From Archangium violaceum (GTDB taxonomy: Bacteria; Myxococcota; Myxococcia; Myxococcales; Myxococcaceae), in the NCBI RefSeq assembly GCF_016887565.1, contig NZ_CP069396.1, positions 10,522,001-10,586,000 on the forward strand: 64,000 nt of DNA, read 5' to 3'. Positions 1 to 64,000 of the stretch are shown piece by piece (position 1 is the stretch's first letter; each line of letters starts with the position of its first letter). The notes under the pieces are model-generated. The model did not search any database. It was not told where the DNA came from and worked only from the letters and a program-made list of their open reading frames with translations. A program made the translations under genes and the position numbers.

Positions 1-410
1 CGTACGGCCAGCACCACCCAGGAGTGGCCCCAACTGGTCACCGCGTACCTGCGGCTGCTGGCCAGAGGGTCATGGTGCATACCGGCGCCGAATACCTTCA
101 ACCCATGCTTGCGAGCCAGGGTGTCATCAAGAGTGAGCGGCACGGGGCCCGGCGCCAGCAGGGGCACAATGAGGTGGAAGAGCGCCAGGCCCAGCGCGTC
201 CAGGCTCCAGCGCGCCGCGGCGAACAGCCGGTAGTAGGCCGAAAAGTGTTTGGGGCCAGCGGCCCCCACCGCCACCAGCACCCCGGTGAGGGTATGCTTG
301 CCGGCGAACAGCCACCCCTTCACCAGCGTTACCAACGAGCAGAGCGTGGGCGTCGTCATGCTGGCGCCCATTTGCAGCACCAGTTGCAGGAACATGTCGG
401 GCAGCATCAT
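1..410 (-). CDS. IS transposase (DDE superfamily), N-terminal part, cut by window edge
   Basis: Reading leftward from an ATG at 410 gives an open frame that runs off the window, about 136 residues. It reads like the N-terminal part of a DDE-type transposase (IS701-like family): a helical start, then VAVGAAGPKHFSAYYRLF, then LTLDDTLARKHGLKVFGAG, followed by MHHDP and WGHSWVVLAV. The LDDT motif probably carries the first catalytic aspartate; this assignment is from memory of the family. The rest of the catalytic core lies outside the window, so intactness cannot be judged. The right-hand inverted repeat should lie somewhere in 411-700, but I could not define it. Function: DNA transposition. Confidence 0.8.
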   Translation of the reverse strand, partial: MMLPDMFLQLVLQMGASMTTPTLCSLVTLVKGWLFAGKHTLTGVLVAVGAAGPKHFSAYYRLFAAARWSLDALGLALFHLIVPLLAPGPVPLTLDDTLARKHGLKVFGAGMHHDPLASSRRYAVTSWGHSWVVLAV

Positions 411-896
411 GGCGGGTCTCCTGTCGGGCCGAGGCGTTGTCTGTCCCGTTCAGCAACCCACCTCTCCCGTCAGCTTCTCCTTCATGACTTCTAATGTCCT
501 GCTGACGCGCTCTCCAGCTTCGCTCCCCTGTGCCATCTTCAGGCAAGCTGGAAGGCGCCACCGGGAGCGAGGGCTCCTCTGCCCACCAGCTCATCCGCTG
601 CTCGCTCCTCCTGAGCGCTCAAAACTGCGAAACTCGAACTTAGTTCACCTACTACATGGGGCACAGTAATGGTGACCTCTACCTGTGAGGGTAATCTGTC
701 CAACCCCCTGACGCAGCTGCCTCGCCAAGTAGGAGCCACGCCTGGAGGGTAGGATGATTCTGAGCCACCGTGCACATCCTGGATAGGAGACCCGGCCCGG
801 TGCAAACGATAGGTTCAGGCCCTCTCGCGAGTGGGGAGGACATGAGGGGAACGCCTGGAGAAGAAGACCGGGTCGAGCTGAGAGGAAGCAGAGAAG
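411..896. other. Non-coding stretch upstream of the transposase
   Basis: This 486-base stretch holds only weak open frames with poor codon bias, so I see no supportable gene. It probably contains the outer end of the insertion sequence and the flanking chromosomal DNA into which it inserted. No terminal inverted repeat or target duplication could be recognised without the other end of the element. Confidence 0.4.
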
Positions 897-1646
897 GTGG
901 GGCCGTACCTGCTGCGCGAGCAGATGCCGCAGGACGAGCACGGCCGGGGAGCCCTCTATAGGGCCACGAACGAGAAGAACGGGGCTACGGCCCTGGTGCT
1001 CAATCCCGCCACCGTGGAGGGCAAGGTGCCACTGAAGGACTGGCGGGTGCGCTACATCTCCTCGGCCTCTCCCAACTATCTGGCCCTAGAGGTAGAGGAC
1101 TCGCGCTGGTCCGTGGCCTCCGACGGACACTCGGTGGAGGCGCTGGTGTGCCTGTTCGAAGGTGTGCGTGAGGGAATGATGCGCATGGCCGACGCATTCC
1201 CCTCCTCCAGCGAGCCTCACCCCTGGCGGCGACTGGGACTGGTACTGGCAGGCTGCGCTGTGGCGTGCACTCTGGTTTTCGCGCTGCTCCACAGCGCTCC
1301 CGCGTCCCCACCGCCAAGCGAACCGAGCCATGTGGCGAGAACCGCGCGCGAGCCCTTGGACCACGAGGTGCCGATGCATCCCGGAATGTCGGACGCGTTC
1401 ACCAGCGCGCTGGATAACACCACGACCCAGGAACAACCCGGGCTCGCCCGACCCCTGCCGCGCGAGCCTTTCAAAGGGCAGAAGCGCCCCCCCTGCACTC
1501 GCTACACAGAGGTCGAGCTGGTGGGGGCCTGCTGGATGCCTCACGAGTTGAAGGCACAGTGCCCGAATGCCCTCTTTGAGCATCAAGGCAAGTGCTACGC
1601 GCCCGTCTTCACTGCCCCGCCGCCGCCTCAATCGATCGAGCAGTGA
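897..1646 (+). CDS. Membrane protein with a degenerate kinase-like N-terminus
   Basis: A 249-residue protein starting at GTG 897, with AGAGGAAG just upstream. Residues 1-40 (MGPYLLREQ, ALYRAT, ATALVLNP) look like the N-lobe of a Hanks-type Ser/Thr kinase, but the glycine loop and the VAIK lysine are not intact and no catalytic loop follows. A single membrane segment lies at about 112-133, then a Pro/Ser-rich linker and a Cys-containing tail (about 195-245: PPCTRY, GACW, KAQCP, GKCY) with four cysteines that would be extracytoplasmic if the N-terminus is inside. I recall similar stand-alone proteins and kinase C-termini in Cystobacterineae. It is probably not a kinase; the function is unknown. 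Confidence 0.6.
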   Translation: MGPYLLREQMPQDEHGRGALYRATNEKNGATALVLNPATVEGKVPLKDWRVRYISSASPNYLALEVEDSRWSVASDGHSVEALVCLFEGVREGMMRMADAFPSSSEPHPWRRLGLVLAGCAVACTLVFALLHSAPASPPPSEPSHVARTAREPLDHEVPMHPGMSDAFTSALDNTTTQEQPGLARPLPREPFKGQKRPPCTRYTEVELVGACWMPHELKAQCPNALFEHQGKCYAPVFTAPPPPQSIEQ

Positions 1647-1653
1647 CTGCTGA

Positions 1654-3087
1654 TCATTCCCAGTCGTACGCCAGATCGAGGATCTTGCCCGCCGTGTCCA
1701 GGCTGAAGGTCCATTTCAGCGAGACATCCTTGCCATACACCGCTCGATAGATGCGCTTGCGCTGTTCACCGTCCCTACGGTCCTCGAGCAGGCTCATCCG
1801 GTGGAGGGGCGGAAGGAGGGCGTTCTCCGGGGTTCCAAACCCACGCAGTATCGGCAGGAGTTCCTGCTGTGCGCGCGGCGCGAATGCGGCGTCATCGAGC
1901 TTGCCGTTCAACAGGCCCTCCACGGCTCCGCGGAGCACGGTGGTCAGGGCAGGCTCCGAGTCCGTGATGCCCTCGTCCAGCGCGGGCAGAGGCGGCAGGT
2001 AGAAGCTCGCGACGTTGGGAGCCAGGAACGGGAGGAGTCCCTGCTCGTTGGTCAATACGATGACCGTCAGCTTCTTGTCCGGGGCGCGCAGCACGTCGGC
2101 GAGCGAGCCGCCACCGGAATGCCCGAAGGTTGGCAATCCCCGCAGCTTGCCCAGGGTGAACGCCACGCCGAAGCTGCCCGCGCGACCGTCGTTCAGCTTG
2201 AAGGCCGTGGCGGCGACCTGCTGCGTCTTCGGGCTCAGCAGCGTGCCCTGGTCCATGGCCACGGCCCAGCGGGCGAGGTCCTTCACGCAGGAGAACGCTC
2301 CACCGGCGGCATAGGCGTGGACCGGATAGAGGAACCAGACGCGCCGCTGCGCGCCCTCCGCGAAGCGGTAGGTGGTGGCACGGTGCGGAATGACATCCGC
2401 GACGCGCGCCGGCCCTTGCTGCTGCGCATGCTCGTAGCGCGTGCACGAAAAACCGAGCGGCTCGAAGATGCGGCTCCGGAGCAGCTCCTCGAAGCGCTGG
2501 CCCGTGACCTTCTCCAGCACATGGGTGAGCACGACGAAGTCTGTCAGGCCGTATTCGCTGCGCTCGCCGGGCGTATAGGCCAGAGGCTCCTTCCTGGCGG
2601 CCTCGTACCGCTCGGCGACCGAGGCGGCGCTCTCCTGGTCCTCGGGATTGTCTTTCAAACCCGACGTATGGGCGGCAAGGTGCCGGAGGGTGATGGCTTT
2701 CCAGCTTTCCGGCGCATCGGGCAGGTATTTCGAGACAGGCTCGTCGAGACCGAGCTTGCCCTCCTGCACGAGCAGCATCACCAGCGTGCCGGTGTAGATC
2801 TTGGTGGCGGAGGCAACCTGGAACGAGGTGTCGGGCCCGACCTTCGCCTCGGATTCCAGGTCCGCGATGCCGTACGTGGAGATCCTCTCGATCTGACCGT
2901 CACGAACGACGGCCAGGGCCGCGCCGGGGACATGGTGCTTCCTCATGACCGCCTGGATGTAGTCGTCCACGGAATCAGCGGGCGCGCCGCCGCGCGCCTC
3001 GTCGGAGCGCGACGGATTTTGCGTCGCGCAGCCAGCGGCGAGCAGGAGCGAGGCCAGGACCATGCGGTGATGAGCGATTGAGCACAT
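1654..3087 (-). CDS. Beta-lactamase-family serine hydrolase, lipoprotein
   Basis: A 477-residue exported lipoprotein with lipobox LAAGC (Cys20). It belongs to the class C beta-lactamase/DD-peptidase-like family (Beta-lactamase, PF00144). The nucleophile motif is S93-A-T-K96. The second motif is Tyr179 in SEYGL instead of the usual YSN, and a third motif reads HSGGGS in the C-terminal half. A C-terminal region of about 130 residues follows the catalytic domain. Family members hydrolyse esters, D-amino-acid peptides or beta-lactams; the substrate cannot be read here. The Y-G-L motif argues for an esterase or peptidase rather than an antibiotic-resistance enzyme. It lies 106 bases downstream of the DUF2000 gene on the same strand. 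Confidence 0.85.
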   Translation of the reverse strand: MCSIAHHRMVLASLLLAAGCATQNPSRSDEARGGAPADSVDDYIQAVMRKHHVPGAALAVVRDGQIERISTYGIADLESEAKVGPDTSFQVASATKIYTGTLVMLLVQEGKLGLDEPVSKYLPDAPESWKAITLRHLAAHTSGLKDNPEDQESAASVAERYEAARKEPLAYTPGERSEYGLTDFVVLTHVLEKVTGQRFEELLRSRIFEPLGFSCTRYEHAQQQGPARVADVIPHRATTYRFAEGAQRRVWFLYPVHAYAAGGAFSCVKDLARWAVAMDQGTLLSPKTQQVAATAFKLNDGRAGSFGVAFTLGKLRGLPTFGHSGGGSLADVLRAPDKKLTVIVLTNEQGLLPFLAPNVASFYLPPLPALDEGITDSEPALTTVLRGAVEGLLNGKLDDAAFAPRAQQELLPILRGFGTPENALLPPLHRMSLLEDRRDGEQRKRIYRAVYGKDVSLKWTFSLDTAGKILDLAYDWE

Positions 3088-3193
3088 ACGGCCCAGCCTC
3101 CCATTCGCGGATCGAGTGTCAACGAATTCGAGTGACGTACCCCACCCTCCCCCATCCAGGCCGAGGCACGTTCACGGAGGGCTCAGGCGCTCA

Positions 3194-3610
3194 TCACTTG
3201 TGAAGCGACAGTCCCCTCACGGCCTTGTCGACCTGCTTCCGATCGCCGCGCACCGCGAGGCCCACCAGATCGAGATCCTCCGGATTCTCAGCCCGGAGCG
3301 CGGCGCGGTTGGCCTCGTCATTTCCCGTCGAGAACATGGCGCCCACGTAGACGGCGGCGGTCAGTCCCCGCTCGAGGGCGGCCCGGTGCGCGTCCTGGAG
3401 TTGTGCGCGTGTGGCGCTGAAGACGAGCATCGGCTGACCGAGCAGCCGGCTGTAGCGTCGCCCCGCGGCATCCTCGTAGGGCTCGCCGATGGCATCCGGA
3501 GCCGATGCGGCGATGCCGGTGGCGAGAAAGGCGGTGACATTCAACCTCTGCCATATGGCGAGGTCCTCGCGCACGATGAGCGCGACCTTGGTCGTGAACT
3601 GCTCGGGCAT
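3194..3610 (-). CDS. DUF2000 family protein
   Basis: A 138-residue soluble protein matching the DUF2000 family (PF09391), a small alpha/beta fold related to peptidyl-tRNA hydrolase II. Typical features are the N-terminal KVALIVREDLAIWQRLNV, the central FLATGIA and the QPMLVFSATRAQL strand. Residues 90-138 carry YVGAMFSTGNDEANRAAL and the conserved LDLVGLAVRG end. The biochemical role of the family is unknown. The start lies 27 bases after the stop of the AraC gene on the same strand, an arrangement suggesting co-transcription. Confidence 0.85.
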   Translation of the reverse strand: MPEQFTTKVALIVREDLAIWQRLNVTAFLATGIAASAPDAIGEPYEDAAGRRYSRLLGQPMLVFSATRAQLQDAHRAALERGLTAAVYVGAMFSTGNDEANRAALRAENPEDLDLVGLAVRGDRKQVDKAVRGLSLHK

Positions 3611-3637
3611 GTTTTCCTCCGTTGGCGCCGAGCATCC

Positions 3638-4537
3638 TCAGCGGTGGAGGGACTTCCCGTCTGGAACGTTCGTGCAGATCGCACGGTAGGCCGCGGGGGT
3701 CAGCCCGAACGCACGGCGGAACCAGCGGCCCAGGTGGCTCTGGTCGGCGAACCCCACGGCGGCGGCGACGGCCGCGGGAGCCTCGCCCGCCGCGAGCTTC
3801 CGGCGCGCGGCGGCCAGACGCAGTTGCACGAGGTAGGCGTGGGGCGGCAGCCCGTAGGCCGCGCGAAAGGCCCGTGACAACTGAAAGCGGTCCGCGCCGC
3901 AGAGCCGGGCGAGCTCTTCGAGCCCCAGGTCCTGCTCCATCTGCTCGCGCAGCAGGTCACGGGCCCGGCGTGCGGCGCGGGTCGCCGCCCCTCCCGCTCT
4001 GGCCATCACGGACGCGCCGAGGTGGGGATTCAGTGCCTCCGCCAGGGCGTCCAACGCTCCATCCCGCGCGAGCCGCATCTCCGGCTCGTGGAGCATCCAG
4101 AACGCCCGGCGGATGGCGCCCGCGAGCCGGGGTTCGTCATTGAGGATCGCCTGGAAGCCGGCCTGGTGGTGCGGGAAGGCACCGTCCGCCGCCCGGGTAC
4201 AGGTCTCGAGCAACCAGGACGGCTCCAGATAGAGCATCAGGTACGTGAAGCCCGCTTCGCCCCGGGCCTGCCCGTCATGGATCTCTCCAGGTTCGATCAG
4301 GATGACTCGACCCGGCGTGCTGCGGTGAATCGCCCTCCGGCAGGAGAACTCCTGGAGTCCCTGCTCCGTCACCCCGACGAGGTACGCGTCATGAAAGTGC
4401 GGATCGTAGGCATGGCCGGTGAAGTGGGCCCGGATCGTCTCGATGCCCGTGGCCGCATCACGCGAGATGTCGACCCAGTCCTCACCTGGCGCGGAGGCGT
4501 GCGGAGCTCTAGGAGGATGCAAGCGCGTTCCGGACAT
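3638..4537 (-). CDS. AraC family transcriptional regulator
   Basis: A 299-residue regulator. An N-terminal cupin-like sensor (about 40-130, with HFHDAYLVG and the IEPGEIHDG turn) is followed by a C-terminal double helix-turn-helix of the HTH_18 type (about 195-290), including LARLCGADRFQLSRAFRAA and AAAVGFADQSHLGRWFRRAFG. The frame is open for a further 890 bases upstream, but that part has antisense-type composition. The ATG at 4537 fits the family length and begins just before the sensor domain. It most likely controls the downstream DUF2000 gene and perhaps itself; the ligand is unknown. Confidence 0.9.
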   Translation of the reverse strand: MSGTRLHPPRAPHASAPGEDWVDISRDAATGIETIRAHFTGHAYDPHFHDAYLVGVTEQGLQEFSCRRAIHRSTPGRVILIEPGEIHDGQARGEAGFTYLMLYLEPSWLLETCTRAADGAFPHHQAGFQAILNDEPRLAGAIRRAFWMLHEPEMRLARDGALDALAEALNPHLGASVMARAGGAATRAARRARDLLREQMEQDLGLEELARLCGADRFQLSRAFRAAYGLPPHAYLVQLRLAAARRKLAAGEAPAAVAAAVGFADQSHLGRWFRRAFGLTPAAYRAICTNVPDGKSLHR

Positions 4538-4581
4538 CGTTGCGCTGGAATGATAGCACCGCCCCAGGCCTCCACCCGCGG

Positions 4582-5361
4582 CTACTTCCCGGCCGCCGCC
4601 ACCGGCCTGCCACCGGCGCTGGCCGGCACCACCGCGAGCCGGCAGCTCACCGGCAGCGTCAGGGCAACCTCCTCCAGCGATACGGCCCGCTGCTGCACGG
4701 CACCGGGCGGCGTGCACTCCACGGGCGCCAGCGGAGCGGACTCGACCTGGGCGGTGGCGGTGAAGGCGCGGGTGCGCTTCACCCAGAGTTCGAGCAGCTC
4801 GGCACGGTGGGACTCGGGGTCGCGCAGCGCGGGGGCGGGGTCCGCGAACGAGGCGACCAGCTCCTGCTTCTCCGCCTCGGTGGCGGTGGTGCGCGCCAGC
4901 TCGAGCAGCTTCGCCACCAGCGCCGAGCGGCCCCAGAAGTCCAGAGTGGCGGGCAGGGCCACCTCCAGCGCGCCGTGCACCACCACCTGCCCCCGCGCGG
5001 AAGAGTCCGACGACATCTTGCGCCCGTAGCCCGCCGCCTCCACGCCGAAGCCCGACAGACGCGGCACCACCTCGGACTTCGTGGCCTCGGCCGCCGCGCG
5101 CACGTAGCGGTCCACCGCCGCCTTCAGCACCGGCAGGGCCTTCTCGGAGGAGTCCGTCTCCTGGCGCAGGGAGAAGCGCACCACGAGCATGTCCGGACGC
5201 ACCGTCTTGTCCGAATCCACCGCGACCGCTTCCGGAACGCCCGGCGGGCTCGAGAGCGACGAGAAGTCCGACGCGCGTGACACCCCCGCGGATCCACACG
5301 ACGAGGTCCACAGGCAGGACAGCAGCAGGCACGCGGGAAACGAAAGACGGCGCGGGGACAT
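4582..5361 (-). CDS. Exported lipoprotein, possibly SIMPL-like
   Basis: A 259-residue protein beginning with a lipoprotein signal; the lipobox ends TSSC around residue 21. The ATG at 5361 has GGAG about eight bases upstream and directly precedes the charged and hydrophobic signal parts, so I prefer it to the upstream start at 5418. The mature part resembles SIMPL (DUF541) proteins: VAVDSDKTVRPDMLVVRFSL, then a helix suited to pairing of strands (VLKAAVDRYVRAAAEA) and VVVHGALEVALP. The C-terminal segment has two cysteines (VECTPP, VSCRLAV). SIMPL domains occur in periplasmic proteins of mostly unclear function. The assignment is tentative. Confidence 0.6.
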   Translation of the reverse strand: MSPRRLSFPACLLLSCLWTSSCGSAGVSRASDFSSLSSPPGVPEAVAVDSDKTVRPDMLVVRFSLRQETDSSEKALPVLKAAVDRYVRAAAEATKSEVVPRLSGFGVEAAGYGRKMSSDSSARGQVVVHGALEVALPATLDFWGRSALVAKLLELARTTATEAEKQELVASFADPAPALRDPESHRAELLELWVKRTRAFTATAQVESAPLAPVECTPPGAVQQRAVSLEEVALTLPVSCRLAVVPASAGGRPVAAAGK

Positions 5362-5510
5362 GAACAGGGCTCCAGATTCCGGACAGGGTGTGGATACGGC
5401 CACGGCCAGGGACATCACCAGATGGCACCGGGGGCCGGATATCCGCTCGTTGACCGAGTGCCCGTCATCGGCCCGGTGCTCGGACCTGCCCCTCCCTGTA
5501 GACTCCCGCC

Positions 5511-6251
5511 ATGCCCGATGAGTTCCGCTTCTTCGTGGATGGACGCATCCCCGTACTCAAGATGCACTACGAGCCCCGGCCCGGCCCGGCCGTCCTCGTC
5601 CTGCACGGACTTGGTGCGAACGCGGATGCCCAGCGCTGGGAGCTGAACGCGCTCGCCACCTGGGGCCTGAGCGCCATCGGCGTGGACGCCCCGCACCACG
5701 GTGCCCGGCGCGATGCATGGCTCGATGAGATGTCGTGGCTCGGCCCGCCCGAGTCCCATGCCCGCCTGCTTCACGCCATCCTCGAGGCGGCCCATGATGT
5801 CTCACGGGTCATCGACCACGTGGCGTCCGAAGGCCACTGGCCCATCGGGCTCGCCGGCATCTCGTTCGGCGCGTACACGGCGCTGACCGTGGCGGCCAAT
5901 GACTCGCGGGTGCAAGCGACCGTGTCCATCCTGGGCTCGCCGGATTGGACTCCTCGGGAGGGGCCCATCACCGATGAGATTCGCGAGCTGATGCACCACG
6001 CGCCGGTCCACCGCCCGTGGGACTGCGCGCGCCACCCGCTGCTCCTGCTCAACGCGGGCCGCGACAGCGTCGTACCGCCGCATTGGGCCCGCGACTTCGC
6101 ACGGACGCTCTGGGAGTGGCATCCCGGGTTGGGCTCGCACGTCGAGCACTTCGAGTATCCGGAGTCGGACCACATGATGCGGCAGGAGGATTGGGACGAT
6201 GTCTGGCGCCGGGCGCTCGGCTTCCTCCGGCGCCACCTCTACCGCGAGTGA
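5511..6251 (+). CDS. Alpha/beta hydrolase
   Basis: A 246-residue cytoplasmic alpha/beta-hydrolase-fold enzyme. An oxyanion region VLVLHGLGANAD lies at about 24-35. The nucleophile elbow GISFG (Ser at about 121) is followed by an acid-loop region LLLNAGRDSVVPP, and a late His in ESDHMM completes the triad. The size and motifs fit the dienelactone hydrolase/prolyl-oligopeptidase-like esterase group (E. coli YjfP-like). There is no signal peptide. The P450 gene that follows starts 122 bases downstream on the same strand, so co-transcription is possible. The substrate is unknown. Confidence 0.8.
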   Translation: MPDEFRFFVDGRIPVLKMHYEPRPGPAVLVLHGLGANADAQRWELNALATWGLSAIGVDAPHHGARRDAWLDEMSWLGPPESHARLLHAILEAAHDVSRVIDHVASEGHWPIGLAGISFGAYTALTVAANDSRVQATVSILGSPDWTPREGPITDEIRELMHHAPVHRPWDCARHPLLLLNAGRDSVVPPHWARDFARTLWEWHPGLGSHVEHFEYPESDHMMRQEDWDDVWRRALGFLRRHLYRE

Positions 6252-6328
6252 ACGCACCAGAATCTCGAAAAGCGGGAAACAGCGAAGGGGGTGAGCCAGG
6301 AGGGCCGTTCAACTAAAAAGCGTGGGAG

Positions 6329-6351
6329 CCGGGCGGGATGCGCCTGCCCGG
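6329..6351 (+). promoter_or_regulatory. GC-rich hairpin in the leader of the P450 gene
   Basis: A nine-base-pair inverted repeat (CCGGGCGGG / CCTGCCCGG, one G-T wobble) with a five-base loop lies between the hydrolase stop and the ribosome binding site of the P450 gene. It could be a terminator for the hydrolase or a leader structure controlling the P450 gene. Hairpins of this strength also arise by chance in such GC-rich DNA, and no U-tract follows. Confidence 0.35.
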
Positions 6352-6372
6352 GTTCGAGGAGAACTCCCCCCC

Positions 6373-7599
6373 ATGACCGCCCCCACGAGCTCGCCCCTGC
6401 CCTCCTACGATCTCTTCGCGCCGGAGGTGCTGATGAATCAGACGCCGCTGATGCATCGCATCCGCGCCGAGAATCCGTTGGCTTGGATTCCCCAGATGCA
6501 CTCGTGGCTGCTGACGCGCCATGCGGACATCCTCGCGGTGCTGAAGGATCGCCGTTTCGCTCCCTCCAACATGGCGGGCTGGATGGGCCGCCTGACGCCC
6601 GCGGAGCAGGAGGAGCTGCTCCCGATGCGCAAGTCCATCGAGCTGTGGATGGGCCACACCAACGAGAAGGACCACCTGCGCTTCCAACTCCTGCTCAAGC
6701 GCTACTTCACGCCCACCACCGTGGACGGGCTGCGCCCGCGCGTGCGCGAGTTCACCGAGGAGCTGCTCGAGCTCGTGAAGGACCGGGGTGGCATGGACGT
6801 GGTGAAGGACCTGGCCTATCCCCTCCCCGCCAACGTCATCGCGGAGATGCTGGGCGTGCCCACGCGTGATCGCGAGCAGCTCCAGCTCTGGTCGCGCGAC
6901 ATCACGGCCATCTTCACGCCCTCCTCGGACATCCACCAGCTGCGCCGCTGCCAGCGCAGCGTCCTGGAGATGCAGGACTACATGCGGCCCATCATCGCCG
7001 AGCGCCGCCGCGAGCCCCGGCAGGATCTCATCAGCATCCTCGTGGCCGCCGAGAAGGAAGGCGCCATCCACAGCGAGGAGGAGATCGTCACCAACTGCGT
7101 GCTGCTGCTCTTCGCGGGCCACGAGACGACGGCCAACCTCATCGCCAACGGGCTGGTGCTGCTCTTCGAGAACCCCGAGCAGTTCGAGCAGCTCAAGGCG
7201 AAGCCGGAGCTGATGCCCTCGGCGGTGGAGGAGATGCTGCGCTGCGACGGTCCCGCCGGAGCCATCACCCGGGTGAACACCGAGCCGGTGGAGCTGGCTG
7301 GCCGCGCGTTGCCCCCGGGACAGCACATCTTCCTGGCGCTGAGCGCGGGCAACCGGGACCCCGAGGTGTTCCCGGATCCGGACCGCTTCGACATCACCCG
7401 CAAGCCGAACCGGCACATGGCCTTTGGCATGGGAGCCTTCTACTGCCTGGGCGCGGCCCTGGCGCGCATGGAGGCGGACGAGTGCTTCCGCGTCCTGCTG
7501 CGCCGCTTCCCGAACATCCGGCCCGCGTACCAGACGCCCGACTGGCGCCCCACGCCCCCCATCGGTCACCACCTGGAGACGCTGCACGTGAAGTTCTGA
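6373..7599 (+). CDS. Cytochrome P450
   Basis: A 408-residue soluble bacterial-type P450. Visible signatures are the I-helix AGHETTANL (oxygen activation), the K-helix EEMLR (ExxR) and the heme-binding loop FGMGAFYCLG with the axial Cys358. The ATG at 6373 is chosen because GAGGAG lies just upstream and the protein then has normal family length; an upstream GTG at 6322 would add residues of poor composition. It catalyses NAD(P)H-dependent monooxygenation with ferredoxin partners encoded elsewhere. The gene is convergent with a second P450 whose stop is only seven bases away. The substrate is not predictable from sequence. Confidence 0.95.
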   Translation: MTAPTSSPLPSYDLFAPEVLMNQTPLMHRIRAENPLAWIPQMHSWLLTRHADILAVLKDRRFAPSNMAGWMGRLTPAEQEELLPMRKSIELWMGHTNEKDHLRFQLLLKRYFTPTTVDGLRPRVREFTEELLELVKDRGGMDVVKDLAYPLPANVIAEMLGVPTRDREQLQLWSRDITAIFTPSSDIHQLRRCQRSVLEMQDYMRPIIAERRREPRQDLISILVAAEKEGAIHSEEEIVTNCVLLLFAGHETTANLIANGLVLLFENPEQFEQLKAKPELMPSAVEEMLRCDGPAGAITRVNTEPVELAGRALPPGQHIFLALSAGNRDPEVFPDPDRFDITRKPNRHMAFGMGAFYCLGAALARMEADECFRVLLRRFPNIRPAYQTPDWRPTPPIGHHLETLHVKF

Positions 7600-7606
7600 G
7601 CGGGAG

Positions 7607-8866
7607 TCACCCGCTCGCGGTGACGTGGAGCTGTTGGAGGCCGCGGATGACGAATCCGCGGCCGTAGTGCGGGGTATGGGGTTGGGTGAGGCCGAGGCCG
7701 GGAGTGTGCCGGGCGAGGGCGTGGAGGGCGATCTGCATCTCGAGGCGGGCCAGGGGCGCGCCGAGGCAGTAATGGATGCCAAGGCCAAACGTGAGGTGCG
7801 GGCCCTCGGTGCGGTCGAGGTCGATGGCATCCGGCGCGTGGAACTTGCGCGGGTCGCGGTTCCCGGAGGCATACAGCAGGGCGACCTCGGTGCCGCGCTT
7901 CAGGAGGATGTCGCCGTGCTGAACATCCTCGAGCACCCAGCGTTCGAACATGGGAAGGGGCGTGTCGTAGCGGAGGAGCTCCTCCACGGCGCGCTCGAAG
8001 AGGGGCGAGGGACGCTCGGGGTGTTCGCGGGCGTCGCGAACGAGGCGCTCCCAGTGTTCCCTGTGCAGGAGGAGGTTGCGGACGGCGGCGGTCGTGCCGT
8101 TCACGCTGGCCTCGTGCCCCGCGTTGAGGAGCAGGATGCACGTGCCGATGAGCTCGTCCTCGGTGAGGCGGTCTCCGCGTTCCTCCGCTTGGGCGAGGGC
8201 GCTGATGAGATCGTCCCGGGGCGTGACGCGGCGCTCGGAGAGGAGCCGCCGGAGGCAGGCGCTGAACTCGAGGACGGCGTCGTTGGCGGCGCGCTGCTGT
8301 TCCTCCGAGTACCCGAGCTCGTAGAGCTTCACGATCGCCGCGCTCCAGGGGCGCAGCCACTTGCGGTCCGGTTCGGGGACGCCGAGGAGCTCCGCGATGA
8401 CCGTCACGGGCAGGGGTTCGGCGTAGTCCGTGACCAGATCGAAGGGACCGCGCCCGACGAGACCCAGCACCTGTTGCTCCACGATGCGGGTCACACGTCC
8501 ACGCAAGGCTTCCACACGCCTGGGCGTGAACGCTTGCATGACGAGGGCGCGCAGGCGGGTGTGTTTGGGAGGCTCCGCGTCGAGCGGATGGTTGTCCTGG
8601 AAGTGATCGAACGCCGCCTGCCTCGGGTCGGGTGGAGGCCAGCCGAGCTCATCGCGGGACAGGACGTGCGTGATGCTGCGCCCGAGGCGGCGGTCGCGCA
8701 ACAGGGCGCTGATGTCGTCGTAGCGGGTGAAGAACACCTTGTTCCAGCGGGGCTCGAGGAAGACGGGCGTGGTCTCGCGCAGGCGCGCGAGGACCGGGTA
8801 CGGATCTCGGATGAAGTCCGGATCGTTCAGGTCGAGCTCCAGCGTGGGAATGTCGGTGGTGGGCAT
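7607..8866 (-). CDS. Cytochrome P450
   Basis: A 419-residue soluble P450. The I-helix reads NAGHEASVN, with Glu-Ala-Ser in place of the usual E/D-T-T pair, so the proton-relay threonine is replaced by serine. The K-helix is EELLR, and the heme loop FGLGIHYCLGAPLARLE carries Cys367. It is only distantly similar to the neighbouring P450, so the two are not a recent duplication. The gene ends seven bases from its convergent neighbour. The serine replacement is seen in some P450s with unusual oxidation chemistry. The substrate is unknown. Confidence 0.95.
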   Translation of the reverse strand: MPTTDIPTLELDLNDPDFIRDPYPVLARLRETTPVFLEPRWNKVFFTRYDDISALLRDRRLGRSITHVLSRDELGWPPPDPRQAAFDHFQDNHPLDAEPPKHTRLRALVMQAFTPRRVEALRGRVTRIVEQQVLGLVGRGPFDLVTDYAEPLPVTVIAELLGVPEPDRKWLRPWSAAIVKLYELGYSEEQQRAANDAVLEFSACLRRLLSERRVTPRDDLISALAQAEERGDRLTEDELIGTCILLLNAGHEASVNGTTAAVRNLLLHREHWERLVRDAREHPERPSPLFERAVEELLRYDTPLPMFERWVLEDVQHGDILLKRGTEVALLYASGNRDPRKFHAPDAIDLDRTEGPHLTFGLGIHYCLGAPLARLEMQIALHALARHTPGLGLTQPHTPHYGRGFVIRGLQQLHVTASG

Positions 8867-8929
8867 GCGGCCTCCTCATGCCCACTGTAGACGAGATCCG
8901 CGCGGGGCCCGGCATCCCGCGAGTCCAGC

Positions 8930-11014
8930 TCAGGGCACTGTGTAGAGGCCGACCACGTTCGGATCGAGCGTGGAGCTGACGAGGCGGATGCCGGTGGCGG
9001 TGCTGACGCTCGTGGGGCTGGTGACGCCCAGATCCGCCAGCGAAAACGTGACGGCCCCCAGCTTCGACTGAATCGTGCCCGCGGGGCTGCCGGTGACGCT
9101 CGAGACACCGCTCGTGTAGTTGATCGTCGCCAGCGCGTTGGACGTGTTGCCCGCGGCCGAGGCGGTGAACTGGCTCGCGAGCAGGGAGAGCGAGAACGAG
9201 CCGACCTGATTGTTCGACGCGTCGATCAGCGTGACGACGGTGTCGTCGCCGATGGTGCCGGAGGCGAGGGCGCTCTCGACGATGAAGAAGCGGGTCTTCG
9301 CGGTGAAGGCCGTGCCGAGCTGGAAGTTGCCCGTGCCCAGGTTGTTCGCGCCGTCCTGGACGGTGAGGCCCGAAGCGGCCGCATTGGCGGTCGCGGGCGT
9401 GGAGCCACGCGAGTTGGGCGTGTTGGTCCCCGTGATGCCACTGGCCGTCGCGCCGACGAGGTTCGTGAAGGTGCCCTCGGAGGTGGTGAGGGAGCTCAAC
9501 TGCGCGATGCCGGTGAGGTTCGCCGGGGTGCCAGCCGTCACCGAGCCCGTGAAGCTCGCCCCCGTGGCGGGCCTGGGCGCGGAGGACGCGCCCGGGTCGG
9601 GCAGAGTGGAGAACTCGTAGGCGATGCGGTGCAGGTTGGAGGCATCGGTGGCGCCAATGCCCAGGTCGGCCGCCGCGCTGCCCGAGCCGGTGGACAGGCC
9701 GCGCGGGTCGGCCCCGGTGATCTTCGTGAACAGCACCGCCGCGGAGAGGTAGCTGCCGTATTTGCTCGCATGGCGGCTGTCCGAGGCGCTCCAGAGGTTG
9801 AAGGTTCCCGGGGAGGTTCCATTGGAGGGATCCGGATCCGCCAGACCCTGGTCGATCGCGCGCAGGAACCCGTCCCCCACCCGGGCCACGCCCGTGAAGC
9901 CCAGGTCGTAATGGGCCTTGAAGTACGCGTTGCGCAGGTCGCTCTGCATCGCTTGCAGGCCCGCGGTGCCGGCCGTGTACCCCTGGTTCGTGACCGACGT
10001 GGGCGAAGCCCAGGTCTCGTACAGGAACACCCTGGCCGCCGGGTTGCCCGTCAACACGAGGTTCCGCAGGTTGCCGGCACCGGTGAAGAAGGCCGTGGGA
10101 TTGCCCCCCCGGGCGGTGGGCAGGGGAACCGTGCTGTTCTCCTGCAGGACGACGGTGTCCCAGGCGCGGCCGATGATCGCCGCCTTCGTGGCGTAGTGCC
10201 CGCCGAGGGTCTCGCCGCTGACCGTCTCGATGGTGACGTCGTAGGCCAACCCGGCCTGGACGGTCAGCTTCTTGAAGATGCCCGGCACACCGCCCTGCCC
10301 TGCTCCGTTGGCATCGGTGATCGCGCCCTTGTTGTACGAGTAGACCGGCTCCTCGTGGCCGTGGGTGAAGCTGTTGCCGACGAAGAGGATGCTGCCCCGG
10401 GAGCCGGTCCCGCCACCGGAGATGCCCAGCGTGAGCGTCTCCCACTCCTTCGCCGCGGCGGCGGAGGCAACGACGGTGCTGCCGCCAGCGTTGACCGCGG
10501 AGACGAACTGGCCGCTGACCGTCGTCTTCAGCGCGATCTTGTCGCCGTTGACGATGTCGCCGGTGCCGCTCAGCTTCACGATGCTGAGCTCTTCCCAGGC
10601 CAGGGGCGTCGTCGCCGTGAACCGGATGTTGCCGCCGCCGCCGTTGGTCGCCGAGCCCCACTGGCCGCTGCTCGACTGCAGCGTCACCACGTCTCCGCTG
10701 ACGAGCGAGCCGCCGTTGACGTCCGTGAGCGTGAACGTCTCCCACTCCTGGGCCTGCGTGCTGTACGCCATCAAGTCGGCGCCACCGCCCTGATCCGCGA
10801 CGAGGTAATGGCCCGACCAGGTCCGCAGGGAGACCGTCAACCGCGTCGCCGCGAGCGCCGCCTCCTGGGCGCCAGTGGCCTCGTCCTGCTCCAGCTCCGG
10901 GCCGCCAGCACAACCGGCGCTGACCGCGAGCAGGCTCATGGCCACGAACCCCCTCAGACGTATCCGGCGGGGGGGGCTCACGGGGAACGACTCATCCGAT
11001 CTGGTGCGGCGCAT
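8930..11014 (-). CDS. Lipoprotein with fascin-like repeats and an SGNH-type domain
   Basis: A 694-residue exported lipoprotein (lipobox VSAGC, Cys35; GGAGGAG before the ATG). Residues 60-197 form a beta-rich region with repeated modules (LRTWSGHYLVAD, LQSSSGQWGSA, KTTVSGQFVSAV, each ending in WETFTL or WETLTL), resembling fascin or beta-trefoil carbohydrate-binding repeats. Residues 207-455 begin with ILFVGNSFTHGH, an SGNH/GDSL block I with candidate nucleophile Ser215, as in DUF4886. A Ser/Thr/Gly-rich C-terminal beta region follows. This suggests an envelope-anchored esterase or deacetylase with a sugar-binding module. The His of block V was not located with certainty. Confidence 0.7.
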   Translation of the reverse strand: MRRTRSDESFPVSPPRRIRLRGFVAMSLLAVSAGCAGGPELEQDEATGAQEAALAATRLTVSLRTWSGHYLVADQGGGADLMAYSTQAQEWETFTLTDVNGGSLVSGDVVTLQSSSGQWGSATNGGGGNIRFTATTPLAWEELSIVKLSGTGDIVNGDKIALKTTVSGQFVSAVNAGGSTVVASAAAAKEWETLTLGISGGGTGSRGSILFVGNSFTHGHEEPVYSYNKGAITDANGAGQGGVPGIFKKLTVQAGLAYDVTIETVSGETLGGHYATKAAIIGRAWDTVVLQENSTVPLPTARGGNPTAFFTGAGNLRNLVLTGNPAARVFLYETWASPTSVTNQGYTAGTAGLQAMQSDLRNAYFKAHYDLGFTGVARVGDGFLRAIDQGLADPDPSNGTSPGTFNLWSASDSRHASKYGSYLSAAVLFTKITGADPRGLSTGSGSAAADLGIGATDASNLHRIAYEFSTLPDPGASSAPRPATGASFTGSVTAGTPANLTGIAQLSSLTTSEGTFTNLVGATASGITGTNTPNSRGSTPATANAAASGLTVQDGANNLGTGNFQLGTAFTAKTRFFIVESALASGTIGDDTVVTLIDASNNQVGSFSLSLLASQFTASAAGNTSNALATINYTSGVSSVTGSPAGTIQSKLGAVTFSLADLGVTSPTSVSTATGIRLVSSTLDPNVVGLYTVP

Positions 11015-11114
11015 GGAGATTCTCCTCCTCGATGGCGAGGATTCACGACAAAGACCATCTGAAGGAGAATACGCGTTTTACCTGGAAAGGATGATGCTTA
11101 TTCGTCTCGAACCC

Positions 11115-11795
11115 TCAGAGCCCCGAGGGAGCGCGGGGAGCGGACGCGGAGGCCGCTGAGGAACGGGGCTTGCCCGCCGCGTCGGCGGCCTCCGTCCAGG
11201 TGACGTGATAGGCGCAGCGCTCACTGCCGTTCTTGCGGCAGGGCCCGGAGGAATCATGGGTGAGCAGGGCCGTGGGCTGGAACCGCTGCGCCATCGCGAT
11301 GATGATGCCCTGGTCGAAGTCACACGGATACGGCGTGGTGCTCTCGAGGGTGATCAGATTCTTCCCCGGAACATGCGCGTAGCCGTAGTGCCCGATGCCC
11401 TCGCGGATTTCACCCGTGACGGGATTGAACATGGCCTCCCCCTCCACGGCGTGATTCATGTGATAGGCGATCTCGATGCATTTCAAGGCACTGTGAATGT
11501 CCGTCACCGTCGGCGGAAAGACCGCGTTCTTCGGAGTCGTCATCCCCGACTGATAGAGAAGGAAGTTGCCGAACTCCTTCTCAATCCGATTCAGGACATT
11601 GAGCCAACGCTCGAGCGGGTACCATCTGCCCGCGTCGAACTTTACCGTCCCGCTGCCATCATCGATGCCCAGGCCCTCCTCGACGAGGATGCTGTTGGCG
11701 ATGAGGGTGAACGACCCGAATCCATCGATGACGATCTGCAGATTCGAGCCCAGGACCTGGAATTTTCCGGCATCGATATGGCTTCTCATGGCCAT
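11115..11795 (-). CDS. Uncharacterised protein, possibly V4R-like sensor
   Basis: A 226-residue soluble protein without a signal peptide. The end of its folded part, CRKNGSERCAYHVTW (Cys186 and Cys194), resembles the Cys-x-G-x-Cys-x-aromatic end of V4R and heme-NO-binding-like sensor domains (compare the myxobacterial TIGR02265 group). A third cysteine is Cys158. The middle (HVPGKNLITLESTTPYP and DFDQGIIIAMAQRF) is compatible with that fold. The last 25 residues are an Ala/Ser/Pro tail. No output domain is attached. Two tandem palindromes lie 120-150 bases upstream. The family assignment is weak; it could equally be an unnamed myxobacterial family. Confidence 0.4.
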   Translation of the reverse strand: MAMRSHIDAGKFQVLGSNLQIVIDGFGSFTLIANSILVEEGLGIDDGSGTVKFDAGRWYPLERWLNVLNRIEKEFGNFLLYQSGMTTPKNAVFPPTVTDIHSALKCIEIAYHMNHAVEGEAMFNPVTGEIREGIGHYGYAHVPGKNLITLESTTPYPCDFDQGIIIAMAQRFQPTALLTHDSSGPCRKNGSERCAYHVTWTEAADAAGKPRSSAASASAPRAPSGL

Positions 11796-11916
11796 ACCTT
11801 AAGCAAGCCATGTGCCCGGCCACATGAGCGGCTCGCGGCCACAAGTGACCGCGAAATTTCTGAGGCCATGATGCCCAACGCCAGAAAAGTCAGCGCAGCC
11901 CGCTTACCGGTTTGAA

Positions 11917-11947
11917 GTCATCCATGACCGCGATGTCATTCATGACA
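11917..11947. promoter_or_regulatory. Two tandem palindromic operator-like sites
   Basis: Two near-identical inverted repeats sit 18 bases apart, start to start: GTCATCCATGAC at 11917-11928 and TGTCATTCATGACA at 11934-11947. Each has arms GTCAT/ATGAC around two bases. They lie in the only sizeable gap of this leftward block, upstream of the V4R-like gene and four bases beyond the nitroreductase stop. Paired dyads with this spacing are typical of dimeric regulators binding cooperatively. The regulator is unknown. Confidence 0.5.
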
Positions 11948-11950
11948 GCG

Positions 11951-12553
11951 TTATTCGAGGCGGCACGCCTCCTCGAAGTCCAGCCGGGGACCACGCGGGT
12001 GCAATCTTGCCGGGTCTCCGTAGCCGAGGTTGAGCAGGAAGTTGCTCTTCCAGGAGGTGCCCGCGAGGAAGGCCGCGTCCACCTTGGCGTTGTCGAAGCC
12101 CGCCATGGGACCGCAGTCCAGTCCGAGCGCGCGGGCGGCGAGGATGAGGTAGGCCCCCTGGAGCGAGCCGTTCAGGAGCGCCTGCCTCTCGCGAGCCTCG
12201 GGCGGCAGCTTGTCGAACACCGCCTTCATGTCCCTGGCGGGGAAGAGCCGGGGCAGCTGCTCGTGGAAGCGGGTGTCGTAGGCGACGATGACCGTCACCG
12301 GGGCGGTCATCGTCTTCTCCACGTTGCCGGCGGACAGGGCGGGCTTGAGCCGCTCCTTGGCCTCGGGGCTCTTCACGAAGACCAGGCGCGCGGGGTTGGA
12401 GTTGGCCGAGGTGGGCGGCATCCGGGCCAGCGTCCACAGCTGGCGCAACAGCGGCTCCTCCACGGGGCGCGCCGCCCAACCGTTGTGAGTGCGCGCCTCG
12501 AGGAAGAGCGTGTCGAGAACGTCGGTATCCAGGGGAGTGTTGCGTGGGTGCAT
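11951..12553 (-). CDS. Nitroreductase, RutE-like (malonic semialdehyde reductase family)
   Basis: A 200-residue FMN-dependent nitroreductase-fold protein close to RutE in length (E. coli RutE is 196). Shared landmarks, recalled from RutE, are [11 protein letters not shown] near the start, [55 protein letters not shown] and [18 protein letters not shown] immediately precedes the ATG at 12553, and the longer upstream frame is not needed. RutE reduces malonic semialdehyde in pyrimidine breakdown. No other rut gene is visible here, so in this context it may instead act as a flavin or nitro reductase for the monooxygenase encoded 50 bases upstream. Confidence 0.85.
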
Positions 12554-12603
12554 TCCTCCGTGCGTAGCGGAGCGGCGGCCCCCACGCAAGCCGCCGCATC
12601 CGC

Positions 12604-13638
12604 TCAGGCCGTGCCGCGCCTGGGCGTAATGACGGCGGAGGCGAAGCGCTCCATCTCCTCGAGCTGGGGACTCATCTGGAGCAGCAACAAATCCACCCCG
12701 GCGGCCTCGAACTCGGCGATGCGCTCGCGCACGCGCGCGGGCGTGCCCACCAGCCCCGGCCGCAGGCCCCGGTTGGACACCGAGTACTCCTTGATCTTCA
12801 GCTCCCGCTCCAGCTGCGTGCCGGACAGCCACTGATCGAAGTTGGCGAAGCCCGGGGCCTGGGGATCCAACGTGGTGATGCGCTCGACCTCGGCGTCGGC
12901 CTCCGCCTGGCTGTCGCGCACGATGGCGTAGGCGGCCATGCCATAGCGCATGGGGGGCAGACCCTCCCGCTCGCGGCGCGCGCGCATGTCGGCGATCTTC
13001 GAGGAGATGACCTCCGGCTCGTCGCCGTGCATGACGTAGGCGTCACACTGGCGGGCGATCATCTGCTTGGCGGCCTCGGACTCACCGCCCGCGTAGAGGG
13101 TGGGACGGGGCGAGGCCAGGGGCTTGGGCTCGCAGATGGCATCCTTGAGCTGGTAGCGCTGCCCCTCGAAGCTGAACGGGGTCTGGGACCACAGTCCGTC
13201 CACCACCCGCAGCCACTCGGTGGTCCGCGCATAGCGGTCATCGTGCTGGTCGAACTGCAGGCCGTATTGATTGGCCTCGTCCGCCCACCAGGAGGACACC
13301 ACGTTGAGCGCCAGCCGGCCTCCGGCGATGCGGTCGATGTTGGCGGCCTGCTTGGCGAACAGGGCGGGGTGGTGGAAGTTGGGGCGCACCGCGACCATCA
13401 GCTCGAGCTTGTGCGTGACGGCGGCGAGCGCCGCGGCGGTGGACCAGGCGTCCATGGCCGGCTCGCGCACGCCCTTGATGTCATTGAGGTTGAGCTCGGC
13501 GATGAGCGTCAGGTCGTAGCCGATCTCCTCGGCCCGGCGGCACAGCCGGCTCATGTACTCCCAGCTCGCCTCCATCTTCTCGTCGCGCACGTTGCGCAGC
13601 CAGCCGCCGAAGACGGGGGCCCAGAAGCCGTACCTCAT
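12604..13638 (-). CDS. LLM-class flavin-dependent monooxygenase
   Basis: A 344-residue luciferase-like (LLM) TIM-barrel monooxygenase (Bac_luciferase, PF00296). Typical segments are [84 protein letters not shown] and [16 protein letters not shown]. It resembles the dimethylsulfone (SfnG) and alkanesulfonate monooxygenase branch, which uses FMNH2 from a separate reductase. The substrate is not established. Its start codon overlaps the stop of the upstream ATP-grasp gene by four bases (ATGA), showing translational coupling. The longer frame upstream of 13638 is the antisense-like part of that gene. Confidence 0.9.
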
Positions 13639-14570
13639 GCCGCCTCCCCGCGCCGCCGGGCGGCCAGGACCTCGAGGAGGTAGTCCGCCAGCTTCTCGTG
13701 CGGCTCCCACCCCAGCACCTCGAGGGGTTTGGCCACGAAGTTGGACAGCCCGTTGATGTCGTAGAAGCGGCGCGTGCCGTCGCGGTCGTCGATCATGTAC
13801 TCGATGCCGCACAGCTCCATGTTCGCCGCGCGTGAAATGGTCTCCACGGCGCGGATGGTGTCGGCGTCCAGCGTGGTCTGCTCGATGGTGATCTTGGGTT
13901 TGCCCACCATGCACGCGTCCGCGGGGCACAGGTCGAAGGAGCCGCCGTCGGTGGTCAAGGAGATGGCGTAGAGGAAGCGTCCGGCCAGGGTCTCCGCGCG
14001 CACGATGCGGCTGCCGCGGGTGGGGATGTACTCCTGGACGAGCGTGACGCTGTCGATGCTGGTGGGCGTGGTGCCGTCGGCGACGGCCTGGACGAGCTGC
14101 TCCATGCTGTCATAGCGAACGACGCCGGCGCCCGAGCCGCCGATGTTGACCTTGACCACGATGGGGAAGCGCAGGCCCTGGGCGGCGCGGGGCAGATCGG
14201 CCCGGCGATGCACCACGCGCGTGGCCGGGGTCGCGTAGCCCAGCGAGTTGATGAGCGACAGCTGGCGGGCCTTGGACGTGTCCACCGCGAGGGTCGGGTT
14301 GCCGTTGATGATGCGGGCGCCGCACTGCTCCCAGTGGGAGTAGAGGGACTGGGCGTAGAAGATGCCGTGCTCGTCCTGGCGCAGGAAGGAGCTCATCGCC
14401 ACGCGGCTGAAGATGACCGGCGCGGGCGGCGTGCGGTCATTCAGGTCGAAGAAGTGCTCGTCGAGGCGCAGCGGCACGTAGGGGATGCCGCGCCGCTCGA
14501 GCGTGGCGAACAGGGGCTTGAACCACTCGGGGTGCTCGTAGAAGACGGCGAGCTGGGGCTGGGTGCTCAT
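13635..14570 (-). CDS. ATP-grasp ligase, RimK-like
   Basis: A 311-residue ATP-grasp enzyme. The N-terminal pre-grasp domain (about 1-105) starts QLAVFYEHPEWFKPLF. The ATP-binding domain contains PIVVKVNIGGSGAGVVRY (glycine loop and nucleotide-binding lysine), TLVQEYIPTRGSRIVRAE and the metal-binding end LCGIEYMIDDRDGTRRFYDINGLSNF, with Glu and the D-x-N motif. It resembles RimK/glutathione-synthetase-like ligases that form amide bonds from a carboxyl-phosphate. It is the first gene of an operon (AGGTGA before the ATG; four-base overlap with the monooxygenase). It may tailor an amino acid, peptide or siderophore-like product; the substrate is unknown. Confidence 0.85.
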   Translation of the reverse strand: MSTQPQLAVFYEHPEWFKPLFATLERRGIPYVPLRLDEHFFDLNDRTPPAPVIFSRVAMSSFLRQDEHGIFYAQSLYSHWEQCGARIINGNPTLAVDTSKARQLSLINSLGYATPATRVVHRRADLPRAAQGLRFPIVVKVNIGGSGAGVVRYDSMEQLVQAVADGTTPTSIDSVTLVQEYIPTRGSRIVRAETLAGRFLYAISLTTDGGSFDLCPADACMVGKPKITIEQTTLDADTIRAVETISRAANMELCGIEYMIDDRDGTRRFYDINGLSNFVAKPLEVLGWEPHEKLADYLLEVLAARRRGEAA

Positions 14571-14784
14571 GGGGGGGTGTCACCTGAAACGGGGGGCGGG
14601 GAAATCGGGCGAGCACCTTAACAACGTGGGCCTGGCGCTGCACGCACGACCAGAGAAAAAGGGTGCCCGCCATGGACAGAAAGTCCGCCAGCGTTGCACC
14701 TGGAGTGTCAGAGCCCTCGTTAGAGTAGCAACTGAGTTTGATTTGAACTGCTGGTCGGTTACGCACAACCCAAGGGGTCTGTCT
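14571..14784. other. Divergent intergenic region
   Basis: This 214-base gap separates the leftward ATP-grasp operon from the rightward PPC lipoprotein gene and must hold both promoters. It is more A/T-rich than its surroundings around 14700-14760. No convincing -35/-10 pair or operator dyad could be assigned. Short frames across it have no coding bias. Confidence 0.4.
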
Positions 14785-15918
14785 GTGAATTCAATTTCCA
14801 AGAAGATGATGTACGCCGCGTGTTTCGCGCTGGCGGCGGCATGTGGGCCGGATGCTCTCTCGGGGGCGGAGGTCCCGGAGCTCGCGCCGAAGCCCGACCT
14901 CGCGGCGCTCCGGCAACCGCTCGCGGGAGATTGCACCACCACGTATTCGCTCACCAAGGACGTGGCGAAGACGAACCTGTCAGGTACGGTGGGCAGCTGG
15001 TCCTGCATCTACAAATTGACCGTCCCGAGCGGTGCGGCGGGGCTTGCGTTCAAGACGTCAGGCGGGACGGGTGACGCGGATCTGTACGTCCGTTATGGCC
15101 TCACGCCGGACGCGACCTCGTACGACTGCCATTCGCTGAGTACGACCAATGAGGACCAATGCCTCATCGCGTCGCCCCAGGCCGGTACGTATTACGTCCG
15201 GCTCTACGGATACGGCGACTACACCGGCGCGAGCCTGACGGGTACCTACGGAGTGTCCTGCACCAGCACCACCATCATGGACGTGGGGCGCACGTATTCG
15301 AACATCAACGCGCCGCAGGGACTGTTCTCGTGCGGGTACCTGCTCACGGTTCCTTCCGGCGTGAACAGCGTGACGTTCACGACTTCAGGGGGCACGGGGA
15401 ACGCCGACCTCTACGTCCGCAGAAGCGACTGGCCCAGGGCGGACACGTACGATTGCAGGTCGACGGGCTACAGCAACAGCGAGACGTGCACGTTGTATTA
15501 CCCGAGCGCTGGAACGTATTACATCAAGCTCTACGGCACCTCCGCGAGCAGCGGGGTTCAGCTCCTGGCCACCCTGGATCGCCCCTATACCGCGTCCGTC
15601 CTCGTTCGCGGACAGCCCTACGTCGACGTCTCCATGTCCGCGGGCGAGCAGCGCCGGTACGAAATCGACATGCCGTGGGGAAAGAGTGACGTCCAGTTCT
15701 TCACCTCCGGCGGCACCGGCAACGCGAACCTGTACGTGAAGTACGAACAGGCGCCCACTCCCTATTCCCATGACTGCAGGAATGAGAATTACGGGAATGA
15801 CGCCTCGTGCCTGATGGGCTGGGGCAAGACGGGCCGCTACTACGTCCTCGTCGAAGCGAAGGAAGTGCCTGTCACCGGCCTGCGCATCGGCGTGAGCTAC
15901 ACGGACTACTACAACTAG
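14785..15918 (+). CDS. Lipoprotein with three PPC domains
   Basis: A 377-residue exported lipoprotein (GTG start at 14785 with AAGGGG upstream; lipobox LAAAC). The mature part is three pre-peptidase C-terminal (PPC, PF04151) beta-sandwich modules at about 60-150, 160-250 and 265-370. Each shows the core FxTSGGTG(D/N)A(D/N)LYV(R/K) and a disulfide-like Cys pair (YDCxxxxxxNExxC and variants); the first two modules also carry AGTYYV(I)RLYG-type repeats. PPC modules normally sit after secreted proteases and may bind surfaces, but no protease domain is present here. It is likely an adhesin-like or accessory envelope protein. Confidence 0.8.
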   Translation: MNSISKKMMYAACFALAAACGPDALSGAEVPELAPKPDLAALRQPLAGDCTTTYSLTKDVAKTNLSGTVGSWSCIYKLTVPSGAAGLAFKTSGGTGDADLYVRYGLTPDATSYDCHSLSTTNEDQCLIASPQAGTYYVRLYGYGDYTGASLTGTYGVSCTSTTIMDVGRTYSNINAPQGLFSCGYLLTVPSGVNSVTFTTSGGTGNADLYVRRSDWPRADTYDCRSTGYSNSETCTLYYPSAGTYYIKLYGTSASSGVQLLATLDRPYTASVLVRGQPYVDVSMSAGEQRRYEIDMPWGKSDVQFFTSGGTGNANLYVKYEQAPTPYSHDCRNENYGNDASCLMGWGKTGRYYVLVEAKEVPVTGLRIGVSYTDYYN

Positions 15919-15930
15919 TCGTCGGGGACC

Positions 15931-15960
15931 CGAGACACGGCTGTCAGGGTCTCGAATTTT
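15931..15960 (+). terminator. Rho-independent terminator candidate
   Basis: CGAGAC at 15931-15936 pairs with GTCTCG at 15949-15954 over a 12-base loop, followed by AATTTT. It begins 13 bases after the PPC lipoprotein stop. The short U-rich tail is rare in this GC-rich window, which supports a terminator. Confidence 0.5.
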
Positions 15961-16081
15961 CCACGGAACATGACGGGGGCGTCGGACAAGACGCTTCCGC
16001 ACAGGGGCTCGCGTCGCGGGAGTGGACTGGTCCAGCGTTTGCTGATGGCCCGGCACACTCGAAGTGCACGGGAGTCGTGGA

Positions 16082-16705
16082 ATGAAGAAGACCTGTAGCC
16101 TGGCGGTATGCCTCCTCACGGCAACGGCGTGGGCCCAGCCCGGGGAGCCCTCGGTGTCCGTCTGGGTCCAACCCGTGGGCACGCTCGCGTTCGGGCTCGC
16201 GGGGCCGCTGGTGGGCCCAGGCACCTCGTACCTCACGCTGCCCGTGGGGATGAACGTCCCCCTGAGTCCCACGCAGGAGCTGGTGTTCGAGGTCACCCCC
16301 TTCCTGAGCCGCCAGGACTGCGAGGGCCCCTGCAGCACGCGCGCACTCGCCCTGGCGGTGGGGAGCGCATGGAGCCTGTCTCCCCATTCCTCGCGGGGCA
16401 GCTTCTTCATCCAGCCGAAGGTGATGGGGCTCGTGTCCCGGGACAAGGGTGTCTCCGGCGGCGACAGTCCGTGGATGGAGACGGGAAGCCAGCTCTCGCT
16501 GGGGCTCGACGTGGGCTACCGCGTGAGGAGCGAGCACCTCTTCCTGGCGTTCGTGCTGGGCGGCAGCGTGGGGAGGGGCTGGAACGTCCCGGCCTCCAGC
16601 TCGAGCATCTTCACCTCCTTCCTCGACTGGCCCCAGGGCCGTCGCGAGAGCAAGTGGGTCTACGATCTCAACCTCAATCTCCTACGAATCGGCGCGAGCT
16701 TCTGA
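16082..16705 (+). CDS. Exported protein, outer-membrane beta-barrel-like
   Basis: A 207-residue protein with a cleavable signal peptide (MKKTCSLAVCLLTATAWA, then cleavage before QPGEP). The ATG at 16082 is chosen because it directly begins the signal; the frame is open 18 bases further upstream. The mature part alternates hydrophobic and polar residues in amphipathic strands (LVFEVTPFLS, FFIQPKVMGLVS, QLSLGLDVGYRV, FLAFVLGGSVGRGW) and ends in LLRIGASF with a terminal Phe. Both are typical of outer-membrane barrels inserted by the BAM complex. No specific family is recognised. Two cysteines near residue 82 may form a disulfide. Confidence 0.6.
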   Translation: MKKTCSLAVCLLTATAWAQPGEPSVSVWVQPVGTLAFGLAGPLVGPGTSYLTLPVGMNVPLSPTQELVFEVTPFLSRQDCEGPCSTRALALAVGSAWSLSPHSSRGSFFIQPKVMGLVSRDKGVSGGDSPWMETGSQLSLGLDVGYRVRSEHLFLAFVLGGSVGRGWNVPASSSSIFTSFLDWPQGRRESKWVYDLNLNLLRIGASF

Positions 16706-16777
16706 CGAACGAGTGCTGGTGGAACCGGAGAACACGACCGTACACTGCCGCCCCCTTTTCCACGGGAGTGCGCCCTC

Positions 16778-17167
16778 ATGAAGCTCGGTTACGTCATCCT
16801 CTACGTCCCGGACGTGCCCGCCACCGTCGCCTTCTACGAGAAGGCCTTCGGCCTGCAACGCCGCTTCCTCCATGAGAGTGGCCAGTACGCGGAGCTGGAG
16901 ACCGGCGTCACGGCGCTGGCGTTCGCCTCGGAAGGCATGGCGAAGCAGAACGGACTCACCGTGCGCTTCCACCGGCCGAAGGAGGACGCGGCCGCGGTGG
17001 AGGTGGCGCTCGTCACGCCGGATGTCGAGGCCGCCTTCGAGCGCGCGGTGAAGGCTGGCGCCCAGGCCGCCCAACCCCCCAAGCAAAAGCCCTGGGGGCA
17101 GACGGTGGCCTACGTGCGGGACCTCGACGGAGTGCTGGTGGAGCTCTGTACCCCGATGTCCGCTTGA
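16778..17167 (+). CDS. VOC (glyoxalase/bleomycin-resistance-like) protein
   Basis: A 129-residue single-domain VOC protein with the paired beta-alpha-beta-beta-beta modules. Visible features are the start LGYVILYVPDVPATVAFYEKAFGL, a middle strand YAELETGVTALAFAS, the second module VEVALVTPDVEAAFERAVKAGA and the end GQTVAYVRDLDGVLVELCTP, with the conserved C-terminal Glu metal ligand. An N-terminal metal-ligand His is not evident, so activity as a true glyoxalase is doubtful. It is probably a small dioxygenase-like or binding protein of unknown substrate and appears to be a single-gene unit, followed by a strong hairpin. Confidence 0.85.
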   Translation: MKLGYVILYVPDVPATVAFYEKAFGLQRRFLHESGQYAELETGVTALAFASEGMAKQNGLTVRFHRPKEDAAAVEVALVTPDVEAAFERAVKAGAQAAQPPKQKPWGQTVAYVRDLDGVLVELCTPMSA

Positions 17168-17174
17168 TTCCCGC

Positions 17175-17194
17175 CGCTCCCAGCGGTGGGAGCG
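17175..17194 (+). terminator. Hairpin after the VOC gene
   Basis: A perfect eight-base inverted repeat, CGCTCCCA / TGGGAGCG, with a four-base GCGG loop starts eight bases after the stop codon. No U-tract follows. Position and stem strength suggest a terminator. Confidence 0.5.
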
Positions 17195-17341
17195 CGTCGG
17201 CGGATGTAGTCATCCGCACGCGGACAGGACCCGCCCTCCTCGGGAAACCAGGTGATGACCCGAAAAACGGGGATCGGCGCTCTAGAAGGCAAGAAGTCGC
17301 CGCCAATTCCGTTTCATGGGGCCGATCCCGAGGAGAGCAAC

Positions 17342-18541
17342 ATGTCCCGTATGAGCGTGTACCGTTGTTTGTCGCTGTTGGGCGTCGTGGGTGGACTGGG
17401 TGGATGCGCCGCCAACGAGCTGGAGAGCGCCGAGGAGACCGCCCAGCTGCGGAGCGCGGCCATCGTGTCGAGCATCACGGAGGGTGACTATGTCATCCGC
17501 TCGGCCATGACCAACAAGTGTGTCGACATCTCCTCGTCCAGCACCGCGGACGGAGCCAAGGTGCAGCAGTGGGACTGTAACGGCACCAACGCGCAGAAGT
17601 TCCACATCTCCCCGACGTCGGATGGTTACTGGAAGATCATCAACGTCAACAGCAACAAGGCGATCGACGTCAAGGACGTGAGCACCGCGCAGAACGCCCT
17701 GTTCCACCAGTGGACGTACGTCGGCGGGAACAACCAGCAGTTCAAGTTCGTGGCCCGGGGCAACAACCAGTTCAGCATCCATGTGCGCCACACGGACATG
17801 GTCATGGACCTGTACTGGGGCTCGGCGAACAACGGCACGGAGTACGTCCAGTACCCGTACACCGGCACCGCCAACCAGCTCTACACCTTCGACAAGGTGG
17901 ACGGCACCACGCCTGGCAACGGACTGGGCGCGATCCTCAGCGAGTCCACGTTCAACAGCATGTTCCCGGGCCGCAACCCGTTCTACAGCTACAGCTCCCT
18001 GGTGGCGGCGGCGGCGACCTTCCCCTCGTTCGCCACCACGGGCGACACCGACACCCGCAAGCGTGAGGTGGCGGCCTTCCTCGCCAACGTCGCGCACGAG
18101 ACCGGCAACCTCGTCTACATCGAGGAGATCAACAAGAGCGTGATGTGCGACACCAGCTGGGGCCCTCCGGGCTGCGGCTGCGCGCCGGGCAAGATGTACT
18201 ACGGCCGTGGTCCCATCCAGCTGTCGTGGAACGGCAACTACTGCGCCGCCGGCAACGCGCTCGGGCTGAACCTCATGAATGACCCGGACATCCTCTCGCG
18301 GGATGCGACCGCCTCCTGGCGCTCGGGTCTCTGGTTCTGGAACACGCAGACGGGCGCGGGCTCCATGACGGCGCACAACGCCATGGTCAACAACGCTGGC
18401 TTCGGCGAGACGATCCGCACCATCAACGGCGCGCTGGAGTGCAACGGCCGCAACCCCGCCCAGGTGCAGAGCCGCATCGACAACTACCTGCGCTTCACCA
18501 ACATGCTCGGCGTGAGCGCTGGCAGCAACCTCGGCTGCTAG
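17342..18541 (+). CDS. GH19 chitinase with ricin-type lectin domain, lipoprotein
   Basis: A 399-residue exported protein with lipobox LGGC (Cys22); GAGGAG precedes the ATG at 17342. Residues about 45-195 are a ricin-B beta-trefoil with NKCVDISSSS, QQWDCNGTNAQKF, NKAIDVKDV and related repeats. Residues 200-399 are a glycoside hydrolase family 19 domain: FNSMFPGRNPFYSY, the catalytic AHETGN with its acid Glu, YIEEINKS, then YYGRGPIQLSWNGNY and a C-terminal NGALECNGRNPAQ. GH19 enzymes hydrolyse chitin or related GlcNAc polymers with inversion. As a surface lipoprotein it may degrade fungal walls or chitinous debris for a predator. Confidence 0.92.
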   Translation: MSRMSVYRCLSLLGVVGGLGGCAANELESAEETAQLRSAAIVSSITEGDYVIRSAMTNKCVDISSSSTADGAKVQQWDCNGTNAQKFHISPTSDGYWKIINVNSNKAIDVKDVSTAQNALFHQWTYVGGNNQQFKFVARGNNQFSIHVRHTDMVMDLYWGSANNGTEYVQYPYTGTANQLYTFDKVDGTTPGNGLGAILSESTFNSMFPGRNPFYSYSSLVAAAATFPSFATTGDTDTRKREVAAFLANVAHETGNLVYIEEINKSVMCDTSWGPPGCGCAPGKMYYGRGPIQLSWNGNYCAAGNALGLNLMNDPDILSRDATASWRSGLWFWNTQTGAGSMTAHNAMVNNAGFGETIRTINGALECNGRNPAQVQSRIDNYLRFTNMLGVSAGSNLGC

Positions 18542-18565
18542 TCCCCGTCGGAAGCAGACGCAGTG

Positions 18566-18596
18566 GGGCCCACTCTCCCTCGCGGAGGGTGGGCCC
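18566..18596 (+). terminator. Terminator-like hairpin after the chitinase gene
   Basis: GGGCCCAC at 18566-18573 pairs with GTGGGCCC at 18589-18596, and CTCC pairs with GGAG inside after one mismatch, leaving a five-base loop. It lies 24 bases after the chitinase stop and before the subtilase gene. A T/C-rich stretch follows it. Confidence 0.55.
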
Positions 18597-18628
18597 GTGG
18601 CCGTTCCCCCCGCCCTCTCGAGAAACCC

Positions 18629-21154
18629 ATGAAGTCCTCCTCACGTGCCTCCCGTCTCACGGGTGCGCTGGTGGGCCTGTCCCTGTGGACCCTGGCTCCC
18701 GCCGCCTCCGCCCAAGCCCGCTCCCTGGAGCCCCGCCTCGCCGCCGACAAGCGGGCCCAGCGAGAGCTGCCCGCCGGAACGCCCGTGGAGCGCCTGGTGG
18801 TGAAGTTCCACGAGGGCAGCCGCGTCCGTCTGCGCGGAGAGGCCCTCGTCTCCCTCGCCGCCGAGCGCTCCGAGGTGGAGCGTTCCCTGCTCGCGAACCG
18901 TGGCCTCTCCGAGGCCCGCCTGAGCCGTGACGTGCGGTCCGTCCAGGCGCTGCTCGAGCGCGCGCCCCGCCTCGGCGCTCCCCGCCGCCTCTTCACGGAA
19001 GCGGAGCTCTCGCTGGAGCTGCGCAAGGAATTCGGCGAGGCCCAGAGCGGGCGCCAGCTGGCCGACCTCAACCTCTATTACGAGGTGCCCCTGCTGCCGC
19101 GCACCACCGCGGAGGACGTGGCGGACCTGGTGGCCGAGCTCAACGCCCTGGACAGCGTGGAGGTGGCCTATGTCCAGCCGCCCGCCGAGCCCGCCATGGT
19201 GAACTTCGGCATGGACGAGGCCCTGCGTGGCCTGCTCGCCGCCGTGGACATCTCGCCCACCACCCCGCTGTACGAGGCCGACCAGGGCTACCTCAACGCG
19301 GCCCCCACGGGCGTGGACGCGCGCTATGCCTGGACGGTGCCGGGAGGCGACGGCTCCGGCGTGCGCTTCGTCGACATCGAGGGTGGCTGGCGCACCTCCC
19401 ACGAGGACATGCCCGGCCTGTTCACCCAGCTCGGCACGCAGATCAATGACATCGGCTGGCGCAACCACGGCACCGCGGTGCTGGGCACGGCCGTCGGCGT
19501 GGGCAACGCCTACGGCGTGAGAGGCATCGCGTACGGGGCGACGACGGGTGTGTCGGGCATCGGCAATCAATCGGCCGCCAGCGCCATCACCAGCGCGGCG
19601 TCGGCCGTGGGCCGCGGCGGCGTCATCCTCGTCGAGCTGCATGCGCAGGGGCCCGCGGACAGCACGCCCTGCACCTGCAACCAGGGCCAGTGCAACTACA
19701 TCGCCATGGAGTACTGGCAGGGCGAGTTCGACGCCATCTCCACGGCCACGGCCAACGGCGTGACGGTGGTGGAAGCGGCCGGCAACGGCAGCGCCAACCT
19801 GGACGAGGGCGCGTACGGCAATGCCTTCAACCGGAGCGTGCGTGACTCGGGCGCCATCCTGGTGGGCGCCAGCGGCGCCACGACGCGCGCCCCCACGTGC
19901 TGGACGAACTTCGGCTCGCGCGTGGACGTGCACGGCTGGGGCGAGAACGTCGTGACGATGGGCTACGGCGACCGCTTCGGCTCGGCGTACGGCGAGGACC
20001 AGTACTACACCTCCACCTTCAGCGGCACCTCCAGCGCCTCGCCCGTCGTCGCCGGCTCGGCCCTCAGCATCCAGGGCGCGGTGCGGGCCCGGGGCCAGGG
20101 CGCCCTGGACCCGCGCGCCGTGCGCTCGCTGCTGGCCAACACCGGCACGCCACAGGCCTCGGACTCCCGGAAGATCGGGCCCCTGCCCAACCTGAGGAAG
20201 GCCCTCCAGGCGGGGTTGCTGCCCATCAACAGGTACCGCTCCTTCCAGGTGGTGACGCCGAACTTCACCAACCGTTACATGCGCCACGCTGGCAGCCTGG
20301 GCTACACCGAGGTGGTGGACGGCGCGAGCAGCACCACGCTCAAGCAGGACGCGACCTTCAAGATCATCCCCGGCCTGGCCGACGCGAGCTGCTACTCCTT
20401 CGAGGCGCGCAACTTCCCCGGCAGCTACCTGCGCCACCAGAGCAACCGCGTCCGCCTGGACGCGCGCAATGGCACGGCGCTCTTCGATCAGGACGCCACC
20501 TTCTGCGCGCGAGCGGCGCTCGACGGCTCCCAGAACGTGTCGCTGGAGGCCAGGAACCTGTCCGGCTCCTACCTGCGCCACCGCAACGGCGAGCTCTGGG
20601 TGGAGGCCATCGCGAACACCCAGGGAGACCGCCAGGACGCGACGTGGGCCGTGGTGACGCCGAGGTGGAGGAACGGCATGGACCTGCCGGTGAACACCTA
20701 CCGTTCGCTCCAGGTGGTGACGCCGGGCTTCACCAACCGCTACCTGCGCCACCAGAACAGCCTGGGCTACACCGAGGTGGTGGACGGCGCGAGCGACTCC
20801 ACGCTCAAGCAGGACGCGACCTTCAAGATCGTCGCCGGCCTGGCTGACGCGAGCTGCTACTCGCTCGAGGCGCGCAACTTCCCCGGCCGCTACCTGCGCC
20901 ACGCCTCGGATCGCGTCCGCCTGGACGCGCGTGATGGCACGGCGCTCTTCGATCAGGACGCCACGTTCTGCGCGCAGCCGGCGCTCTTCGGCACGGGCAC
21001 CTCGTTCGAGTCCTACAACTTCCCGGGCCGCTACCTGCGCCACTCCGACTCCCAGGCCTGGCTCGCGGGGGGCGGGGCGTCCACCGGTTGGGACAAGGCC
21101 CTGAGCTTCAGCGAGGACGCGAGCTGGAACCTCGTATCCCCCTGGGCTCCCTGA
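18629..21154 (+). CDS. Secreted subtilisin-like protease with two AbfB domains
   Basis: An 841-residue secreted protein with signal peptide (cleavage near ASAQA). Residues 35-190 are a pro-region. Residues 225-510 form a peptidase S8 domain with Asp249 (VRFVDIEGG), His280 (RNHGTAVLG), oxyanion Asn386 (AAGNGS) and Ser468 (SGTSSASP). Four cysteines at 348-355 and 424 may form disulfides. The C-terminal half (about 535-685 and 690-841) is two copies of an AbfB-like beta-trefoil with NRYxRH, GSYLRH and GRYLRH motifs and QDATF repeats, which in arabinofuranosidases binds arabinose side chains. The protease is thus probably tethered to polysaccharide. It follows the chitinase gene on the same strand. 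Confidence 0.9.
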   Translation: MKSSSRASRLTGALVGLSLWTLAPAASAQARSLEPRLAADKRAQRELPAGTPVERLVVKFHEGSRVRLRGEALVSLAAERSEVERSLLANRGLSEARLSRDVRSVQALLERAPRLGAPRRLFTEAELSLELRKEFGEAQSGRQLADLNLYYEVPLLPRTTAEDVADLVAELNALDSVEVAYVQPPAEPAMVNFGMDEALRGLLAAVDISPTTPLYEADQGYLNAAPTGVDARYAWTVPGGDGSGVRFVDIEGGWRTSHEDMPGLFTQLGTQINDIGWRNHGTAVLGTAVGVGNAYGVRGIAYGATTGVSGIGNQSAASAITSAASAVGRGGVILVELHAQGPADSTPCTCNQGQCNYIAMEYWQGEFDAISTATANGVTVVEAAGNGSANLDEGAYGNAFNRSVRDSGAILVGASGATTRAPTCWTNFGSRVDVHGWGENVVTMGYGDRFGSAYGEDQYYTSTFSGTSSASPVVAGSALSIQGAVRARGQGALDPRAVRSLLANTGTPQASDSRKIGPLPNLRKALQAGLLPINRYRSFQVVTPNFTNRYMRHAGSLGYTEVVDGASSTTLKQDATFKIIPGLADASCYSFEARNFPGSYLRHQSNRVRLDARNGTALFDQDATFCARAALDGSQNVSLEARNLSGSYLRHRNGELWVEAIANTQGDRQDATWAVVTPRWRNGMDLPVNTYRSLQVVTPGFTNRYLRHQNSLGYTEVVDGASDSTLKQDATFKIVAGLADASCYSLEARNFPGRYLRHASDRVRLDARDGTALFDQDATFCAQPALFGTGTSFESYNFPGRYLRHSDSQAWLAGGGASTGWDKALSFSEDASWNLVSPWAP
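20229..21135 (+). repeat. Direct repeat encoding duplicated AbfB domains
   Basis: Two copies (about 20229-20660 and 20694-21135) are offset by 465 bases. Long identical stretches occur in both, for example around 20300 and 20765 (GGCTACACCGAGGTGGTGGA) and around 20469/20937 (GGCACGGCGCTCTTCGATCA). The near-identity at DNA level indicates a recent in-frame duplication or gene conversion inside the subtilase gene. Confidence 0.85.
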
Positions 21155-21212
21155 GCCTCGGCCGTACACCGTCGCACCACGCCTCCCTGGCACATGGGCC
21201 GGGGGGGCGGCC

Positions 21213-24200
21213 TCATCCGTCCTCGTAGCGGCGCCAGCGGGGGCGCACCTCCCATGTCGGGTCAGCACCGGGCCGCAGCTCCACCTCCTCGGCGTGGGCC
21301 TCCGAGTAGTACTCCTCGAAGCGCTGCACCAACAACGTGTAGCGCCCCGGCGGCAGCCCGCGGACACGGTACAGCCCGTTCTCGTATGTCGCCCTGACGC
21401 CCCGCCCTCGTAGCGAGGAGAGCCCATCCGGTTCGTCCGGCAGCGCGTGCGCGCCCGGAACGAGCCACACCGCGGAGACCGACTCCGCCACCCGGATGCT
21501 CGCCGTCCCCGAGCCTTCCAACTGGAGATCCACCGTCACCGCGCCCCTGGCGGGGACCTCCACCCGTCTCGGCAGGAACGCCACCGCCTGCGTCCCGGCC
21601 ATCGCTCCCTCCACGTGCAGCACATGCGGGCCCGCCGGTACCGCGCGCAGCACGTACCGCCCTCGCCAGATGACCGCCGTGCCCACCGAGGCGTCCCGCT
21701 CGTCGCGCAGCTCGACCCGGCCCGCCTCCACCGCAAGGCTCCCCGAGAGCACCTGCCCCTCCACCGTCGCCCCCGGCTCCAGCTCCACCACCACCTCGTC
21801 CCGCCCCTCCGCCACCGTCAGCTCCACCGCCCGGTATGACGAGTGGAGCACCGTCAGCGGCAGCACCCCCTCCCCTCCGACCGTCAAGGTGAAGCTCCCG
21901 TCCCCCCGCGTGCGCGCCTGGGGAATCTCCTCCGTCCTCCGCCGGTAGGCGCGCCTCGACGCGAAGCCCTCCTCCACCGTGGCTCCCGCCACCGGCGCCC
22001 GCGTCACCGCGTCCACCACCCGCCCCCGCACCGTCCTCTTCGCCCGCAGCACCACGTCTCCCAGGGCCACGTCCTCGCCCTGCCGCACCTGCACCACCCG
22101 ATGTGTCGTGCTCAGCCCCGGTGCCTTGAACCACACCCGCTGCTCCCCCGTGCCCCGCATGGCCACCGAGAACTGGCCCTCCGGGTGGCTCATGCTCCGG
22201 CTGTCCACCTCGAAGCGCGTGACGGGCGTGCCATCCTCGCGCACCACCCGCCCGGACACGTGCGGCAGCCGCGCCAGCACCAGGCGTACCTCCTCCGTCC
22301 CTCGCGCCAGGACGTTCCACTCGCGCGGGGCCGCGATCTCCAGTCCCTCTCCGCTCGCCTCCACGTCGAGGAAATACCCGTCCTTGTAGGCGGTGACGGC
22401 CCAGGCCTCGCCTCGCAGCCGCGAGAAGGTGAAGCGCCCGTCCGGCCCGGTGCCCTCCATGTCCAGCCCCTCCCCGCCCTCGTCCTGGTACGGCTCGCCC
22501 GGCCTCACCCGCGCGAACTCTACCGGCGTCGCCCGCACCATCGCGTACTCCAGCGGCTTGCCCTCCCCATCCACCACCACCCCCGCGAAGCCGCCCTTGC
22601 CCTCGGTGAGCCGCAGGCGCACCCGCCCCTGCTCCGTGCCACGCACCTCCACCTCCCCGTGTGCCACGCGCCGCGACAGCACCCGCCTTGCCGTCACCTC
22701 CACCTTGAATCGCCCGGGCAACAGCCCGCTGAACACCCGTCGGCCATCCATCCCGGTGGCGCCCTGCTTCGTCTGCCGACGCATCCGCTGGTGCTCCTGG
22801 AGACCCGACGCGGTCCCCGCGCGCCGCTCGGGCTCCAGCTTCACCCACGCGTCGACGACCGGGCGCTCCGCCTCGTCCACCACCTCTACCTCCACCGAGG
22901 CGCCCCGCCGCAACACCACCTTCACCTCGCGGGCCGGCGCCTGGAGCGTCAGCCGAGCATCCAGGAAGTCCTTGTGCTCGGGCACGAGGTACCAGGTGCC
23001 AGGCTCCGGCCCCTCCAGCATGAACGAGCCGTCCCGGCGAGAGGTGTCCCAGCGGCCCACCCTGTCGAAGAAGTCCGAGCCCTCCACGGGCTCCACGCGG
23101 TACACCTCCACTCCGCTCACGGGCGCGCCTGACTCGTCCACGGTGTGGCCCTCCACCAGCACGGAGGGCTCCAGCGTCACATCCAGCTCCTCCGAGTGCT
23201 CGTACGGGCGCGCGGGAAGGCGGTACTGCTGGTGACGCTCGGAGTCGAAGAGGAAGCGGTACGTCCCCGGCCCGGGCAGCGCGAGCAGGTAGCGCCCCTG
23301 CGCATCCGTGAGGGTGTGCCACTCGAAGGAGCCGTACTCCCCGGCGCCCCGAGCGGCATCGACCCGAGCGCCCGCGATGGGATGGCCCGCCTCGTCGGTG
23401 ACGCGCCCGCTCAGCCCGAGCCCCATGCCGGGCGCGAGCTCCAACACCACCTCCTCCACATCCAGCCCGGGCTCCACCGTCACCCGCCGCGCCGCGAGCA
23501 GCTCGTCCCGGCGGACCGTCACCTCATAGGAGCCCGTGCGAAGCCCCTCGAAGGTAAAGAGTCCCCGTGAGTCCGTCATGGCTTGCAACCGGCGGTGCTC
23601 GCCGGTGAGGAGGACGGTGAGACCCTCGGCCGGCCCGCCTCCGGCCTCCACCCGGCCGGAGACGCGCCGGGGCCTGTACAGCGTCACCTCCTGCCCGACG
23701 TCGAACGCCGAGCTCATCCGGACGACCGCCGGCAGCAGGCCCTCCTTCTCCACCAGGAGCGTGTACTCACCCCGAGGCAGCGGGCCGAGGATGGCGAAGC
23801 CATCGTCCCGGGTGGACTTCTCGAAGAGGCGCCCGGGCGCGTGGAGCAGGGCGGTGAAGCGCGCGCCCGCCAGGGGCCGTCCGTCCTCGTCGCGCGCCAC
23901 GCGGGAGAGCCACGTGCCCTCGTCCACCCGGAGCTCGACCCCCTGCGCGCCCGCTGCCACCTCCGGGTGCACGCCGGCATGGCGCTCGCTCTGGGCCCAC
24001 AGCGTATGGGAGCCGGCTTCCAGTCCCTCCAACCGGAAGCGGCCCGCCGCGTCCGTGACGACGCGCGCGAGCGGAAGCGCATCGTCCTCGTGCGCGACCA
24101 CCCACTCCGCGAGCTGCGCTTCCACCGAGCCACACCCCAGCTCCAGCAGCTCCCGCGCACAATGGTCCTCACAGCGGCAGGGCTGATCCACGAGCGCCTC

Positions 24201-24479
24201 GCCCGGCTGAGGCGCGGTGGCGATGACCACGATTCCAGGCACCGGGCCCTCGGGACCCACCACCGTCCCCTCGATGGCCAGCGAGCCTCGTGGAGACGAA
24301 AGGGGCATGGCGAGCAGTTCGGACATCATTGAGGCCGCGGGACCGGCGGAACCCTGGGAGCTCGCATCCGTGGACGGGCCGGGTTCCGCGCGGCTCTCCC
24401 CGCGAGACCCGACGAACCAAAGGAGCGCCGCCACCAACACGAGGGCAGCGGCCACTCCGGGAATCAGCCATCGCCGCAT
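21213..24479 (-). CDS. Large envelope protein of carboxypeptidase-regulatory-like domains
   Basis: A 1088-residue protein. An N-terminal membrane segment (about 5-25) is followed by a low-complexity linker and then by about nine to eleven beta-sandwich modules of the carboxypeptidase-regulatory-like (CarboxypepD_reg/transthyretin-like) type. Each is marked by phrases such as GxVxGPEGPVPGIVV, DAAGRFRLEGLEAGSHTLWA, DSRGLFTFEGLRTGSY and DAQGRYLLALPGPGTY. A Cys cluster near 95-115 (QPCRCEDHCARELLELGC) is unusual. There is no catalytic domain. Such proteins are common in Myxococcales and probably act as periplasmic or surface scaffolds. The gene is convergent with the subtilase gene. Confidence 0.85.
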   Translation of the reverse strand: MRRWLIPGVAAALVLVAALLWFVGSRGESRAEPGPSTDASSQGSAGPAASMMSELLAMPLSSPRGSLAIEGTVVGPEGPVPGIVVIATAPQPGEALVDQPCRCEDHCARELLELGCGSVEAQLAEWVVAHEDDALPLARVVTDAAGRFRLEGLEAGSHTLWAQSERHAGVHPEVAAGAQGVELRVDEGTWLSRVARDEDGRPLAGARFTALLHAPGRLFEKSTRDDGFAILGPLPRGEYTLLVEKEGLLPAVVRMSSAFDVGQEVTLYRPRRVSGRVEAGGGPAEGLTVLLTGEHRRLQAMTDSRGLFTFEGLRTGSYEVTVRRDELLAARRVTVEPGLDVEEVVLELAPGMGLGLSGRVTDEAGHPIAGARVDAARGAGEYGSFEWHTLTDAQGRYLLALPGPGTYRFLFDSERHQQYRLPARPYEHSEELDVTLEPSVLVEGHTVDESGAPVSGVEVYRVEPVEGSDFFDRVGRWDTSRRDGSFMLEGPEPGTWYLVPEHKDFLDARLTLQAPAREVKVVLRRGASVEVEVVDEAERPVVDAWVKLEPERRAGTASGLQEHQRMRRQTKQGATGMDGRRVFSGLLPGRFKVEVTARRVLSRRVAHGEVEVRGTEQGRVRLRLTEGKGGFAGVVVDGEGKPLEYAMVRATPVEFARVRPGEPYQDEGGEGLDMEGTGPDGRFTFSRLRGEAWAVTAYKDGYFLDVEASGEGLEIAAPREWNVLARGTEEVRLVLARLPHVSGRVVREDGTPVTRFEVDSRSMSHPEGQFSVAMRGTGEQRVWFKAPGLSTTHRVVQVRQGEDVALGDVVLRAKRTVRGRVVDAVTRAPVAGATVEEGFASRRAYRRRTEEIPQARTRGDGSFTLTVGGEGVLPLTVLHSSYRAVELTVAEGRDEVVVELEPGATVEGQVLSGSLAVEAGRVELRDERDASVGTAVIWRGRYVLRAVPAGPHVLHVEGAMAGTQAVAFLPRRVEVPARGAVTVDLQLEGSGTASIRVAESVSAVWLVPGAHALPDEPDGLSSLRGRGVRATYENGLYRVRGLPPGRYTLLVQRFEEYYSEAHAEEVELRPGADPTWEVRPRWRRYEDG

Positions 24480-24526
24480 GGGGGCCTTTCTTCGTCATGA
24501 CTCATTCAGCAACGAACCCTCCCCAC

Positions 24527-25318
24527 CTACCAGGGGATGGGCCTGCGGTTGAAGAAGAGTCCACCCGTGGGACCCTCGGGCGGGAGCGTGGCGGCCCAGA
24601 CGAGGATGTCCGCGCCCCGCTCGACGCTGCGTGCCGCATGACGCCCGCCCATCTCGGTCCGCACCCAGCCGGGGCAGACGGCGTTGACGAGCAGGTGGCG
24701 GGGCTTCAGCTCCTCGGCCAACAGACGCGTCAGCGCGTTGAGGCCCAGCTTGGAGACACGGTAGGCCGAGCCCGGCCAACCCCTGGCCTCATACACGCCG
24801 GCCCTCACGTCCTCGACGAAGGCCCGGAGGTGCGCCAGCAGCCTCTCCCTCGGCGGGGGCGGATCGAAGCGCTTGCGGAGCGAGGGCGGATAATCGTTCA
24901 ACCAGGCCAGGCTGCTGGACACCATGACGATGCGCCCATGCTCCTCCACGAGCGGCAGCAGGCGCTCGGTGACGAGCAGCGGCCCGAGGAAGTTCACCGC
25001 CACCGTGTACTCGGCGACGTGGGCGTTGAAGCCTTCCATGGCAACGCCCGCGTTGTTGATGAGCGCCGACAGCCGGACTCCCTGCTGCTCCAGGCGTCCC
25101 GCGAGCGCGGCGAGACTCTCCGGGGAAGCAACATCCAGGGGCTCGAAATGGATGTCGAGTCCCTCGGAGCGAAGCGTGTCGCAGGCCCGCTGCCCCTCGG
25201 AGAGATCAGGGGCCGTCAGCCACACACGCCAGCCGAGACGTCCCAACTGGCGGCAGGCCTCCAATCCCAGTCCACGGTTGGCTCCCGTGACGAGCGCTAT
25301 TCCAGTTGTCTGTTTCAT
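24527..25318 (-). CDS. SDR family NAD(P)-dependent oxidoreductase
   Basis: A 263-residue classical short-chain dehydrogenase/reductase. The cofactor motif is TGANRGLG, the structural motif NNAGV, and the catalytic Tyr-Lys appears as SAYRVSKLGL with an upstream serine in VSSSLAW. The insert RFDPPPPRERLLAHLRAFVEDV resembles carbonyl-reductase-like SDRs. The ATG at 25318 has a strong GGAGGTGA eight bases upstream, so the longer start is rejected. The C-terminal VCPGWVRTEMGG is typical. It is divergent from the MBL-fold hydrolase gene across a palindrome-rich gap. The substrate is unknown. Confidence 0.9.
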   Translation of the reverse strand: MKQTTGIALVTGANRGLGLEACRQLGRLGWRVWLTAPDLSEGQRACDTLRSEGLDIHFEPLDVASPESLAALAGRLEQQGVRLSALINNAGVAMEGFNAHVAEYTVAVNFLGPLLVTERLLPLVEEHGRIVMVSSSLAWLNDYPPSLRKRFDPPPPRERLLAHLRAFVEDVRAGVYEARGWPGSAYRVSKLGLNALTRLLAEELKPRHLLVNAVCPGWVRTEMGGRHAARSVERGADILVWAATLPPEGPTGGLFFNRRPIPW

Positions 25319-25403
25319 GCGCCCCATCACCTCCGCACGGAAGGATAACAGCCTCCCGAGCCCCACCGTCCCGAGTCATGAATTTCCATACTCTTCAAAG
25401 GGT

Positions 25404-25424
25404 TGAAATTTCACCATGGGTGAA
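25404..25424. promoter_or_regulatory. Overlapping palindromes between divergent SDR and MBL genes
   Basis: TGAAATTTCA (25404-25413) is a perfect ten-base palindrome that runs into TTCACCATGGGTGAA (25410-25424), a six-base-arm dyad with a three-base centre. A further half-site, TTCACCCA, lies at 25432. The DNA is locally more A/T-rich. This looks like a repressor or LysR-type operator for the divergent pair, but no regulator gene is adjacent. Confidence 0.4.
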
Positions 25425-25602
25425 CAACGGCTTCACCCAGGAACCTGTCCAAGACAATGAGCTCGTGGACTTCACCACCAGGGACGGCCCCAACACCCGG
25501 GCCCCGTGGTTCGCGGCAGGCGGACACAAAAAGGATCGCGCGAGACCCGGTGGCTCCTTATCTAGTGCGCCGCGCTGTTCCCATGGCACCTGGAGACCAC
25601 CC
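25425..25602. other. Upstream region of the MBL hydrolase gene
   Basis: This non-coding part of the divergent gap has no defined promoter hexamers. It lies between the palindromes and the GGAGA ribosome binding site of the hydrolase. Open frames that cross it carry no coding bias. Confidence 0.35.
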
Positions 25603-26583
25603 ATGAAGATTCGCACCCGCCTCTTGCGCACCCTCGCCGTCGCGGCCCTCACGGCCACCACCAGCGGGGGGCTCCTGCCTCCCGCCGCACAGGCCGCCGC
25701 TCCGCAGGTCAGAACCCAGGCCCCGGGCTTCTACCGCATGATGCTGGGCGACTTCGAAGTCACGGCGCTGTCCGATGGCACCGTCGCGCTTCCCGTGGAC
25801 AAACTGTTGACCAACACCCGGCCCGGTCAGGTCGAGAAGCTGCTGGCCGCCGCGTACGTCAACCAGCCCGTCGAGACCTCGGTCAATGCCTATCTGATCA
25901 ACACCGGCTCCCGGCTGGTGCTGGTGGATACGGGCGCCGGTAACCTGTTCGGCCCGGACGTTGGCAATCACTTGCTCGAAAACCTGCGGGCGGCGGGCTA
26001 CCAGCCGGAGCAGGTCGACATGGTACTCATCACCCACATCCACATCGACCACTCGGGCGGGCTGATGGCGGGTGACAAGCGGGCCTTCCCCAACGCCGTC
26101 GTGCGCGTGGACAAACACGATGCCGACTACTGGCTCAGCACCGCCAACCTGGAGAAGGCTCCGGCCGACAAGAAGAGCCATTTCCAGCAGGCAATGGCCT
26201 CGCTCAACCCGTATGTCGAAGCGGGCAAGCTCCAGACCTTCGATGGCGACACCGAGCTGGAGCCCGGCATCCGGGCCATCGCGTCCCGGGGCCATACTCC
26301 CGGACACAGCTTCTACGCCGTGGAGAGCAAGGGGCAGAAGCTCGTGCTGTGGGGTGACATGATGCATGTCGCCGCGGTGCAGTTCCCCGAGCCGTCGGTG
26401 ACCATCCAGTTCGACGTCGACTCCAAGGCGGCGGCGGCCCAACGCAAGAAGGCCTACGCCGATGCCGCGAAGCAAGGCTATTGGGTGGGCATCGCCCACG
26501 TCTCGTTCCCGGGCATCGGCCACGTGCGCGCCGAGGGCAAGGGTTATGAGTGGGTCCCCGCCAACTACAGCCTGGTCCGGTGA
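25603..26583 (+). CDS. Exported metallo-beta-lactamase-fold hydrolase
   Basis: A 326-residue protein with an N-terminal export signal of about 30 residues (KIRTRLLRTLAVAALTATTS, then PPAAQAA). The MBL metal site is T-His145-I-His147-I-Asp149-His150 with SGG following, then SRGHTPGHS and WGDMMH, so the dinuclear zinc ligands look intact. The layout (ALSDGTVALPVDKLL, VNAYLINTGSRLVLVDTG) fits the quorum-quenching lactonase and methyl-parathion-hydrolase-like branch of secreted MBL proteins. The true substrate is unknown. The ATG at 25603 is preceded by GGAGA and starts the signal; the open frame upstream is discarded. It is divergent from the SDR gene. Confidence 0.9.
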   Translation: MKIRTRLLRTLAVAALTATTSGGLLPPAAQAAAPQVRTQAPGFYRMMLGDFEVTALSDGTVALPVDKLLTNTRPGQVEKLLAAAYVNQPVETSVNAYLINTGSRLVLVDTGAGNLFGPDVGNHLLENLRAAGYQPEQVDMVLITHIHIDHSGGLMAGDKRAFPNAVVRVDKHDADYWLSTANLEKAPADKKSHFQQAMASLNPYVEAGKLQTFDGDTELEPGIRAIASRGHTPGHSFYAVESKGQKLVLWGDMMHVAAVQFPEPSVTIQFDVDSKAAAAQRKKAYADAAKQGYWVGIAHVSFPGIGHVRAEGKGYEWVPANYSLVR

Positions 26584-26651
26584 TTCAGCGGAAGGCTTCG
26601 TCCTACTTTCTCGGCAATGTTAGTGTCCGCCCCCACCCCAAGGAGACAAAC

Positions 26652-27176
26652 ATGAACTTCTATCACTTCACCGTTCCTCAACTCATCCGGACCCTGGGCC
26701 AGGTGCACCAGTGGCTCGACAAGGCGCAGAAGTACGCCGAGCAGAAGAAGTTCGACGTCAACGTGCTGCTGACCGCGCGCCTGGCGCCCGACCAGTTCCA
26801 CTTCACGCGGCAGGTCCAGGTCATCACCGACAACGCCAAGGGCACCGTCGCGCGCCTCGCGGGCGTCCAGGCCCCGGCCTTCGAGGACACCGAGAAGACG
26901 GTCGACGAGCTGCGGGCGCGCATCGACAAGACGATCGCCTTCCTGAAGACGCTCACGCCGGAGCAGTTCCAGGGCGCCGCCGAGCGGACCATCACCCTGC
27001 CCTTCCTGCCGGGCCAGGGCATCAAGGGGAGCGATTACCTGGTCGCCTTCGCCCTGCCGAACTTCTACTTCCACGCCGCGACCGCCTACTCCATCCTGCG
27101 CCACAACGGCGTCGACGTGGGCAAGGGGGACTTCCTCGGCGAGCTGCCGTTCTTCGCGCTCCCCTCGGGCACCTGA
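26652..27176 (+). CDS. DUF1993 family protein
   Basis: A 174-residue protein of the DUF1993 family (PF09351), a helical bundle distantly related to DinB-like folds. It starts MNFYHFTVPQLIRTLGQVHQWLDKA and ends in the conserved NFYFHAATAYSILRHNGVDVGKGDFLG block. AGGAGA lies just before the ATG at 26652. The biochemical function of the family is unknown. It lies 68 bases after the MBL hydrolase gene on the same strand and could be co-transcribed. Confidence 0.88.
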   Translation: MNFYHFTVPQLIRTLGQVHQWLDKAQKYAEQKKFDVNVLLTARLAPDQFHFTRQVQVITDNAKGTVARLAGVQAPAFEDTEKTVDELRARIDKTIAFLKTLTPEQFQGAAERTITLPFLPGQGIKGSDYLVAFALPNFYFHAATAYSILRHNGVDVGKGDFLGELPFFALPSGT

Positions 27177-27201
27177 GCCCCCTGGCTCGGCGCGTCCCGG
27201 C

Positions 27202-27774
27202 TCAGCGCGCCGCCATGCTCGACTTCTCCGTCATGCCCAGCTCGATGAGCATGCCGCGGATGAGCTCGGCCTCCTCACGGCCATTCAACGGCCGGGAGTC
27301 CGCCCAGGCGACGCCCAGCGCGAAGTCACAGCCGAGTGGCGTCGGATCCGCCTTCGTGCACGTCTCCAATCCATCCCGCGAGGACCATCCGGAGAGCACG
27401 AGGGAGGAGCCGGTTCCCAGGGGTTCGATCTCCGCGTAGAAGACGGAGCCGATGCTCGTGGAGTCCACCTCGGAGGAATTGCGCTTCGAGGAGGTGCTCA
27501 GCTGGGCCACCGTCTCGCGGAAGCCCTTGAACTGGTAGACGAGCTTGCCGGGAGCCGTCTCCCTCCGGTTCACCAGCGGAAAGCCGCGCCGGGTGAGGAG
27601 CTCGATGACGCGGAGGGCCAGCTCGTCGGGAGCCTGGGCGCTGGTGAAGTGCGACTGTTCATAGGTCAGGTAGCGCCAGCTGTTCCCGCTGATGTAACGG
27701 GTGGGGAAACAGGCGGAGCCGAACACCAGCGGCAGCAGGAGGACGATGAGTCGGGACATGCGCATGGCCGCCAT
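27202..27774 (-). CDS. Putative lipoprotein
   Basis: A 190-residue (or 185-residue from ATG 27759) exported lipoprotein with hydrophobic signal LIVLLLPLVFGSAC ending in the lipobox. The mature part has the pattern FPTRYISGNSWRYLTYEQSHF, then an amphipathic helix (DELALRVIELLTRRGFPLV) and beta segments. A Cys pair occurs at TCTKA and GCDFA. No known domain is recognised. Three in-frame ATGs start the gene and no clear ribosome binding site separates them. It is convergent with the DUF1993 gene. Confidence 0.6.
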   Translation of the reverse strand: MAAMRMSRLIVLLLPLVFGSACFPTRYISGNSWRYLTYEQSHFTSAQAPDELALRVIELLTRRGFPLVNRRETAPGKLVYQFKGFRETVAQLSTSSKRNSSEVDSTSIGSVFYAEIEPLGTGSSLVLSGWSSRDGLETCTKADPTPLGCDFALGVAWADSRPLNGREEAELIRGMLIELGMTEKSSMAAR

Positions 27775-27804
27775 GACGCGCGGCCAGGCGCTTTATTCAA
27801 TTCG

Positions 27805-28542
27805 TCAGTGCTTGCTGGCGGTCGGCCGCACGATGATCTCGCTGACGTCGACGTCCGCGGGCTGCTCGATCGAGAACAGGATGGCCTTGGCCACGGCGTC
27901 GGCCGGAATCGCGATCCGGCGGAACGCCTTCATGCCCTCCCGCGCCGCGGGATCCGAGATGCTCTCGGCGAGCTCCGACTCGGTGACCCCCGGGGAGATC
28001 ACCGTCACCCGGATGTTGTCACCCGCCTCCTGACGAAGCCCCTCGGAGATGGCCATGACGGCGAACTTGGTCGCGCAGTACACCGCCGCCGTGGGAACGA
28101 CCGAGTGGCCTCCGATGGACGAGAGGTTGATGAACTGTCCGCCCCCCTGCTTCTTCATCAGCGGCAGACCGGCGGCGATGCCATGCAGGACGCCCCGGAT
28201 GTTCACGTCGATCATCCGGTTCCATTCGTCGACCTTCAAGGCCTCCAGCATGGACAGCGGCATGACCCCCGCGTTGTTGATGAGCACATCCACGCGGTCG
28301 AACGTGTCACGCGCGAAGCCGACGAACGCGTCCATGTCCTCTCGGCGGGTCACATCGAGCTGCCGGTACCGGGCCGAGCCGCCCTCGGCGACGATGGCCT
28401 TGGTGAGCGTCTCGAGCCTGTCGGTGCGCCTGGCGCCCAGCACCACATGAGCGCCGCGTCTGGCCAGCAGCCGAGCAGTCGCCTCGCCAATACCGCTGCT
28501 CGCCCCGGTGATGGCAACGACCTTCCCTTGAATTCCAGACAT
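27805..28542 (-). CDS. SDR family oxidoreductase
   Basis: A 245-residue classical SDR. The cofactor motif is TGASSGIG, the basic pair after beta-2 (GARRTDRL) points to NADPH, NNAGV follows, catalytic Ser is in NLSSIGGHS, and the active Tyr-Lys is in YCATKFAVMA. The C-terminal ISPGVTESEL is normal. It is divergently transcribed from an AraC-type regulator (28725) across 182 bases. This arrangement is very common for SDRs induced by aldehydes or other carbonyl compounds under an AraC regulator. Its physiological substrate is unknown. Confidence 0.92.
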   Translation of the reverse strand: MSGIQGKVVAITGASSGIGEATARLLARRGAHVVLGARRTDRLETLTKAIVAEGGSARYRQLDVTRREDMDAFVGFARDTFDRVDVLINNAGVMPLSMLEALKVDEWNRMIDVNIRGVLHGIAAGLPLMKKQGGGQFINLSSIGGHSVVPTAAVYCATKFAVMAISEGLRQEAGDNIRVTVISPGVTESELAESISDPAAREGMKAFRRIAIPADAVAKAILFSIEQPADVDVSEIIVRPTASKH

Positions 28543-28653
28543 TTGTAATCTCCGTGATGGGTTGTCTCAGAAGCCCCGCGGCGGGTGGGCCGTGGAACTG
28601 AGCGAAAACTAAGACCGGGGTGGATGAGGCCGGTAGACCATTACCCGCCAGTT

Positions 28654-28671
28654 CTTGCCTGATCCTGCAAG
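28654..28671. promoter_or_regulatory. Candidate AraC operator
   Basis: CTTGC and GCAAG form an inverted repeat with an eight-base spacer (CTGATCCT) in the divergent gap between the SDR and the AraC gene, 53 bases before the regulator start. I recall a similar TGATCCTGCAA element near AraC/SDR pairs in other proteobacteria. The site may bind the regulator; this is inference from position and symmetry. Confidence 0.45.
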
Positions 28672-28724
28672 CCCCCGCGAAGACGTCAGGGCGCGCCCGG
28701 CTGGCCGGAGTTAAGCTGGAGCCC

Positions 28725-29642
28725 ATGGCAACGACCCCGCAGCTTCTGGCCGAGCTGGCCGCGTCGATCGAACGATTCGCTCCTCGGGATGGAGTGCACC
28801 CGACGGCGATCGAGCGCCTGTCCCTCATTCGCGCTTCGCGGCCCGGTGAGGAGCCGCTCCATGCCGTTCACCAACCCGCGGTGTGCGTCATCGCCCAGGG
28901 CAGCAAGCGGGTGATGCTAGGCGAGGAGGTGTACCTGTATGACGCCTCCCGCTACCTCGTGGCCTCGGTGGACCTTCCCATCACGGCCCAGGTGGTGCAA
29001 GCCACGCCCCGGGCTCCCTATCTCTGCTTTCGTCTCGACATCGACCCGGCCGAGCTCGCCGACCTGGTCCTCCAGGCGGGCCGGCCCGCTTCACCCCAGC
29101 GGAGCTCCTCCCGGGGCATGTTCCTCGGGCAGATCTCCCCGGTGCTGCTGGAGGCGGTGCTGCGGCTGGTGCGCTTGCTGCAAACGCCCGAGGACATCCC
29201 CGCGCTCGCGCCGCTCGCCGTGCGAGAGATCCTCTACCGCCTGCTCAAGAGCGAACACGGCTGGCACCTGCACCAGATCGCCACGACCGACAGCCAGGCG
29301 CAGCGCGTCTCCAGGGTCATCAGCTGGCTCAAGGAGCACTTCGCCGAGCCGCTGCGGATCGAAGACGTGGCGCGTCAGGTGCACATGAGCACGTCCTCGC
29401 TGCATCACCACTTCAAGGCCGTCACGGCGATGAGCCCGCTGCAGTATCAGAAGCGGTTGCGGCTCCAGGAGGCCCGCCGCCTCCTGCTCAGCGAGGACGT
29501 GGACGCGGCGACCGCGGGTTTCCGCGTGGGCTATGAGAGCCCTTCGCAGTTCAGTCGCGAGTACAGCCGCATGTTCGGGGCGCCGCCCGCGCGAGACCTG
29601 CGGCGACTGAGGGAGCATCTGGGGGTGTCGCTCGCTTCATGA
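28725..29642 (+). CDS. AraC family transcriptional regulator (AraC_N type)
   Basis: A 305-residue regulator. The N-terminal domain matches AraC_N (PF06719): LSLIRASRPGEEPLHAVHQ, PAVCVIAQGSKRVMLGEEVY, YLVASVDLPITAQV and REILYRLLKSEHGWHL. The C-terminal HTH_18 domain (about 205-300) includes DVARQVHMSTSSLHHHFKAV and the second helix set AAGFRVGYESPSQFSREYSR. The ATG at 28725 matches family length and has GGAG close by. It very likely regulates the divergent SDR gene. The 29642 end converges on the beta-helix gene with a strong hairpin between. Confidence 0.92.
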   Translation: MATTPQLLAELAASIERFAPRDGVHPTAIERLSLIRASRPGEEPLHAVHQPAVCVIAQGSKRVMLGEEVYLYDASRYLVASVDLPITAQVVQATPRAPYLCFRLDIDPAELADLVLQAGRPASPQRSSSRGMFLGQISPVLLEAVLRLVRLLQTPEDIPALAPLAVREILYRLLKSEHGWHLHQIATTDSQAQRVSRVISWLKEHFAEPLRIEDVARQVHMSTSSLHHHFKAVTAMSPLQYQKRLRLQEARRLLLSEDVDAATAGFRVGYESPSQFSREYSRMFGAPPARDLRRLREHLGVSLAS

Positions 29643-29653
29643 CCCGAGCGGAG

Positions 29654-29678
29654 GAGCTGGAGCGAACCGCTCTAGCTC
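29654..29678. terminator. Bidirectional terminator hairpin
   Basis: GAGCT-G-GAGCG-AAC-CGCTC-T-AGCTC forms a ten-pair hairpin with one mismatch and a three-base loop in the 48-base gap between two convergent stop codons. The symmetry means it could serve both genes; no long U-tract is present. Confidence 0.6.
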
Positions 29679-29690
29679 AGGGCACGAGGC

Positions 29691-31334
29691 TCACTCCAGG
29701 CGAGCGTCCGCCCAGTCCGCATGGTCACAGAAGCCGCCATCCCCCGCGTCGCCCACGACCAGCCGGAGCTGCTGCCTGCCCTCGACGCTCACGTCCACGG
29801 ACCGCGTCGCGCTCGCCCCCTTCATCGTGCCGCTCGTGAACAGCAGCTCTCCGTCCGCGTAGACGGAGAAGACCACGGAGCCCGCGCTGGCCGTCTCGTC
29901 ATCCACGCCGATGTCGGACTTGAAGCGGGAGTACCCGCCCCCCACCAGGTCGATGACGAGCTCCGAGGCGGCGTGGACGCCCACGCCCTTGGCGTACGTC
30001 ACCCCCGCCAGAGTGAGGGTGCGTCCGTCCGTCGAGCCCTGCTCGCCGTTGCTCCGGTCCCGCTGAGCGGGGCCCACGCCATTCTTCTGCGACACCCAAG
30101 GCAGGTCGCTCACATACACCCGGTTGTCTCGCATCACGACGCCATCCACGCCCATGGCGAAGAGCTTCTTCCCATACGTACCGGGTACGAACGTGTTCTG
30201 TTCGATCAGGATGTTGCTCGGGTTGATGCCGCTGCCGCCGTGCCCCGCGAAGATGGCATGGATTGGATGGGTGTTGGCGCCCATGTCGAAGACATTGCCA
30301 CGAACGGTGATGTCGTGTGAGTCGTTGATGATGAAGACATGGCTGCTCCACGAGGTCGATTCCGTGTAGCTGCGCGCGAACGTGTTGCCAGCCACGGTGA
30401 TCTCACGGCTCCTGTCCTCGATATGGATTGGCTCGAAGCGGTACCCCTCGAACGTGTTGTTCAGGAGATTCGCGCGCTGCACGTTCGCGAGCCCGATACC
30501 AAAGCCCGCGTGGTTCACGGTGCTCCGGTTGTCCCGGAAGGTGCTGTGGGAGACCTCGATGTCGGTCATCACGCCTTCGGGCGAGTTGAACTCGAGATCG
30601 TCGGCGAAGTTGCCCTGGAACGTGCTCTGGGTGACGACGATGCCAGAGACACGGGTCTTGTAAGCACCGGGCTGGAACCAGCCATAGGTCGTGTTGCGGA
30701 TGGTGCTCTGCTCGAGGCGGAGGTTGCTGTGAATCGCGTCCGCGGCGCCCGGCAGGAAGATCAGGCCGTGCGCCACGATCGATCCGTCGGTGAGCCCGCC
30801 ATCGACGGTCACCCGCCGCATCGTGAAGTTGCTCGTGGGGGGCAGGCGGATGAGCATGGCGCTGCACGTCGCCGTCCGGACCAGTTCCAGGTCCTCGAGC
30901 GTGACGTTCTTCCCGCCGATGCTGAAGAGCGAGCGATACGCCTCGTTGCTCGTGGTGTCGGCGTCCATGGAGATCCGCGAGGCCCCCGCGACACCGCGCA
31001 ACGTCACGTTCGAGGGGATGTTCAGCCACGGCACCCCGGCCGTCGTCAGCACCCGGCAGTCGCCCGGGGGAATCAGCAGCGTCCCGCCCCCCGCGGTCGA
31101 GAGCGCCGTGAAGGCCTTCTGGAAGGCCGCGCGCTCGTCGCGGAGACCGTCGCAAACGGCACCGTACGTCCGCAGATCCACCTGGACCAGCGCCTCCCGG
31201 GTGGTCGAGACATCGACGGGGCTCGCGATGTCCTCCGCATCCGGGACGGTGTCCGGCGAACAGCCAGTGACGGCGGCGACGAGCAGGTTCCAGGCGCACA
31301 GCAGAGGGAGTCGGAGGGAATGTCTGTTTTTCAT
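29691..31334 (-). CDS. Lipoprotein with right-handed beta-helix and NPCBM domain
   Basis: A 547-residue exported lipoprotein (lipobox VTGC, Cys25; GGGAGG before the ATG at 31334). Residues about 50-400 form a right-handed parallel beta-helix of the pectate-lyase type, beginning VDLRTYGAVCDGLRDERAAF (as in pectate_lyase_3/Pgu1-type folds) and then repeated turns with N-x-T and N-x-F ladders. Residues about 405-547 resemble an NPCBM domain: TLTLAGVTYAKGVGVHAASE, DIGVDDETAS and VDVSVEGRQQLRLVVGDAG. It probably binds and perhaps cleaves a polysaccharide. No catalytic residues could be assigned. Confidence 0.82.
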   Translation of the reverse strand: MKNRHSLRLPLLCAWNLLVAAVTGCSPDTVPDAEDIASPVDVSTTREALVQVDLRTYGAVCDGLRDERAAFQKAFTALSTAGGGTLLIPPGDCRVLTTAGVPWLNIPSNVTLRGVAGASRISMDADTTSNEAYRSLFSIGGKNVTLEDLELVRTATCSAMLIRLPPTSNFTMRRVTVDGGLTDGSIVAHGLIFLPGAADAIHSNLRLEQSTIRNTTYGWFQPGAYKTRVSGIVVTQSTFQGNFADDLEFNSPEGVMTDIEVSHSTFRDNRSTVNHAGFGIGLANVQRANLLNNTFEGYRFEPIHIEDRSREITVAGNTFARSYTESTSWSSHVFIINDSHDITVRGNVFDMGANTHPIHAIFAGHGGSGINPSNILIEQNTFVPGTYGKKLFAMGVDGVVMRDNRVYVSDLPWVSQKNGVGPAQRDRSNGEQGSTDGRTLTLAGVTYAKGVGVHAASELVIDLVGGGYSRFKSDIGVDDETASAGSVVFSVYADGELLFTSGTMKGASATRSVDVSVEGRQQLRLVVGDAGDGGFCDHADWADARLE

Positions 31335-31449
31335 TGCCTCCCTTGAACACCGGACTCGCGACGATGTGTCACCGGGAGGAGCCTCCGTTCCCCCTCCTCC
31401 GCCTCGTCCTTCTGGCGCCGGGCGAATGGAGCGGGCTAGATCACCTCCC

Positions 31450-32190
31450 ATGATGAAGAAGGTCCTCGTCCTCGGCGCCACGAGCGCCATCGCCCAGTCC
31501 ACGGTGCGGCTGCTGGCCGCCCGGGGCGCGTCGTTGTTCCTGGTGGGCCGCAACGCCGAGCGGTTGGAAGCGGTGGCGAAGGATGCCCGGACGCGGGGGG
31601 CCACCCGGGTGGAGACCGAGGCCCTGGACCTCGATGACCTCGCCCAGCACGAGGCGCTGGTGGAGCGCGCGGCGACGGCGCTCGGGGGCCTGGATGGAGC
31701 CCTGCTCGCCCATGGCATCCTCGGCAACCAGGAAGCCGCGCAGCGCTCGTACGCGGAGGCGGAGAAGGTGCTGCGGACGAACTTCCTGAGCGCCGTGTCC
31801 CTGCTGACGCCGCTGGCCAACCGCTTCGAGGCGCAGAAGGCGGGCACCCTGGTGGTCATCTCCTCGGTGGCGGGAGACCGGGGCCGGCAGAGCAACTACG
31901 TGTACGGAGCCTCCAAGGGGGCCCTGAGCGTGTTCCTCCAGGGGCTGCGCAACCGGCTGGCGCGCTCGGGGGTCGCGGTGGTGACGGTGAAGCCCGGCTT
32001 CGTGGACACGCCGATGACGGCCGACATCAAGAAGAACGCGCTCTTCGCCACGCCGGAGAAGGTGGCTCGCGGCATCGTCCGGGCCGCAGACTCGGGCAAG
32101 GACGAGGTGTACCTGCCCGGCTTCTGGGGCCCCATCATGTTCGCCATCCGCGGCATCCCCGAGCGCATCTTCAAACGCATGAAGCTGTGA
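31450..32190 (+). CDS. SDR family oxidoreductase (DprE2-like)
   Basis: A 246-residue SDR with cofactor motif GATSAIAQ and RNAERLEAVA, AHGI in place of NNAG, catalytic serine in ISSVAGDRG and Tyr-Lys in YVYGASKGAL. The C-terminus (GFVDTPMTADIKKN, GIVRAADSGKDEVYLPGFW) resembles the decaprenylphosphoryl-ribose epimerase partner DprE2 and related sugar SDRs. DprE2 normally acts with the FAD oxidase DprE1, which is not adjacent here. It is divergent from the beta-helix gene and convergent with the T2SS-F gene. Confidence 0.88.
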   Translation: MMKKVLVLGATSAIAQSTVRLLAARGASLFLVGRNAERLEAVAKDARTRGATRVETEALDLDDLAQHEALVERAATALGGLDGALLAHGILGNQEAAQRSYAEAEKVLRTNFLSAVSLLTPLANRFEAQKAGTLVVISSVAGDRGRQSNYVYGASKGALSVFLQGLRNRLARSGVAVVTVKPGFVDTPMTADIKKNALFATPEKVARGIVRAADSGKDEVYLPGFWGPIMFAIRGIPERIFKRMKL

Positions 32191-32202
32191 AGGGCCCCTC
32201 CC

Positions 32203-33396
32203 TCACTCGCCCAGCGCGTCGTTCAGCTCGCCCAGCTTGTTCTGGTAGCCCGCCTGGAGTTGGACGACCTTGCCGATGTTCGTGACGAAGAGGAACACCG
32301 ACAGCAGCCCGATGACCACGAACATCAGCGTCCGCAGCGCGCGCATGCTGGCCTCGGTGTGCTCCCGGGACACCAGGGCGAGCACCGAATCCAGGTCGCC
32401 CGTCCGCTCGGCGGTGGCGACGAGCTGGAGCGACTCCCCGTCGAGCACGTCGAGCCACTCCACCACGTCCGTCAGGCTGGCGCCGGAGCGGAGGCGATGG
32501 ATGGCCAGGGTGGCACGGGAACGCAGCAACGGGCTCCCGGAGGCGTCGAGCGCCATCCGCAGGCTCTGCCCCGCCTCCAACCCCGCCCCGAGCGCCGCGC
32601 CCAGCACGAGGCTGAAGTGGCTGGCCTGGAGCTCCCGGTGCACGCGGCCCAGCAGGGGCACACGCATGCGCAGGCGCGCCCAGTGCGGCTCGATGGCCGG
32701 GGCCGCCAGCACGAGCGGCGCCAGGAAGGCCCCCAGTCCGATGGACGCCACCAGGAGGAGATTGTGGATGAGGTGGGAGACGAACGTCGAGACGATCGCG
32801 TCCGCCTTCCCGGAGGCCATGATGCTGGTCGCGGTGTCCAGGAGGGAGCCGCCGAAGATGAACGCGGCCAGCAGGTAGCCGGGGTAGAGGCAGAGCATGA
32901 CGGCACGCCAGCGCATCCGCTGGGCCTCCTGCATCTGCTCGACAATGCGCGCCAGGGCCGTATCGAGCGTCCCCGAGGCCTCCGCCGCCCCCAGCAGCTC
33001 CACCGTCTGAGGCTCGAACCAGCGGGGCTGACGCCGCATCGCCTCGGCCAGGCCGGAGCCCGCGGCCACGGCCTCGCCCACCTGGGCCACGGCTCGGCGG
33101 AATGGATCCCTCGCCGCACCACGCGACAGGTCGGAGAAGGCGATGGGCAGGGCCATTCCCGCCCGGATCATCCCGTGGAGCCCCTGGAAGAAGGTGAGGC
33201 GCGGCCGGTGCCGTGCCATCGCCACGAGTGGATGCCTGGCCCAGGCCGTGGCCAGCCAATCACGCCCCTCACGGGCCGGAACGGGGCGCTGTGCCGAGCG
33301 CACGGCGGCATTGCGCACCGGCGCGCTGGCCGCTCCAGCCTGGGGTTGGGTTGACGAGACCGAGGGCTCCACTCGGGGAGGCCTCGGTCTGTTCAT
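32203..33396 (-). CDS. Type II secretion system F family protein
   Basis: A 397-residue inner-membrane protein with two T2SSF domains (PF00482) in the usual order. The first spans about 80-200 (FFQGLHGMIRAGMALPIAF, with ALARIVEQMQ) followed by two or three transmembrane helices (LCLYPGYLLAAFIFGG, LLLVASIGLGAFLAPLVLAA). The second covers about 245-370 (VLGAALGAGLEAGQSLRMAL, VATAERTGDLDSVL) with the terminal segment LMFVVIGLLSVFLFVTNIG. The N-terminal 70 residues are polar. A GTG start at 33420 is an alternative. It stands alone, without E, G or pilin genes nearby, so its partner secretion or pilus system is unknown. Confidence 0.88.
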   Translation of the reverse strand: MNRPRPPRVEPSVSSTQPQAGAASAPVRNAAVRSAQRPVPAREGRDWLATAWARHPLVAMARHRPRLTFFQGLHGMIRAGMALPIAFSDLSRGAARDPFRRAVAQVGEAVAAGSGLAEAMRRQPRWFEPQTVELLGAAEASGTLDTALARIVEQMQEAQRMRWRAVMLCLYPGYLLAAFIFGGSLLDTATSIMASGKADAIVSTFVSHLIHNLLLVASIGLGAFLAPLVLAAPAIEPHWARLRMRVPLLGRVHRELQASHFSLVLGAALGAGLEAGQSLRMALDASGSPLLRSRATLAIHRLRSGASLTDVVEWLDVLDGESLQLVATAERTGDLDSVLALVSREHTEASMRALRTLMFVVIGLLSVFLFVTNIGKVVQLQAGYQNKLGELNDALGE

Positions 33397-33471
33397 GGGG
33401 TTGCCGTCTCGCTCTGCCACTCCCGCAGGTTAGGAGGAATCGGCTCCCCATTGCCAATCGGGGCGGCCGCC

Positions 33472-33909
33472 TTAGAAGTAGTCGAAGCGGTTCGAGATGT
33501 ACGCGCTGAGGTGGTACTGGTTATTGCCGACGTAGATCTTGAAGTAGTTGCCAACGCCGCTGCTCAACCCGTAGGCCGTCCCGAGGCACTGAGTGCACAC
33601 CGGGGCTCCGTTCTTGGTGACGTTCCAGTAGCCGTCGAGATGGTCGATTCCCGCGCTGGCCGTCAGGGAGACGAGCTGGAACTCGAAGATGTCCCCGGAG
33701 ATGTTCTTGGCGCGAGCGTTGACGAAGGCCTGACCCGTGGCCTCGTTCCAGCTCAGGGAGCAGTTGCCGGACACGGCGGTGGCGTTGGGGGTCGACGGGC
33801 CGGACACGTACAGCGGTTGGGTCGACCAGATGCTGTGCACCTGGCCGCTCCAGGCGATGGCGGGGAACAGCGCGAACACGGCCAGCATGCCCATGCGAAG
33901 GTTCTTCAT
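33472..33909 (-). CDS. Small secreted protein
   Basis: A 145-residue exported protein. The ATG at 33909 has AGGAGA eight bases upstream and begins a signal peptide (MKNLRMGMLAVFALFPAIAWS). The mature part has a Cys in GNCSLSW and a Cys pair in APVCTQCLG, and ends YISNRFDYF. It looks like a small beta-rich secreted or surface domain. No family is recognised. An open frame reaches 34002, but it begins inside the -35 box. It appears to be a single-gene unit driven by its own promoter. Confidence 0.7.
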   Translation of the reverse strand: MKNLRMGMLAVFALFPAIAWSGQVHSIWSTQPLYVSGPSTPNATAVSGNCSLSWNEATGQAFVNARAKNISGDIFEFQLVSLTASAGIDHLDGYWNVTKNGAPVCTQCLGTAYGLSSGVGNYFKIYVGNNQYHLSAYISNRFDYF

Positions 33910-33973
33910 GGCGTCGTCTCCTGACGGGGTGTGAGCGCCTCGCGGCGCCTCACGGGGCTCGGACTCGGTGAGC

Positions 33974-34002
33974 ATGAAAAACCCGATGTGCTTTATTGTC
34001 AA
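33974..34002 (-). promoter_or_regulatory. Sigma-70-like promoter of the small secreted protein
   Basis: A perfect TTGACA -35 (33997-34002) lies 17 bases from TTTCAT (33974-33979, four of six matches to TATAAT), pointing at the gene starting at 33909. The 5' leader would be about 55-60 bases. The region is conspicuously A/T-rich against the rest of the window. Confidence 0.6.
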
Positions 34003-34095
34003 TGAATACTGGTTTTACTTCTCTGTCATACCCAGGGCTGACTCCCCGGGGAGCATCGGATACGGTCGCAACCCTGCCGTGAATGGACGGGTCCC

Positions 34096-34500
34096 ATGTC
34101 TCCTCCCCTGTTCCAAGCCTTGCATCATGTCGCCCTCATCTGCTCGGACTACGAGCGGTCGAAGCATTTCTATTCGGAGGTCCTCGGCTTCCGGATCATC
34201 CACGAGGTCTATCGGGCCGACCGCGCCTCCCATAAGCTCGACCTGGAGATCAGCCCGACGCAGCACCTCGAGCTGTTCTCGTTCCCGTCGCCGCCCGCGC
34301 GCCCGACACGTCCGGAGGCCTGCGGCCTGCGCCATCTCGCCTTCGCCGTTCAGGACATCGAGAAGACACTCGCGGAGCTGCGTGCGCGTGGCGTCGAGAG
34401 CGAAGAAGTCCGGGTGGATCCGGTGACCGGCCAACGCTTCACCTTCTTCCGGGATCCCGACGACCTGCCGATCGAGCTCTACGAGCAGGACATCCGTTGA
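34096..34500 (+). CDS. VOC metalloprotein, YaeR/GloA2-like
   Basis: A 134-residue VOC protein close to E. coli YaeR in length and sequence as I recall it. Shared segments include LHHVALICSDYERSKHFYSEVLGF, the metal ligand His early, LDLEISPTQHLELFSFPSPP, RPEACGLRHLAFAVQDIEKTL and the end RFTFFRDPDDLPIELYEQ, so the four metal-binding positions (His, Glu, His, Glu) appear intact. The family is a glyoxalase-I-like metalloprotein of uncertain substrate. It is followed by the ROK kinase gene on the same strand, 124 bases downstream. Confidence 0.9.
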   Translation: MSPPLFQALHHVALICSDYERSKHFYSEVLGFRIIHEVYRADRASHKLDLEISPTQHLELFSFPSPPARPTRPEACGLRHLAFAVQDIEKTLAELRARGVESEEVRVDPVTGQRFTFFRDPDDLPIELYEQDIR

Positions 34501-34623
34501 GCGGTTGAAGCCCAGCGGGCACCGCCCGGCCGCACTGTGTCCGCCCGGCGAACGGTTGCCCACCAGAGCCATTGTCGTCCGGGCAGCGATCCCTACACTG
34601 GCGCTCCACCGCTGGAGGTACGG

Positions 34624-35394
34624 ATGCCCCGCGAAGCTTCTCCTCGCCCGAGCCCGCGCAAGAAGACGCCCCGAGAGACCGCCGCGTCCGGTCTCCGAAC
34701 GTTGGCCATCGACATCGGAGGGTCGGGCCTCAAGGCGCTCGTCCTCGGTCCGGATGGAAGTCCGCTCACCGAGCGCCAGCGGGTGGTGACCCCCAAGCCC
34801 GCTACGCCCAAGGCGGTGATGGGGGCATTGACGAAGTTGATCAAGCCCCTCGGCGCGTTCGACCGCGTGTCGGTGGGATTCCCGGGCGTGGTGGAGGAGG
34901 GCGTGACGAAGACGGCTCCCAACCTCCACACGGACTGGCAGGGCTTCGACCTCGCCCAGGCCCTGAGCAAGGCAACGGGCCGCCCGACCCGTGTGCTCAA
35001 CGACGCCGGCGTGCAGGGGTTCGGCGTCATCGAGGGACGCGGCGTGGAGATGGTCCTCACCCTCGGCACCGGCATGGGCTGCGCGCTGTACGTCGATGGC
35101 AAGTACGTGCCCAATCTGGAGCTCGCCCACCACCCGTTCCGACACGGGAAGACCTATGAGGAGTACGTGGGCGACGCCGCGCTGAAGCGGGTCGGCGCGA
35201 AGAAATGGAACAAGCACGTGCAGCGGGTGCTGGAGCAGATCCAACCCATCTGGAATCCGCGGCGCATCTACCTGGGCGGCGGCAACGCCAAGCTCATCGA
35301 CTTCCCGCTGCCGAAGAACGTGACGGTCACCGAGAACATCGCCGGGTTGCTCGGCGGGTTCGCGCTCTGGAAGGACGAGCCGCGGCCCCAGTAG
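34624..35394 (+). CDS. ROK-family kinase, polyphosphate-glucokinase-like
   Basis: A 256-residue sugar kinase. It has the phosphate-1 motif TLAIDIGGSGLKALVL, the SVGFPGVVEEG turn, a catalytic Asp in VLNDAGVQGFG, and TLGTGMGCALYVDG followed by VPNLELAHHP (Glu and His that hold the sugar). The end has IYLGGGNAKLID and GLLGGFALW. This pattern matches bacterial polyphosphate glucokinases, which phosphorylate glucose with polyphosphate (and often ATP), rather than ROK repressors, as no HTH is present. The ATG at 34624 has GGAGG upstream. Confidence 0.88.
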   Translation: MPREASPRPSPRKKTPRETAASGLRTLAIDIGGSGLKALVLGPDGSPLTERQRVVTPKPATPKAVMGALTKLIKPLGAFDRVSVGFPGVVEEGVTKTAPNLHTDWQGFDLAQALSKATGRPTRVLNDAGVQGFGVIEGRGVEMVLTLGTGMGCALYVDGKYVPNLELAHHPFRHGKTYEEYVGDAALKRVGAKKWNKHVQRVLEQIQPIWNPRRIYLGGGNAKLIDFPLPKNVTVTENIAGLLGGFALWKDEPRPQ

Positions 35395-35537
35395 GCCCGG
35401 CTGCTCGCCCTCCATCCGCCCCACGGAGCGCAAGGCGGTACAGCCTCATCCGGGCGTCCGCGATGCACACGATGAGGGGACGACGCGTGTCCGTCCCCGG
35501 AGCGCGTGACTCAGGTCCTCACGGATGGAGCGACATC

Positions 35538-35786
35538 ATGGACAAGAAGGAATGGCTCAACCGGCCGATGGGCATCCCGGTGGATCCGGAGAAGCAGAAG
35601 GACCCCGAGGAGGACGGTGACAGGGTTCCCGCCGAGGGTCGCGCCGAGAGGCTCAACGACGTGACCGGCCAGAATGGAGGTCAGCGCTCCGAGGTCGGTC
35701 TGCCCTGGAAGGACTCCTCGCTCGAGAGGGGCCTGTCCGACGAGTACGACAAACACGGTGGGCGGGGTGAGCCCAAGGACGAGTGA
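35538..35786 (+). CDS. Small hydrophilic protein
   Basis: An 82-residue acidic, Gly/Asp/Glu/Lys-rich protein (MDKKEWLNRPMGIPVDPEKQ start; PWKDSSLERGLSDEYDKHGG near the end) with GGAG seven bases before the ATG. It has no signal or membrane segment and looks largely disordered. It resembles small stress-associated hydrophilic proteins in composition only. The coding bias and ribosome binding site support a real gene. The function is unknown. Confidence 0.65.
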   Translation: MDKKEWLNRPMGIPVDPEKQKDPEEDGDRVPAEGRAERLNDVTGQNGGQRSEVGLPWKDSSLERGLSDEYDKHGGRGEPKDE

Positions 35787-35810
35787 CTCCCGTCTCCCCA
35801 GCGTGCGAGC

Positions 35811-35838
35811 GGGCGGGCCCTCGCGTGAAGGTCCGCCC
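35811..35838 (+). terminator. Hairpin after the small hydrophilic protein gene
   Basis: GGGCGGGCC and GGTCCGCCC form a nine-pair stem (one G-T wobble) with a ten-base loop, 24 bases after the stop and before the DNA repair operon. No U-tract follows. Confidence 0.4.
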
Positions 35839-35880
35839 CGTCGCCGCGCCTCCGTGTGACGGTTATCCAGGAGAGGCCGG

Positions 35881-36906
35881 ATGAACGTCTCCCCCTCCCT
35901 CGACAGGCCGCCACTCGTGACGGTGACTCCCGATGGGCTGTTCTGCCCACCGGGAGGTTTCCACATCGACCCCTGGCGGCCCGTGGCTCGCGCCCTCATC
36001 ACCCATGCCCATGGGGACCACGCCCGGGGCGGCAGCCAGCGCTACCTCGGCGCGCTCCCCTCCCTGGGTCTGCTGCGCAAGCGGCTCGGCGCGGACTCGG
36101 ACATCTCCACGCTCGACTACGGCGAGCGGCTGTCCCTCGGCGAGGTGACGGTCAGCTTCCATCCCGCCGGCCACGTGCTGGGCAGCGCGCAGATCCGCAT
36201 CGAGCACCGCGGAGAGGTCTGGGTGGTCTCCGGCGACTACAAGCGTGACCCGGACCCGACGTGCGCTCCCTTCGAGCCCGTCCGCTGCGACACCTTCATC
36301 ACCGAGGCCACCTTCGGCTTGCCCATCTACCGCTGGGACGACACCCGGCTCGTCGCCGAGGAGGTCCTGCGCTGGTGGGACGGCAACCGCGAGGCCGGCC
36401 GCGCCTCGGTGCTCTTCTGCTACGCCCTGGGCAAGGCGCAGCGGCTCCTCGCTGAATTGGCTCGTCTCACGGACCGCGAGGCGCTGGTCCACGGCGCCAC
36501 TCACGCGCTGGTGGAGTGCTACCGCGAGGCCGGCGTGCGCATGCTCCCCACCCGCCCCGTCTCCGAGCTGGAGAAGGGCACCTCCTACGCCGGTGCCCTC
36601 ATCCTCGCCCCGCCCAGCGCCGCCGGCTCCACCTGGATGCGCCGCTTCGGCGAGCACGAGACGGGCTTCGCCTCGGGATGGATGCGCGTGCGCGGCAACC
36701 GGCGCCGCCGGGGTTATGACCGCGGTTTCGTCCTCTCCGACCACGCGGATTGGCCGGGTCTGTTGCGCACCGCGAAGGAGACGGGCGCCTCTCGTGTCCT
36801 CGTCACCCATGGCTCCAGCGACACCCTCGCGCGCTACCTGCGTGAACACGAGGGCCTCGACGCGGCCCCCCTCTCCACCCCCTTCGAGGGCGAGACGGAG
36901 GACTGA
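35881..36906 (+). CDS. Ligase-associated DNA exonuclease (MBL fold)
   Basis: A 341-residue metallo-beta-lactamase/beta-CASP-like nuclease. The metal motif is T-His42-A-His44-G-Asp46-His47, followed by SFHPAGHVLGSAQIRI, SGDYKRDPDPTCAPFEPV and late metal His in LSDHADWPGL and VTHGSSDT. The layout matches the exonuclease of the ligase-associated bacterial repair cluster (exonuclease, ATP-dependent ligase, Lhr-type helicase, metallophosphoesterase). It is the first gene, starting with AGGAGAGGC upstream; the ligase GTG follows after three bases. Confidence 0.93.
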   Translation: MNVSPSLDRPPLVTVTPDGLFCPPGGFHIDPWRPVARALITHAHGDHARGGSQRYLGALPSLGLLRKRLGADSDISTLDYGERLSLGEVTVSFHPAGHVLGSAQIRIEHRGEVWVVSGDYKRDPDPTCAPFEPVRCDTFITEATFGLPIYRWDDTRLVAEEVLRWWDGNREAGRASVLFCYALGKAQRLLAELARLTDREALVHGATHALVECYREAGVRMLPTRPVSELEKGTSYAGALILAPPSAAGSTWMRRFGEHETGFASGWMRVRGNRRRRGYDRGFVLSDHADWPGLLRTAKETGASRVLVTHGSSDTLARYLREHEGLDAAPLSTPFEGETED

Positions 36907-36909
36907 CAC

Positions 36910-38505
36910 GTGCGGCGACTGGCGGACCTCTATGACACCCTCGATGCCACCACCTCCACCAACGCCAAGGTGGATGCACTCGTGGCCTACTTCCGTGACA
37001 CCCCTCCTGAGGACGCCGCCTGGGGTCTGTTCTTCCTCACCGGCCGCCGCCTCAAGCGGCTCGTCCCCCCCAAGGCCCTCCGCGAGTGGGTCCGCGAGCT
37101 GACCTCCACCCCCGAGTGGCTCTTCGACGAGACCTACGCCGTCGTGGGCGACCTCGCCGAGGTCATCGCCCTCCTGCTCGATCAGACCGAGCGCCCTCAG
37201 TCCACCGAGGAGCTTCCTCTGTCCCGTTGGTTGGAGGAGCGGCTGTTGCCCCTCGCCGGCCTCTCCCTCCCCGAACAGCGCGAGCGCGTCACCGGCTGGT
37301 GGCACGTGCTCCCACGCCGTGAGCTGTTCCTCTTCAACAAGATGCTCACCGGCGAGCTCCGCGTCGGCGTCTCCGACACGCTCGTGGTCCGCGCCCTCGC
37401 CCAGCACGCCGGCCTCCCTCCCGCCGCCGTGTCCCACCGCCTCATGGGCACCTGGGCTCCTTCTCGCTCCTTCTTCGAGCAGCTCATCGCCCCCGATGTC
37501 TCCGATGGCGACCGCTCCCGACCCTATCCGTTCTACCTCGCCAGCCCCCTCGAACAGCCCGTGGAGCTGCTCGGTGACCGTCTGGGTTGGCTCGTCGAAT
37601 GGAAGTGGGATGGCATCCGCGGGCAGCTCATCCGCCGCCAGGGCGGTGTCTTTCTGTGGAGCCGCGGCGAGGAGCTCATCACCGAGCGCTTCCCGGAAAT
37701 CGCCGACGCCGCCTCCAGCCTCCCCGATGGCACCGTCCTCGATGGCGAGGTGCTCGCCTACGCGGATGGGCAACCGCTCCCCTTCAGCCTGCTTCAGCGC
37801 CGCATCGGTCGGCAGAAGTTGACCTCCAAGGTGCTCGCCGAGGCCCCCGCCGCCTTCATGGCCTATGACCTGCTCGAGCAGGATGGACAGGACCTCCGCG
37901 CGCTTCCTCTTCGCGAGCGCCGCGCTCGCCTGGAGGCCCTGCTCCGCGACCGGCCCCTGTTCCCCGTTTCACCGGTGATTGATTCGCCCTCCTGGGAGGC
38001 TCTCGCCAACGTCCGCCAGGAGTCCCGCTCCCGCAACGTCGAGGGCTTCATGCTCAAGCGCCTCGAGTCCCCTTATCAACATGGGCGTAAGCGCGGGGAT
38101 TGGTGGAAGTGGAAGATCGACCCCTTCACCGTCGATGCCATCCTCCTCTATGCCCACCCCGGCCACGGTCGCAGGGCCTCCCTTTATACGGATTACACGT
38201 TCGCCGTCTGGAACGGCTCCGAGTTGTTGCCCATCGCCAAGGCGTACTCCGGCCTCACCGATGAGGAGATCGCCAGGCTCGACAGGTGGATCCGCGCTCA
38301 TACCAAGGAGAAGTTCGGACCCGTCCGCTCCGTCGACCCCGTTCAGGTGTTTGAATTGCACTTCGAGGGTATTGCCGCTTCTCCACGGCACAAGTCGGGT
38401 ATTGCCCTGCGGTTTCCTCGCATCGCCCGGTGGCGCTCGGACAAGGCTCCTCGTGACGCGGATTCCCTCGAGCGGTTGAAGGAGTTGCTCCATGCCCCCG
38501 CGTAG
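36910..38505 (+). CDS. ATP-dependent DNA ligase (ligase-associated repair cluster)
   Basis: A 531-residue ATP-dependent ligase of the bacterial LigB/LigC type in the repair cluster. The N-terminal DNA-binding domain (1-200) is followed by the adenylation domain with motif I W-Lys232-W-D-G (EWKWDGIRGQLI), motif III FMAYDLLEQDG, motif IV EGFMLKRLESPY and motif V WWKWKIDPFTVDAI. An OB-like C-terminal part ends PVQVFELHFEGI. It seals nicks using ATP. GTG is the start (36910), immediately after the exonuclease stop. The end overlaps the helicase start by 14 bases, indicating translational coupling. Confidence 0.95.
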   Translation: MRRLADLYDTLDATTSTNAKVDALVAYFRDTPPEDAAWGLFFLTGRRLKRLVPPKALREWVRELTSTPEWLFDETYAVVGDLAEVIALLLDQTERPQSTEELPLSRWLEERLLPLAGLSLPEQRERVTGWWHVLPRRELFLFNKMLTGELRVGVSDTLVVRALAQHAGLPPAAVSHRLMGTWAPSRSFFEQLIAPDVSDGDRSRPYPFYLASPLEQPVELLGDRLGWLVEWKWDGIRGQLIRRQGGVFLWSRGEELITERFPEIADAASSLPDGTVLDGEVLAYADGQPLPFSLLQRRIGRQKLTSKVLAEAPAAFMAYDLLEQDGQDLRALPLRERRARLEALLRDRPLFPVSPVIDSPSWEALANVRQESRSRNVEGFMLKRLESPYQHGRKRGDWWKWKIDPFTVDAILLYAHPGHGRRASLYTDYTFAVWNGSELLPIAKAYSGLTDEEIARLDRWIRAHTKEKFGPVRSVDPVQVFELHFEGIAASPRHKSGIALRFPRIARWRSDKAPRDADSLERLKELLHAPA

Positions 38506-41059
38506 GCGCTCCAGGTCTCGAAGCAGCCTCACGGGCTCCCTCGTAGACCCTCACCCCGTCCCTCTCCCAGAGGGAGAGGGTTCAACCCGGGTTCTCCAGA
38601 TACCCTCACCCCCGTCCCCTCTCCCGAAGGGAGAGGGTGAGGCTTTGCTCTCTTGGTTCCACGGACAGGGGTGGGAGCCTTTTCCTTTTCAATCGCAGGC
38701 TTGGGACTCTTACTCGCGTGGCCAGAGCGGCCTCATCCATGTCCCCACCGGCGCCGGTAAGACCTATGCCGCCTATATCGGCCCTCTCGCCGATGTCGCC
38801 CTCCATCGTCAGAAGGGATTGCAGATCCTCTATGTCACCCCCCTTCGCGCTGTTTCCCGTGACATCGAACTCGCTCTGAACGCTCCTCTGTCCGCCCTCG
38901 ATGCCGATATCTCCGTCGAGAGCCGCACCGGAGATACTTCATCCTCCGTCCGCCGCCGTCAGCGCGAGCGCCTCCCCGAAGTCCTCATCACCACCCCCGA
39001 GTCCCTCTCCCTCCTCCTTTGCAACGAGCGCGCTCACGAGCTCTTCTCCTCCCTCCGCTGCGTCATCGTCGACGAGTGGCATGAGCTGCTCGGCTCCAAG
39101 CGCGGCACCCAGGTCGAGCTCGCCCTCGCCCGTCTGCGTCGCTTCTCCCCCCGTCTGCGCACCTGGGCCCTCTCCGCCACCCTCGCCAACCTCGATGAGG
39201 CCGCCCGCGCCGCCGTCGGTCCTCACGTCTCTCCGACCTTCATCCGCGCCGACCTCGCCCGCCCCGTCCGCATCGAGACCCTCCTCCCCGACTCCGTCGA
39301 CGCCTTTCCCTGGGCCGGCCACCTCGGCTTTTCCATGTTGCGCAAGGTCGCCGACTGGCTCGACCCCTCTCTCTCCACCCTCCTCTTCACCAACACCCGC
39401 TCCCAGGCCGAGCGCTGGTACGAGGGGCTCCGCTTCCTCCACCCCGAGTGGGAGCACGTCCTCGCCCTCCACCACGGCTCCATCGACCGCGAGGCCCGCG
39501 AGCGCGTCGAGCGCGGTCTCAAGGACGGCGGCGTGCGTCTCGTCGTCTGCACCTCCTCCTTGGATCTCGGCGTGGACTTCGGCCCCGTGGAGCGCGTGGT
39601 GCAGGTGGGCAGCCCCAAGGGCATCGCCCGCACCCTCCAGCGCGCCGGCCGCGGCGCCCACCGCCCCGGTGCCACCGCCCACCTCCTCTTCGTCCCCACC
39701 CATGCCCTCGAGCTCGTCGAGATGGCCGCCGCCCGCCAGGCCCTCTCCCAGGGTGAGGTGGAGCCCCGCTCCCCCCTCCACCAGCCGCTCGATGTGCTCG
39801 CCCAGCACCTCGTCACCTGCGCCCTCGGCGGCGGTTTCACCCGTGAAGCCCTGCTCACCGAGGTGCGTGACACCCTCGCCTACCGCGACCTCTCCGAGGC
39901 GGACTTCGATCGCACCCTCCTCCTCGTCACCGAGGGCGGTCCCACCCTCCGCGCCTATCCGCAGTTCCGCCGCGTCCAGCGCCTCGAGGACCGGTATGTC
40001 GTCGCGGACGCTCGCGTGGCCCGCCTCCACCGGCTCAACGTCGGCACCATCGCCTCCGACGCCACCGTGGAGCTGCGCTACCTGAAGGGCCCCCGTCTGG
40101 GCACCGTCGAGGAGTCCTATGTCGGCCGCCTCCGCCCTGGCGACACCTTCCTCTTCGCCGGCAAGCGGCTCGAGTTCCGCATGATGAAGGACCTCACCGC
40201 CTATGTGCGCGCCGCCAAGGAGCGCGCCTCCGCCACGCCTCGCTGGAGCGGTGGACGGCTTCCCCTCTCCGGCTCCCTGGCCGCCGCCGTCCGCCGCGCC
40301 TTCCACGCCGCGCGCGAAGGGCACCTCGACTTCGCGGAGCTCGAAGCGGCCCGCCCCGTGCTCGAGGCCCAGACCCGCCTGTCCCGGCTGCCCTCGCGCG
40401 ACGCGTGCCTCGCCGAGCTCTGCCACACCCGCGAGGGACACCACCTCTTCCTCTACCCCTTCGAGGGCCGTCTGGTGCACGAGGGCCTCGCCGCGCTGCT
40501 CGCCCTGCGGCTCACGCGGCTCCAGAAGGCCACCTTCAGCCTCGCGGTGAACGACTACGGCCTGGAGCTGCTCACCCCCTCGCCCTTCCCCTTCGAGGAG
40601 GCCCTGCGTCCCTCCCTCTTCACCCGCGAGCACCTGGTCGAGGACATCCTCGAGAGCGTCAACCTCGGCGAGCTCGCCCGCCGCCAGTTCCGCGACGTGG
40701 CACGCGTGGCCGGGCTGGTGATGCCGGGGCTGCCCGGCGCGCGCAAGTCCACCCGCCAGGTGCAGGCCAGTGCCGGGCTCCTCTATGACGTCTTCGCCCG
40801 CTACGAGCCGGACCACCTGCTGCTCGCCCAGGCCCGGCGCGAGGTGCTGGAGCAACACTTCCAGCAGGTGCGGTTGGTGAGCACCCTGGAGCGTCTGGAG
40901 CGCTCGCCCCTGGAGCTCGTCCACGTTCCACGTCCCACCCCGCTGGGCTTCCCGCTCGTCGTCGAGCGCATCGGCGCCACCCTCTCCAACGAGTCCCTCG
41001 TGGACCGGGTGGAGCGCATGAAGGAGAAATGGCTGCGCGAGGAATCACTGTCCGCATAA
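38492..41059 (+). CDS. Lhr-type DEXH helicase (ligase-associated repair cluster)
   Basis: An 855-residue superfamily 2 helicase, the Lhr-Core type of the ligase-associated cluster. The Q-like element FPFQSQAWDSYSRGQ is followed by Walker A HVPTGAGKT (about 83-91), TPLRAVSRD, DEWH box VIVDEWHELLGSKRG and the SAT motif ALSATLANL. Motif VI reads QRAGRGAHRPG, and the C-terminal WH/beta-barrel domain follows. It is a 3'-5' DNA or RNA-DNA translocase in characterised homologues. Residues about 18-50 come from a pair of inserted palindromes (38548-38642) that keep the frame open. The start overlaps the ligase end; its end overlaps pdeM by 31 bases. Confidence 0.95.
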   Translation: MPPRRRSRSRSSLTGSLVDPHPVPLPEGEGSTRVLQIPSPPSPLPKGEGEALLSWFHGQGWEPFPFQSQAWDSYSRGQSGLIHVPTGAGKTYAAYIGPLADVALHRQKGLQILYVTPLRAVSRDIELALNAPLSALDADISVESRTGDTSSSVRRRQRERLPEVLITTPESLSLLLCNERAHELFSSLRCVIVDEWHELLGSKRGTQVELALARLRRFSPRLRTWALSATLANLDEAARAAVGPHVSPTFIRADLARPVRIETLLPDSVDAFPWAGHLGFSMLRKVADWLDPSLSTLLFTNTRSQAERWYEGLRFLHPEWEHVLALHHGSIDREARERVERGLKDGGVRLVVCTSSLDLGVDFGPVERVVQVGSPKGIARTLQRAGRGAHRPGATAHLLFVPTHALELVEMAAARQALSQGEVEPRSPLHQPLDVLAQHLVTCALGGGFTREALLTEVRDTLAYRDLSEADFDRTLLLVTEGGPTLRAYPQFRRVQRLEDRYVVADARVARLHRLNVGTIASDATVELRYLKGPRLGTVEESYVGRLRPGDTFLFAGKRLEFRMMKDLTAYVRAAKERASATPRWSGGRLPLSGSLAAAVRRAFHAAREGHLDFAELEAARPVLEAQTRLSRLPSRDACLAELCHTREGHHLFLYPFEGRLVHEGLAALLALRLTRLQKATFSLAVNDYGLELLTPSPFPFEEALRPSLFTREHLVEDILESVNLGELARRQFRDVARVAGLVMPGLPGARKSTRQVQASAGLLYDVFARYEPDHLLLAQARREVLEQHFQQVRLVSTLERLERSPLELVHVPRPTPLGFPLVVERIGATLSNESLVDRVERMKEKWLREESLSA
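38548..38642 (+). repeat. Pair of palindromic REP-like repeats inside the helicase gene
   Basis: Two related palindromes lie at 38548-38580 and 38602-38642. Each has a CCCTCACCCC(C)GTCCC lead and the core CTCTCCC followed by GGGAGAGGG; the second is closed by TGAGG. They encode the peptides PHPVPLPEGEG and PPSPLPKGEGE in the N-terminus of the helicase. I recall this TCACCC..CTCTCCC/GGGAGAGGG element as a dispersed, usually intergenic family in many proteobacteria. Here both copies are in frame in coding sequence. Confidence 0.8.
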
Positions 41060-41712
41060 GCGGCACCGACGTGGACCTGTGCCCCGAGCGCGCCCTCCAT
41101 TGGCCCGAGGGCGGCGTGCTCGCGGTGGCGGACCTGCACTGGGGCAAGCCGGAGAGCTTCCACCAGCACGGCATCCCCCTGCCCCCCGAGGTGCTGGAGG
41201 ACGACCTCGCCCGCCTCTCCGCCGCGCTGCGCGCCACCCGTGCCCGCAGGCTGCTCCTGGTGGGGGACCTCGTCCACTCGCGCCGGGGCCTCACCCCCGA
41301 AGTGATTGAGCGCGTGGCCGCCTGGCGCTCCGGCCATGACGTGGAAATGGTGCTGGTGCGCGGCAACCACGACCGGCACCTGGACTCGCTGCCCGCCTCG
41401 TGGCGGATGGCCCTGGTGGAGCCCCACCTCGACGAGGGCCCCTTCCGCTTCTCCCACCACCCCGAGCCCGCCAGGGGGCGCTACGTCTGGGCGGGCCATC
41501 TCCACCCCACCGTGCGGCTCTCCACCGGCGCGGACCGGCTCCGCCTGCCCTGCTTCCACCTGGGCACCGAGGTGGGCGTCCTGCCCGCCTTCAGCGCCTT
41601 CACCGGTGGCATGGACATCCGCCCACGCTCCGGCGAGCGCCTCTTCGCCATCGCCGGAGACGCCGTGGTGGAGGTACCGCCCTCACGCTCCTCCCGTAGG
41701 ACCCGGGGCTGA
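41029..41712 (+). CDS. pdeM: Ligase-associated endonuclease/phosphoesterase PdeM
   Basis: A 227-residue calcineurin-like metallophosphoesterase. Metal motifs are D35-x-H37 (VADLHWGKPESFH), GDLVH, RGNHDRHLD, SHHPEPARG and the final GHLHP, so the dimetal site looks complete. This matches the ligase-associated endonuclease PdeM, the last member of the exonuclease-ligase-helicase-phosphoesterase cluster. Translation starts within the end of the helicase gene (31-base overlap). It is convergent with the P450 gene after a five-base gap. Confidence 0.93.
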   Translation: MAARGITVRISGTDVDLCPERALHWPEGGVLAVADLHWGKPESFHQHGIPLPPEVLEDDLARLSAALRATRARRLLLVGDLVHSRRGLTPEVIERVAAWRSGHDVEMVLVRGNHDRHLDSLPASWRMALVEPHLDEGPFRFSHHPEPARGRYVWAGHLHPTVRLSTGADRLRLPCFHLGTEVGVLPAFSAFTGGMDIRPRSGERLFAIAGDAVVEVPPSRSSRRTRG

Positions 41713-41717
41713 ATCCC

Positions 41718-43097
41718 CTACCGCGCCTTCAGGCGCAGCCACACGCCATCCTTCGCGCGCATGCTGAGGCCGATGTGCAGCTTCGCCTCGCGTCCCGGGA
41801 TGGCCGACACCTCGAAGCGCTGGGCGACTCGCGACAGGATGAGCTGCCCCTCCATCAGGGAGAACTCCTTGCCGATGCACGTCCGCGTTCCAGCCCCGAA
41901 CGGCAGCCACGCCTGCTTGTGCCGTCCCTCGGAGCGCTCCGGCGTGAAGCGGTCCGGATCGAAGCGCAGCGGCTCCTCCCAGATCGCCGGGTTGCGGTGC
42001 ACCAGGTACGAGAAGACCCCCATCGTGCTCCCCGCCGGAATCCGGAAGCCATCGAGCTCGTCCTCCTCCACCGTCTGGCGCGCAATCCAGTACGAGGGCG
42101 AGTACAGCCGGAGCGCCTCCTGGAACACGTTGCGCGAGTACAGGAGCTGCCGCAGGTCCGCGAACACGGGCGCGCGCTGGCCGAGCACTCCATCCACCTC
42201 CTCCCGCAACCGCCGGGCGGCCTCCGGATGCTGCGTCAGCAGGTGGAAGGCCCAGGCCAGGCTCACCGAGGTGGTCTCGAACCCGGCGACGAAGAACCCC
42301 ACGGCCTCGTCTCGAATCTGTGCATCCGTCATCCGCTCGCCCGACTCGGCGTCCACCATGTTCAGCATCAGCGTGAGCAGGTTGTCCTCCGCCCCTCCCT
42401 TGCGGCCCTGGTCGATGACGCGGAAGAGGATCTCCTCGACGGTGCGGATCGCCTCCCGGTAGCGCGCCCGGCCCGGCACGGGCGCCCACTCCGGCAGGTT
42501 GTGCGTCATCATCCCGAACAGCATGTAGTCGATGATGTACGTCACCTCCCGGGCCGCCCGCTTCAAGTCCTCGTCCGCCAACCCGCTGCCGAACATGGTG
42601 CGGACGAGCACATCCATGGTGATGCCGGCGAACGCCTGGGCGATATCGAACGGCTCCCCCGTCCGCGCCGCCCCCTCCCATCTCCTCAGGTGCTCGTCGA
42701 TGACCTCCACCATGCTGTCCGTCAGCGCCATCAGCCGCTGGTGGTGGAACGCGGGCTGCACCAGGCGCCGCTGCCGCTTCCAATACTCCCCCTCGCTCAC
42801 CGGCAGCCCGTTGCCCAGGAACGTCCGCATCGAGTCCCACATGGGGCCGTTCTTCGAATAGTTCTTCTGATGGTCCACCATCACGTGCTGCACGTGCCGC
42901 GGGTGCGTCAGGATGATGGCCCGCGAGAAGCCCAGGTCCAGGGTGTACATGTCACCGTGCTTGCGCCGGGCCGCCTCCAGGAAATCGAAGCGATCCTTCA
43001 AGAGGCCGGGCAGGGCTCCGATGAGCGGAAAGCCCTCCACCTTCGGTGGCAATGGACGGGTCTGCTGATTCACGGCTGCGGAACCCTGACGGCTCAT
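41718..43097 (-). CDS. Cytochrome P450
   Basis: A 459-residue P450, longer than the other two in the window and of the eukaryote-like CYP102/CYP4-related bacterial branch. It begins PLPPKVEGFPLIGALPGLLKD, a proline-rich hinge. The I-helix is VAGFETTSVSLAW and the K-helix contains EALRLYSPS (ExxR). PERW-like and heme signatures are RFTPERS and FGAGTRTCIGKEFSLME with Cys407. The ATG at 43097 has AGGTGA five bases upstream; a GTG at 43106 is the alternative. Such P450s often hydroxylate fatty acids. No reductase domain is fused, so a separate electron donor is needed. Confidence 0.93.
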   Translation of the reverse strand: MSRQGSAAVNQQTRPLPPKVEGFPLIGALPGLLKDRFDFLEAARRKHGDMYTLDLGFSRAIILTHPRHVQHVMVDHQKNYSKNGPMWDSMRTFLGNGLPVSEGEYWKRQRRLVQPAFHHQRLMALTDSMVEVIDEHLRRWEGAARTGEPFDIAQAFAGITMDVLVRTMFGSGLADEDLKRAAREVTYIIDYMLFGMMTHNLPEWAPVPGRARYREAIRTVEEILFRVIDQGRKGGAEDNLLTLMLNMVDAESGERMTDAQIRDEAVGFFVAGFETTSVSLAWAFHLLTQHPEAARRLREEVDGVLGQRAPVFADLRQLLYSRNVFQEALRLYSPSYWIARQTVEEDELDGFRIPAGSTMGVFSYLVHRNPAIWEEPLRFDPDRFTPERSEGRHKQAWLPFGAGTRTCIGKEFSLMEGQLILSRVAQRFEVSAIPGREAKLHIGLSMRAKDGVWLRLKAR

Positions 43098-43295
43098 GCG
43101 TGTCACCTACTCCTCGGCTGGGGGCCCGATGCGCTCACGGGCCTTCGAGACCCGTGAAGCCTAGCGCGAGAGCTCTCACGGCCGCTCGCACCCGGCCCGG
43201 AGCCTCGTCCTCCATGCCAACCCCGAAAAACAGCACGGCGCGCACCGGGCGCCCCCCCATGGAGCGTCGTCCCGCGCTCGCCTACACTCGCGCTC

Positions 43296-44075
43296 GTGAG
43301 CCCCACCCTGCGTGTCCTCATCGCCGACGACGAGCTCGTCGCCCGCAAGCGCCTCGCGCGCCTGCTGACGGCCTTCCCCGATGTCTCGGTGTGTGGCGAG
43401 GCCGCCGATGGAGAGGCCGTGCTCGCCGCGGTGCGCGCCGGCGGCGTGGACGTGGTGCTGCTCGACATCCACATGCCCGGCCTCAGTGGCATGGACGCGC
43501 TCGCGCTGCTGCCCGAGGACGGCCCCCGTGTCGTCCTCGTCACCGCCCATGCCGACCACGCGGTGGATGCCTTCGAGCACGGCGCCGTGGATTACGTCCT
43601 CAAGCCCGTGGAGGCCTCGCGCCTGCAGAAGGCACTGGAGCGGGTGCGGGCCCGGCTCGCTCCCAAGGCGGCCCTGGAGGCAGGCAAGGGCTCCGCCGTC
43701 GAGCAGCTCGCTCGGCCCCTGGCCCGGCTCCCCATCCCCACCCGCCAGGGCATCGTGCTGGTGGACCCGGACACCATCTCCCACGCCACGCTCGAGGACG
43801 AGCTCGTCACCGTCTTCACCGCGCAAGGCGACTACCTCACGGACTTCACCCTCCAGGAGCTGGTGGACCGGCTCCCCACCGAGGGCTTCTACCGCGTGCA
43901 CCGGCGCGCCCTGCTCAACCTCGCCCACGTCACCCGGCTGGAGCCGCTGGAGACGGGCGGGTACCTGGCACGCACCGCCCGTGGACACACGGTGGAGGTG
44001 AGCCGCCAGTCCGCCCGCGAGCTGCGGCGGATGCTCGGCCTGCGCCGGGGTGTGGAAGACGAGCCCGGGGCTTGA
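43296..44075 (+). CDS. LytTR-family response regulator
   Basis: A 259-residue regulator beginning at GTG 43296. The receiver domain (about 5-120) has the acidic pair Asp11-Asp12, phosphoacceptor Asp57 (VVLLDIHMPGLSG), Thr in VLVTAH and Lys in VLKPVE. After a linker, a LytTR DNA-binding domain (about 150-245) shows EDELVTVFTAQGDYLTDFTLQELV, FYRVHRRALLNLAHVTRLEP and the terminal VSRQSARELRRMLG. The AlgR/LytR family acts downstream of membrane sensors. No sensor kinase is adjacent, so it is an orphan; the next gene encodes an RDD membrane protein. Confidence 0.92.
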   Translation: MSPTLRVLIADDELVARKRLARLLTAFPDVSVCGEAADGEAVLAAVRAGGVDVVLLDIHMPGLSGMDALALLPEDGPRVVLVTAHADHAVDAFEHGAVDYVLKPVEASRLQKALERVRARLAPKAALEAGKGSAVEQLARPLARLPIPTRQGIVLVDPDTISHATLEDELVTVFTAQGDYLTDFTLQELVDRLPTEGFYRVHRRALLNLAHVTRLEPLETGGYLARTARGHTVEVSRQSARELRRMLGLRRGVEDEPGA

Positions 44076-44099
44076 GGCCACTCGGTCAGGCCTGCGAGC

Positions 44100-44723
44100 A
44101 TGCGCGCCATGCTTCAGCCAGACCCCTCCGTCTCCCCACTCTCCGGTGCGCTCTGCGCTGAACACGCCGACCGCCCGGCCGCCATCATCTGTACCCGGTG
44201 CGGAAGCTACGCCTGTGAGCTGTGCCTCCGAGGAGGGTTCGACCGCCGGGACTACTGCTTCCGCTGCGCGCCGGTCTCGGCGCCGCTCGCGGAGCCGGGC
44301 ACCCGTCTCGTCGCCGCCCTCATCGACCAGTTCTCCATCAGCCTTCCCGTGTTCGTCCTGGCGTTCATCGGCGGCATCGTGGGCAATGCGGAGGGTGGCG
44401 AATGGCGAGCGCTCTTCTTCACGCTCATGGGGCTGATGGGAAGCCTCGGCGTGCTCGTCTACCAGCTCTACCTGCTCGTCACGAAGGGCCAGAGCCTCGG
44501 CAAGCGCACCATGGGCATCAAGGTGGTCCGCACCGATGACAGCCCGGTGGACCTCGGCCGGCTCATCTTCCTGCGCAACGTCGTGCCGGGGTTCATCGGC
44601 ACCGCCACCTGCAACCTGTTCAGCCTCGCCGACCCGCTCTTCATCTTCACCGCCGACCGCCGGTGCCTCCACGACCACATCGCGGACACCAAGGTCATCC
44701 AGGTGAACGAGCACACCGGCTGA
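44100..44723 (+). CDS. RDD family membrane protein with N-terminal zinc-finger
   Basis: A 207-residue protein. Residues 15-60 contain a compact zinc-binding-like module with Cys and His in CAEHADRPA, CTRCGSYACELC and CFRC, similar to B-box zinc fingers. An RDD domain (about 65-200) follows: PGTRLVAALIDQFSISLPVF, a second helix around 110-130 and the conserved GQSLGKRTMGIKVVRTDD. The RDD family is linked to sodium-proton exchange or transport in a few cases, otherwise unknown. It starts 24 bases after the LytTR gene and may be co-transcribed with it. Confidence 0.85.
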   Translation: MRAMLQPDPSVSPLSGALCAEHADRPAAIICTRCGSYACELCLRGGFDRRDYCFRCAPVSAPLAEPGTRLVAALIDQFSISLPVFVLAFIGGIVGNAEGGEWRALFFTLMGLMGSLGVLVYQLYLLVTKGQSLGKRTMGIKVVRTDDSPVDLGRLIFLRNVVPGFIGTATCNLFSLADPLFIFTADRRCLHDHIADTKVIQVNEHTG

Positions 44724-44769
44724 CAGGCGTGCCCGTTCCCCCTGGCGTTTCACGTGCGCCGGGCGCGCT

Positions 44770-45672
44770 TCACGGCGTCATGCCGAAAGCCTTCCGGAAG
44801 AAGTCCACCGCGGCCCGCCGCGACTTCTCCGCCGCATCCGGCGAGGGCACCAGGTCCACCGTGCCTCCCTGGCCCGTATGCGAGTACGGGTCCTCCACCT
44901 GCGCGGCGGGCTCCAACCTGTCCCAGGCGTGCGTGGCGCCGGGGTAGACGGTCAGCGACACCAGGGAGCGATCCTCCGGCGACAGGCTGTCCACCAGCTT
45001 CTGGCACGAGTCGGGGTCGTCGTACTGATCGGCCTCGCCTGCCTGGATGAAGACGGGAGCGCCGGTGAGCGCACCGAACTCGTAGCCGGGAACGCGGTTG
45101 TAGGCCCAACACACCGGATAGAAGGGCGCGTATGCCACGAAGCGCTGTCCCGGCTCGGACTGCGCGGCGTACTTCCGGGTGGCGGCCAGCATCGCCATCA
45201 CCCCGCCCCACGAAAAGCCCATGATGCCGATGCGCGAGGCATCGATGGTGGGCTGCGCCGACAGGTACTTCAGCGCGCCCCAGGCATCCGGCAGCGTCTC
45301 GGAGACCGCCTGCGGCCGCCCCTCCGCGCCTCCGGACAGGCCTCGGGCCGACCACATGTCGATTTCCAGCGTGGCGATGCCCGCCTCGTTCAGCGCCCGC
45401 GCGTGAAAGCTCCCCCGGCTGTCCACTCCGCTCGAGCCGTGGGCAATCACCACCGCGGGCGTCTTCCCCTCCGCGTTCGTGGGAAGGCTCAGCCGGCCCG
45501 CCACCTGGAGCGGCGTGGCCGTGCCGAGCGCCGGGAAGGACACGTACCGGTTGCGCGCCACCGGGGTCTGGATGAGCTCGTCCTTCGGCGGCTGCGCTTG
45601 CTCCTGGCACCCGGTCAGCGACACCGCGACCGACAGGCCGGCGATCCACGGCCACACGATGGACTTCTTCAT
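44770..45672 (-). CDS. Dienelactone-hydrolase-family lipoprotein
   Basis: A 300-residue exported lipoprotein (MKKSIVWPWIAGLSVAVSLT, lipobox LTGC). The alpha/beta-hydrolase domain contains VVIAHGSSGVDSRG, the nucleophile elbow GFSWGG (Ser in the IGIMGFSWGGVM stretch), a loop PVFIQAGEADQYDDPDSC with the triad Asp and the final His in ATHAWD. The insert YAPFYPVCWAYNRVPGY contains a Cys that may pair with the later one. It is probably a periplasmic or surface hydrolase of unknown substrate, and forms a single-gene unit between hairpins and a convergent RDD gene. Confidence 0.87.
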   Translation of the reverse strand: MKKSIVWPWIAGLSVAVSLTGCQEQAQPPKDELIQTPVARNRYVSFPALGTATPLQVAGRLSLPTNAEGKTPAVVIAHGSSGVDSRGSFHARALNEAGIATLEIDMWSARGLSGGAEGRPQAVSETLPDAWGALKYLSAQPTIDASRIGIMGFSWGGVMAMLAATRKYAAQSEPGQRFVAYAPFYPVCWAYNRVPGYEFGALTGAPVFIQAGEADQYDDPDSCQKLVDSLSPEDRSLVSLTVYPGATHAWDRLEPAAQVEDPYSHTGQGGTVDLVPSPDAAEKSRRAAVDFFRKAFGMTP

Positions 45673-45722
45673 GGCTCGACTCCACGGGATGGGGTTGGAG
45701 CCGCCATCCTATGGAGGGGGCC

Positions 45723-45786
45723 GCTCCGCGCACGACGCGCGCGGAGCCACCCGCCTGGCCTGTCCGCCCGACGACAACCGGGCGGA
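45723..45786 (-). terminator. Two tandem hairpins after the response-regulator gene
   Basis: TCCGCCCG/CGGGCGGA (45763-45786, eight pairs, eight-base loop) and GCTCCGCGC/GCGCGGAGC (45723-45747, nine pairs, seven-base loop) follow each other just beyond the stop codon at 45798. They would end leftward transcription before the lipoprotein gene starting at 45672. No U-tract is seen. Confidence 0.5.
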
Positions 45787-45797
45787 GAGACCCTCGC

Positions 45798-46892
45798 TCA
45801 CCCCTTCGTGGCCAGGACCACGCGGTTGGGGAAGCTCGACTTGGAGCCGCGCAGCGCATTCTCCGCGGCGGAGATCAGCTCCTGCTCGTTGCGCGCGTGG
45901 TCCGGGAAGACGGCCACCGCGGCCGTCACCGTCACCTCGCCCACGGCCTCGCCGCTGCCCTCGGGCACGTCCAGCTCCTCCACCGCCTTGCGCAGCTTCT
46001 CCGCGTAGGCGCGCGCCCGCTCCAGGTCCGCGTTGCACAGGACGACCCCGAACACGTCCCAGTCGTACCGGGCGGCGATCTCCGAGGAGTTGTCGCTCCG
46101 GGCGTGGGTGACGGGGTCCTCCATCAGCTCGTTCACCAGGTGGGCCACCCGGCGCAGCAGCTTGTCGCCCTCGGCGTAGCCACGCGAGAGGTTGAAGCGC
46201 CGGAAGCCGTCGATGTCGATGAGCACCAGCGCCAGCTTCTGCTCCCGGCGCCGCGCGCTCACCAGCCCGGCGCTCAGCGCCTCCTGGAAGTAGCGGTGGT
46301 TGTAGAGCCCGGTGAGCCCGTCGCGGAACGCCAGCCGCTCGCTCTCCGGAATGAGCGAGACGGCCTTGGGGTCCCCCGGCCGCGCATCGCCCGTCTTGGG
46401 GCGCACACCCGGAGGAGGCGTCGTGCCCGGCTTGCCCGCCGCCGGCTTGGCGGGGCGCAGTCCGAGCTGCTCCTTGAGCTCCTGCACCATCTTGTCGCGG
46501 ATTTGTACCAGCGCGGCGTTGTGCACCGCCTGGCCGACCGTGTTCTTCAACTCCTGCTCGGTGAACGGCTTCGTCAAGAAGTGGTTCACCCGCGCCTCGT
46601 TGATGGCCTTCTGGGCGTCCTCCAACTTCTGGGAGGCCGTCACGAGGATGCGCGCGGCATGGGGTTGAAGCTCGGCCACCTTCTTGAGGAGGTCGACGCC
46701 CATCAACCCATCACCGAGGTTCTGATCCGACACCACGGCATGCAGTTGTTCCCGCTGGAGGAGCTCGAGCGCCTCCTCCGCGGAGCGGGCTAGAAAGACG
46801 GTGAAGTCCTTGCTCAGGTAGTACTGCATCAAGGCCAGCATCGTCCGGTTGTCCTCGACGACGAGGACCTTCGCAGCAACAGGCTCACTCAC
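45798..46892 (-). CDS. Response regulator with degenerate GGDEF domain
   Basis: A 364-residue cytoplasmic protein. The receiver domain (1-125) has phosphoacceptor Asp56 (HAVVSDQNLGDG), Thr in LVTAS and Lys in FLTKPF. A helix and a Pro/Gly linker lead to a GGDEF-like domain (about 185-360): DGLTGLYNHRYFQEAL, LVLIDIDGFRRFN and the catalytic signature replaced by DWDVF (in ARYDWDVFGVVL). The first two glycines and the glutamate are lost, so diguanylate cyclase activity is unlikely. It may bind nucleotides or act through protein contacts. It is followed by a double hairpin and lies 96 bases downstream of the GCS2 gene. Confidence 0.88.
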   Translation of the reverse strand: MSEPVAAKVLVVEDNRTMLALMQYYLSKDFTVFLARSAEEALELLQREQLHAVVSDQNLGDGLMGVDLLKKVAELQPHAARILVTASQKLEDAQKAINEARVNHFLTKPFTEQELKNTVGQAVHNAALVQIRDKMVQELKEQLGLRPAKPAAGKPGTTPPPGVRPKTGDARPGDPKAVSLIPESERLAFRDGLTGLYNHRYFQEALSAGLVSARRREQKLALVLIDIDGFRRFNLSRGYAEGDKLLRRVAHLVNELMEDPVTHARSDNSSEIAARYDWDVFGVVLCNADLERARAYAEKLRKAVEELDVPEGSGEAVGEVTVTAAVAVFPDHARNEQELISAAENALRGSKSSFPNRVVLATKG

Positions 46893-46988
46893 CAGGGCAG
46901 ACCAACCAACGAGAGGGGAGGAAGATGGATGGAGCGTCGCAAAGGTGAGGGGCTGCTCGCAAGTCCTCGTCGAAAGTCGTGACCCGGT

Positions 46989-48473
46989 TCAGTCCAGCGG
47001 CCACTCGTGGACCGGCCTGCCGGACGCCGCGTGCGACATATAACGCTCCAACAGAGCCCCCAGTGCGTCCGGCCGGGGCATGTGTGCTTCCAACCGGGCC
47101 AACATCTTCCGCTGCCAGCGTGCACCCGTCTGCTGAGCGCGCAATCGGGCCGCCACCACGGAAAGCAGCGAGTCCGCCTCCTCGGCCTCCACCCCGGCGC
47201 CCACCAGGCCCTGGCGGGCCACGGGCAGCAGCCGCTCCACCAGGGCCACGGCGGACAGGGGCCGGGGTGAGGGCGCGGTGCGCTCGGGCCACAGCAGCAT
47301 GGCGTCCAGTCCCTCCTTGGACGCGCGCAGGAAGTTGCCTCGGGCGCACGTGAAGGGCAGCCCCGGCAGCAGCGACTCCATCTCGTCGGCGAGCCCCAGC
47401 GTCAGGCCCAGCAGCAGCGCTCCGTTGGCCAGCATGTCCACCACCGTGGGGCCCGCGGGCAGCGCGCGCATCTCGATGCGCACGTGGCCCCCCGCGCTCG
47501 GGTCGTAGATGGCGCGGTTCCAGCTCCACACGGTGCCCTGGTGCAGCCGCAGCTCGTCCAGCCGGGGCAACATGCCCTCGGCCAGGCGCGCGAGCGGCGA
47601 CTCCGTGCCGAGCACCGGCAACAGCGGCGCGTGCAGCGCCACCGACTCGGCGAACAGCTCCAGCGCCCCCTGGCGCGCCCAGCCATGCCCGAAGGTGACG
47701 CGCCCGTGCTGCGGCGCCTCGGACGGGGCCTCGCCCCGGTCGTCCACCGCCTGCCGGAAGAGCGCCACGCGCGTCTCGTCCCACAGTCTGTGCCCCAGCA
47801 GGAAGGGCGAGTTGCCGCTCACCGCCAGCACCGGCGCCGTCGCCAGCTGGGCCGCGTTGTACATCCGCGCGAAGTCCGCCGGGTCCACGCGCAGGTGGTA
47901 CTGCAACGAAGTATTGGCCCCCTCCAGCGTCACGTCGTCCCACTCCAGGGTGAGCCGGTCCTCTCCGCCGATGACCACGCGGATGGGCTCCTGGCGCCTG
48001 CGGCGGATGGCGGCCGACAGCGCCCGGTAGCGCGGCTGCGCCGTGAGGGCTCCGCTGCCCAGGTCCGCCTCGCGCAGCGTGGGGAGGATGCCCGTCACCA
48101 CCACCCGCGCCCCCTGCGTGGCCGCCGCGCGCCGCACCTCCGCCAGCGCGCTCTCGAACTCCGTGCGCATCGCCGTGAAGGGACGCCCCGCCAGCGGCGC
48201 CGGGCACAGGTTGCACTCGAGGTTGAACCGGTCGATCTCCAACGTCACCCGCGGGTCCATCGTCTGGCTCATCACCTGCCGGTTCACCGGCAGCGGGTAC
48301 CCGGCGGCATCCACCAGGAACATCTCCAGCTCGGCCCCGATGGTGCGTGGACCCACGCCGAAGCCCGGGCGTGCCAGCACCTGCCGCAGTGCCTCCAGGC
48401 TCTCGGTGAGCCGCTTGCCGAAGCGCTCATACTCCTCGGGATCGAACGTCTCTTTCTGGATTTGAAGGCCCAT
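46989..48473 (-). CDS. GCS2-family glutamate-cysteine ligase-like protein
   Basis: A 494-residue protein of the GCS2 family (PF04107), with the start IGAELEMFLVDAAGYPLPV, then EIDRFNLECNLCPAP, MRTEFESALAEVRR, LQYHLRVDPADFARMYNAAQ and the end of the domain VRIEMRALPAGPTVVDMLANG. The acidic residues after IGAELE are typical metal-binding positions. Members act as carboxylate-amine ligases (GshA, EgtA, YbdK). The substrate is not readable. The gene starts 12 bases after the stop of the FAD/NAD(P)-binding protein, suggesting an operon. Confidence 0.85.
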   Translation of the reverse strand: MGLQIQKETFDPEEYERFGKRLTESLEALRQVLARPGFGVGPRTIGAELEMFLVDAAGYPLPVNRQVMSQTMDPRVTLEIDRFNLECNLCPAPLAGRPFTAMRTEFESALAEVRRAAATQGARVVVTGILPTLREADLGSGALTAQPRYRALSAAIRRRRQEPIRVVIGGEDRLTLEWDDVTLEGANTSLQYHLRVDPADFARMYNAAQLATAPVLAVSGNSPFLLGHRLWDETRVALFRQAVDDRGEAPSEAPQHGRVTFGHGWARQGALELFAESVALHAPLLPVLGTESPLARLAEGMLPRLDELRLHQGTVWSWNRAIYDPSAGGHVRIEMRALPAGPTVVDMLANGALLLGLTLGLADEMESLLPGLPFTCARGNFLRASKEGLDAMLLWPERTAPSPRPLSAVALVERLLPVARQGLVGAGVEAEEADSLLSVVAARLRAQQTGARWQRKMLARLEAHMPRPDALGALLERYMSHAASGRPVHEWPLD

Positions 48474-48485
48474 GGTGGCGGTGAA

Positions 48486-49901
48486 TCAGGGAAAGGGAGG
48501 CGGAAGAGGAAAGGGCCCGGTATCGCGCGACCTGGAGGACGAGGCGCGTTGCTCCAGCAGCCGCCGCGCGAGGGCGAGCGCCTGCATGCGAATCTCCGGG
48601 ATGGCCGTGGTCTCCCACAGCTCGCCCCGGCGAAGGGGCCCCAGGGTGAACAACACGGACGAGGGCTCGCCCTCCGCGTCCAGCAGCGCGCCCCCCGGAT
48701 CCGTGGCCAGGCCGAGCCCCAGTGCATCCGCCCGAACGTGCCCGGAGGCCAACAGCCCGCGCAGCAGCGGGTGCGCGCGGGCGATGGTGCCATCGGGGCC
48801 GGTGCAGTTGATGACGTGCTGGACGAGCAGCGTGTCCTCGTGCACGAGGCCGCGTCGGCGGAAGCGCACCTCCACGCCCGGGTCCACGGGCCGGAAGCTG
48901 CGCACACGGGCCGCGTGGATGCTCAGCACGCCGGCCCGCTGGAGCCTCTCGAGGACCTCGCCCACCGCGGGGGCCATGCGGTGACGGTGGACCTCCCAGA
49001 AGGAGCGCAGGTGGCGCAGGAAGCGGCGCCGCTCCGGCTCGGACAGGCCCCTCCACAGCGAGGCGGTGTGGGGCCGCAGGGCGTCCACCACACCGCGCCA
49101 GTCATCGTCCTCGCGGGCGAACCGAGCCTCCTGGCGCAGCGTGCGCAGCAGGGAGCGGATGCGTGGGGGCTCCCGGAGCTCCACGAACGTACGGGCGGCG
49201 GCGGGGCGGTGGACGTGCGGGAGCAACCCGTGCCGGGAGAGGGCGTGGATACGCCCCTGGTGTCCCCGCTCGACCAGCGACAGCACGGTGTCCACCATCG
49301 TCAGGCCCGTCCCGACGAGCAGCACGGCATCCTGGGGCCCGACGCGCTCCAGGGAGCCCTCGAGCCAGGGCGAGCGGATGTAACGAGGGCTCGCATACAG
49401 GCCTCCGTCCTCCACCGACAGGTCGGAGGGGAGCGCGTTGCCCACCGCCAGCACCGCCGTCCGTGCCTCGAGCACCGGGCCGCCCTCGAGCGCCACCCGA
49501 ACCGAGTCCCCCTCCTGGGCGATGGACACGACCTCACCCGACAGGAGCTCCAGGTCGACGCCCGGCGCCGCGTCCCGCCGGGCCTCGTGCAGCACGTCCT
49601 CCAGGTACTGGCCGTAGCGCCTGCGCTGCGCGAAGTCCCCTGGGCCCGTCCCCGGCTCGACACGCCGCAGCCACCGCAGGAAGTGCTCCGGGTCATCCGG
49701 GAAGGCGCTCATCCTCCCGGCGGGCACATTGAGCAGATGGCTCGGACTCTCCGTCGAATAGGCCAGACCAGGGCCCACGCGCCCCGTCCGCTCCAGCAGC
49801 GCCACCCGGAGGGGCTCTCGGGCCCCCCTCAAGAGTTGCGCCGCCAACAACGTGCCACTGGCGCCCCCACCCACGACCACCACATCCCATCGCCGCTCCA
49901 T
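48486..49901 (-). CDS. FAD/NAD(P)-binding protein (HPNR-like)
   Basis: A 471-residue flavoprotein from ATG 49901 (an open frame continues to 49967). The N-terminal GxGxxG motif VVVGGGASGTLLAAQLLRG is followed by LNVPAGRMSAFPDDPEHFLRW, the second nucleotide site LLVGTGLTMVDTVLSLVERG and HALSRHGLLPHVHRP. The pattern fits the FAD-NAD(P)-binding (PF13454) family of uncharacterised oxidoreductases, including HpnW-like proteins and N-hydroxylase relatives. Cofactor binding seems intact. It is the first gene of a pair with the GCS2 ligase, so the two probably serve one pathway. The substrate is unknown. The start codon lacks a clear ribosome binding site. Confidence 0.8.
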   Translation of the reverse strand: MERRWDVVVVGGGASGTLLAAQLLRGAREPLRVALLERTGRVGPGLAYSTESPSHLLNVPAGRMSAFPDDPEHFLRWLRRVEPGTGPGDFAQRRRYGQYLEDVLHEARRDAAPGVDLELLSGEVVSIAQEGDSVRVALEGGPVLEARTAVLAVGNALPSDLSVEDGGLYASPRYIRSPWLEGSLERVGPQDAVLLVGTGLTMVDTVLSLVERGHQGRIHALSRHGLLPHVHRPAAARTFVELREPPRIRSLLRTLRQEARFAREDDDWRGVVDALRPHTASLWRGLSEPERRRFLRHLRSFWEVHRHRMAPAVGEVLERLQRAGVLSIHAARVRSFRPVDPGVEVRFRRRGLVHEDTLLVQHVINCTGPDGTIARAHPLLRGLLASGHVRADALGLGLATDPGGALLDAEGEPSSVLFTLGPLRRGELWETTAIPEIRMQALALARRLLEQRASSSRSRDTGPFPLPPPFP

Positions 49902-50060
49902 CCGCACACCAGGAGGGTAAGTCGCCTGGGGTGGCCCTACATCCCCCCTTGACTGTCTAGTCCCCAAGAGGGAACGAGCGATTCACGGACAGCCTGTCTG
50001 CCTGGTGTCCTGACGAGAAAGCCGGGGCAGCGTTCCCAGCCCGGCCCGATAGGAGGAGGA

Positions 50061-50927
50061 GTGGGCTCGAGACAGTGCTCCAAGCGAGGCGTGCTTGCCC
50101 TGGGGGTCCTCGCGCTGCTTTCCGGATGTGCCACGGGTGCCCCCATGGGGAGGCTGATCGCTCATCCTCCGACGAACCACCGTGCACCCACGCGCTACTC
50201 ACAGAGCATGAACTCCGCGGTGGACGGCTGCCTGCGCAACCCCGGCTGCATCGCCGCGGCACCAAGTGACGAGGCGCTCATTCCCTGGCTGTCACGCGCC
50301 ATGGGAGCGGCTCGGACCATCGTCAGCCTCAAGGATTTGCTCGATGCGGCGGAGGTGGCACGCGTCGAGTACATCCTGGTCGAGTGCGCCAAGGACGCGA
50401 ATTTCAGGGTCAACGATGCGGATGAAGAGCTGAAAGGAAAGGCACCCACCGAGGAGCAGTGCAATCAGGTCGTCCGACAGGAGAATGGCAAGGACGTGAC
50501 GCGGGCCATGGAACTCGGAAACAAGAAGCACGCGCTCGCCCTGGGCTGTGTCCAGAGAGAACTCGGTGGACTCTTCCCGGAGAACTTCACCGTGCAACCA
50601 CGCTACAAGTACGACCCGCAAGTGGGACGCTGGCAGCGACTCGCCCCGGAACAGGTCGCGGAGTGGCTGAGGAACCAACTTTTCGACCTGCTGTTGGGAA
50701 CGCTGGTTCCCGACCTCGTGATTCACGCCCCGGGCAACCCGAACAAGGTCCAGCGTGTCTACGACTTCAAATTCCCTTGCGTGCCCGGCAGGAAGAGCGC
50801 GCCCCAATGGAGGCCCTACCCCAAGGGACATCCTCATCATCCAAAGAATCAGCAACGGATGTACAAGGAGGCCCTTGGAGGAGAGCAGGATCCAGCCCTC
50901 GTCACGCCCCAACTGGGAGTCCAATGA
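50061..50927 (+). CDS. Lipoprotein with PD-(D/E)XK nuclease motif, candidate toxin
   Basis: A 288-residue protein beginning at GTG 50061 directly after AGGAGGAGGA. The signal LALGVLALLSGC ends in a lipobox (Cys23). The C-terminal half shows a PD-(D/E)XK pattern: Pro217-Asp218 in TLVPDLVIHAPG, then Asp235-Phe-Lys237 in QRVYDFKFPC, followed by QQRMYKEALGG with the Gln and Tyr seen in VRR-Nuc-like enzymes. The central part (about 95-200) resembles modules I recall from myxobacterial polymorphic toxins. The immunity gene overlaps its stop (ATGATGA). Lipid anchoring resembles SitA toxins exchanged between myxobacterial outer membranes. Nuclease activity and delivery route are inference. Confidence 0.7.
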   Translation: MGSRQCSKRGVLALGVLALLSGCATGAPMGRLIAHPPTNHRAPTRYSQSMNSAVDGCLRNPGCIAAAPSDEALIPWLSRAMGAARTIVSLKDLLDAAEVARVEYILVECAKDANFRVNDADEELKGKAPTEEQCNQVVRQENGKDVTRAMELGNKKHALALGCVQRELGGLFPENFTVQPRYKYDPQVGRWQRLAPEQVAEWLRNQLFDLLLGTLVPDLVIHAPGNPNKVQRVYDFKFPCVPGRKSAPQWRPYPKGHPHHPKNQQRMYKEALGGEQDPALVTPQLGVQ

Positions 50928-51841
50928 TGAGCGCGCACTACCCACGGATACGGCACTACAGCGTCTATGAGTCCGGGCGCTACCTTTCCATCCGTGAGAG
51001 CGTCGGCATCACCTTCTACATGCGGCACCCCCACCAGGAAGTAGCGCGGAGGGTATTGCATACCCTGGAGGTGTACCGCCGTGCGGTGGGACCGGGTGCG
51101 CTCGGCTGTTACCTGGACGAAGAAGGTGAATGGCGGAACCTCGACGACGAGGCATGGAAGCGCACCCGACAGGACCTTCTGTATCCCTCTGGGGCCAACG
51201 TCCAACTCGGTGGTGCATCGGATGACTTCTACGGATACGCCTTCACCTATTACGGTGAGCAGTTCGATGCGACCCGCCCCAGCAACGACAAGGGCGTGAC
51301 GTGCATGGTGGCCTTCTGGCTCCCCACTGAATACCTGGAGGAGCATGGCCCGGCACAGGTGCGAGAACTGGCACTGGAGTTGGCGGCCGAGTTGCCCTTC
51401 AACTCCGGCCACGCAGGCCTCTCTCTTCTCTTCCCAGAAGCAGTCCTGGGCATGGCGGGACACATCCGCGACGTCGCCTTCCGCTACCCGGGCCTGGACA
51501 TTCCGGATCAGTCCATCTGCATGGACATCGGCACACGGGTGAAAGGGGCGCACTGGCTGACCTTCCTGGGTCAGCCAGTCCTGGGAAGGCTGGGCGGTGC
51601 GGCGGGCCTACGGGCTCGCCTTCTCGCGCCCGACACCAGCGTGCAGCAAATGGAAGGGGAGCGTGCGCTCGTGACGTTGGGGAAATGGCCCGAAGCCGGG
51701 GACCTGGAACAGGGCCAAACACTGCCGGAGTACCGGGAGCTGGCGCGCCAGCTGGAACCCTGGTTGTACGAGCGCCAATGTGGCCGGAGCGGCTTCAGCT
51801 TGGAGGACATCCGCCGTTGGGAGCGCCGCTTCCTCGATTGA
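50924..51841 (+). CDS. Type VI immunity family (DUF3396) protein
   Basis: A 305-residue cytoplasmic protein (ATG 50924, or the next ATG at 50927) of the DUF3396/TsiV family (PF11876). Typical stretches are SIRESVGITFYMRHPHQEVA, GALGCYLDEEGEWRNLD, VTCMVAFWLPTEYLEEHG, LPFNSGHAGLSLLF and DIGTRVKGAHWLTFLGQPVL. Members are immunity proteins for type VI effectors and often accompany nuclease toxins in myxobacteria. It overlaps the lipoprotein nuclease gene by four bases, so expression is coupled and the two form a toxin-immunity unit. It has no signal peptide, consistent with protection in the cytoplasm, where the nuclease would act. Confidence 0.85.
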   Translation: MMSAHYPRIRHYSVYESGRYLSIRESVGITFYMRHPHQEVARRVLHTLEVYRRAVGPGALGCYLDEEGEWRNLDDEAWKRTRQDLLYPSGANVQLGGASDDFYGYAFTYYGEQFDATRPSNDKGVTCMVAFWLPTEYLEEHGPAQVRELALELAAELPFNSGHAGLSLLFPEAVLGMAGHIRDVAFRYPGLDIPDQSICMDIGTRVKGAHWLTFLGQPVLGRLGGAAGLRARLLAPDTSVQQMEGERALVTLGKWPEAGDLEQGQTLPEYRELARQLEPWLYERQCGRSGFSLEDIRRWERRFLD

Positions 51842-51944
51842 AACCTCCCACGAGGGGCGTGTAGGCAAAGGAAGGCCCGCTCACACGCCCCGGGACCCGG
51901 TTCCCGCAGTCCATGAGTCGGGCGCCCGGGTGTGTTATCGCTCG

Positions 51945-53039
<1,095 letters not shown>

Positions 53040-53091
53040 GGACGAGCGCATCATCGACGTGTCCGTCGGCACTCGTTAGGATGACCCACCT

Positions 53092-53484
53092 ATGGAGGAC
53101 GCGGTTCCCATCCTCAATATGGAGCACCTCGCGCGGCTGCGCGAGCTCGTGGATCCCGAGGAGCCACAGGCGCTCGCGGACCTGGTGCACCGCTACCTCG
53201 CCAGCATCCCCCGGCAGCTCGAGGAGATGCGTGAGCTGCTGGCCGCGGGCAAGGCCGAGGCCCTGGAGCACGAGGCGCACGGACTGGCCGGAAGCAGCGG
53301 GATGTACGGGATGCCGCGCGTGCGCCAGTGCAGCCAGAAGCTGCAGGCCCGTGCGAAGCGCAACGAGCTGACGGGAGCGGAGGCGCTGCTGGCCGAAGTG
53401 GAGCGCGCCTTCGAGGAGGCACGACCGATGCTTCTGGCCGAGCTCATCGGGAAGCACGCCAGCCCTCCCAAGGTCACTCCCTGA
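53092..53484 (+). CDS. Hpt domain protein
   Basis: A 130-residue histidine-phosphotransfer (Hpt, PF01627) protein. A four-helix bundle is suggested by DLVHRYLASIPRQLEEMREL, then the phospho-accepting His in EHEAHGLAGSSGMYGM, and QCSQKLQARAKRNELTGAEAL. It would shuttle phosphate between a hybrid kinase and a response regulator. No partner is adjacent; the hybrid kinase 6 kb downstream is a possible but unproven partner. It lies 52 bases after rlmN on the same strand. Confidence 0.85.
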   Translation: MEDAVPILNMEHLARLRELVDPEEPQALADLVHRYLASIPRQLEEMRELLAAGKAEALEHEAHGLAGSSGMYGMPRVRQCSQKLQARAKRNELTGAEALLAEVERAFEEARPMLLAELIGKHASPPKVTP

Positions 53485-53521
53485 CCCTGGAAACGGGGCC
53501 GATGTGGCATCTTCCCCGGCC

Positions 53522-54721
53522 ATGCCTCCCTCCTCCCCCCACGTCGCCATCGTCGGCGCCGGACCCGCGGGCTCGTCCGCGGCCACGTTCCTCGCCCAGC
53601 AGGGCGCCCGCGTGACGCTGCTCGAGCGCAACCACTTCCCCCGCGACAAGACCTGCGGAGATGGCTGCACGCCCCGCGCGTTGTGGATGCTGGAGCGGTT
53701 GGGGCTCGGAGCGCTGCCCGGCACCGAGGCCGCCATGGTGGACTCGGTCTACACCATCTCTCCGGGGGGCGTGGTGCTGGAGATTGGCATCCCCGCCCGC
53801 CTCTTCGGCGGCAAGGCCTGCGCCATTCCCCGCCAGGTGCTCGACGAGCGCCTCGTCCAGCGCGCGGTCCAGGCCGGCGCCGAGCTGCGCGAGGGCGTGC
53901 GGGTGGAGGGAATCGAGCGGGACGCGAGCGGCATCCTCCTGCGCTGCCGCGACGGTGAGCCCCTGCGCGCCGACGTGGTACTGGGGTGCGATGGCTCGCC
54001 CTCGGTGGTCCGGCGCGCGCTCGGGGCCCCCGACTTCCCGGAGCACGAGGGCGCCTTCGCCGTCCGCGCCTACTACGAGAACGTCCAGCTCTCGCACCCG
54101 CGCAGCATGGCCTTCTTCTGGGAGGAGGAGCTGCTGCCCGCCTACGGGTGGATCTTCCCGCTGCCGGGTGGCCGGGCCAACGTGGGGCTGGGCATGCGGG
54201 CGGACCAGCTCGCCGCGTCCGGGGCGAAGCTCCCCGAGCTGATGGAGAAATTCTGCGCGAGCCCCAACGTGGCCAGGGAGCTGGCCGGAGCCAGGCGCCT
54301 CGGGAAGGTGAAGGGGCACCACCTGCCGTTCGGCTCCTTCGCCCGGCACACCATCTTCGATCGGGCGCTGCTGCTGGGAGACGCGGCCGGCTTCGTCAAC
54401 CCGCTCACGGGCGAGGGCATCGAGTTCGCCCTGGAGTCCGGAGCCTTCGCCGCCGAGGCGGTGGCCGAGGCGGTGGCCTCGGGAGACTTCTCGGCCCGGG
54501 GGCTCGGGGGCTACGGACGGCGCTGGGAGACGCGCTTCCGCACCGCGTTCCACCTCAACCGCCGGCTGATGCGCGCCTTCGAGCGCCCCCGGTTGCTGGA
54601 CCGCATCTTCCGCGCGGCGGACCGCAGCGCGAGGGTCCGCGACGAGCTCATCGACATCCTGAGTGGCGAGGCCACGAGCATCTCCTGGCGCTTCCTCGCC
54701 GCGGTGGTGCTCGGGCGCTGA
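53522..54721 (+). CDS. Geranylgeranyl-reductase-family FAD protein
   Basis: A 399-residue flavoprotein of the geranylgeranyl reductase (ChlP/BchP-like) family. The dinucleotide motif VAIVGAGPAGSSAATFLAQQG opens the chain, then FPRDKTCGDGCTPRALWML, CAIPRQVLDERLVQRA, LGCDGSPSVVRRALG, YGWIFPLPGGRANVGLGM and LLLGDAAGFVNPLTGEGIEFAL. These enzymes reduce isoprenoid side chains or halogenate and oxidise polyprenyl-like substrates. The ATG at 53522 is chosen, as the upstream GTG adds no conserved residues. A role in lipid or quinone side-chain reduction is possible. Confidence 0.88.
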   Translation: MPPSSPHVAIVGAGPAGSSAATFLAQQGARVTLLERNHFPRDKTCGDGCTPRALWMLERLGLGALPGTEAAMVDSVYTISPGGVVLEIGIPARLFGGKACAIPRQVLDERLVQRAVQAGAELREGVRVEGIERDASGILLRCRDGEPLRADVVLGCDGSPSVVRRALGAPDFPEHEGAFAVRAYYENVQLSHPRSMAFFWEEELLPAYGWIFPLPGGRANVGLGMRADQLAASGAKLPELMEKFCASPNVARELAGARRLGKVKGHHLPFGSFARHTIFDRALLLGDAAGFVNPLTGEGIEFALESGAFAAEAVAEAVASGDFSARGLGGYGRRWETRFRTAFHLNRRLMRAFERPRLLDRIFRAADRSARVRDELIDILSGEATSISWRFLAAVVLGR

Positions 54722-54894
54722 GCGGCACGCCCCGGAGAGTGTTCACCAGCGGAGCAGGCGCTCCCCACGCGCGGACGCGTACCACACGACACTGACACGT
54801 GGCCGACGCTCGCCCCCGAGGCCCCGATGCCCCCTTGCACGCCCTTGGCGCATGGGCACATTCTTCGTGCGGACGGCCAAACAGGGAGGTGGGC

Positions 54895-55278
54895 ATGCTT
54901 TCCATCCACGAGCACGCAACTCTGGAAGAAGCGAGTGCGGAGCTGCTCGATTTCGTCCTCGAGCCGTCCAACTGGATGGCGTCACAACCGGCCAATCAGG
55001 CGCCGGCCTCCGTGCCGGGCGAGGACGTGCGCTACCAGCGGCGCGTGGGCCCGCTGCGCATCTTCGCCATCGTGGAAGTGGCGCCCTCGCTCGAGGTCTT
55101 CCTGCGCGTGGCCTTCCGCGCGCCCGGCCTCACGCCGGTGAAGGCCGCGGACCACCTGGAGAAGTTCCTCGCGCAGCGCCTGCCCCTCACGCCCAACAGC
55201 GAGTGGCAGGTGGAAGTGGATGATCGCCGGTGGATCCACTTCGTGCGCCGCTATGCCGCCCCGCGCCTGCAGGCCTGA
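54895..55278 (+). CDS. Conserved hypothetical protein
   Basis: A 127-residue soluble protein; ATG 54895 is preceded by GGGAGGTGG, so longer upstream starts are rejected. It begins MLSIHEHATLEEASAELLDF and has a beta-rich middle (RYQRRVGPLRIFAIVEVAP, VFLRVAFRAPGL) and an amphipathic helix (KAADHLEKFLAQR), ending in a strand pair WQVEVDDRRWIHFVRRY. No domain is recognised and there is no export signal. It is convergent with the phosphoesterase gene. The function is unknown. Confidence 0.65.
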   Translation: MLSIHEHATLEEASAELLDFVLEPSNWMASQPANQAPASVPGEDVRYQRRVGPLRIFAIVEVAPSLEVFLRVAFRAPGLTPVKAADHLEKFLAQRLPLTPNSEWQVEVDDRRWIHFVRRYAAPRLQA

Positions 55279-55293
55279 GCGGCCCGGGCGGGC

Positions 55294-56166
55294 TCAGTGC
55301 AACGCCCCTCCGGGGACGTGCTTCTGCCCGCCCACCACCTGGCCATCCTTCACCTCGATGAGCCAGTAGCCCTCGCGCCCCGCCTGGGTGGAGGAGCCCG
55401 CGCCGAAGACATGCGGGCGCTCGGCGGTGGCCGGGTGGTGGTAGCGCTGGTGGATGTGCCCGTGCAGCACCGCGTAGCGCGGCCCCGGCAGCAACTGGAA
55501 GAGCGCCTGCGCGTCCCTCAGTCCGTGGAAGTAGCGATCCGCCCGGCCCTGGTGGGTGAGCGGCGCATGGTGCACCACCACCAGGAGCGCCCGGCCCGCG
55601 AGCCGCGGATCCTTCACCAACGCCGCCAACCCATCCAGTTGCGCCGGGCCGATGAAGCCATGGGCGAGGCCTGGCACGAAGGGCACGCGCGCGGACAGCA
55701 GCCCCACCACCGCGGCCTCTTCCCCCACCAGGCGCACGAAGGGGAAGGGCCCCTCGCGCCGGTGCTCGGGCAGATCGCTCTCCAGCAGGTGGCCGAAGTG
55801 GCGCGCGAAGCGTCCCACGCGGTGGCTGCCCGGAGTGAAGACGTCGTGGTTGCCGGGGATGATGGTGCAGCGGCGCGGATCCTCCGCCAGGGTGCCGAGC
55901 GACTCGCGCACGACCTGGAACTCCGGCTCCAGCGCGTACGCGGTGATGTCCCCGGAGAGGATGAAGTGGTCCGCCCCGAGCGCGTCGGCATCGCGCGCGA
56001 TGGTGGCGAGCGTCTGGGGGGCCCGCGCGTAGGCCTTGCTGCGGCCTCCCACGGACAGCTCGGCCAGGGCGAGCCAGCGCCGCCAGCCGAGCTTGCGCAG
56101 GGGCAGGGAGAAGTAGTCCGCGGTGATGTGGACGTCGGAGCAGTGGAGGAAGCGCATCGGGTTCAT
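55294..56166 (-). CDS. Calcineurin-like metallophosphoesterase
   Basis: A 290-residue phosphoesterase (PF00149). Metal motifs are D-x-H in FLHCSDVHITAD, GD in FILSGDITAYA, GNHD in IIPGNHDVFT, then VVHHAPLTH and GHIHQRYHH, so both metals should be held. It resembles the cAMP-phosphodiesterase (CpdA)-like and Icc-type group. The start at 56166 (MNPMRFL) precedes the first motif by only a few residues; the frame remains open to 56280 with unlikely composition. It is divergent from gluQRS. The substrate is unknown; nucleotides or phospholipids are candidates. Confidence 0.88.
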   Translation of the reverse strand: MNPMRFLHCSDVHITADYFSLPLRKLGWRRWLALAELSVGGRSKAYARAPQTLATIARDADALGADHFILSGDITAYALEPEFQVVRESLGTLAEDPRRCTIIPGNHDVFTPGSHRVGRFARHFGHLLESDLPEHRREGPFPFVRLVGEEAAVVGLLSARVPFVPGLAHGFIGPAQLDGLAALVKDPRLAGRALLVVVHHAPLTHQGRADRYFHGLRDAQALFQLLPGPRYAVLHGHIHQRYHHPATAERPHVFGAGSSTQAGREGYWLIEVKDGQVVGGQKHVPGGALH

Positions 56167-56333
56167 CCAGGGCACGCCGGGTGACGCGGGCACGCCTCCC
56201 CGCCCGGCGGAGAGCCGGGAAGTAACCTTCCGCCGAGCCCGAGGCCAGCGAAAGCTGTGCACGCCCGGTCCAGGGACCAAGGTGGGAGCGGCGGGACCGC
56301 TCCGGGCGCGCTAGGCTGCCGCCCGGCAAACCC

Positions 56334-57281
56334 ATGAGCTTCCGCGGACGCTTCGCGCCCAGCCCCACCGGCCGCATCCACCTCGGCAACGCCCGCAGCG
56401 CACTGCTCGGCTGGCTCCAGGCCCGCGCGGCCGGCGGCCAGTTCCTGCTGCGCATCGAGGACCTCGACCGCGCGCGCTGCAGGCCGCAGCACCTCGACGA
56501 CCTGTACAGGGATCTCGAGTGGCTGGGACTGGACTGGGACGAGACGCCCCTCGTCCAGAGCCAGCGCGACGACGTCTACCGGGAAGCGCTGGAGAAGCTG
56601 GAGCGCTCGGGCCGCGTGTACCCGTGCTTCTGCACGCGCGCGGAGATCGCCCGCGCGGCGAGCGCCCCCCATGGCCTGAGCGAGGAAGGGCCGCGCTACC
56701 CCGGCACCTGCGCCTCCCTCACCCCCGAGGCCGTGGCCGAACGCGCCCGCACACGGGTGCCCGCCCTGCGCTTCCGGGCGGCCCCCGGCGAGTGGTGTTT
56801 CGAGGACGGGCTGCACGGCCGCTACTGCCAGGACGTGGCCACGGTGGTGGGGGACTTCGTGGTGCGCCGCAACGATGGAGTCGCCAGCTACCAGCTCGCG
56901 GTGGTGGTAGACGACACGGCCAGCGCCATCACCGACGTGCTCCGGGGGGATGATCTGCTGTCCTCCACCCCCAGGCAGCTTCAAATCTACGAGGCGCTCG
57001 GCGTGAAGCCCCCGCGCTTCTGGCACGTGCCCCTGGTGCTCGGAGAGGACGGCAAACGGCTGGCCAAGCGGGAGGGCGCCTTCGCGGTGGCCGAGCTGCG
57101 CGAGCGGGGCATCGCCGTCGAGCGGGTGCTCGGGCTGCTCGCGGCCTGGAGCGGCCTGGGGGACGGCGCCCCCATGACGCGCGAGGAGCTGGTGCGGAGC
57201 TTCCGTCCCGAGCGGCTCCCCCGCTCGCCCGTCGTCGCCCGGGAGGCGCTCTTGAAGGAAGCGCTGGGCCTCGAGGGTTGA
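56334..57281 (+). CDS. gluQRS: Glutamyl-Q tRNA(Asp) synthetase
   Basis: A 315-residue paralogue of glutamyl-tRNA synthetase lacking the anticodon-binding domain. It charges glutamate onto the queuosine base of tRNA(Asp). Features are the HIGH-like PTGRIHLGNARSALLGW, LLRIEDLDRARC, the zinc site Cys-x-Cys in VYPCFCTRAEI with a later Cys (PGTC), and a KMSKS-like GKRLAKREGA. Length is normal for the family (about 300). It is followed by an AgmX-type gene, nearly overlapping the stop, and belongs with nearby tRNA/rRNA modification genes (rlmN, miaE). Confidence 0.93.
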   Translation: MSFRGRFAPSPTGRIHLGNARSALLGWLQARAAGGQFLLRIEDLDRARCRPQHLDDLYRDLEWLGLDWDETPLVQSQRDDVYREALEKLERSGRVYPCFCTRAEIARAASAPHGLSEEGPRYPGTCASLTPEAVAERARTRVPALRFRAAPGEWCFEDGLHGRYCQDVATVVGDFVVRRNDGVASYQLAVVVDDTASAITDVLRGDDLLSSTPRQLQIYEALGVKPPRFWHVPLVLGEDGKRLAKREGAFAVAELRERGIAVERVLGLLAAWSGLGDGAPMTREELVRSFRPERLPRSPVVAREALLKEALGLEG

Positions 57282-57289
57282 GGGTGCAC

Positions 57290-57844
57290 ATGTCGGGCAG
57301 AGCCGTCTTCCTCTGGGTGGTCCTCCCCTTCGTGGCCCTGAGCGCGCTGGCGCTCTGGCTCACGAGGGACACGCCGGAGCACACCGTGGCCGAGCCCCCC
57401 TCGGCTCCGCCCGCCCCACCCCGCGCCCCCCCTGCCCCTCCGCCGGAACCCGCCCGGCCCGAGCCCCGCGTCGCCACGCCGCCCCCCCCTCCACCTCGCG
57501 AGGACGAGCCGATTCCCGATCCTCCCCCGGGCACCTGGGACAAGGAGGAGGTCGCGGTCGCCTTCCGGGCCATCCAACCGCTGGTACGCGAGTGCCTCCA
57601 GGACGCGTCCGTGCGCCATCCGGGTGCACAGACCGTGAAGCTGCGTTTCACCCTCGAAGCCCAGGGGGAGCGTGGCCGCTTCCAGGGCGCCGAGGTGGTG
57701 GAGAGCACCTTTCAGGACCCCTTCGTGCACGCCTGCCTGCTCGATGCTCTCGCCGACACACAATTTTCCGCCCCACCTGGGAAAGCCCCGCTCACCCTGA
57801 GCCACCCGTTCCACTTCCGGTCCGGGAAGGACGGAGGCCCTTGA
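57290..57844 (+). CDS. AgmX/PglI C-terminal-type protein, TonB-like
   Basis: A 184-residue protein with an N-terminal membrane segment (about 5-25), a Pro-rich linker (PPAPPRAPPAPPPEP) and a C-terminal periplasmic domain of the AgmX/PglI type (about 85-180): FRAIQPLVRECLQDASVRHPG and VKLRFTLEAQGERGRFQ, then a Cys in HACLLDALADTQFSAP. The first Cys may pair with the second. The family is TonB-like and belongs to envelope machines, including gliding-related AgmX in Myxococcus. ATG 57290 is preferred over TTG 57278 and GTG 57284. Confidence 0.75.
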   Translation: MSGRAVFLWVVLPFVALSALALWLTRDTPEHTVAEPPSAPPAPPRAPPAPPPEPARPEPRVATPPPPPPREDEPIPDPPPGTWDKEEVAVAFRAIQPLVRECLQDASVRHPGAQTVKLRFTLEAQGERGRFQGAEVVESTFQDPFVHACLLDALADTQFSAPPGKAPLTLSHPFHFRSGKDGGP

Positions 57845-57889
57845 AAACCACGGCATGGCATATGGTGTACTGCGCCACGACCGAGCGAC

Positions 57890-58720
57890 ATGCCCGTCAC
57901 CGTCCAACAACTCACCTCCCAGGACAGCGATGCGCTGAAGGCGCTGCTCGCCAAGGATCCGGCACACAACATCTACCTGCTCGGATTGCTGGCGGAGTTC
58001 GGCATCGGTGACAGCCGCTCCAGCTACACCTATTGGGGCCGCTTCGATGGGAAGACGCTCACGGCGGCCGTCTTCGTGGGAGGAGGAGGCGCGCTGGTGG
58101 TGCCCTCGGCGGGTGACAGCGTGGCCACCGGGGTCATCGCGGATGCGCTGGCCGAGCGCGTGAGGCTCAAGGCGTCGGTGGGCGAGAAGCCCGCGGTGGA
58201 CGCGCTGGTGCGCAGCCTGTGCGCGGGCAAGCCGCGGCTGTCCAAGACGCACCGCCTCTTCTCCGTGTCGGCCGACGACCTGGGGCCCTTCACCAATCCC
58301 CTGCTCCGGCTGGCGCGCGATGAGGATCTGGAGCGCCTGGTGCCCCTGGCGGCCGGAGCGGTGCGGGACATGTATGACCGGGACGCGCTCGCGGAGGATC
58401 CGAACTTCGAGGCGCGGGTGGCGCAGCGCGTGAGGGCCCGGCGCACCTACGTGCTGGAGGAGAACGGCGAGCTGGTCTTCAAGGTGGACATCGGCAGCCG
58501 CTCACAATTCGGGGCCGAGCTGGAGGGCCTGTACACGGTGCCCTCGCAGCGGGGGAAGGGTCACGCCACGCTGTGCCTGGGGCAGATCTCCCGCTTCCTG
58601 CTCTCCTCACTGCCGAGGCTCACGCTGCGGGTGGACGAGAAGGACGAGTCCATGGCGCGCATCGCTCGCAAGGTGGGCTACCTGGCCCAGCGCACCCAGC
58701 GGCTGGTGCTGGTGGAGTAG
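57890..58720 (+). CDS. GNAT-family N-acetyltransferase (DUF4081-type N-terminus)
   Basis: A 276-residue acetyltransferase. The N-terminal part (1-130, DPAHNIYLLGLLAEFGIG) is a DUF4081-like extension. The C-terminal GNAT fold (about 135-275) has LYTVPSQRGKGHATLCLGQISRF, with the RGKGHA acetyl-CoA pyrophosphate loop, and a final beta-strand TLRVDEKDESMARIARKVGY. The substrate is unknown. It lies 45 bases downstream of the AgmX-type gene on the same strand and next to miaE, but no functional link is evident. Confidence 0.85.
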   Translation: MPVTVQQLTSQDSDALKALLAKDPAHNIYLLGLLAEFGIGDSRSSYTYWGRFDGKTLTAAVFVGGGGALVVPSAGDSVATGVIADALAERVRLKASVGEKPAVDALVRSLCAGKPRLSKTHRLFSVSADDLGPFTNPLLRLARDEDLERLVPLAAGAVRDMYDRDALAEDPNFEARVAQRVRARRTYVLEENGELVFKVDIGSRSQFGAELEGLYTVPSQRGKGHATLCLGQISRFLLSSLPRLTLRVDEKDESMARIARKVGYLAQRTQRLVLVE

Positions 58721-58756
58721 CGCTCGCGAGCGGGGCGGTTACACTCCGCACGCTCC

Positions 58757-59380
58757 ATGTCCCGTCCCACGCCCGATCGCCGTCCCCTCTCCGGAGAGGG
58801 CCCCGTCATCCTCAAGGTCCCCAGCGACCCGCGCTGGCTTCCCCTGGCGCTCGAGCGCTTCGACGAAGTGCTGGTGGACCACGCCCACTGCGAGAAGAAG
58901 GCGGCGGCCAATGCCCTCTCGCTGTTGCAGGTCTACCCGGATCTGCCCGGCCTGCCGGCGCAGATGGCGCGGCTGGCCCGCGAGGAGAGCGCGCACCTGG
59001 CCCGGGTGCTGGACCTGATGGCGGCCCGGGGTCTGACGCTGGGGCGCGACGCGGGCGACCCGTACGCCCAGGGACTGCAGAAGGCCGTCCGCACCTCCGC
59101 CGAGGGGCGCAAGGTGGACCGGTTGCTGGTGGCCGCCGTCATCGAGGCGCGCTCCTGCGAGCGCCTCTCCCTCCTGGCCGAGGGACTGGAGGACCCCATG
59201 CTGCGCCGCTTCTACGGTGAGCTGGCCCAGTCCGAGGACGGCCACCAGTCGCTCTTCTACCGGCTGGCCGTCACCGCGGCGGGTGGGGACGAGGCCCCGG
59301 TGCGCGCACGTCTGGACGAGCTGCTCGACCACGAGGCCGGGGTGCTGAATCGCATCGGCCTGCGCGCCGCCATCCACTGA
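58757..59380 (+). CDS. miaE: tRNA (ms2io6A37) hydroxylase MiaE
   Basis: A 207-residue diiron enzyme that hydroxylates the isopentenyl side chain of ms2i6A at position 37 of tRNAs reading U-starting codons. Ferritin-like iron ligands are visible as Glu in VDHAHCEKKAAANAL, ExxH in REESAHLARVLD, Glu in VIEARSCERLSLL and ExxH in SEDGHQSLFYRL. Conserved length and order match MiaE. It is convergent with the hybrid kinase gene, with one base between stops. Confidence 0.9.
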   Translation: MSRPTPDRRPLSGEGPVILKVPSDPRWLPLALERFDEVLVDHAHCEKKAAANALSLLQVYPDLPGLPAQMARLAREESAHLARVLDLMAARGLTLGRDAGDPYAQGLQKAVRTSAEGRKVDRLLVAAVIEARSCERLSLLAEGLEDPMLRRFYGELAQSEDGHQSLFYRLAVTAAGGDEAPVRARLDELLDHEAGVLNRIGLRAAIH

Positions 59381-59381
59381 C

Positions 59382-61682
59382 TCACCCGGCCTCGCTTCGC
59401 ACCGGCCGCAGCGCCTCCAGGAAGGCGCTCAGGTCATCGATGTCGATGGGCTTCACGAAGTGATGGCGGAACCCCAGCGCGTGGCTGCGTGCGCGGTCCC
59501 CATCCTGACCGTAGCCCGTGAGCGCGGCGAAGACGGGGCTCGCATCTCCCATCCGCGCCCGGATGCGCTCGGCGACGCCGTACCCATCCACGTCGGGCAA
59601 TCCGATGTCGAGCAGCGCCACATGCGGGCGCAAGGCATCGACCTGACTCAGCGCCTCCGCGCAGTCATGCGCCACGGCCACCTGGTATCCGTTCAGGCCC
59701 AGCAGGTCGGCCAGCCCCTCGGCGGCATCGACGTTGTCGTCGACGACGAGCACGCGCAGGGGCTCCCCGGACGCAGCCTCGACCATGGGGGCAATGCCTT
59801 CCCGCTGCTCGCTCGGGCCAGGCGGCGCCACGGCATCCTCGTGTCCCGGCAGCCAGACCGTGAAGGAGCTGCCCTGGCCGGGACCGTCGCTGTGGGCCTC
59901 GATACGGCCACCGTGCGCCTCGACGAAGCTCCGGACGAGCGACAGACCGAGGCCGAGCCCTCCCTCGCTCCGCTCCAGCGTGCGCGGCCCCTGGACGAAG
60001 GGCTCGAAGAGCCGGGGGATGAGGTCCGGTGGCATTCCCTGTCCATCGTCCTCGACGACGAGCGTGATGCCCCCGTCGCACGCGCGAGCCCGCATCTGGA
60101 TGTGCCCGCCCGGTGCTGTGTACCGCGCCGCGTTCGTGAGCAGGTTCGCCACCACCTGCGTCAGCCGGTCGGCATCCCCCAGCACCCGCAGGCCCGAGGT
60201 GGGCACATCGACCTCGAGCGCGTGCCGCCACTGCTCGACCAGGGGGGCCGTCGCCTCCACCGCCCGGGCGACCACGGAGGACAGCTCGAGCGGTTCGCGG
60301 TGAAGCGACATCTGCCCGCGGGTGATCCGGGCCACGTCCAGCAGATCGTCCACGAGGCGGACGACGTGCCGGAGCTGCCGCGAGATGACCTCGTGCTCGG
60401 GCGTCCCCGCGAGGCCCCGCCGCCGGAGCAGATCCAGCGCGGTGACGATCGGCGCGAGCGGGTTGCGCAGCTCGTGACCCAGCATGGCGAGAAACGCGTC
60501 CTTCGCCCGCGTGGCCTCGACCGCTTCGGCCCGTGCCGCCTCGGCGGCGGCGAGGTTCGCGTCCCGCTCCCGCTCCCGCTCCCGCAGCAACCGTCCGGAG
60601 CGCTCCAGCGCCTCGCCAAGCCGCGTGAGCTCGCGCACGCTGGACGGCTCCATGCGGTGAGGGGCACCCTCCGCGAGGGCGGCCGCGGCGGTCGCGGCTC
60701 CCGTGATGGAGCGCTCGAGGTTCCGTGAGAAGACCCAGGCGCCGCCCACGCTCACCAGCAGCAGCGCGAACCCGAACCCTCCAACGATGAGCATCGAGCG
60801 GGTCACCGGCGCGTCCAGGATCCTCTTGGGAGTAACGACCGCCGCGATCCACCCTGAAGGCTGCGACCGTCTGAACGCCACGTAGACCGGCACGCCATCC
60901 ATCGACGTGTTGGCGAACACGCCTTGCTCCAGGTCGTGGGTCTTCTGCATGAACGAGGACGTCGCCGGCTGTCCGACGAAGCGCCCGGGGTCCACGGTGC
61001 GGGCGGCCACGGTCCCCCTCGAGTCCACCAGCGTGCGGGTCCACTCCTCGTCGCCAGGGGCCTGACGGGTGACCACGCTCGTGAGGGACTCCGGCGTGAT
61101 GACGGCCGTGAGCACGTACCGGAGCGCGCCGCCCCGCATCACCGGCACCCGGACGGGAAAGGCGAGCGCCCTTCGCGCGCCTCGGCCGACGGCGATGTTT
61201 CCGATGACGGGCTGGTGCGTCTCGACGACGCGGGCGAGGCTCTCCGGGTCGGCGATGGCCGGAATCGGGGAACCCCAGGGGTAGGCTGTATTCAACAGCG
61301 GCTGCCCATCCGGAGCGATCAGCAGCACGTGCCGCCACGCCGGCTGCGTGCGAAGCACCCGTGCGCACTCGTCGTGGAAGGCCTCCAGCTCACCCCGATC
61401 GAGATGGTCGGACTCGGCCAGCGCATGAAGCGTCCGGATGGAGCCCGACATCTCGCGCTCGAAGGCGGACGCGAGCGCGCGCGCCGACCGCAGCACCCGA
61501 AGCTCGACGGACTCGCGTTCCGTGCGAGCCAGTTGGAAGACCACGACCGCGGCGAAGGCGACGACGGGAATCAGCGTCCCGAGCGTGATCCGGACGAGAT
61601 GCCAGCGGAGTGGGAGGGACTGGGAAGTAGAGAACAAGGAGGGCCCCGCGGGCACCGTACTGGAGCGCCACGGGGCTCGCAA
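59382..61682 (-). CDS. Hybrid sensor histidine kinase
   Basis: A 766-residue membrane hybrid kinase. Transmembrane segments lie at about 30-52 and 297-318, enclosing a Cache-like sensor domain (about 55-290). Then come a HAMP-like segment and coiled coil (320-392), HisKA with His403 (AMLGHELRNPL), the ATPase with N box LLTNAARYTAPGG and G box DDGQGMP, and a C-terminal receiver (about 645-760) with LLDIGLPDVDG. The TTG at 61682 is the longest start; a GTG nine codons inside is the alternative. It lies 15 bases downstream of the permease gene, so the sensor may report on the permease substrate. The Hpt at 53092 is a possible relay partner. Confidence 0.9.
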   Translation of the reverse strand: MRAPWRSSTVPAGPSLFSTSQSLPLRWHLVRITLGTLIPVVAFAAVVVFQLARTERESVELRVLRSARALASAFEREMSGSIRTLHALAESDHLDRGELEAFHDECARVLRTQPAWRHVLLIAPDGQPLLNTAYPWGSPIPAIADPESLARVVETHQPVIGNIAVGRGARRALAFPVRVPVMRGGALRYVLTAVITPESLTSVVTRQAPGDEEWTRTLVDSRGTVAARTVDPGRFVGQPATSSFMQKTHDLEQGVFANTSMDGVPVYVAFRRSQPSGWIAAVVTPKRILDAPVTRSMLIVGGFGFALLLVSVGGAWVFSRNLERSITGAATAAAALAEGAPHRMEPSSVRELTRLGEALERSGRLLRERERERDANLAAAEAARAEAVEATRAKDAFLAMLGHELRNPLAPIVTALDLLRRRGLAGTPEHEVISRQLRHVVRLVDDLLDVARITRGQMSLHREPLELSSVVARAVEATAPLVEQWRHALEVDVPTSGLRVLGDADRLTQVVANLLTNAARYTAPGGHIQMRARACDGGITLVVEDDGQGMPPDLIPRLFEPFVQGPRTLERSEGGLGLGLSLVRSFVEAHGGRIEAHSDGPGQGSSFTVWLPGHEDAVAPPGPSEQREGIAPMVEAASGEPLRVLVVDDNVDAAEGLADLLGLNGYQVAVAHDCAEALSQVDALRPHVALLDIGLPDVDGYGVAERIRARMGDASPVFAALTGYGQDGDRARSHALGFRHHFVKPIDIDDLSAFLEALRPVRSEAG

Positions 61683-61697
61683 ACGAGGCCTCGCGCT

Positions 61698-63554
61698 CTA
61701 AGGACCCACCACGCGCTGACTCACCGGCTCCCGAGGCCGTGCCGGCTCGCCCCCCGCCTTCTGGAAGGGCCAGACGACGGGCACCACCGCGACGAGGAAG
61801 GCGAGCAGCAGGGCCGTCAGCGGAGTGCCCAACCGGAAGAAGTCGGTGAAACGGTAGTGGCCGGGGCCATACACCAGCACGCAGCTCGGCTCGAGGGGCG
61901 TGATGAAGGAGCAGCTCGCGGCCAGCGTCACCCCGATGGCGAAGGGGCGCGCATCCACCCCCAGCTGGGTGGCGGCGCCGATGGCCACCGGAAGCATCAC
62001 CAGGGCCGCGGCCTGGTTGCTCATGGGCGCCGACAGCAGGATGGTGAGCGTCATCATCACGAGCAGCACCATGCGCGGACCTCCGTAGCTGCCGAGTTCC
62101 GCCGCGAGGCTGCCCAGGAACCTGCCCGCCCCGCTCTCCTCCATGGCCACGCCGAGCGCCATCATGGAGCCGATGAGCAGCACCACGCGCCAGTCCACGC
62201 GGAAGGCCCGCCGCGCGTCCACGCACCCGGTGGCGATCATCGCCAGCATGCCCGCCAGTCCCGCCACGGACAGCGGCACCAGATTGGCGGTGCCCGCCGC
62301 GAGCGCCCCGAGGAAGAGCACCACCGCCAGCAGCGACTTGCCGTAGCGCGGTGGCTGGTACTCCACGTCCCCGAGCACGAGCAGGTTGACGCCATCCGAC
62401 AGCTCCTGCACCCGCTCCCGGGGGCCGCGCAGCAGCAGCACGTCACCCACCGACAGCGGCAGCGCGGACAGCGAGTGCCCGCCGAAGAGCCGCCCCAGCA
62501 GCTGCAGCTTCGTCAGCCGTTGGATGGCGGGCTTGCGGTGCAGCGCCAGCGCCACCAGCCCATAGCGCTCCAGGAAGAGCGTCTCCTTCAGGCTGCGGCC
62601 GATGAGCGGGCTGCCCGTGGGCACCGTGGCCTCCACCAGGAGGGTGTCCTGGGGCCGCAGGTCCGTGTCCGACAGCCGCATGTCCGGACGGATCTCGATT
62701 CCCCGCAGGTCCTTCACCCGGAGGATGTCCTCGCGGTTGCCCTCGACGATGAGGCGCTCGTCCCCCACCAGCCGGTACGTGGGCACCGCGGGCAGGGACT
62801 GGCCCTCGCGGATGACCCCGATGACGCGCAGCCCCAGGCCCTCCGTTATCTCCGCCAGCTCCTTGCCCTGGTAGCGCGAGTCGGCGGGCAGCACCGCCTC
62901 GGTGAGGTAGTCGCGCAGAACCCAGTCGGACACCGTGCCCTTGCCCACGCGCGACGGCAGCAGCAGCGGCCCGAGGAACACCACCACCAGCACGCCCAGC
63001 ACCGCCACCGGGAGCCCCACCGGCGACAGCTCCGTCACCCCGATGGGCGCCAGCCCGAAGCGGGGGAAGGCCGCGGAGGCCACCAGGTTGGTGGAGGTGC
63101 CGAACAGCAGCACCATGCCTCCCAGCATGGAGGCGTACGCCAGCGGCAGCAGCACCTTGCTCTTGGGCACCTTGGCGCGGTGCGCCGCTCCGATGGCCAC
63201 CGGCAGGAAGGCCGCCGTCGTCACCGTGTTGGAGACGACCGAGGAGAACGTCGCCACCACCACCATCATCGCCAGCACGAACGTCTGGTGCCCGAAGCGC
63301 GCGAAGAAGGCGAGCCGCTGCCCGACGAGCTGCACCACTCCCGTACTGGCGAGCCCTTCCGTCATCGCCAGCAGGGTGAAGATGAAGATGACGGTGTCGT
63401 TGCTGAAACCCTCGAAGGCCTGCTCGGGCGTCAACACCCCGGTGATCGCCAGCAGGCAGACCACCACCAGTGAGCTCACCTCGATGGGCACCACGTCGAT
63501 GGAGAAGAGCACCAGCGCGACCAGCACGATGCCCAGCACGATTGCGATGGCCAT
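61698..63554 (-). CDS. SLC13-family permease with TrkA-C domains
   Basis: A 618-residue membrane transporter of the SLC13/DASS type (ArsB/NhaD superfamily). Two membrane halves (about 1-190 and 385-600) each carry S-N-x-x-x-A/T helix-break motifs: VVSNTVTTAAFLPVAIG and APMSNQAAALVMLPVAIGAA. Between them lie two TrkA-C (RCK_C) regulatory domains (about 210-380: LRVIGVIREGQSLPAVP and LIGRSLKETLFLERYG). Such proteins import sulfate, dicarboxylates, citrate or phosphate with sodium. The ATG at 63554 begins the first membrane helix. It is divergent from GTP-PEPCK and in operon with the hybrid kinase. The substrate is not determined. Confidence 0.9.
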   Translation of the reverse strand: MAIAIVLGIVLVALVLFSIDVVPIEVSSLVVVCLLAITGVLTPEQAFEGFSNDTVIFIFTLLAMTEGLASTGVVQLVGQRLAFFARFGHQTFVLAMMVVVATFSSVVSNTVTTAAFLPVAIGAAHRAKVPKSKVLLPLAYASMLGGMVLLFGTSTNLVASAAFPRFGLAPIGVTELSPVGLPVAVLGVLVVVFLGPLLLPSRVGKGTVSDWVLRDYLTEAVLPADSRYQGKELAEITEGLGLRVIGVIREGQSLPAVPTYRLVGDERLIVEGNREDILRVKDLRGIEIRPDMRLSDTDLRPQDTLLVEATVPTGSPLIGRSLKETLFLERYGLVALALHRKPAIQRLTKLQLLGRLFGGHSLSALPLSVGDVLLLRGPRERVQELSDGVNLLVLGDVEYQPPRYGKSLLAVVLFLGALAAGTANLVPLSVAGLAGMLAMIATGCVDARRAFRVDWRVVLLIGSMMALGVAMEESGAGRFLGSLAAELGSYGGPRMVLLVMMTLTILLSAPMSNQAAALVMLPVAIGAATQLGVDARPFAIGVTLAASCSFITPLEPSCVLVYGPGHYRFTDFFRLGTPLTALLLAFLVAVVPVVWPFQKAGGEPARPREPVSQRVVGP

Positions 63555-63756
63555 GGACGCCCCCAACCTGTGCCCCCCTGTGCCGAACGGTGAGCCCTTC
63601 CCCCCGACGAAAGTCTGCTTCTGGATACTGGGGGTCCGATAAGTGAAATTGAAGGGAGTTGGGAGCGCCGGGACGGGGTGTGGCCGGGGGGGTTGTTGCT
63701 TTTATAGGGGGCAGCCAGGAAGGTTGCGCCCACTCAATTTCCGAGGAGACACGCGA
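63555..63756. other. Divergent region between permease operon and pckG
   Basis: These 202 non-coding bases must contain both promoters. A G-rich tract (63661-63693) and a short T-rich stretch (TTGTTGCTTTTATAG, 63692-63706) stand out, but no -35/-10 pair or symmetrical operator could be placed with confidence. Confidence 0.4.
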
Positions 63757-64000
63757 ATGGCCCCGACCCAAACCGCAGCGCTCCAGGGCAACGCTCCCAC
63801 GAAGAACGCGGAGTTGCTGGCCTGGGTGGCGAAGATGGCGCAGATGACGCAGCCGGACAACATCGTCTGGTGCGACGGCTCGGAGGAGGAGAAGAAGCGC
63901 TTCACCGACCTGGCGGTCAAGGAAGGCATCCTCATCCCCCTCAACCAGCAGAAGCGCCCCGGCTGCTACCTGCACCGCTCCAACCCCAATGACGTGGCGC
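63757..64000 (+). CDS. pckG: Phosphoenolpyruvate carboxykinase (GTP), N-terminal part
   Basis: The first 81 residues are visible; the rest lies beyond the window. ATG 63757 is preceded by GAGGAG. IVWCDGSEEEKKRFTDLAV, GILIPLNQQKRPGCYLHRS and NPNDVA match the start of GTP-dependent PEPCK, which forms phosphoenolpyruvate from oxaloacetate in gluconeogenesis. It is divergent from the permease-kinase operon across 202 bases. Confidence 0.9.
   Translation, partial: MAPTQTAALQGNAPTKNAELLAWVAKMAQMTQPDNIVWCDGSEEEKKRFTDLAVKEGILIPLNQQKRPGCYLHRSNPNDVA

Follow-up and report, generated by a model that had tools for sequence, protein, structure and literature searches.

Results

The helicase locus and its two palindromes

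The window, by which we mean the whole 64-kb stretch of DNA analysed here, contains a DNA-repair cluster of four genes encoding a ligase-associated exonuclease (TIGR04122), a ligase (TIGR04120), a helicase (TIGR04121) and PdeM (TIGR04123), and all four products score above the curated cut-offs of their profiles. The helicase ATG at 38492 lies ahead of the ligase stop codon (38503–38505), giving the overlap listed in Table 1, and 55 bases separate the end of that stop from the stem of a first palindrome. With the second, this makes up all of the exact palindrome matches in the window, where 100 shuffles give an expectation of 0.02. The helicase frame reads the two as PHPVPLPEGEG and PSPPSPLPKGEGE, in agreement with the preliminary description, which had placed a pair of in-frame palindromes in the helicase N-terminus just after the ligase overlap. 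Each is preceded by an extra conserved block, ACCCTCACCCC, which is part of the repeat and was absent from that description. Altogether, the repeat-derived segment of the helicase amounts to about 31 codons.

Table 1. Features of the ligase–helicase junction, with positions in the window
Feature	Position	Strand	Details
ATP-dependent DNA ligase, cisplatin damage response type (TIGR04120)	36910..38505	+	profile 634.1 bits, cut-off 400
Start region	38480..38505	+	AGGAG 7 bases 5′ of ATG; 14-base helicase ATG/ligase stop overlap
Lhr-type ligase-associated DEXH helicase (TIGR04121)	38492..41059	+	855 aa; 1080.7 bits, cut-off 850
Repeat unit 1	38547..38580	+	ACCCTCACCCC, GT, CCCTCTCCC AGA GGGAGAGGG; residues 19–30, DPHPVPLPEGEG
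Extra block of unit 1	38547..38557		
Palindrome 1	38562..38578		CTCTCCCAGAGGGAGAG; full stem 38560..38580
Inter-unit linker	38581..38601	+	encodes STRVLQI; other two-unit copies have similar linkers
Repeat unit 2	38602..38637	+	ACCCTCACCCC, CGTC, CCCTCTCCC GAA GGGAGAGGG; residues 38–49, PSPPSPLPKGEG
Extra block of unit 2	38602..38612		
Palindrome 2	38619..38635		CTCTCCCGAAGGGAGAG; full stem 38617..38637

A dispersed three-block repeat

A search of the 13.2-Mb genome with the pattern CCCTCTCCC-n(2–10)-GGGAGAGGG returned 660 exact palindromes, against none for the reversed control pattern. Among 188 sampled palindromes (134 clusters in 690 kb, window included), 183 have a CTCACCC block no more than 24 bases away. 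The complete repeat unit can be written as CTCACCCC-nn-CCCTCTCCC-nnn-GGGAGAGGG and matches the BoxC/PIT/TM intrastrand-triplex motif, whose three blocks are present in their fixed order in both helicase units. Alignment of 101 oriented copies yields the consensus atACCCTCACCCCgnCCCTCTCCCaGAGGGAGAGGG, which helicase unit 1 fits. Other places in the genome match the first 90 bases of the helicase pair at up to 89% identity (at least 51 matches; 40 of 549 candidates scored), and by its bases the helicase pair resembles other two-unit copies of the dispersed repeat. BoxC/PIT/TM is a better name for the repeat than the earlier label ‘REP-like’. The stem-end tag GTAG/CGTC of one REP class is missing from the 101-copy consensus in both its forms and GTAG precedes ACCC in 10 of the 101 copies, a minority that led us to reject it as a defining tag. 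Nor is there a visible link to a Y1 tyrosine transposase: no exact palindrome lies in the 3.2-kb loci of any of five weak Y1_Tnp matches, and Y1_Tnp was found in four of nine repeat-rich genomes. With neither linkage nor co-distribution, an origin of the RAYT/REPIN kind is not supported. An Rfam search of the region gave matches that were all far below gathering scores, and a peptide search of plasmids gave no match.

The exact three-block pattern occurs 437 times in this genome and 195–398 times in the five other members of our Archangium set (six genomes, G000–G005). Outside the genus, three genomes of the family hold 49, 88 and 188 copies (G016, G012 and G008, respectively), while 50 of the 59 genomes searched hold none or one; the pattern is absent from G015 and G032, which belong to g11, the nearest genus by helicase identity. 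G008, G012 and G016 all come from other genera within the family, and so patchy a distribution could reflect transfer or repeated loss.

Where the copies lie

A simple codon model was used to call genes in 55 stretches around 100 listed palindromes (the first 1.32 Mb) and in the window. In these sampled stretches 94 of 102 palindromes fall outside called genes, which bears out the view that the family is usually intergenic; six lie in the last 18 or so residues of a gene and two inside a GH3-family gene. Copies outside genes that have a neighbouring 3′ end are found at a median distance of 32 bases from it, with 75 of 81 within 100 bases. The helicase copy, just past the ligase stop, sits in a typical place, and the unusual point is that the coding sequence of the next gene has already begun there. 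It lies within an open reading frame and lacks the intergenic location of the E. coli copies, a property that we do not treat as defining the family. The two window palindromes were nevertheless counted as outside genes because the codon model places the helicase start at 38819, the first 80 residues of the protein scoring below zero. Having chosen this later start, the model lacks the power to settle N-terminal cases, and as evidence on translation of the segment we set it aside as uninformative, since the whole helicase N-terminus scores low.

We dropped the idea that coding copies are kept better than intergenic ones, as copies outside genes are often retained too. A copy lies about 1.2 kb from the bioD repeat described below, or at the matching place, in six of six Archangium loci (L311–L316), and copies are found just upstream of the GH3 gene, likewise in six of six (L184–L189). 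Copies outside decorated genes are thus often old too. Two intergenic sites looked variable, with the palindrome missing from G003 at one (L163) and a single unit in G005 at the other (L180), several rows being unanchored in these comparisons.

Presence in orthologues and effect on the helicase

Over the gene's first 260 bases, the helicase repeat is present in all six Archangium orthologues and in none of the eight from other genera; a further 80 helicase loci yielded the exact palindrome once, in an A. violaceum. From the initiator Met to PTGAGKT, which we take to be the Walker A motif, there are 81–84 residues in Archangium, 69–70 in the nearest genus and 60–89 in other genera. The net gain over the nearest genus is 11–15 residues, well short of the lengthening by about 30 first suggested, although the repeat-derived segment itself is about that long. 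Because this distance differs among genera, the insert occupies a linker that is variable in any case. The TIGR04121 profile match spans residues 52–848 of the helicase, the first nearly invariant columns in an alignment of 30 sequences are W55 and F56, and an AlphaFold2 model has pLDDT below 50 for residues 1–47 and a first helix at 48–58. The linkers of other genera have diverged too far to show insertion boundaries, and the helicase offers no clean empty site.

Linkers at the same place in other genera are similar in length and several are proline-rich, as would be expected if the segment were ordinary helicase sequence of biased composition that came to look like the repeat by chance or convergence. 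The genome-wide copy number speaks against such a reading: both units match, third block included, a repeat with hundreds of copies, and this at a site where the chance expectation for the entire window is the 0.02 given above. The segment is also missing from every one of the eight other-genus orthologues, where the preliminary description had allowed that it might turn up as ordinary protein sequence. We give chance resemblance practically no weight.

The copies differ within Archangium. G003 has one intact unit with remnant-like sequence on both sides, most of unit 1 being missing. Unit 2 has a single changed base in its right arm in G001, G002 and G004; in G005 the third block carries one. 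The G003 orthologue (L022, G003:C1:665385–667577) also lacks, in frame, the part matching residues 202–322; with 731 aa where the other Archangium have 852–855, the protein is possibly inactive.

Probable translation of the helicase repeat

The operon is unbroken, as had been proposed. All 14 family orthologues, eight of them repeat-free, share the 14-base overlap of helicase ATG and ligase stop, and a purine-rich, AGG-containing stretch precedes this ATG in the family. From the ATG to unit 1 there are 51, 45, 42, 42 and 42 bases in the five species with unit 1, differences that are all multiples of three. Between the overlapping ATG and PTGAGKT there is no ATG, GTG or TTG in G001, and the single alternative in G004 is a GTG directly before PTGAGKT. 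With the ATG kept in all 14 orthologues, and with no second usable start in two of the six Archangium, translation of the repeat is very probable; it would form a predicted-disordered tail outside the helicase domain.

The repeat could instead be an untranslated leader, with the helicase starting downstream, for example at an in-frame TTG after unit 2 (38645–38647, residue 52), and the open frame owed to chance or misannotation. The family profile begins at that residue and the TTG has a purine-rich arm before it. An open frame is in itself weak evidence, given that open reading frames run through 73 of 188 palindromes into coding-scored stretches, and many N-terminal REPs have been flagged as possibly misannotated (PMC3733652). 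Yet the TTG is confined to G000 and G005, and the six Archangium share no downstream start of the kind that the preliminary description would have needed for a true start beyond the repeats. Together with the near-absence of alternatives in G001 and G004, the ATG shared with repeat-free orthologues and the spacing in multiples of three, this makes an untranslated leader decidedly improbable, and we prefer translation from the overlapping ATG.

Conservation of unit 1 and predicted hairpins

In five species, 12 of the 13 codons of unit 1 (residues 18–30) are identical. Windows of 13 codons in the helicase proper have a mean of 6.7 variable codons; 7 of 793 such windows reach the conservation of unit 1. 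Third positions in unit 1 differ at 0–1 of 12 sites, where the whole-gene values for the same pairs are 0.13–0.30, and 29–33% of fourfold sites differ between G000/G005 and G001/G002/G004. Such conservation of nucleotides is not expected from ordinary coding sequence. Because the windows are overlapping and the alignment had been seen before the test was chosen, we treat it as a lead only, for which gene conversion and selection on the DNA or RNA form are both possible explanations.

The single units are predicted to fold into hairpins of −18.4 and −23 kcal/mol (z −2.8 and −2.7), while the RNA fold predicted for the start region is nothing unusual (z −0.51). Coupling of ligase and helicase through these hairpins, suggested in the preliminary description, finds no support in the predicted folds: the first would pair about 60 bases inside the frame, and both would lie downstream of the overlapping stop and start.

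These observations bring in a further reading, in which what is maintained in unit 1 is a DNA or RNA element, a hairpin or triplex that perhaps affects expression of the operon, with the protein segment a by-product. Conversion from the hundreds of other copies, or selection for the hairpin or triplex, would then hold 33 bases near-fixed while the surrounding gene diverges, and one helicase sequence would serve as protein and repeat at once. The near-identity of unit 1, its few third-position changes, its fit to the 101-copy consensus and the hairpin energies speak for this reading. Against it, unit 2 shows no unusual conservation and has a changed base in the right arm in three of six species, most of unit 1 is missing from G003, and the statistical test carries the reservations just given; Holder et al., in their account of the motif, cite earlier work that detected neither promoter nor terminator activity, and themselves observed no stable triplex in vivo (PMC4666352). 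We think it unlikely in either form.

Other decorated proteins

Decorated genes were checked as DNA across relatives, allowing up to two substitutions. The helicase is not unique: on this comparison the repeat also lies in frame in at least three other genes, those for BioD, a GH3-family protein and a MenC-like enzyme. BioD (L260:541–1326, − strand) has one N-terminal unit in frame in four of six Archangium and in none of eight outgroups. In those four (G000, G002, G004 and G005) every start found within 69 residues lies upstream of the repeat, and no start codon (ATG, GTG or TTG) separates the repeat from GTDTG in L260. The G003 gene has similar flanks without the repeat, and 16 rather than 27 codons before GTDTG, which is 11 fewer than in G000, G002 and G005. 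Judged on these alignments, BioD is a cleaner N-terminal case than the helicase.

The repeat in the GH3-family protein (L164:3107–4915) lies between the N-terminal and central domains, in frame in six of six Archangium (one unit in five, two in G000) and in none of three outgroup loci. The MenC-like enolase-superfamily enzyme (L293:2187–3317) likewise carries it in frame in all six Archangium and in none of eight outgroups. Two units are present in G000, G001 and G002 and a single one in G003 and G005; in G004 one is visible at the edge of a contig. Here the orientation is opposite to that of the helicase copy and another reading frame is used; the loci of G034 and G004 (split over two contigs) were scored from DNA rather than from protein alignment. 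A long membrane-protein-like candidate reading frame without a Pfam family (L279:2066–4999) carries two repeat units within a linker rich in proline and acidic residues. BioD was found as a bystander in a second set of 47 stretches picked by the pattern GTAGACCC, hence no random sample, and since part of the sample was picked in this way we claim no genome-wide rate of decorated genes.

Discussion

The identity of the repeat, the conserved start, the frame, the distribution among orthologues and the other decorated genes can all be read from the DNA itself. We propose that a two-unit BoxC/PIT/TM copy entered the helicase linker in an ancestor of Archangium, in frame, and was translated and tolerated, with separate entries into BioD, the GH3-family protein and the MenC-like enzyme; we would put the probability of this reading at roughly 0.86. 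The repeat would have spread through the genome and then landed beside the 3′ end of the ligase gene, inserting into a variable linker just after the helicase start codon. The frame would have been kept, with no stop in the helicase phase, and translation would add a disordered tail, rich in proline and glycine, in front of the helicase fold. On this model the repeat owes its survival to a length and sequence that did not close the next frame, and the tail was tolerated because it falls in a disordered linker outside the conserved domain. The same event would have happened separately in the other three proteins, so that Archangium proteins would have been decorated repeatedly by the repeat. 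Translation itself, neutrality and the route of spread are the parts of this account that we infer.

A widespread bacterial repeat that is reported to be always intergenic in E. coli MG1655 appears to become protein repeatedly in one genus. Because the six Archangium species differ in copy state at four genes, they offer a natural series in which to study how the repeat spreads, whether proteins tolerate it and whether a non-B-DNA motif is retained within genes.

The closest known relative of the repeat is the BoxC/PIT/TM motif of E. coli, with the blocks CCCTCTCCC-loop-GGGAGAGGG-loop-GGGGTGAGGG (the minus strand here), which is likewise dispersed, high in copy and mostly intergenic, and for which CD and NMR indicate a triplex as single-stranded DNA (PMC4666352). 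The 23 copies in MG1655 are reported to be always intergenic, whereas Archangium copies also lie inside protein-coding genes, and the close pairs described in E. coli, five in number, are inverted, whereas in Archangium they are mostly direct (32 of 51 neighbouring pairs, with 16 inverted and 3 unresolved) (PMC4666352). Holder et al. 2015 covered 262 genomes, which they call proteobacterial, in a main text that contains neither ‘myxococc’ nor ‘archangium’ (PMC4666352). The open-PMC literature matches listed describe neither BoxC/PIT/TM repeats in coding sequence nor any occurrence of the present repeat in Archangium. The CCCTCTCCCXX(X)GGGAGAGGG repeat of Enterobacter sp. 638 is the same palindrome, often duplicated or triplicated and found at the 3′ ends of genes, but differs in being presumed to act in transcription termination (PMC2869309).

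Palindromes in frame are already known, both as Rickettsia palindromic elements (RPEs) and as intragenic REPs, which occur in many repair genes (PMC3733652). RPEs (Ogata et al. 2000, 2002, as described in PMC3733652 and PMC10969869) are palindromic repeats inserted in frame in unrelated proteins, and the Archangium repeat shares this trait, being in frame in ordinary proteins (Lhr, GH3, BioD, MenC-like) and absent from the orthologues of relatives. RPEs are described as about 150 bp long and belong to other families, whereas the unit in Archangium measures about 35 bp, occurs singly or doubled and is intergenic in most sampled copies, and we draw the parallel as an analogy only. The intragenic GTAG/CGTC REPs of Rocco, De Gregorio and Di Nocera (2013) are also short palindromes, with dimers, inside genes, many of them for DNA synthesis or repair, and those of O. 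terrae include a DNA ligase and RNA helicases (PMC3733652). The Archangium repeat differs from them in having no GTAG/CGTC stem-end tag and no tyrosine transposase beside it. Many of the N-terminal REPs were doubted by the authors who described them, who suspected misannotation (PMC3733652); the decorated sites in Archangium include N-termini, and there the orthologues support translation.
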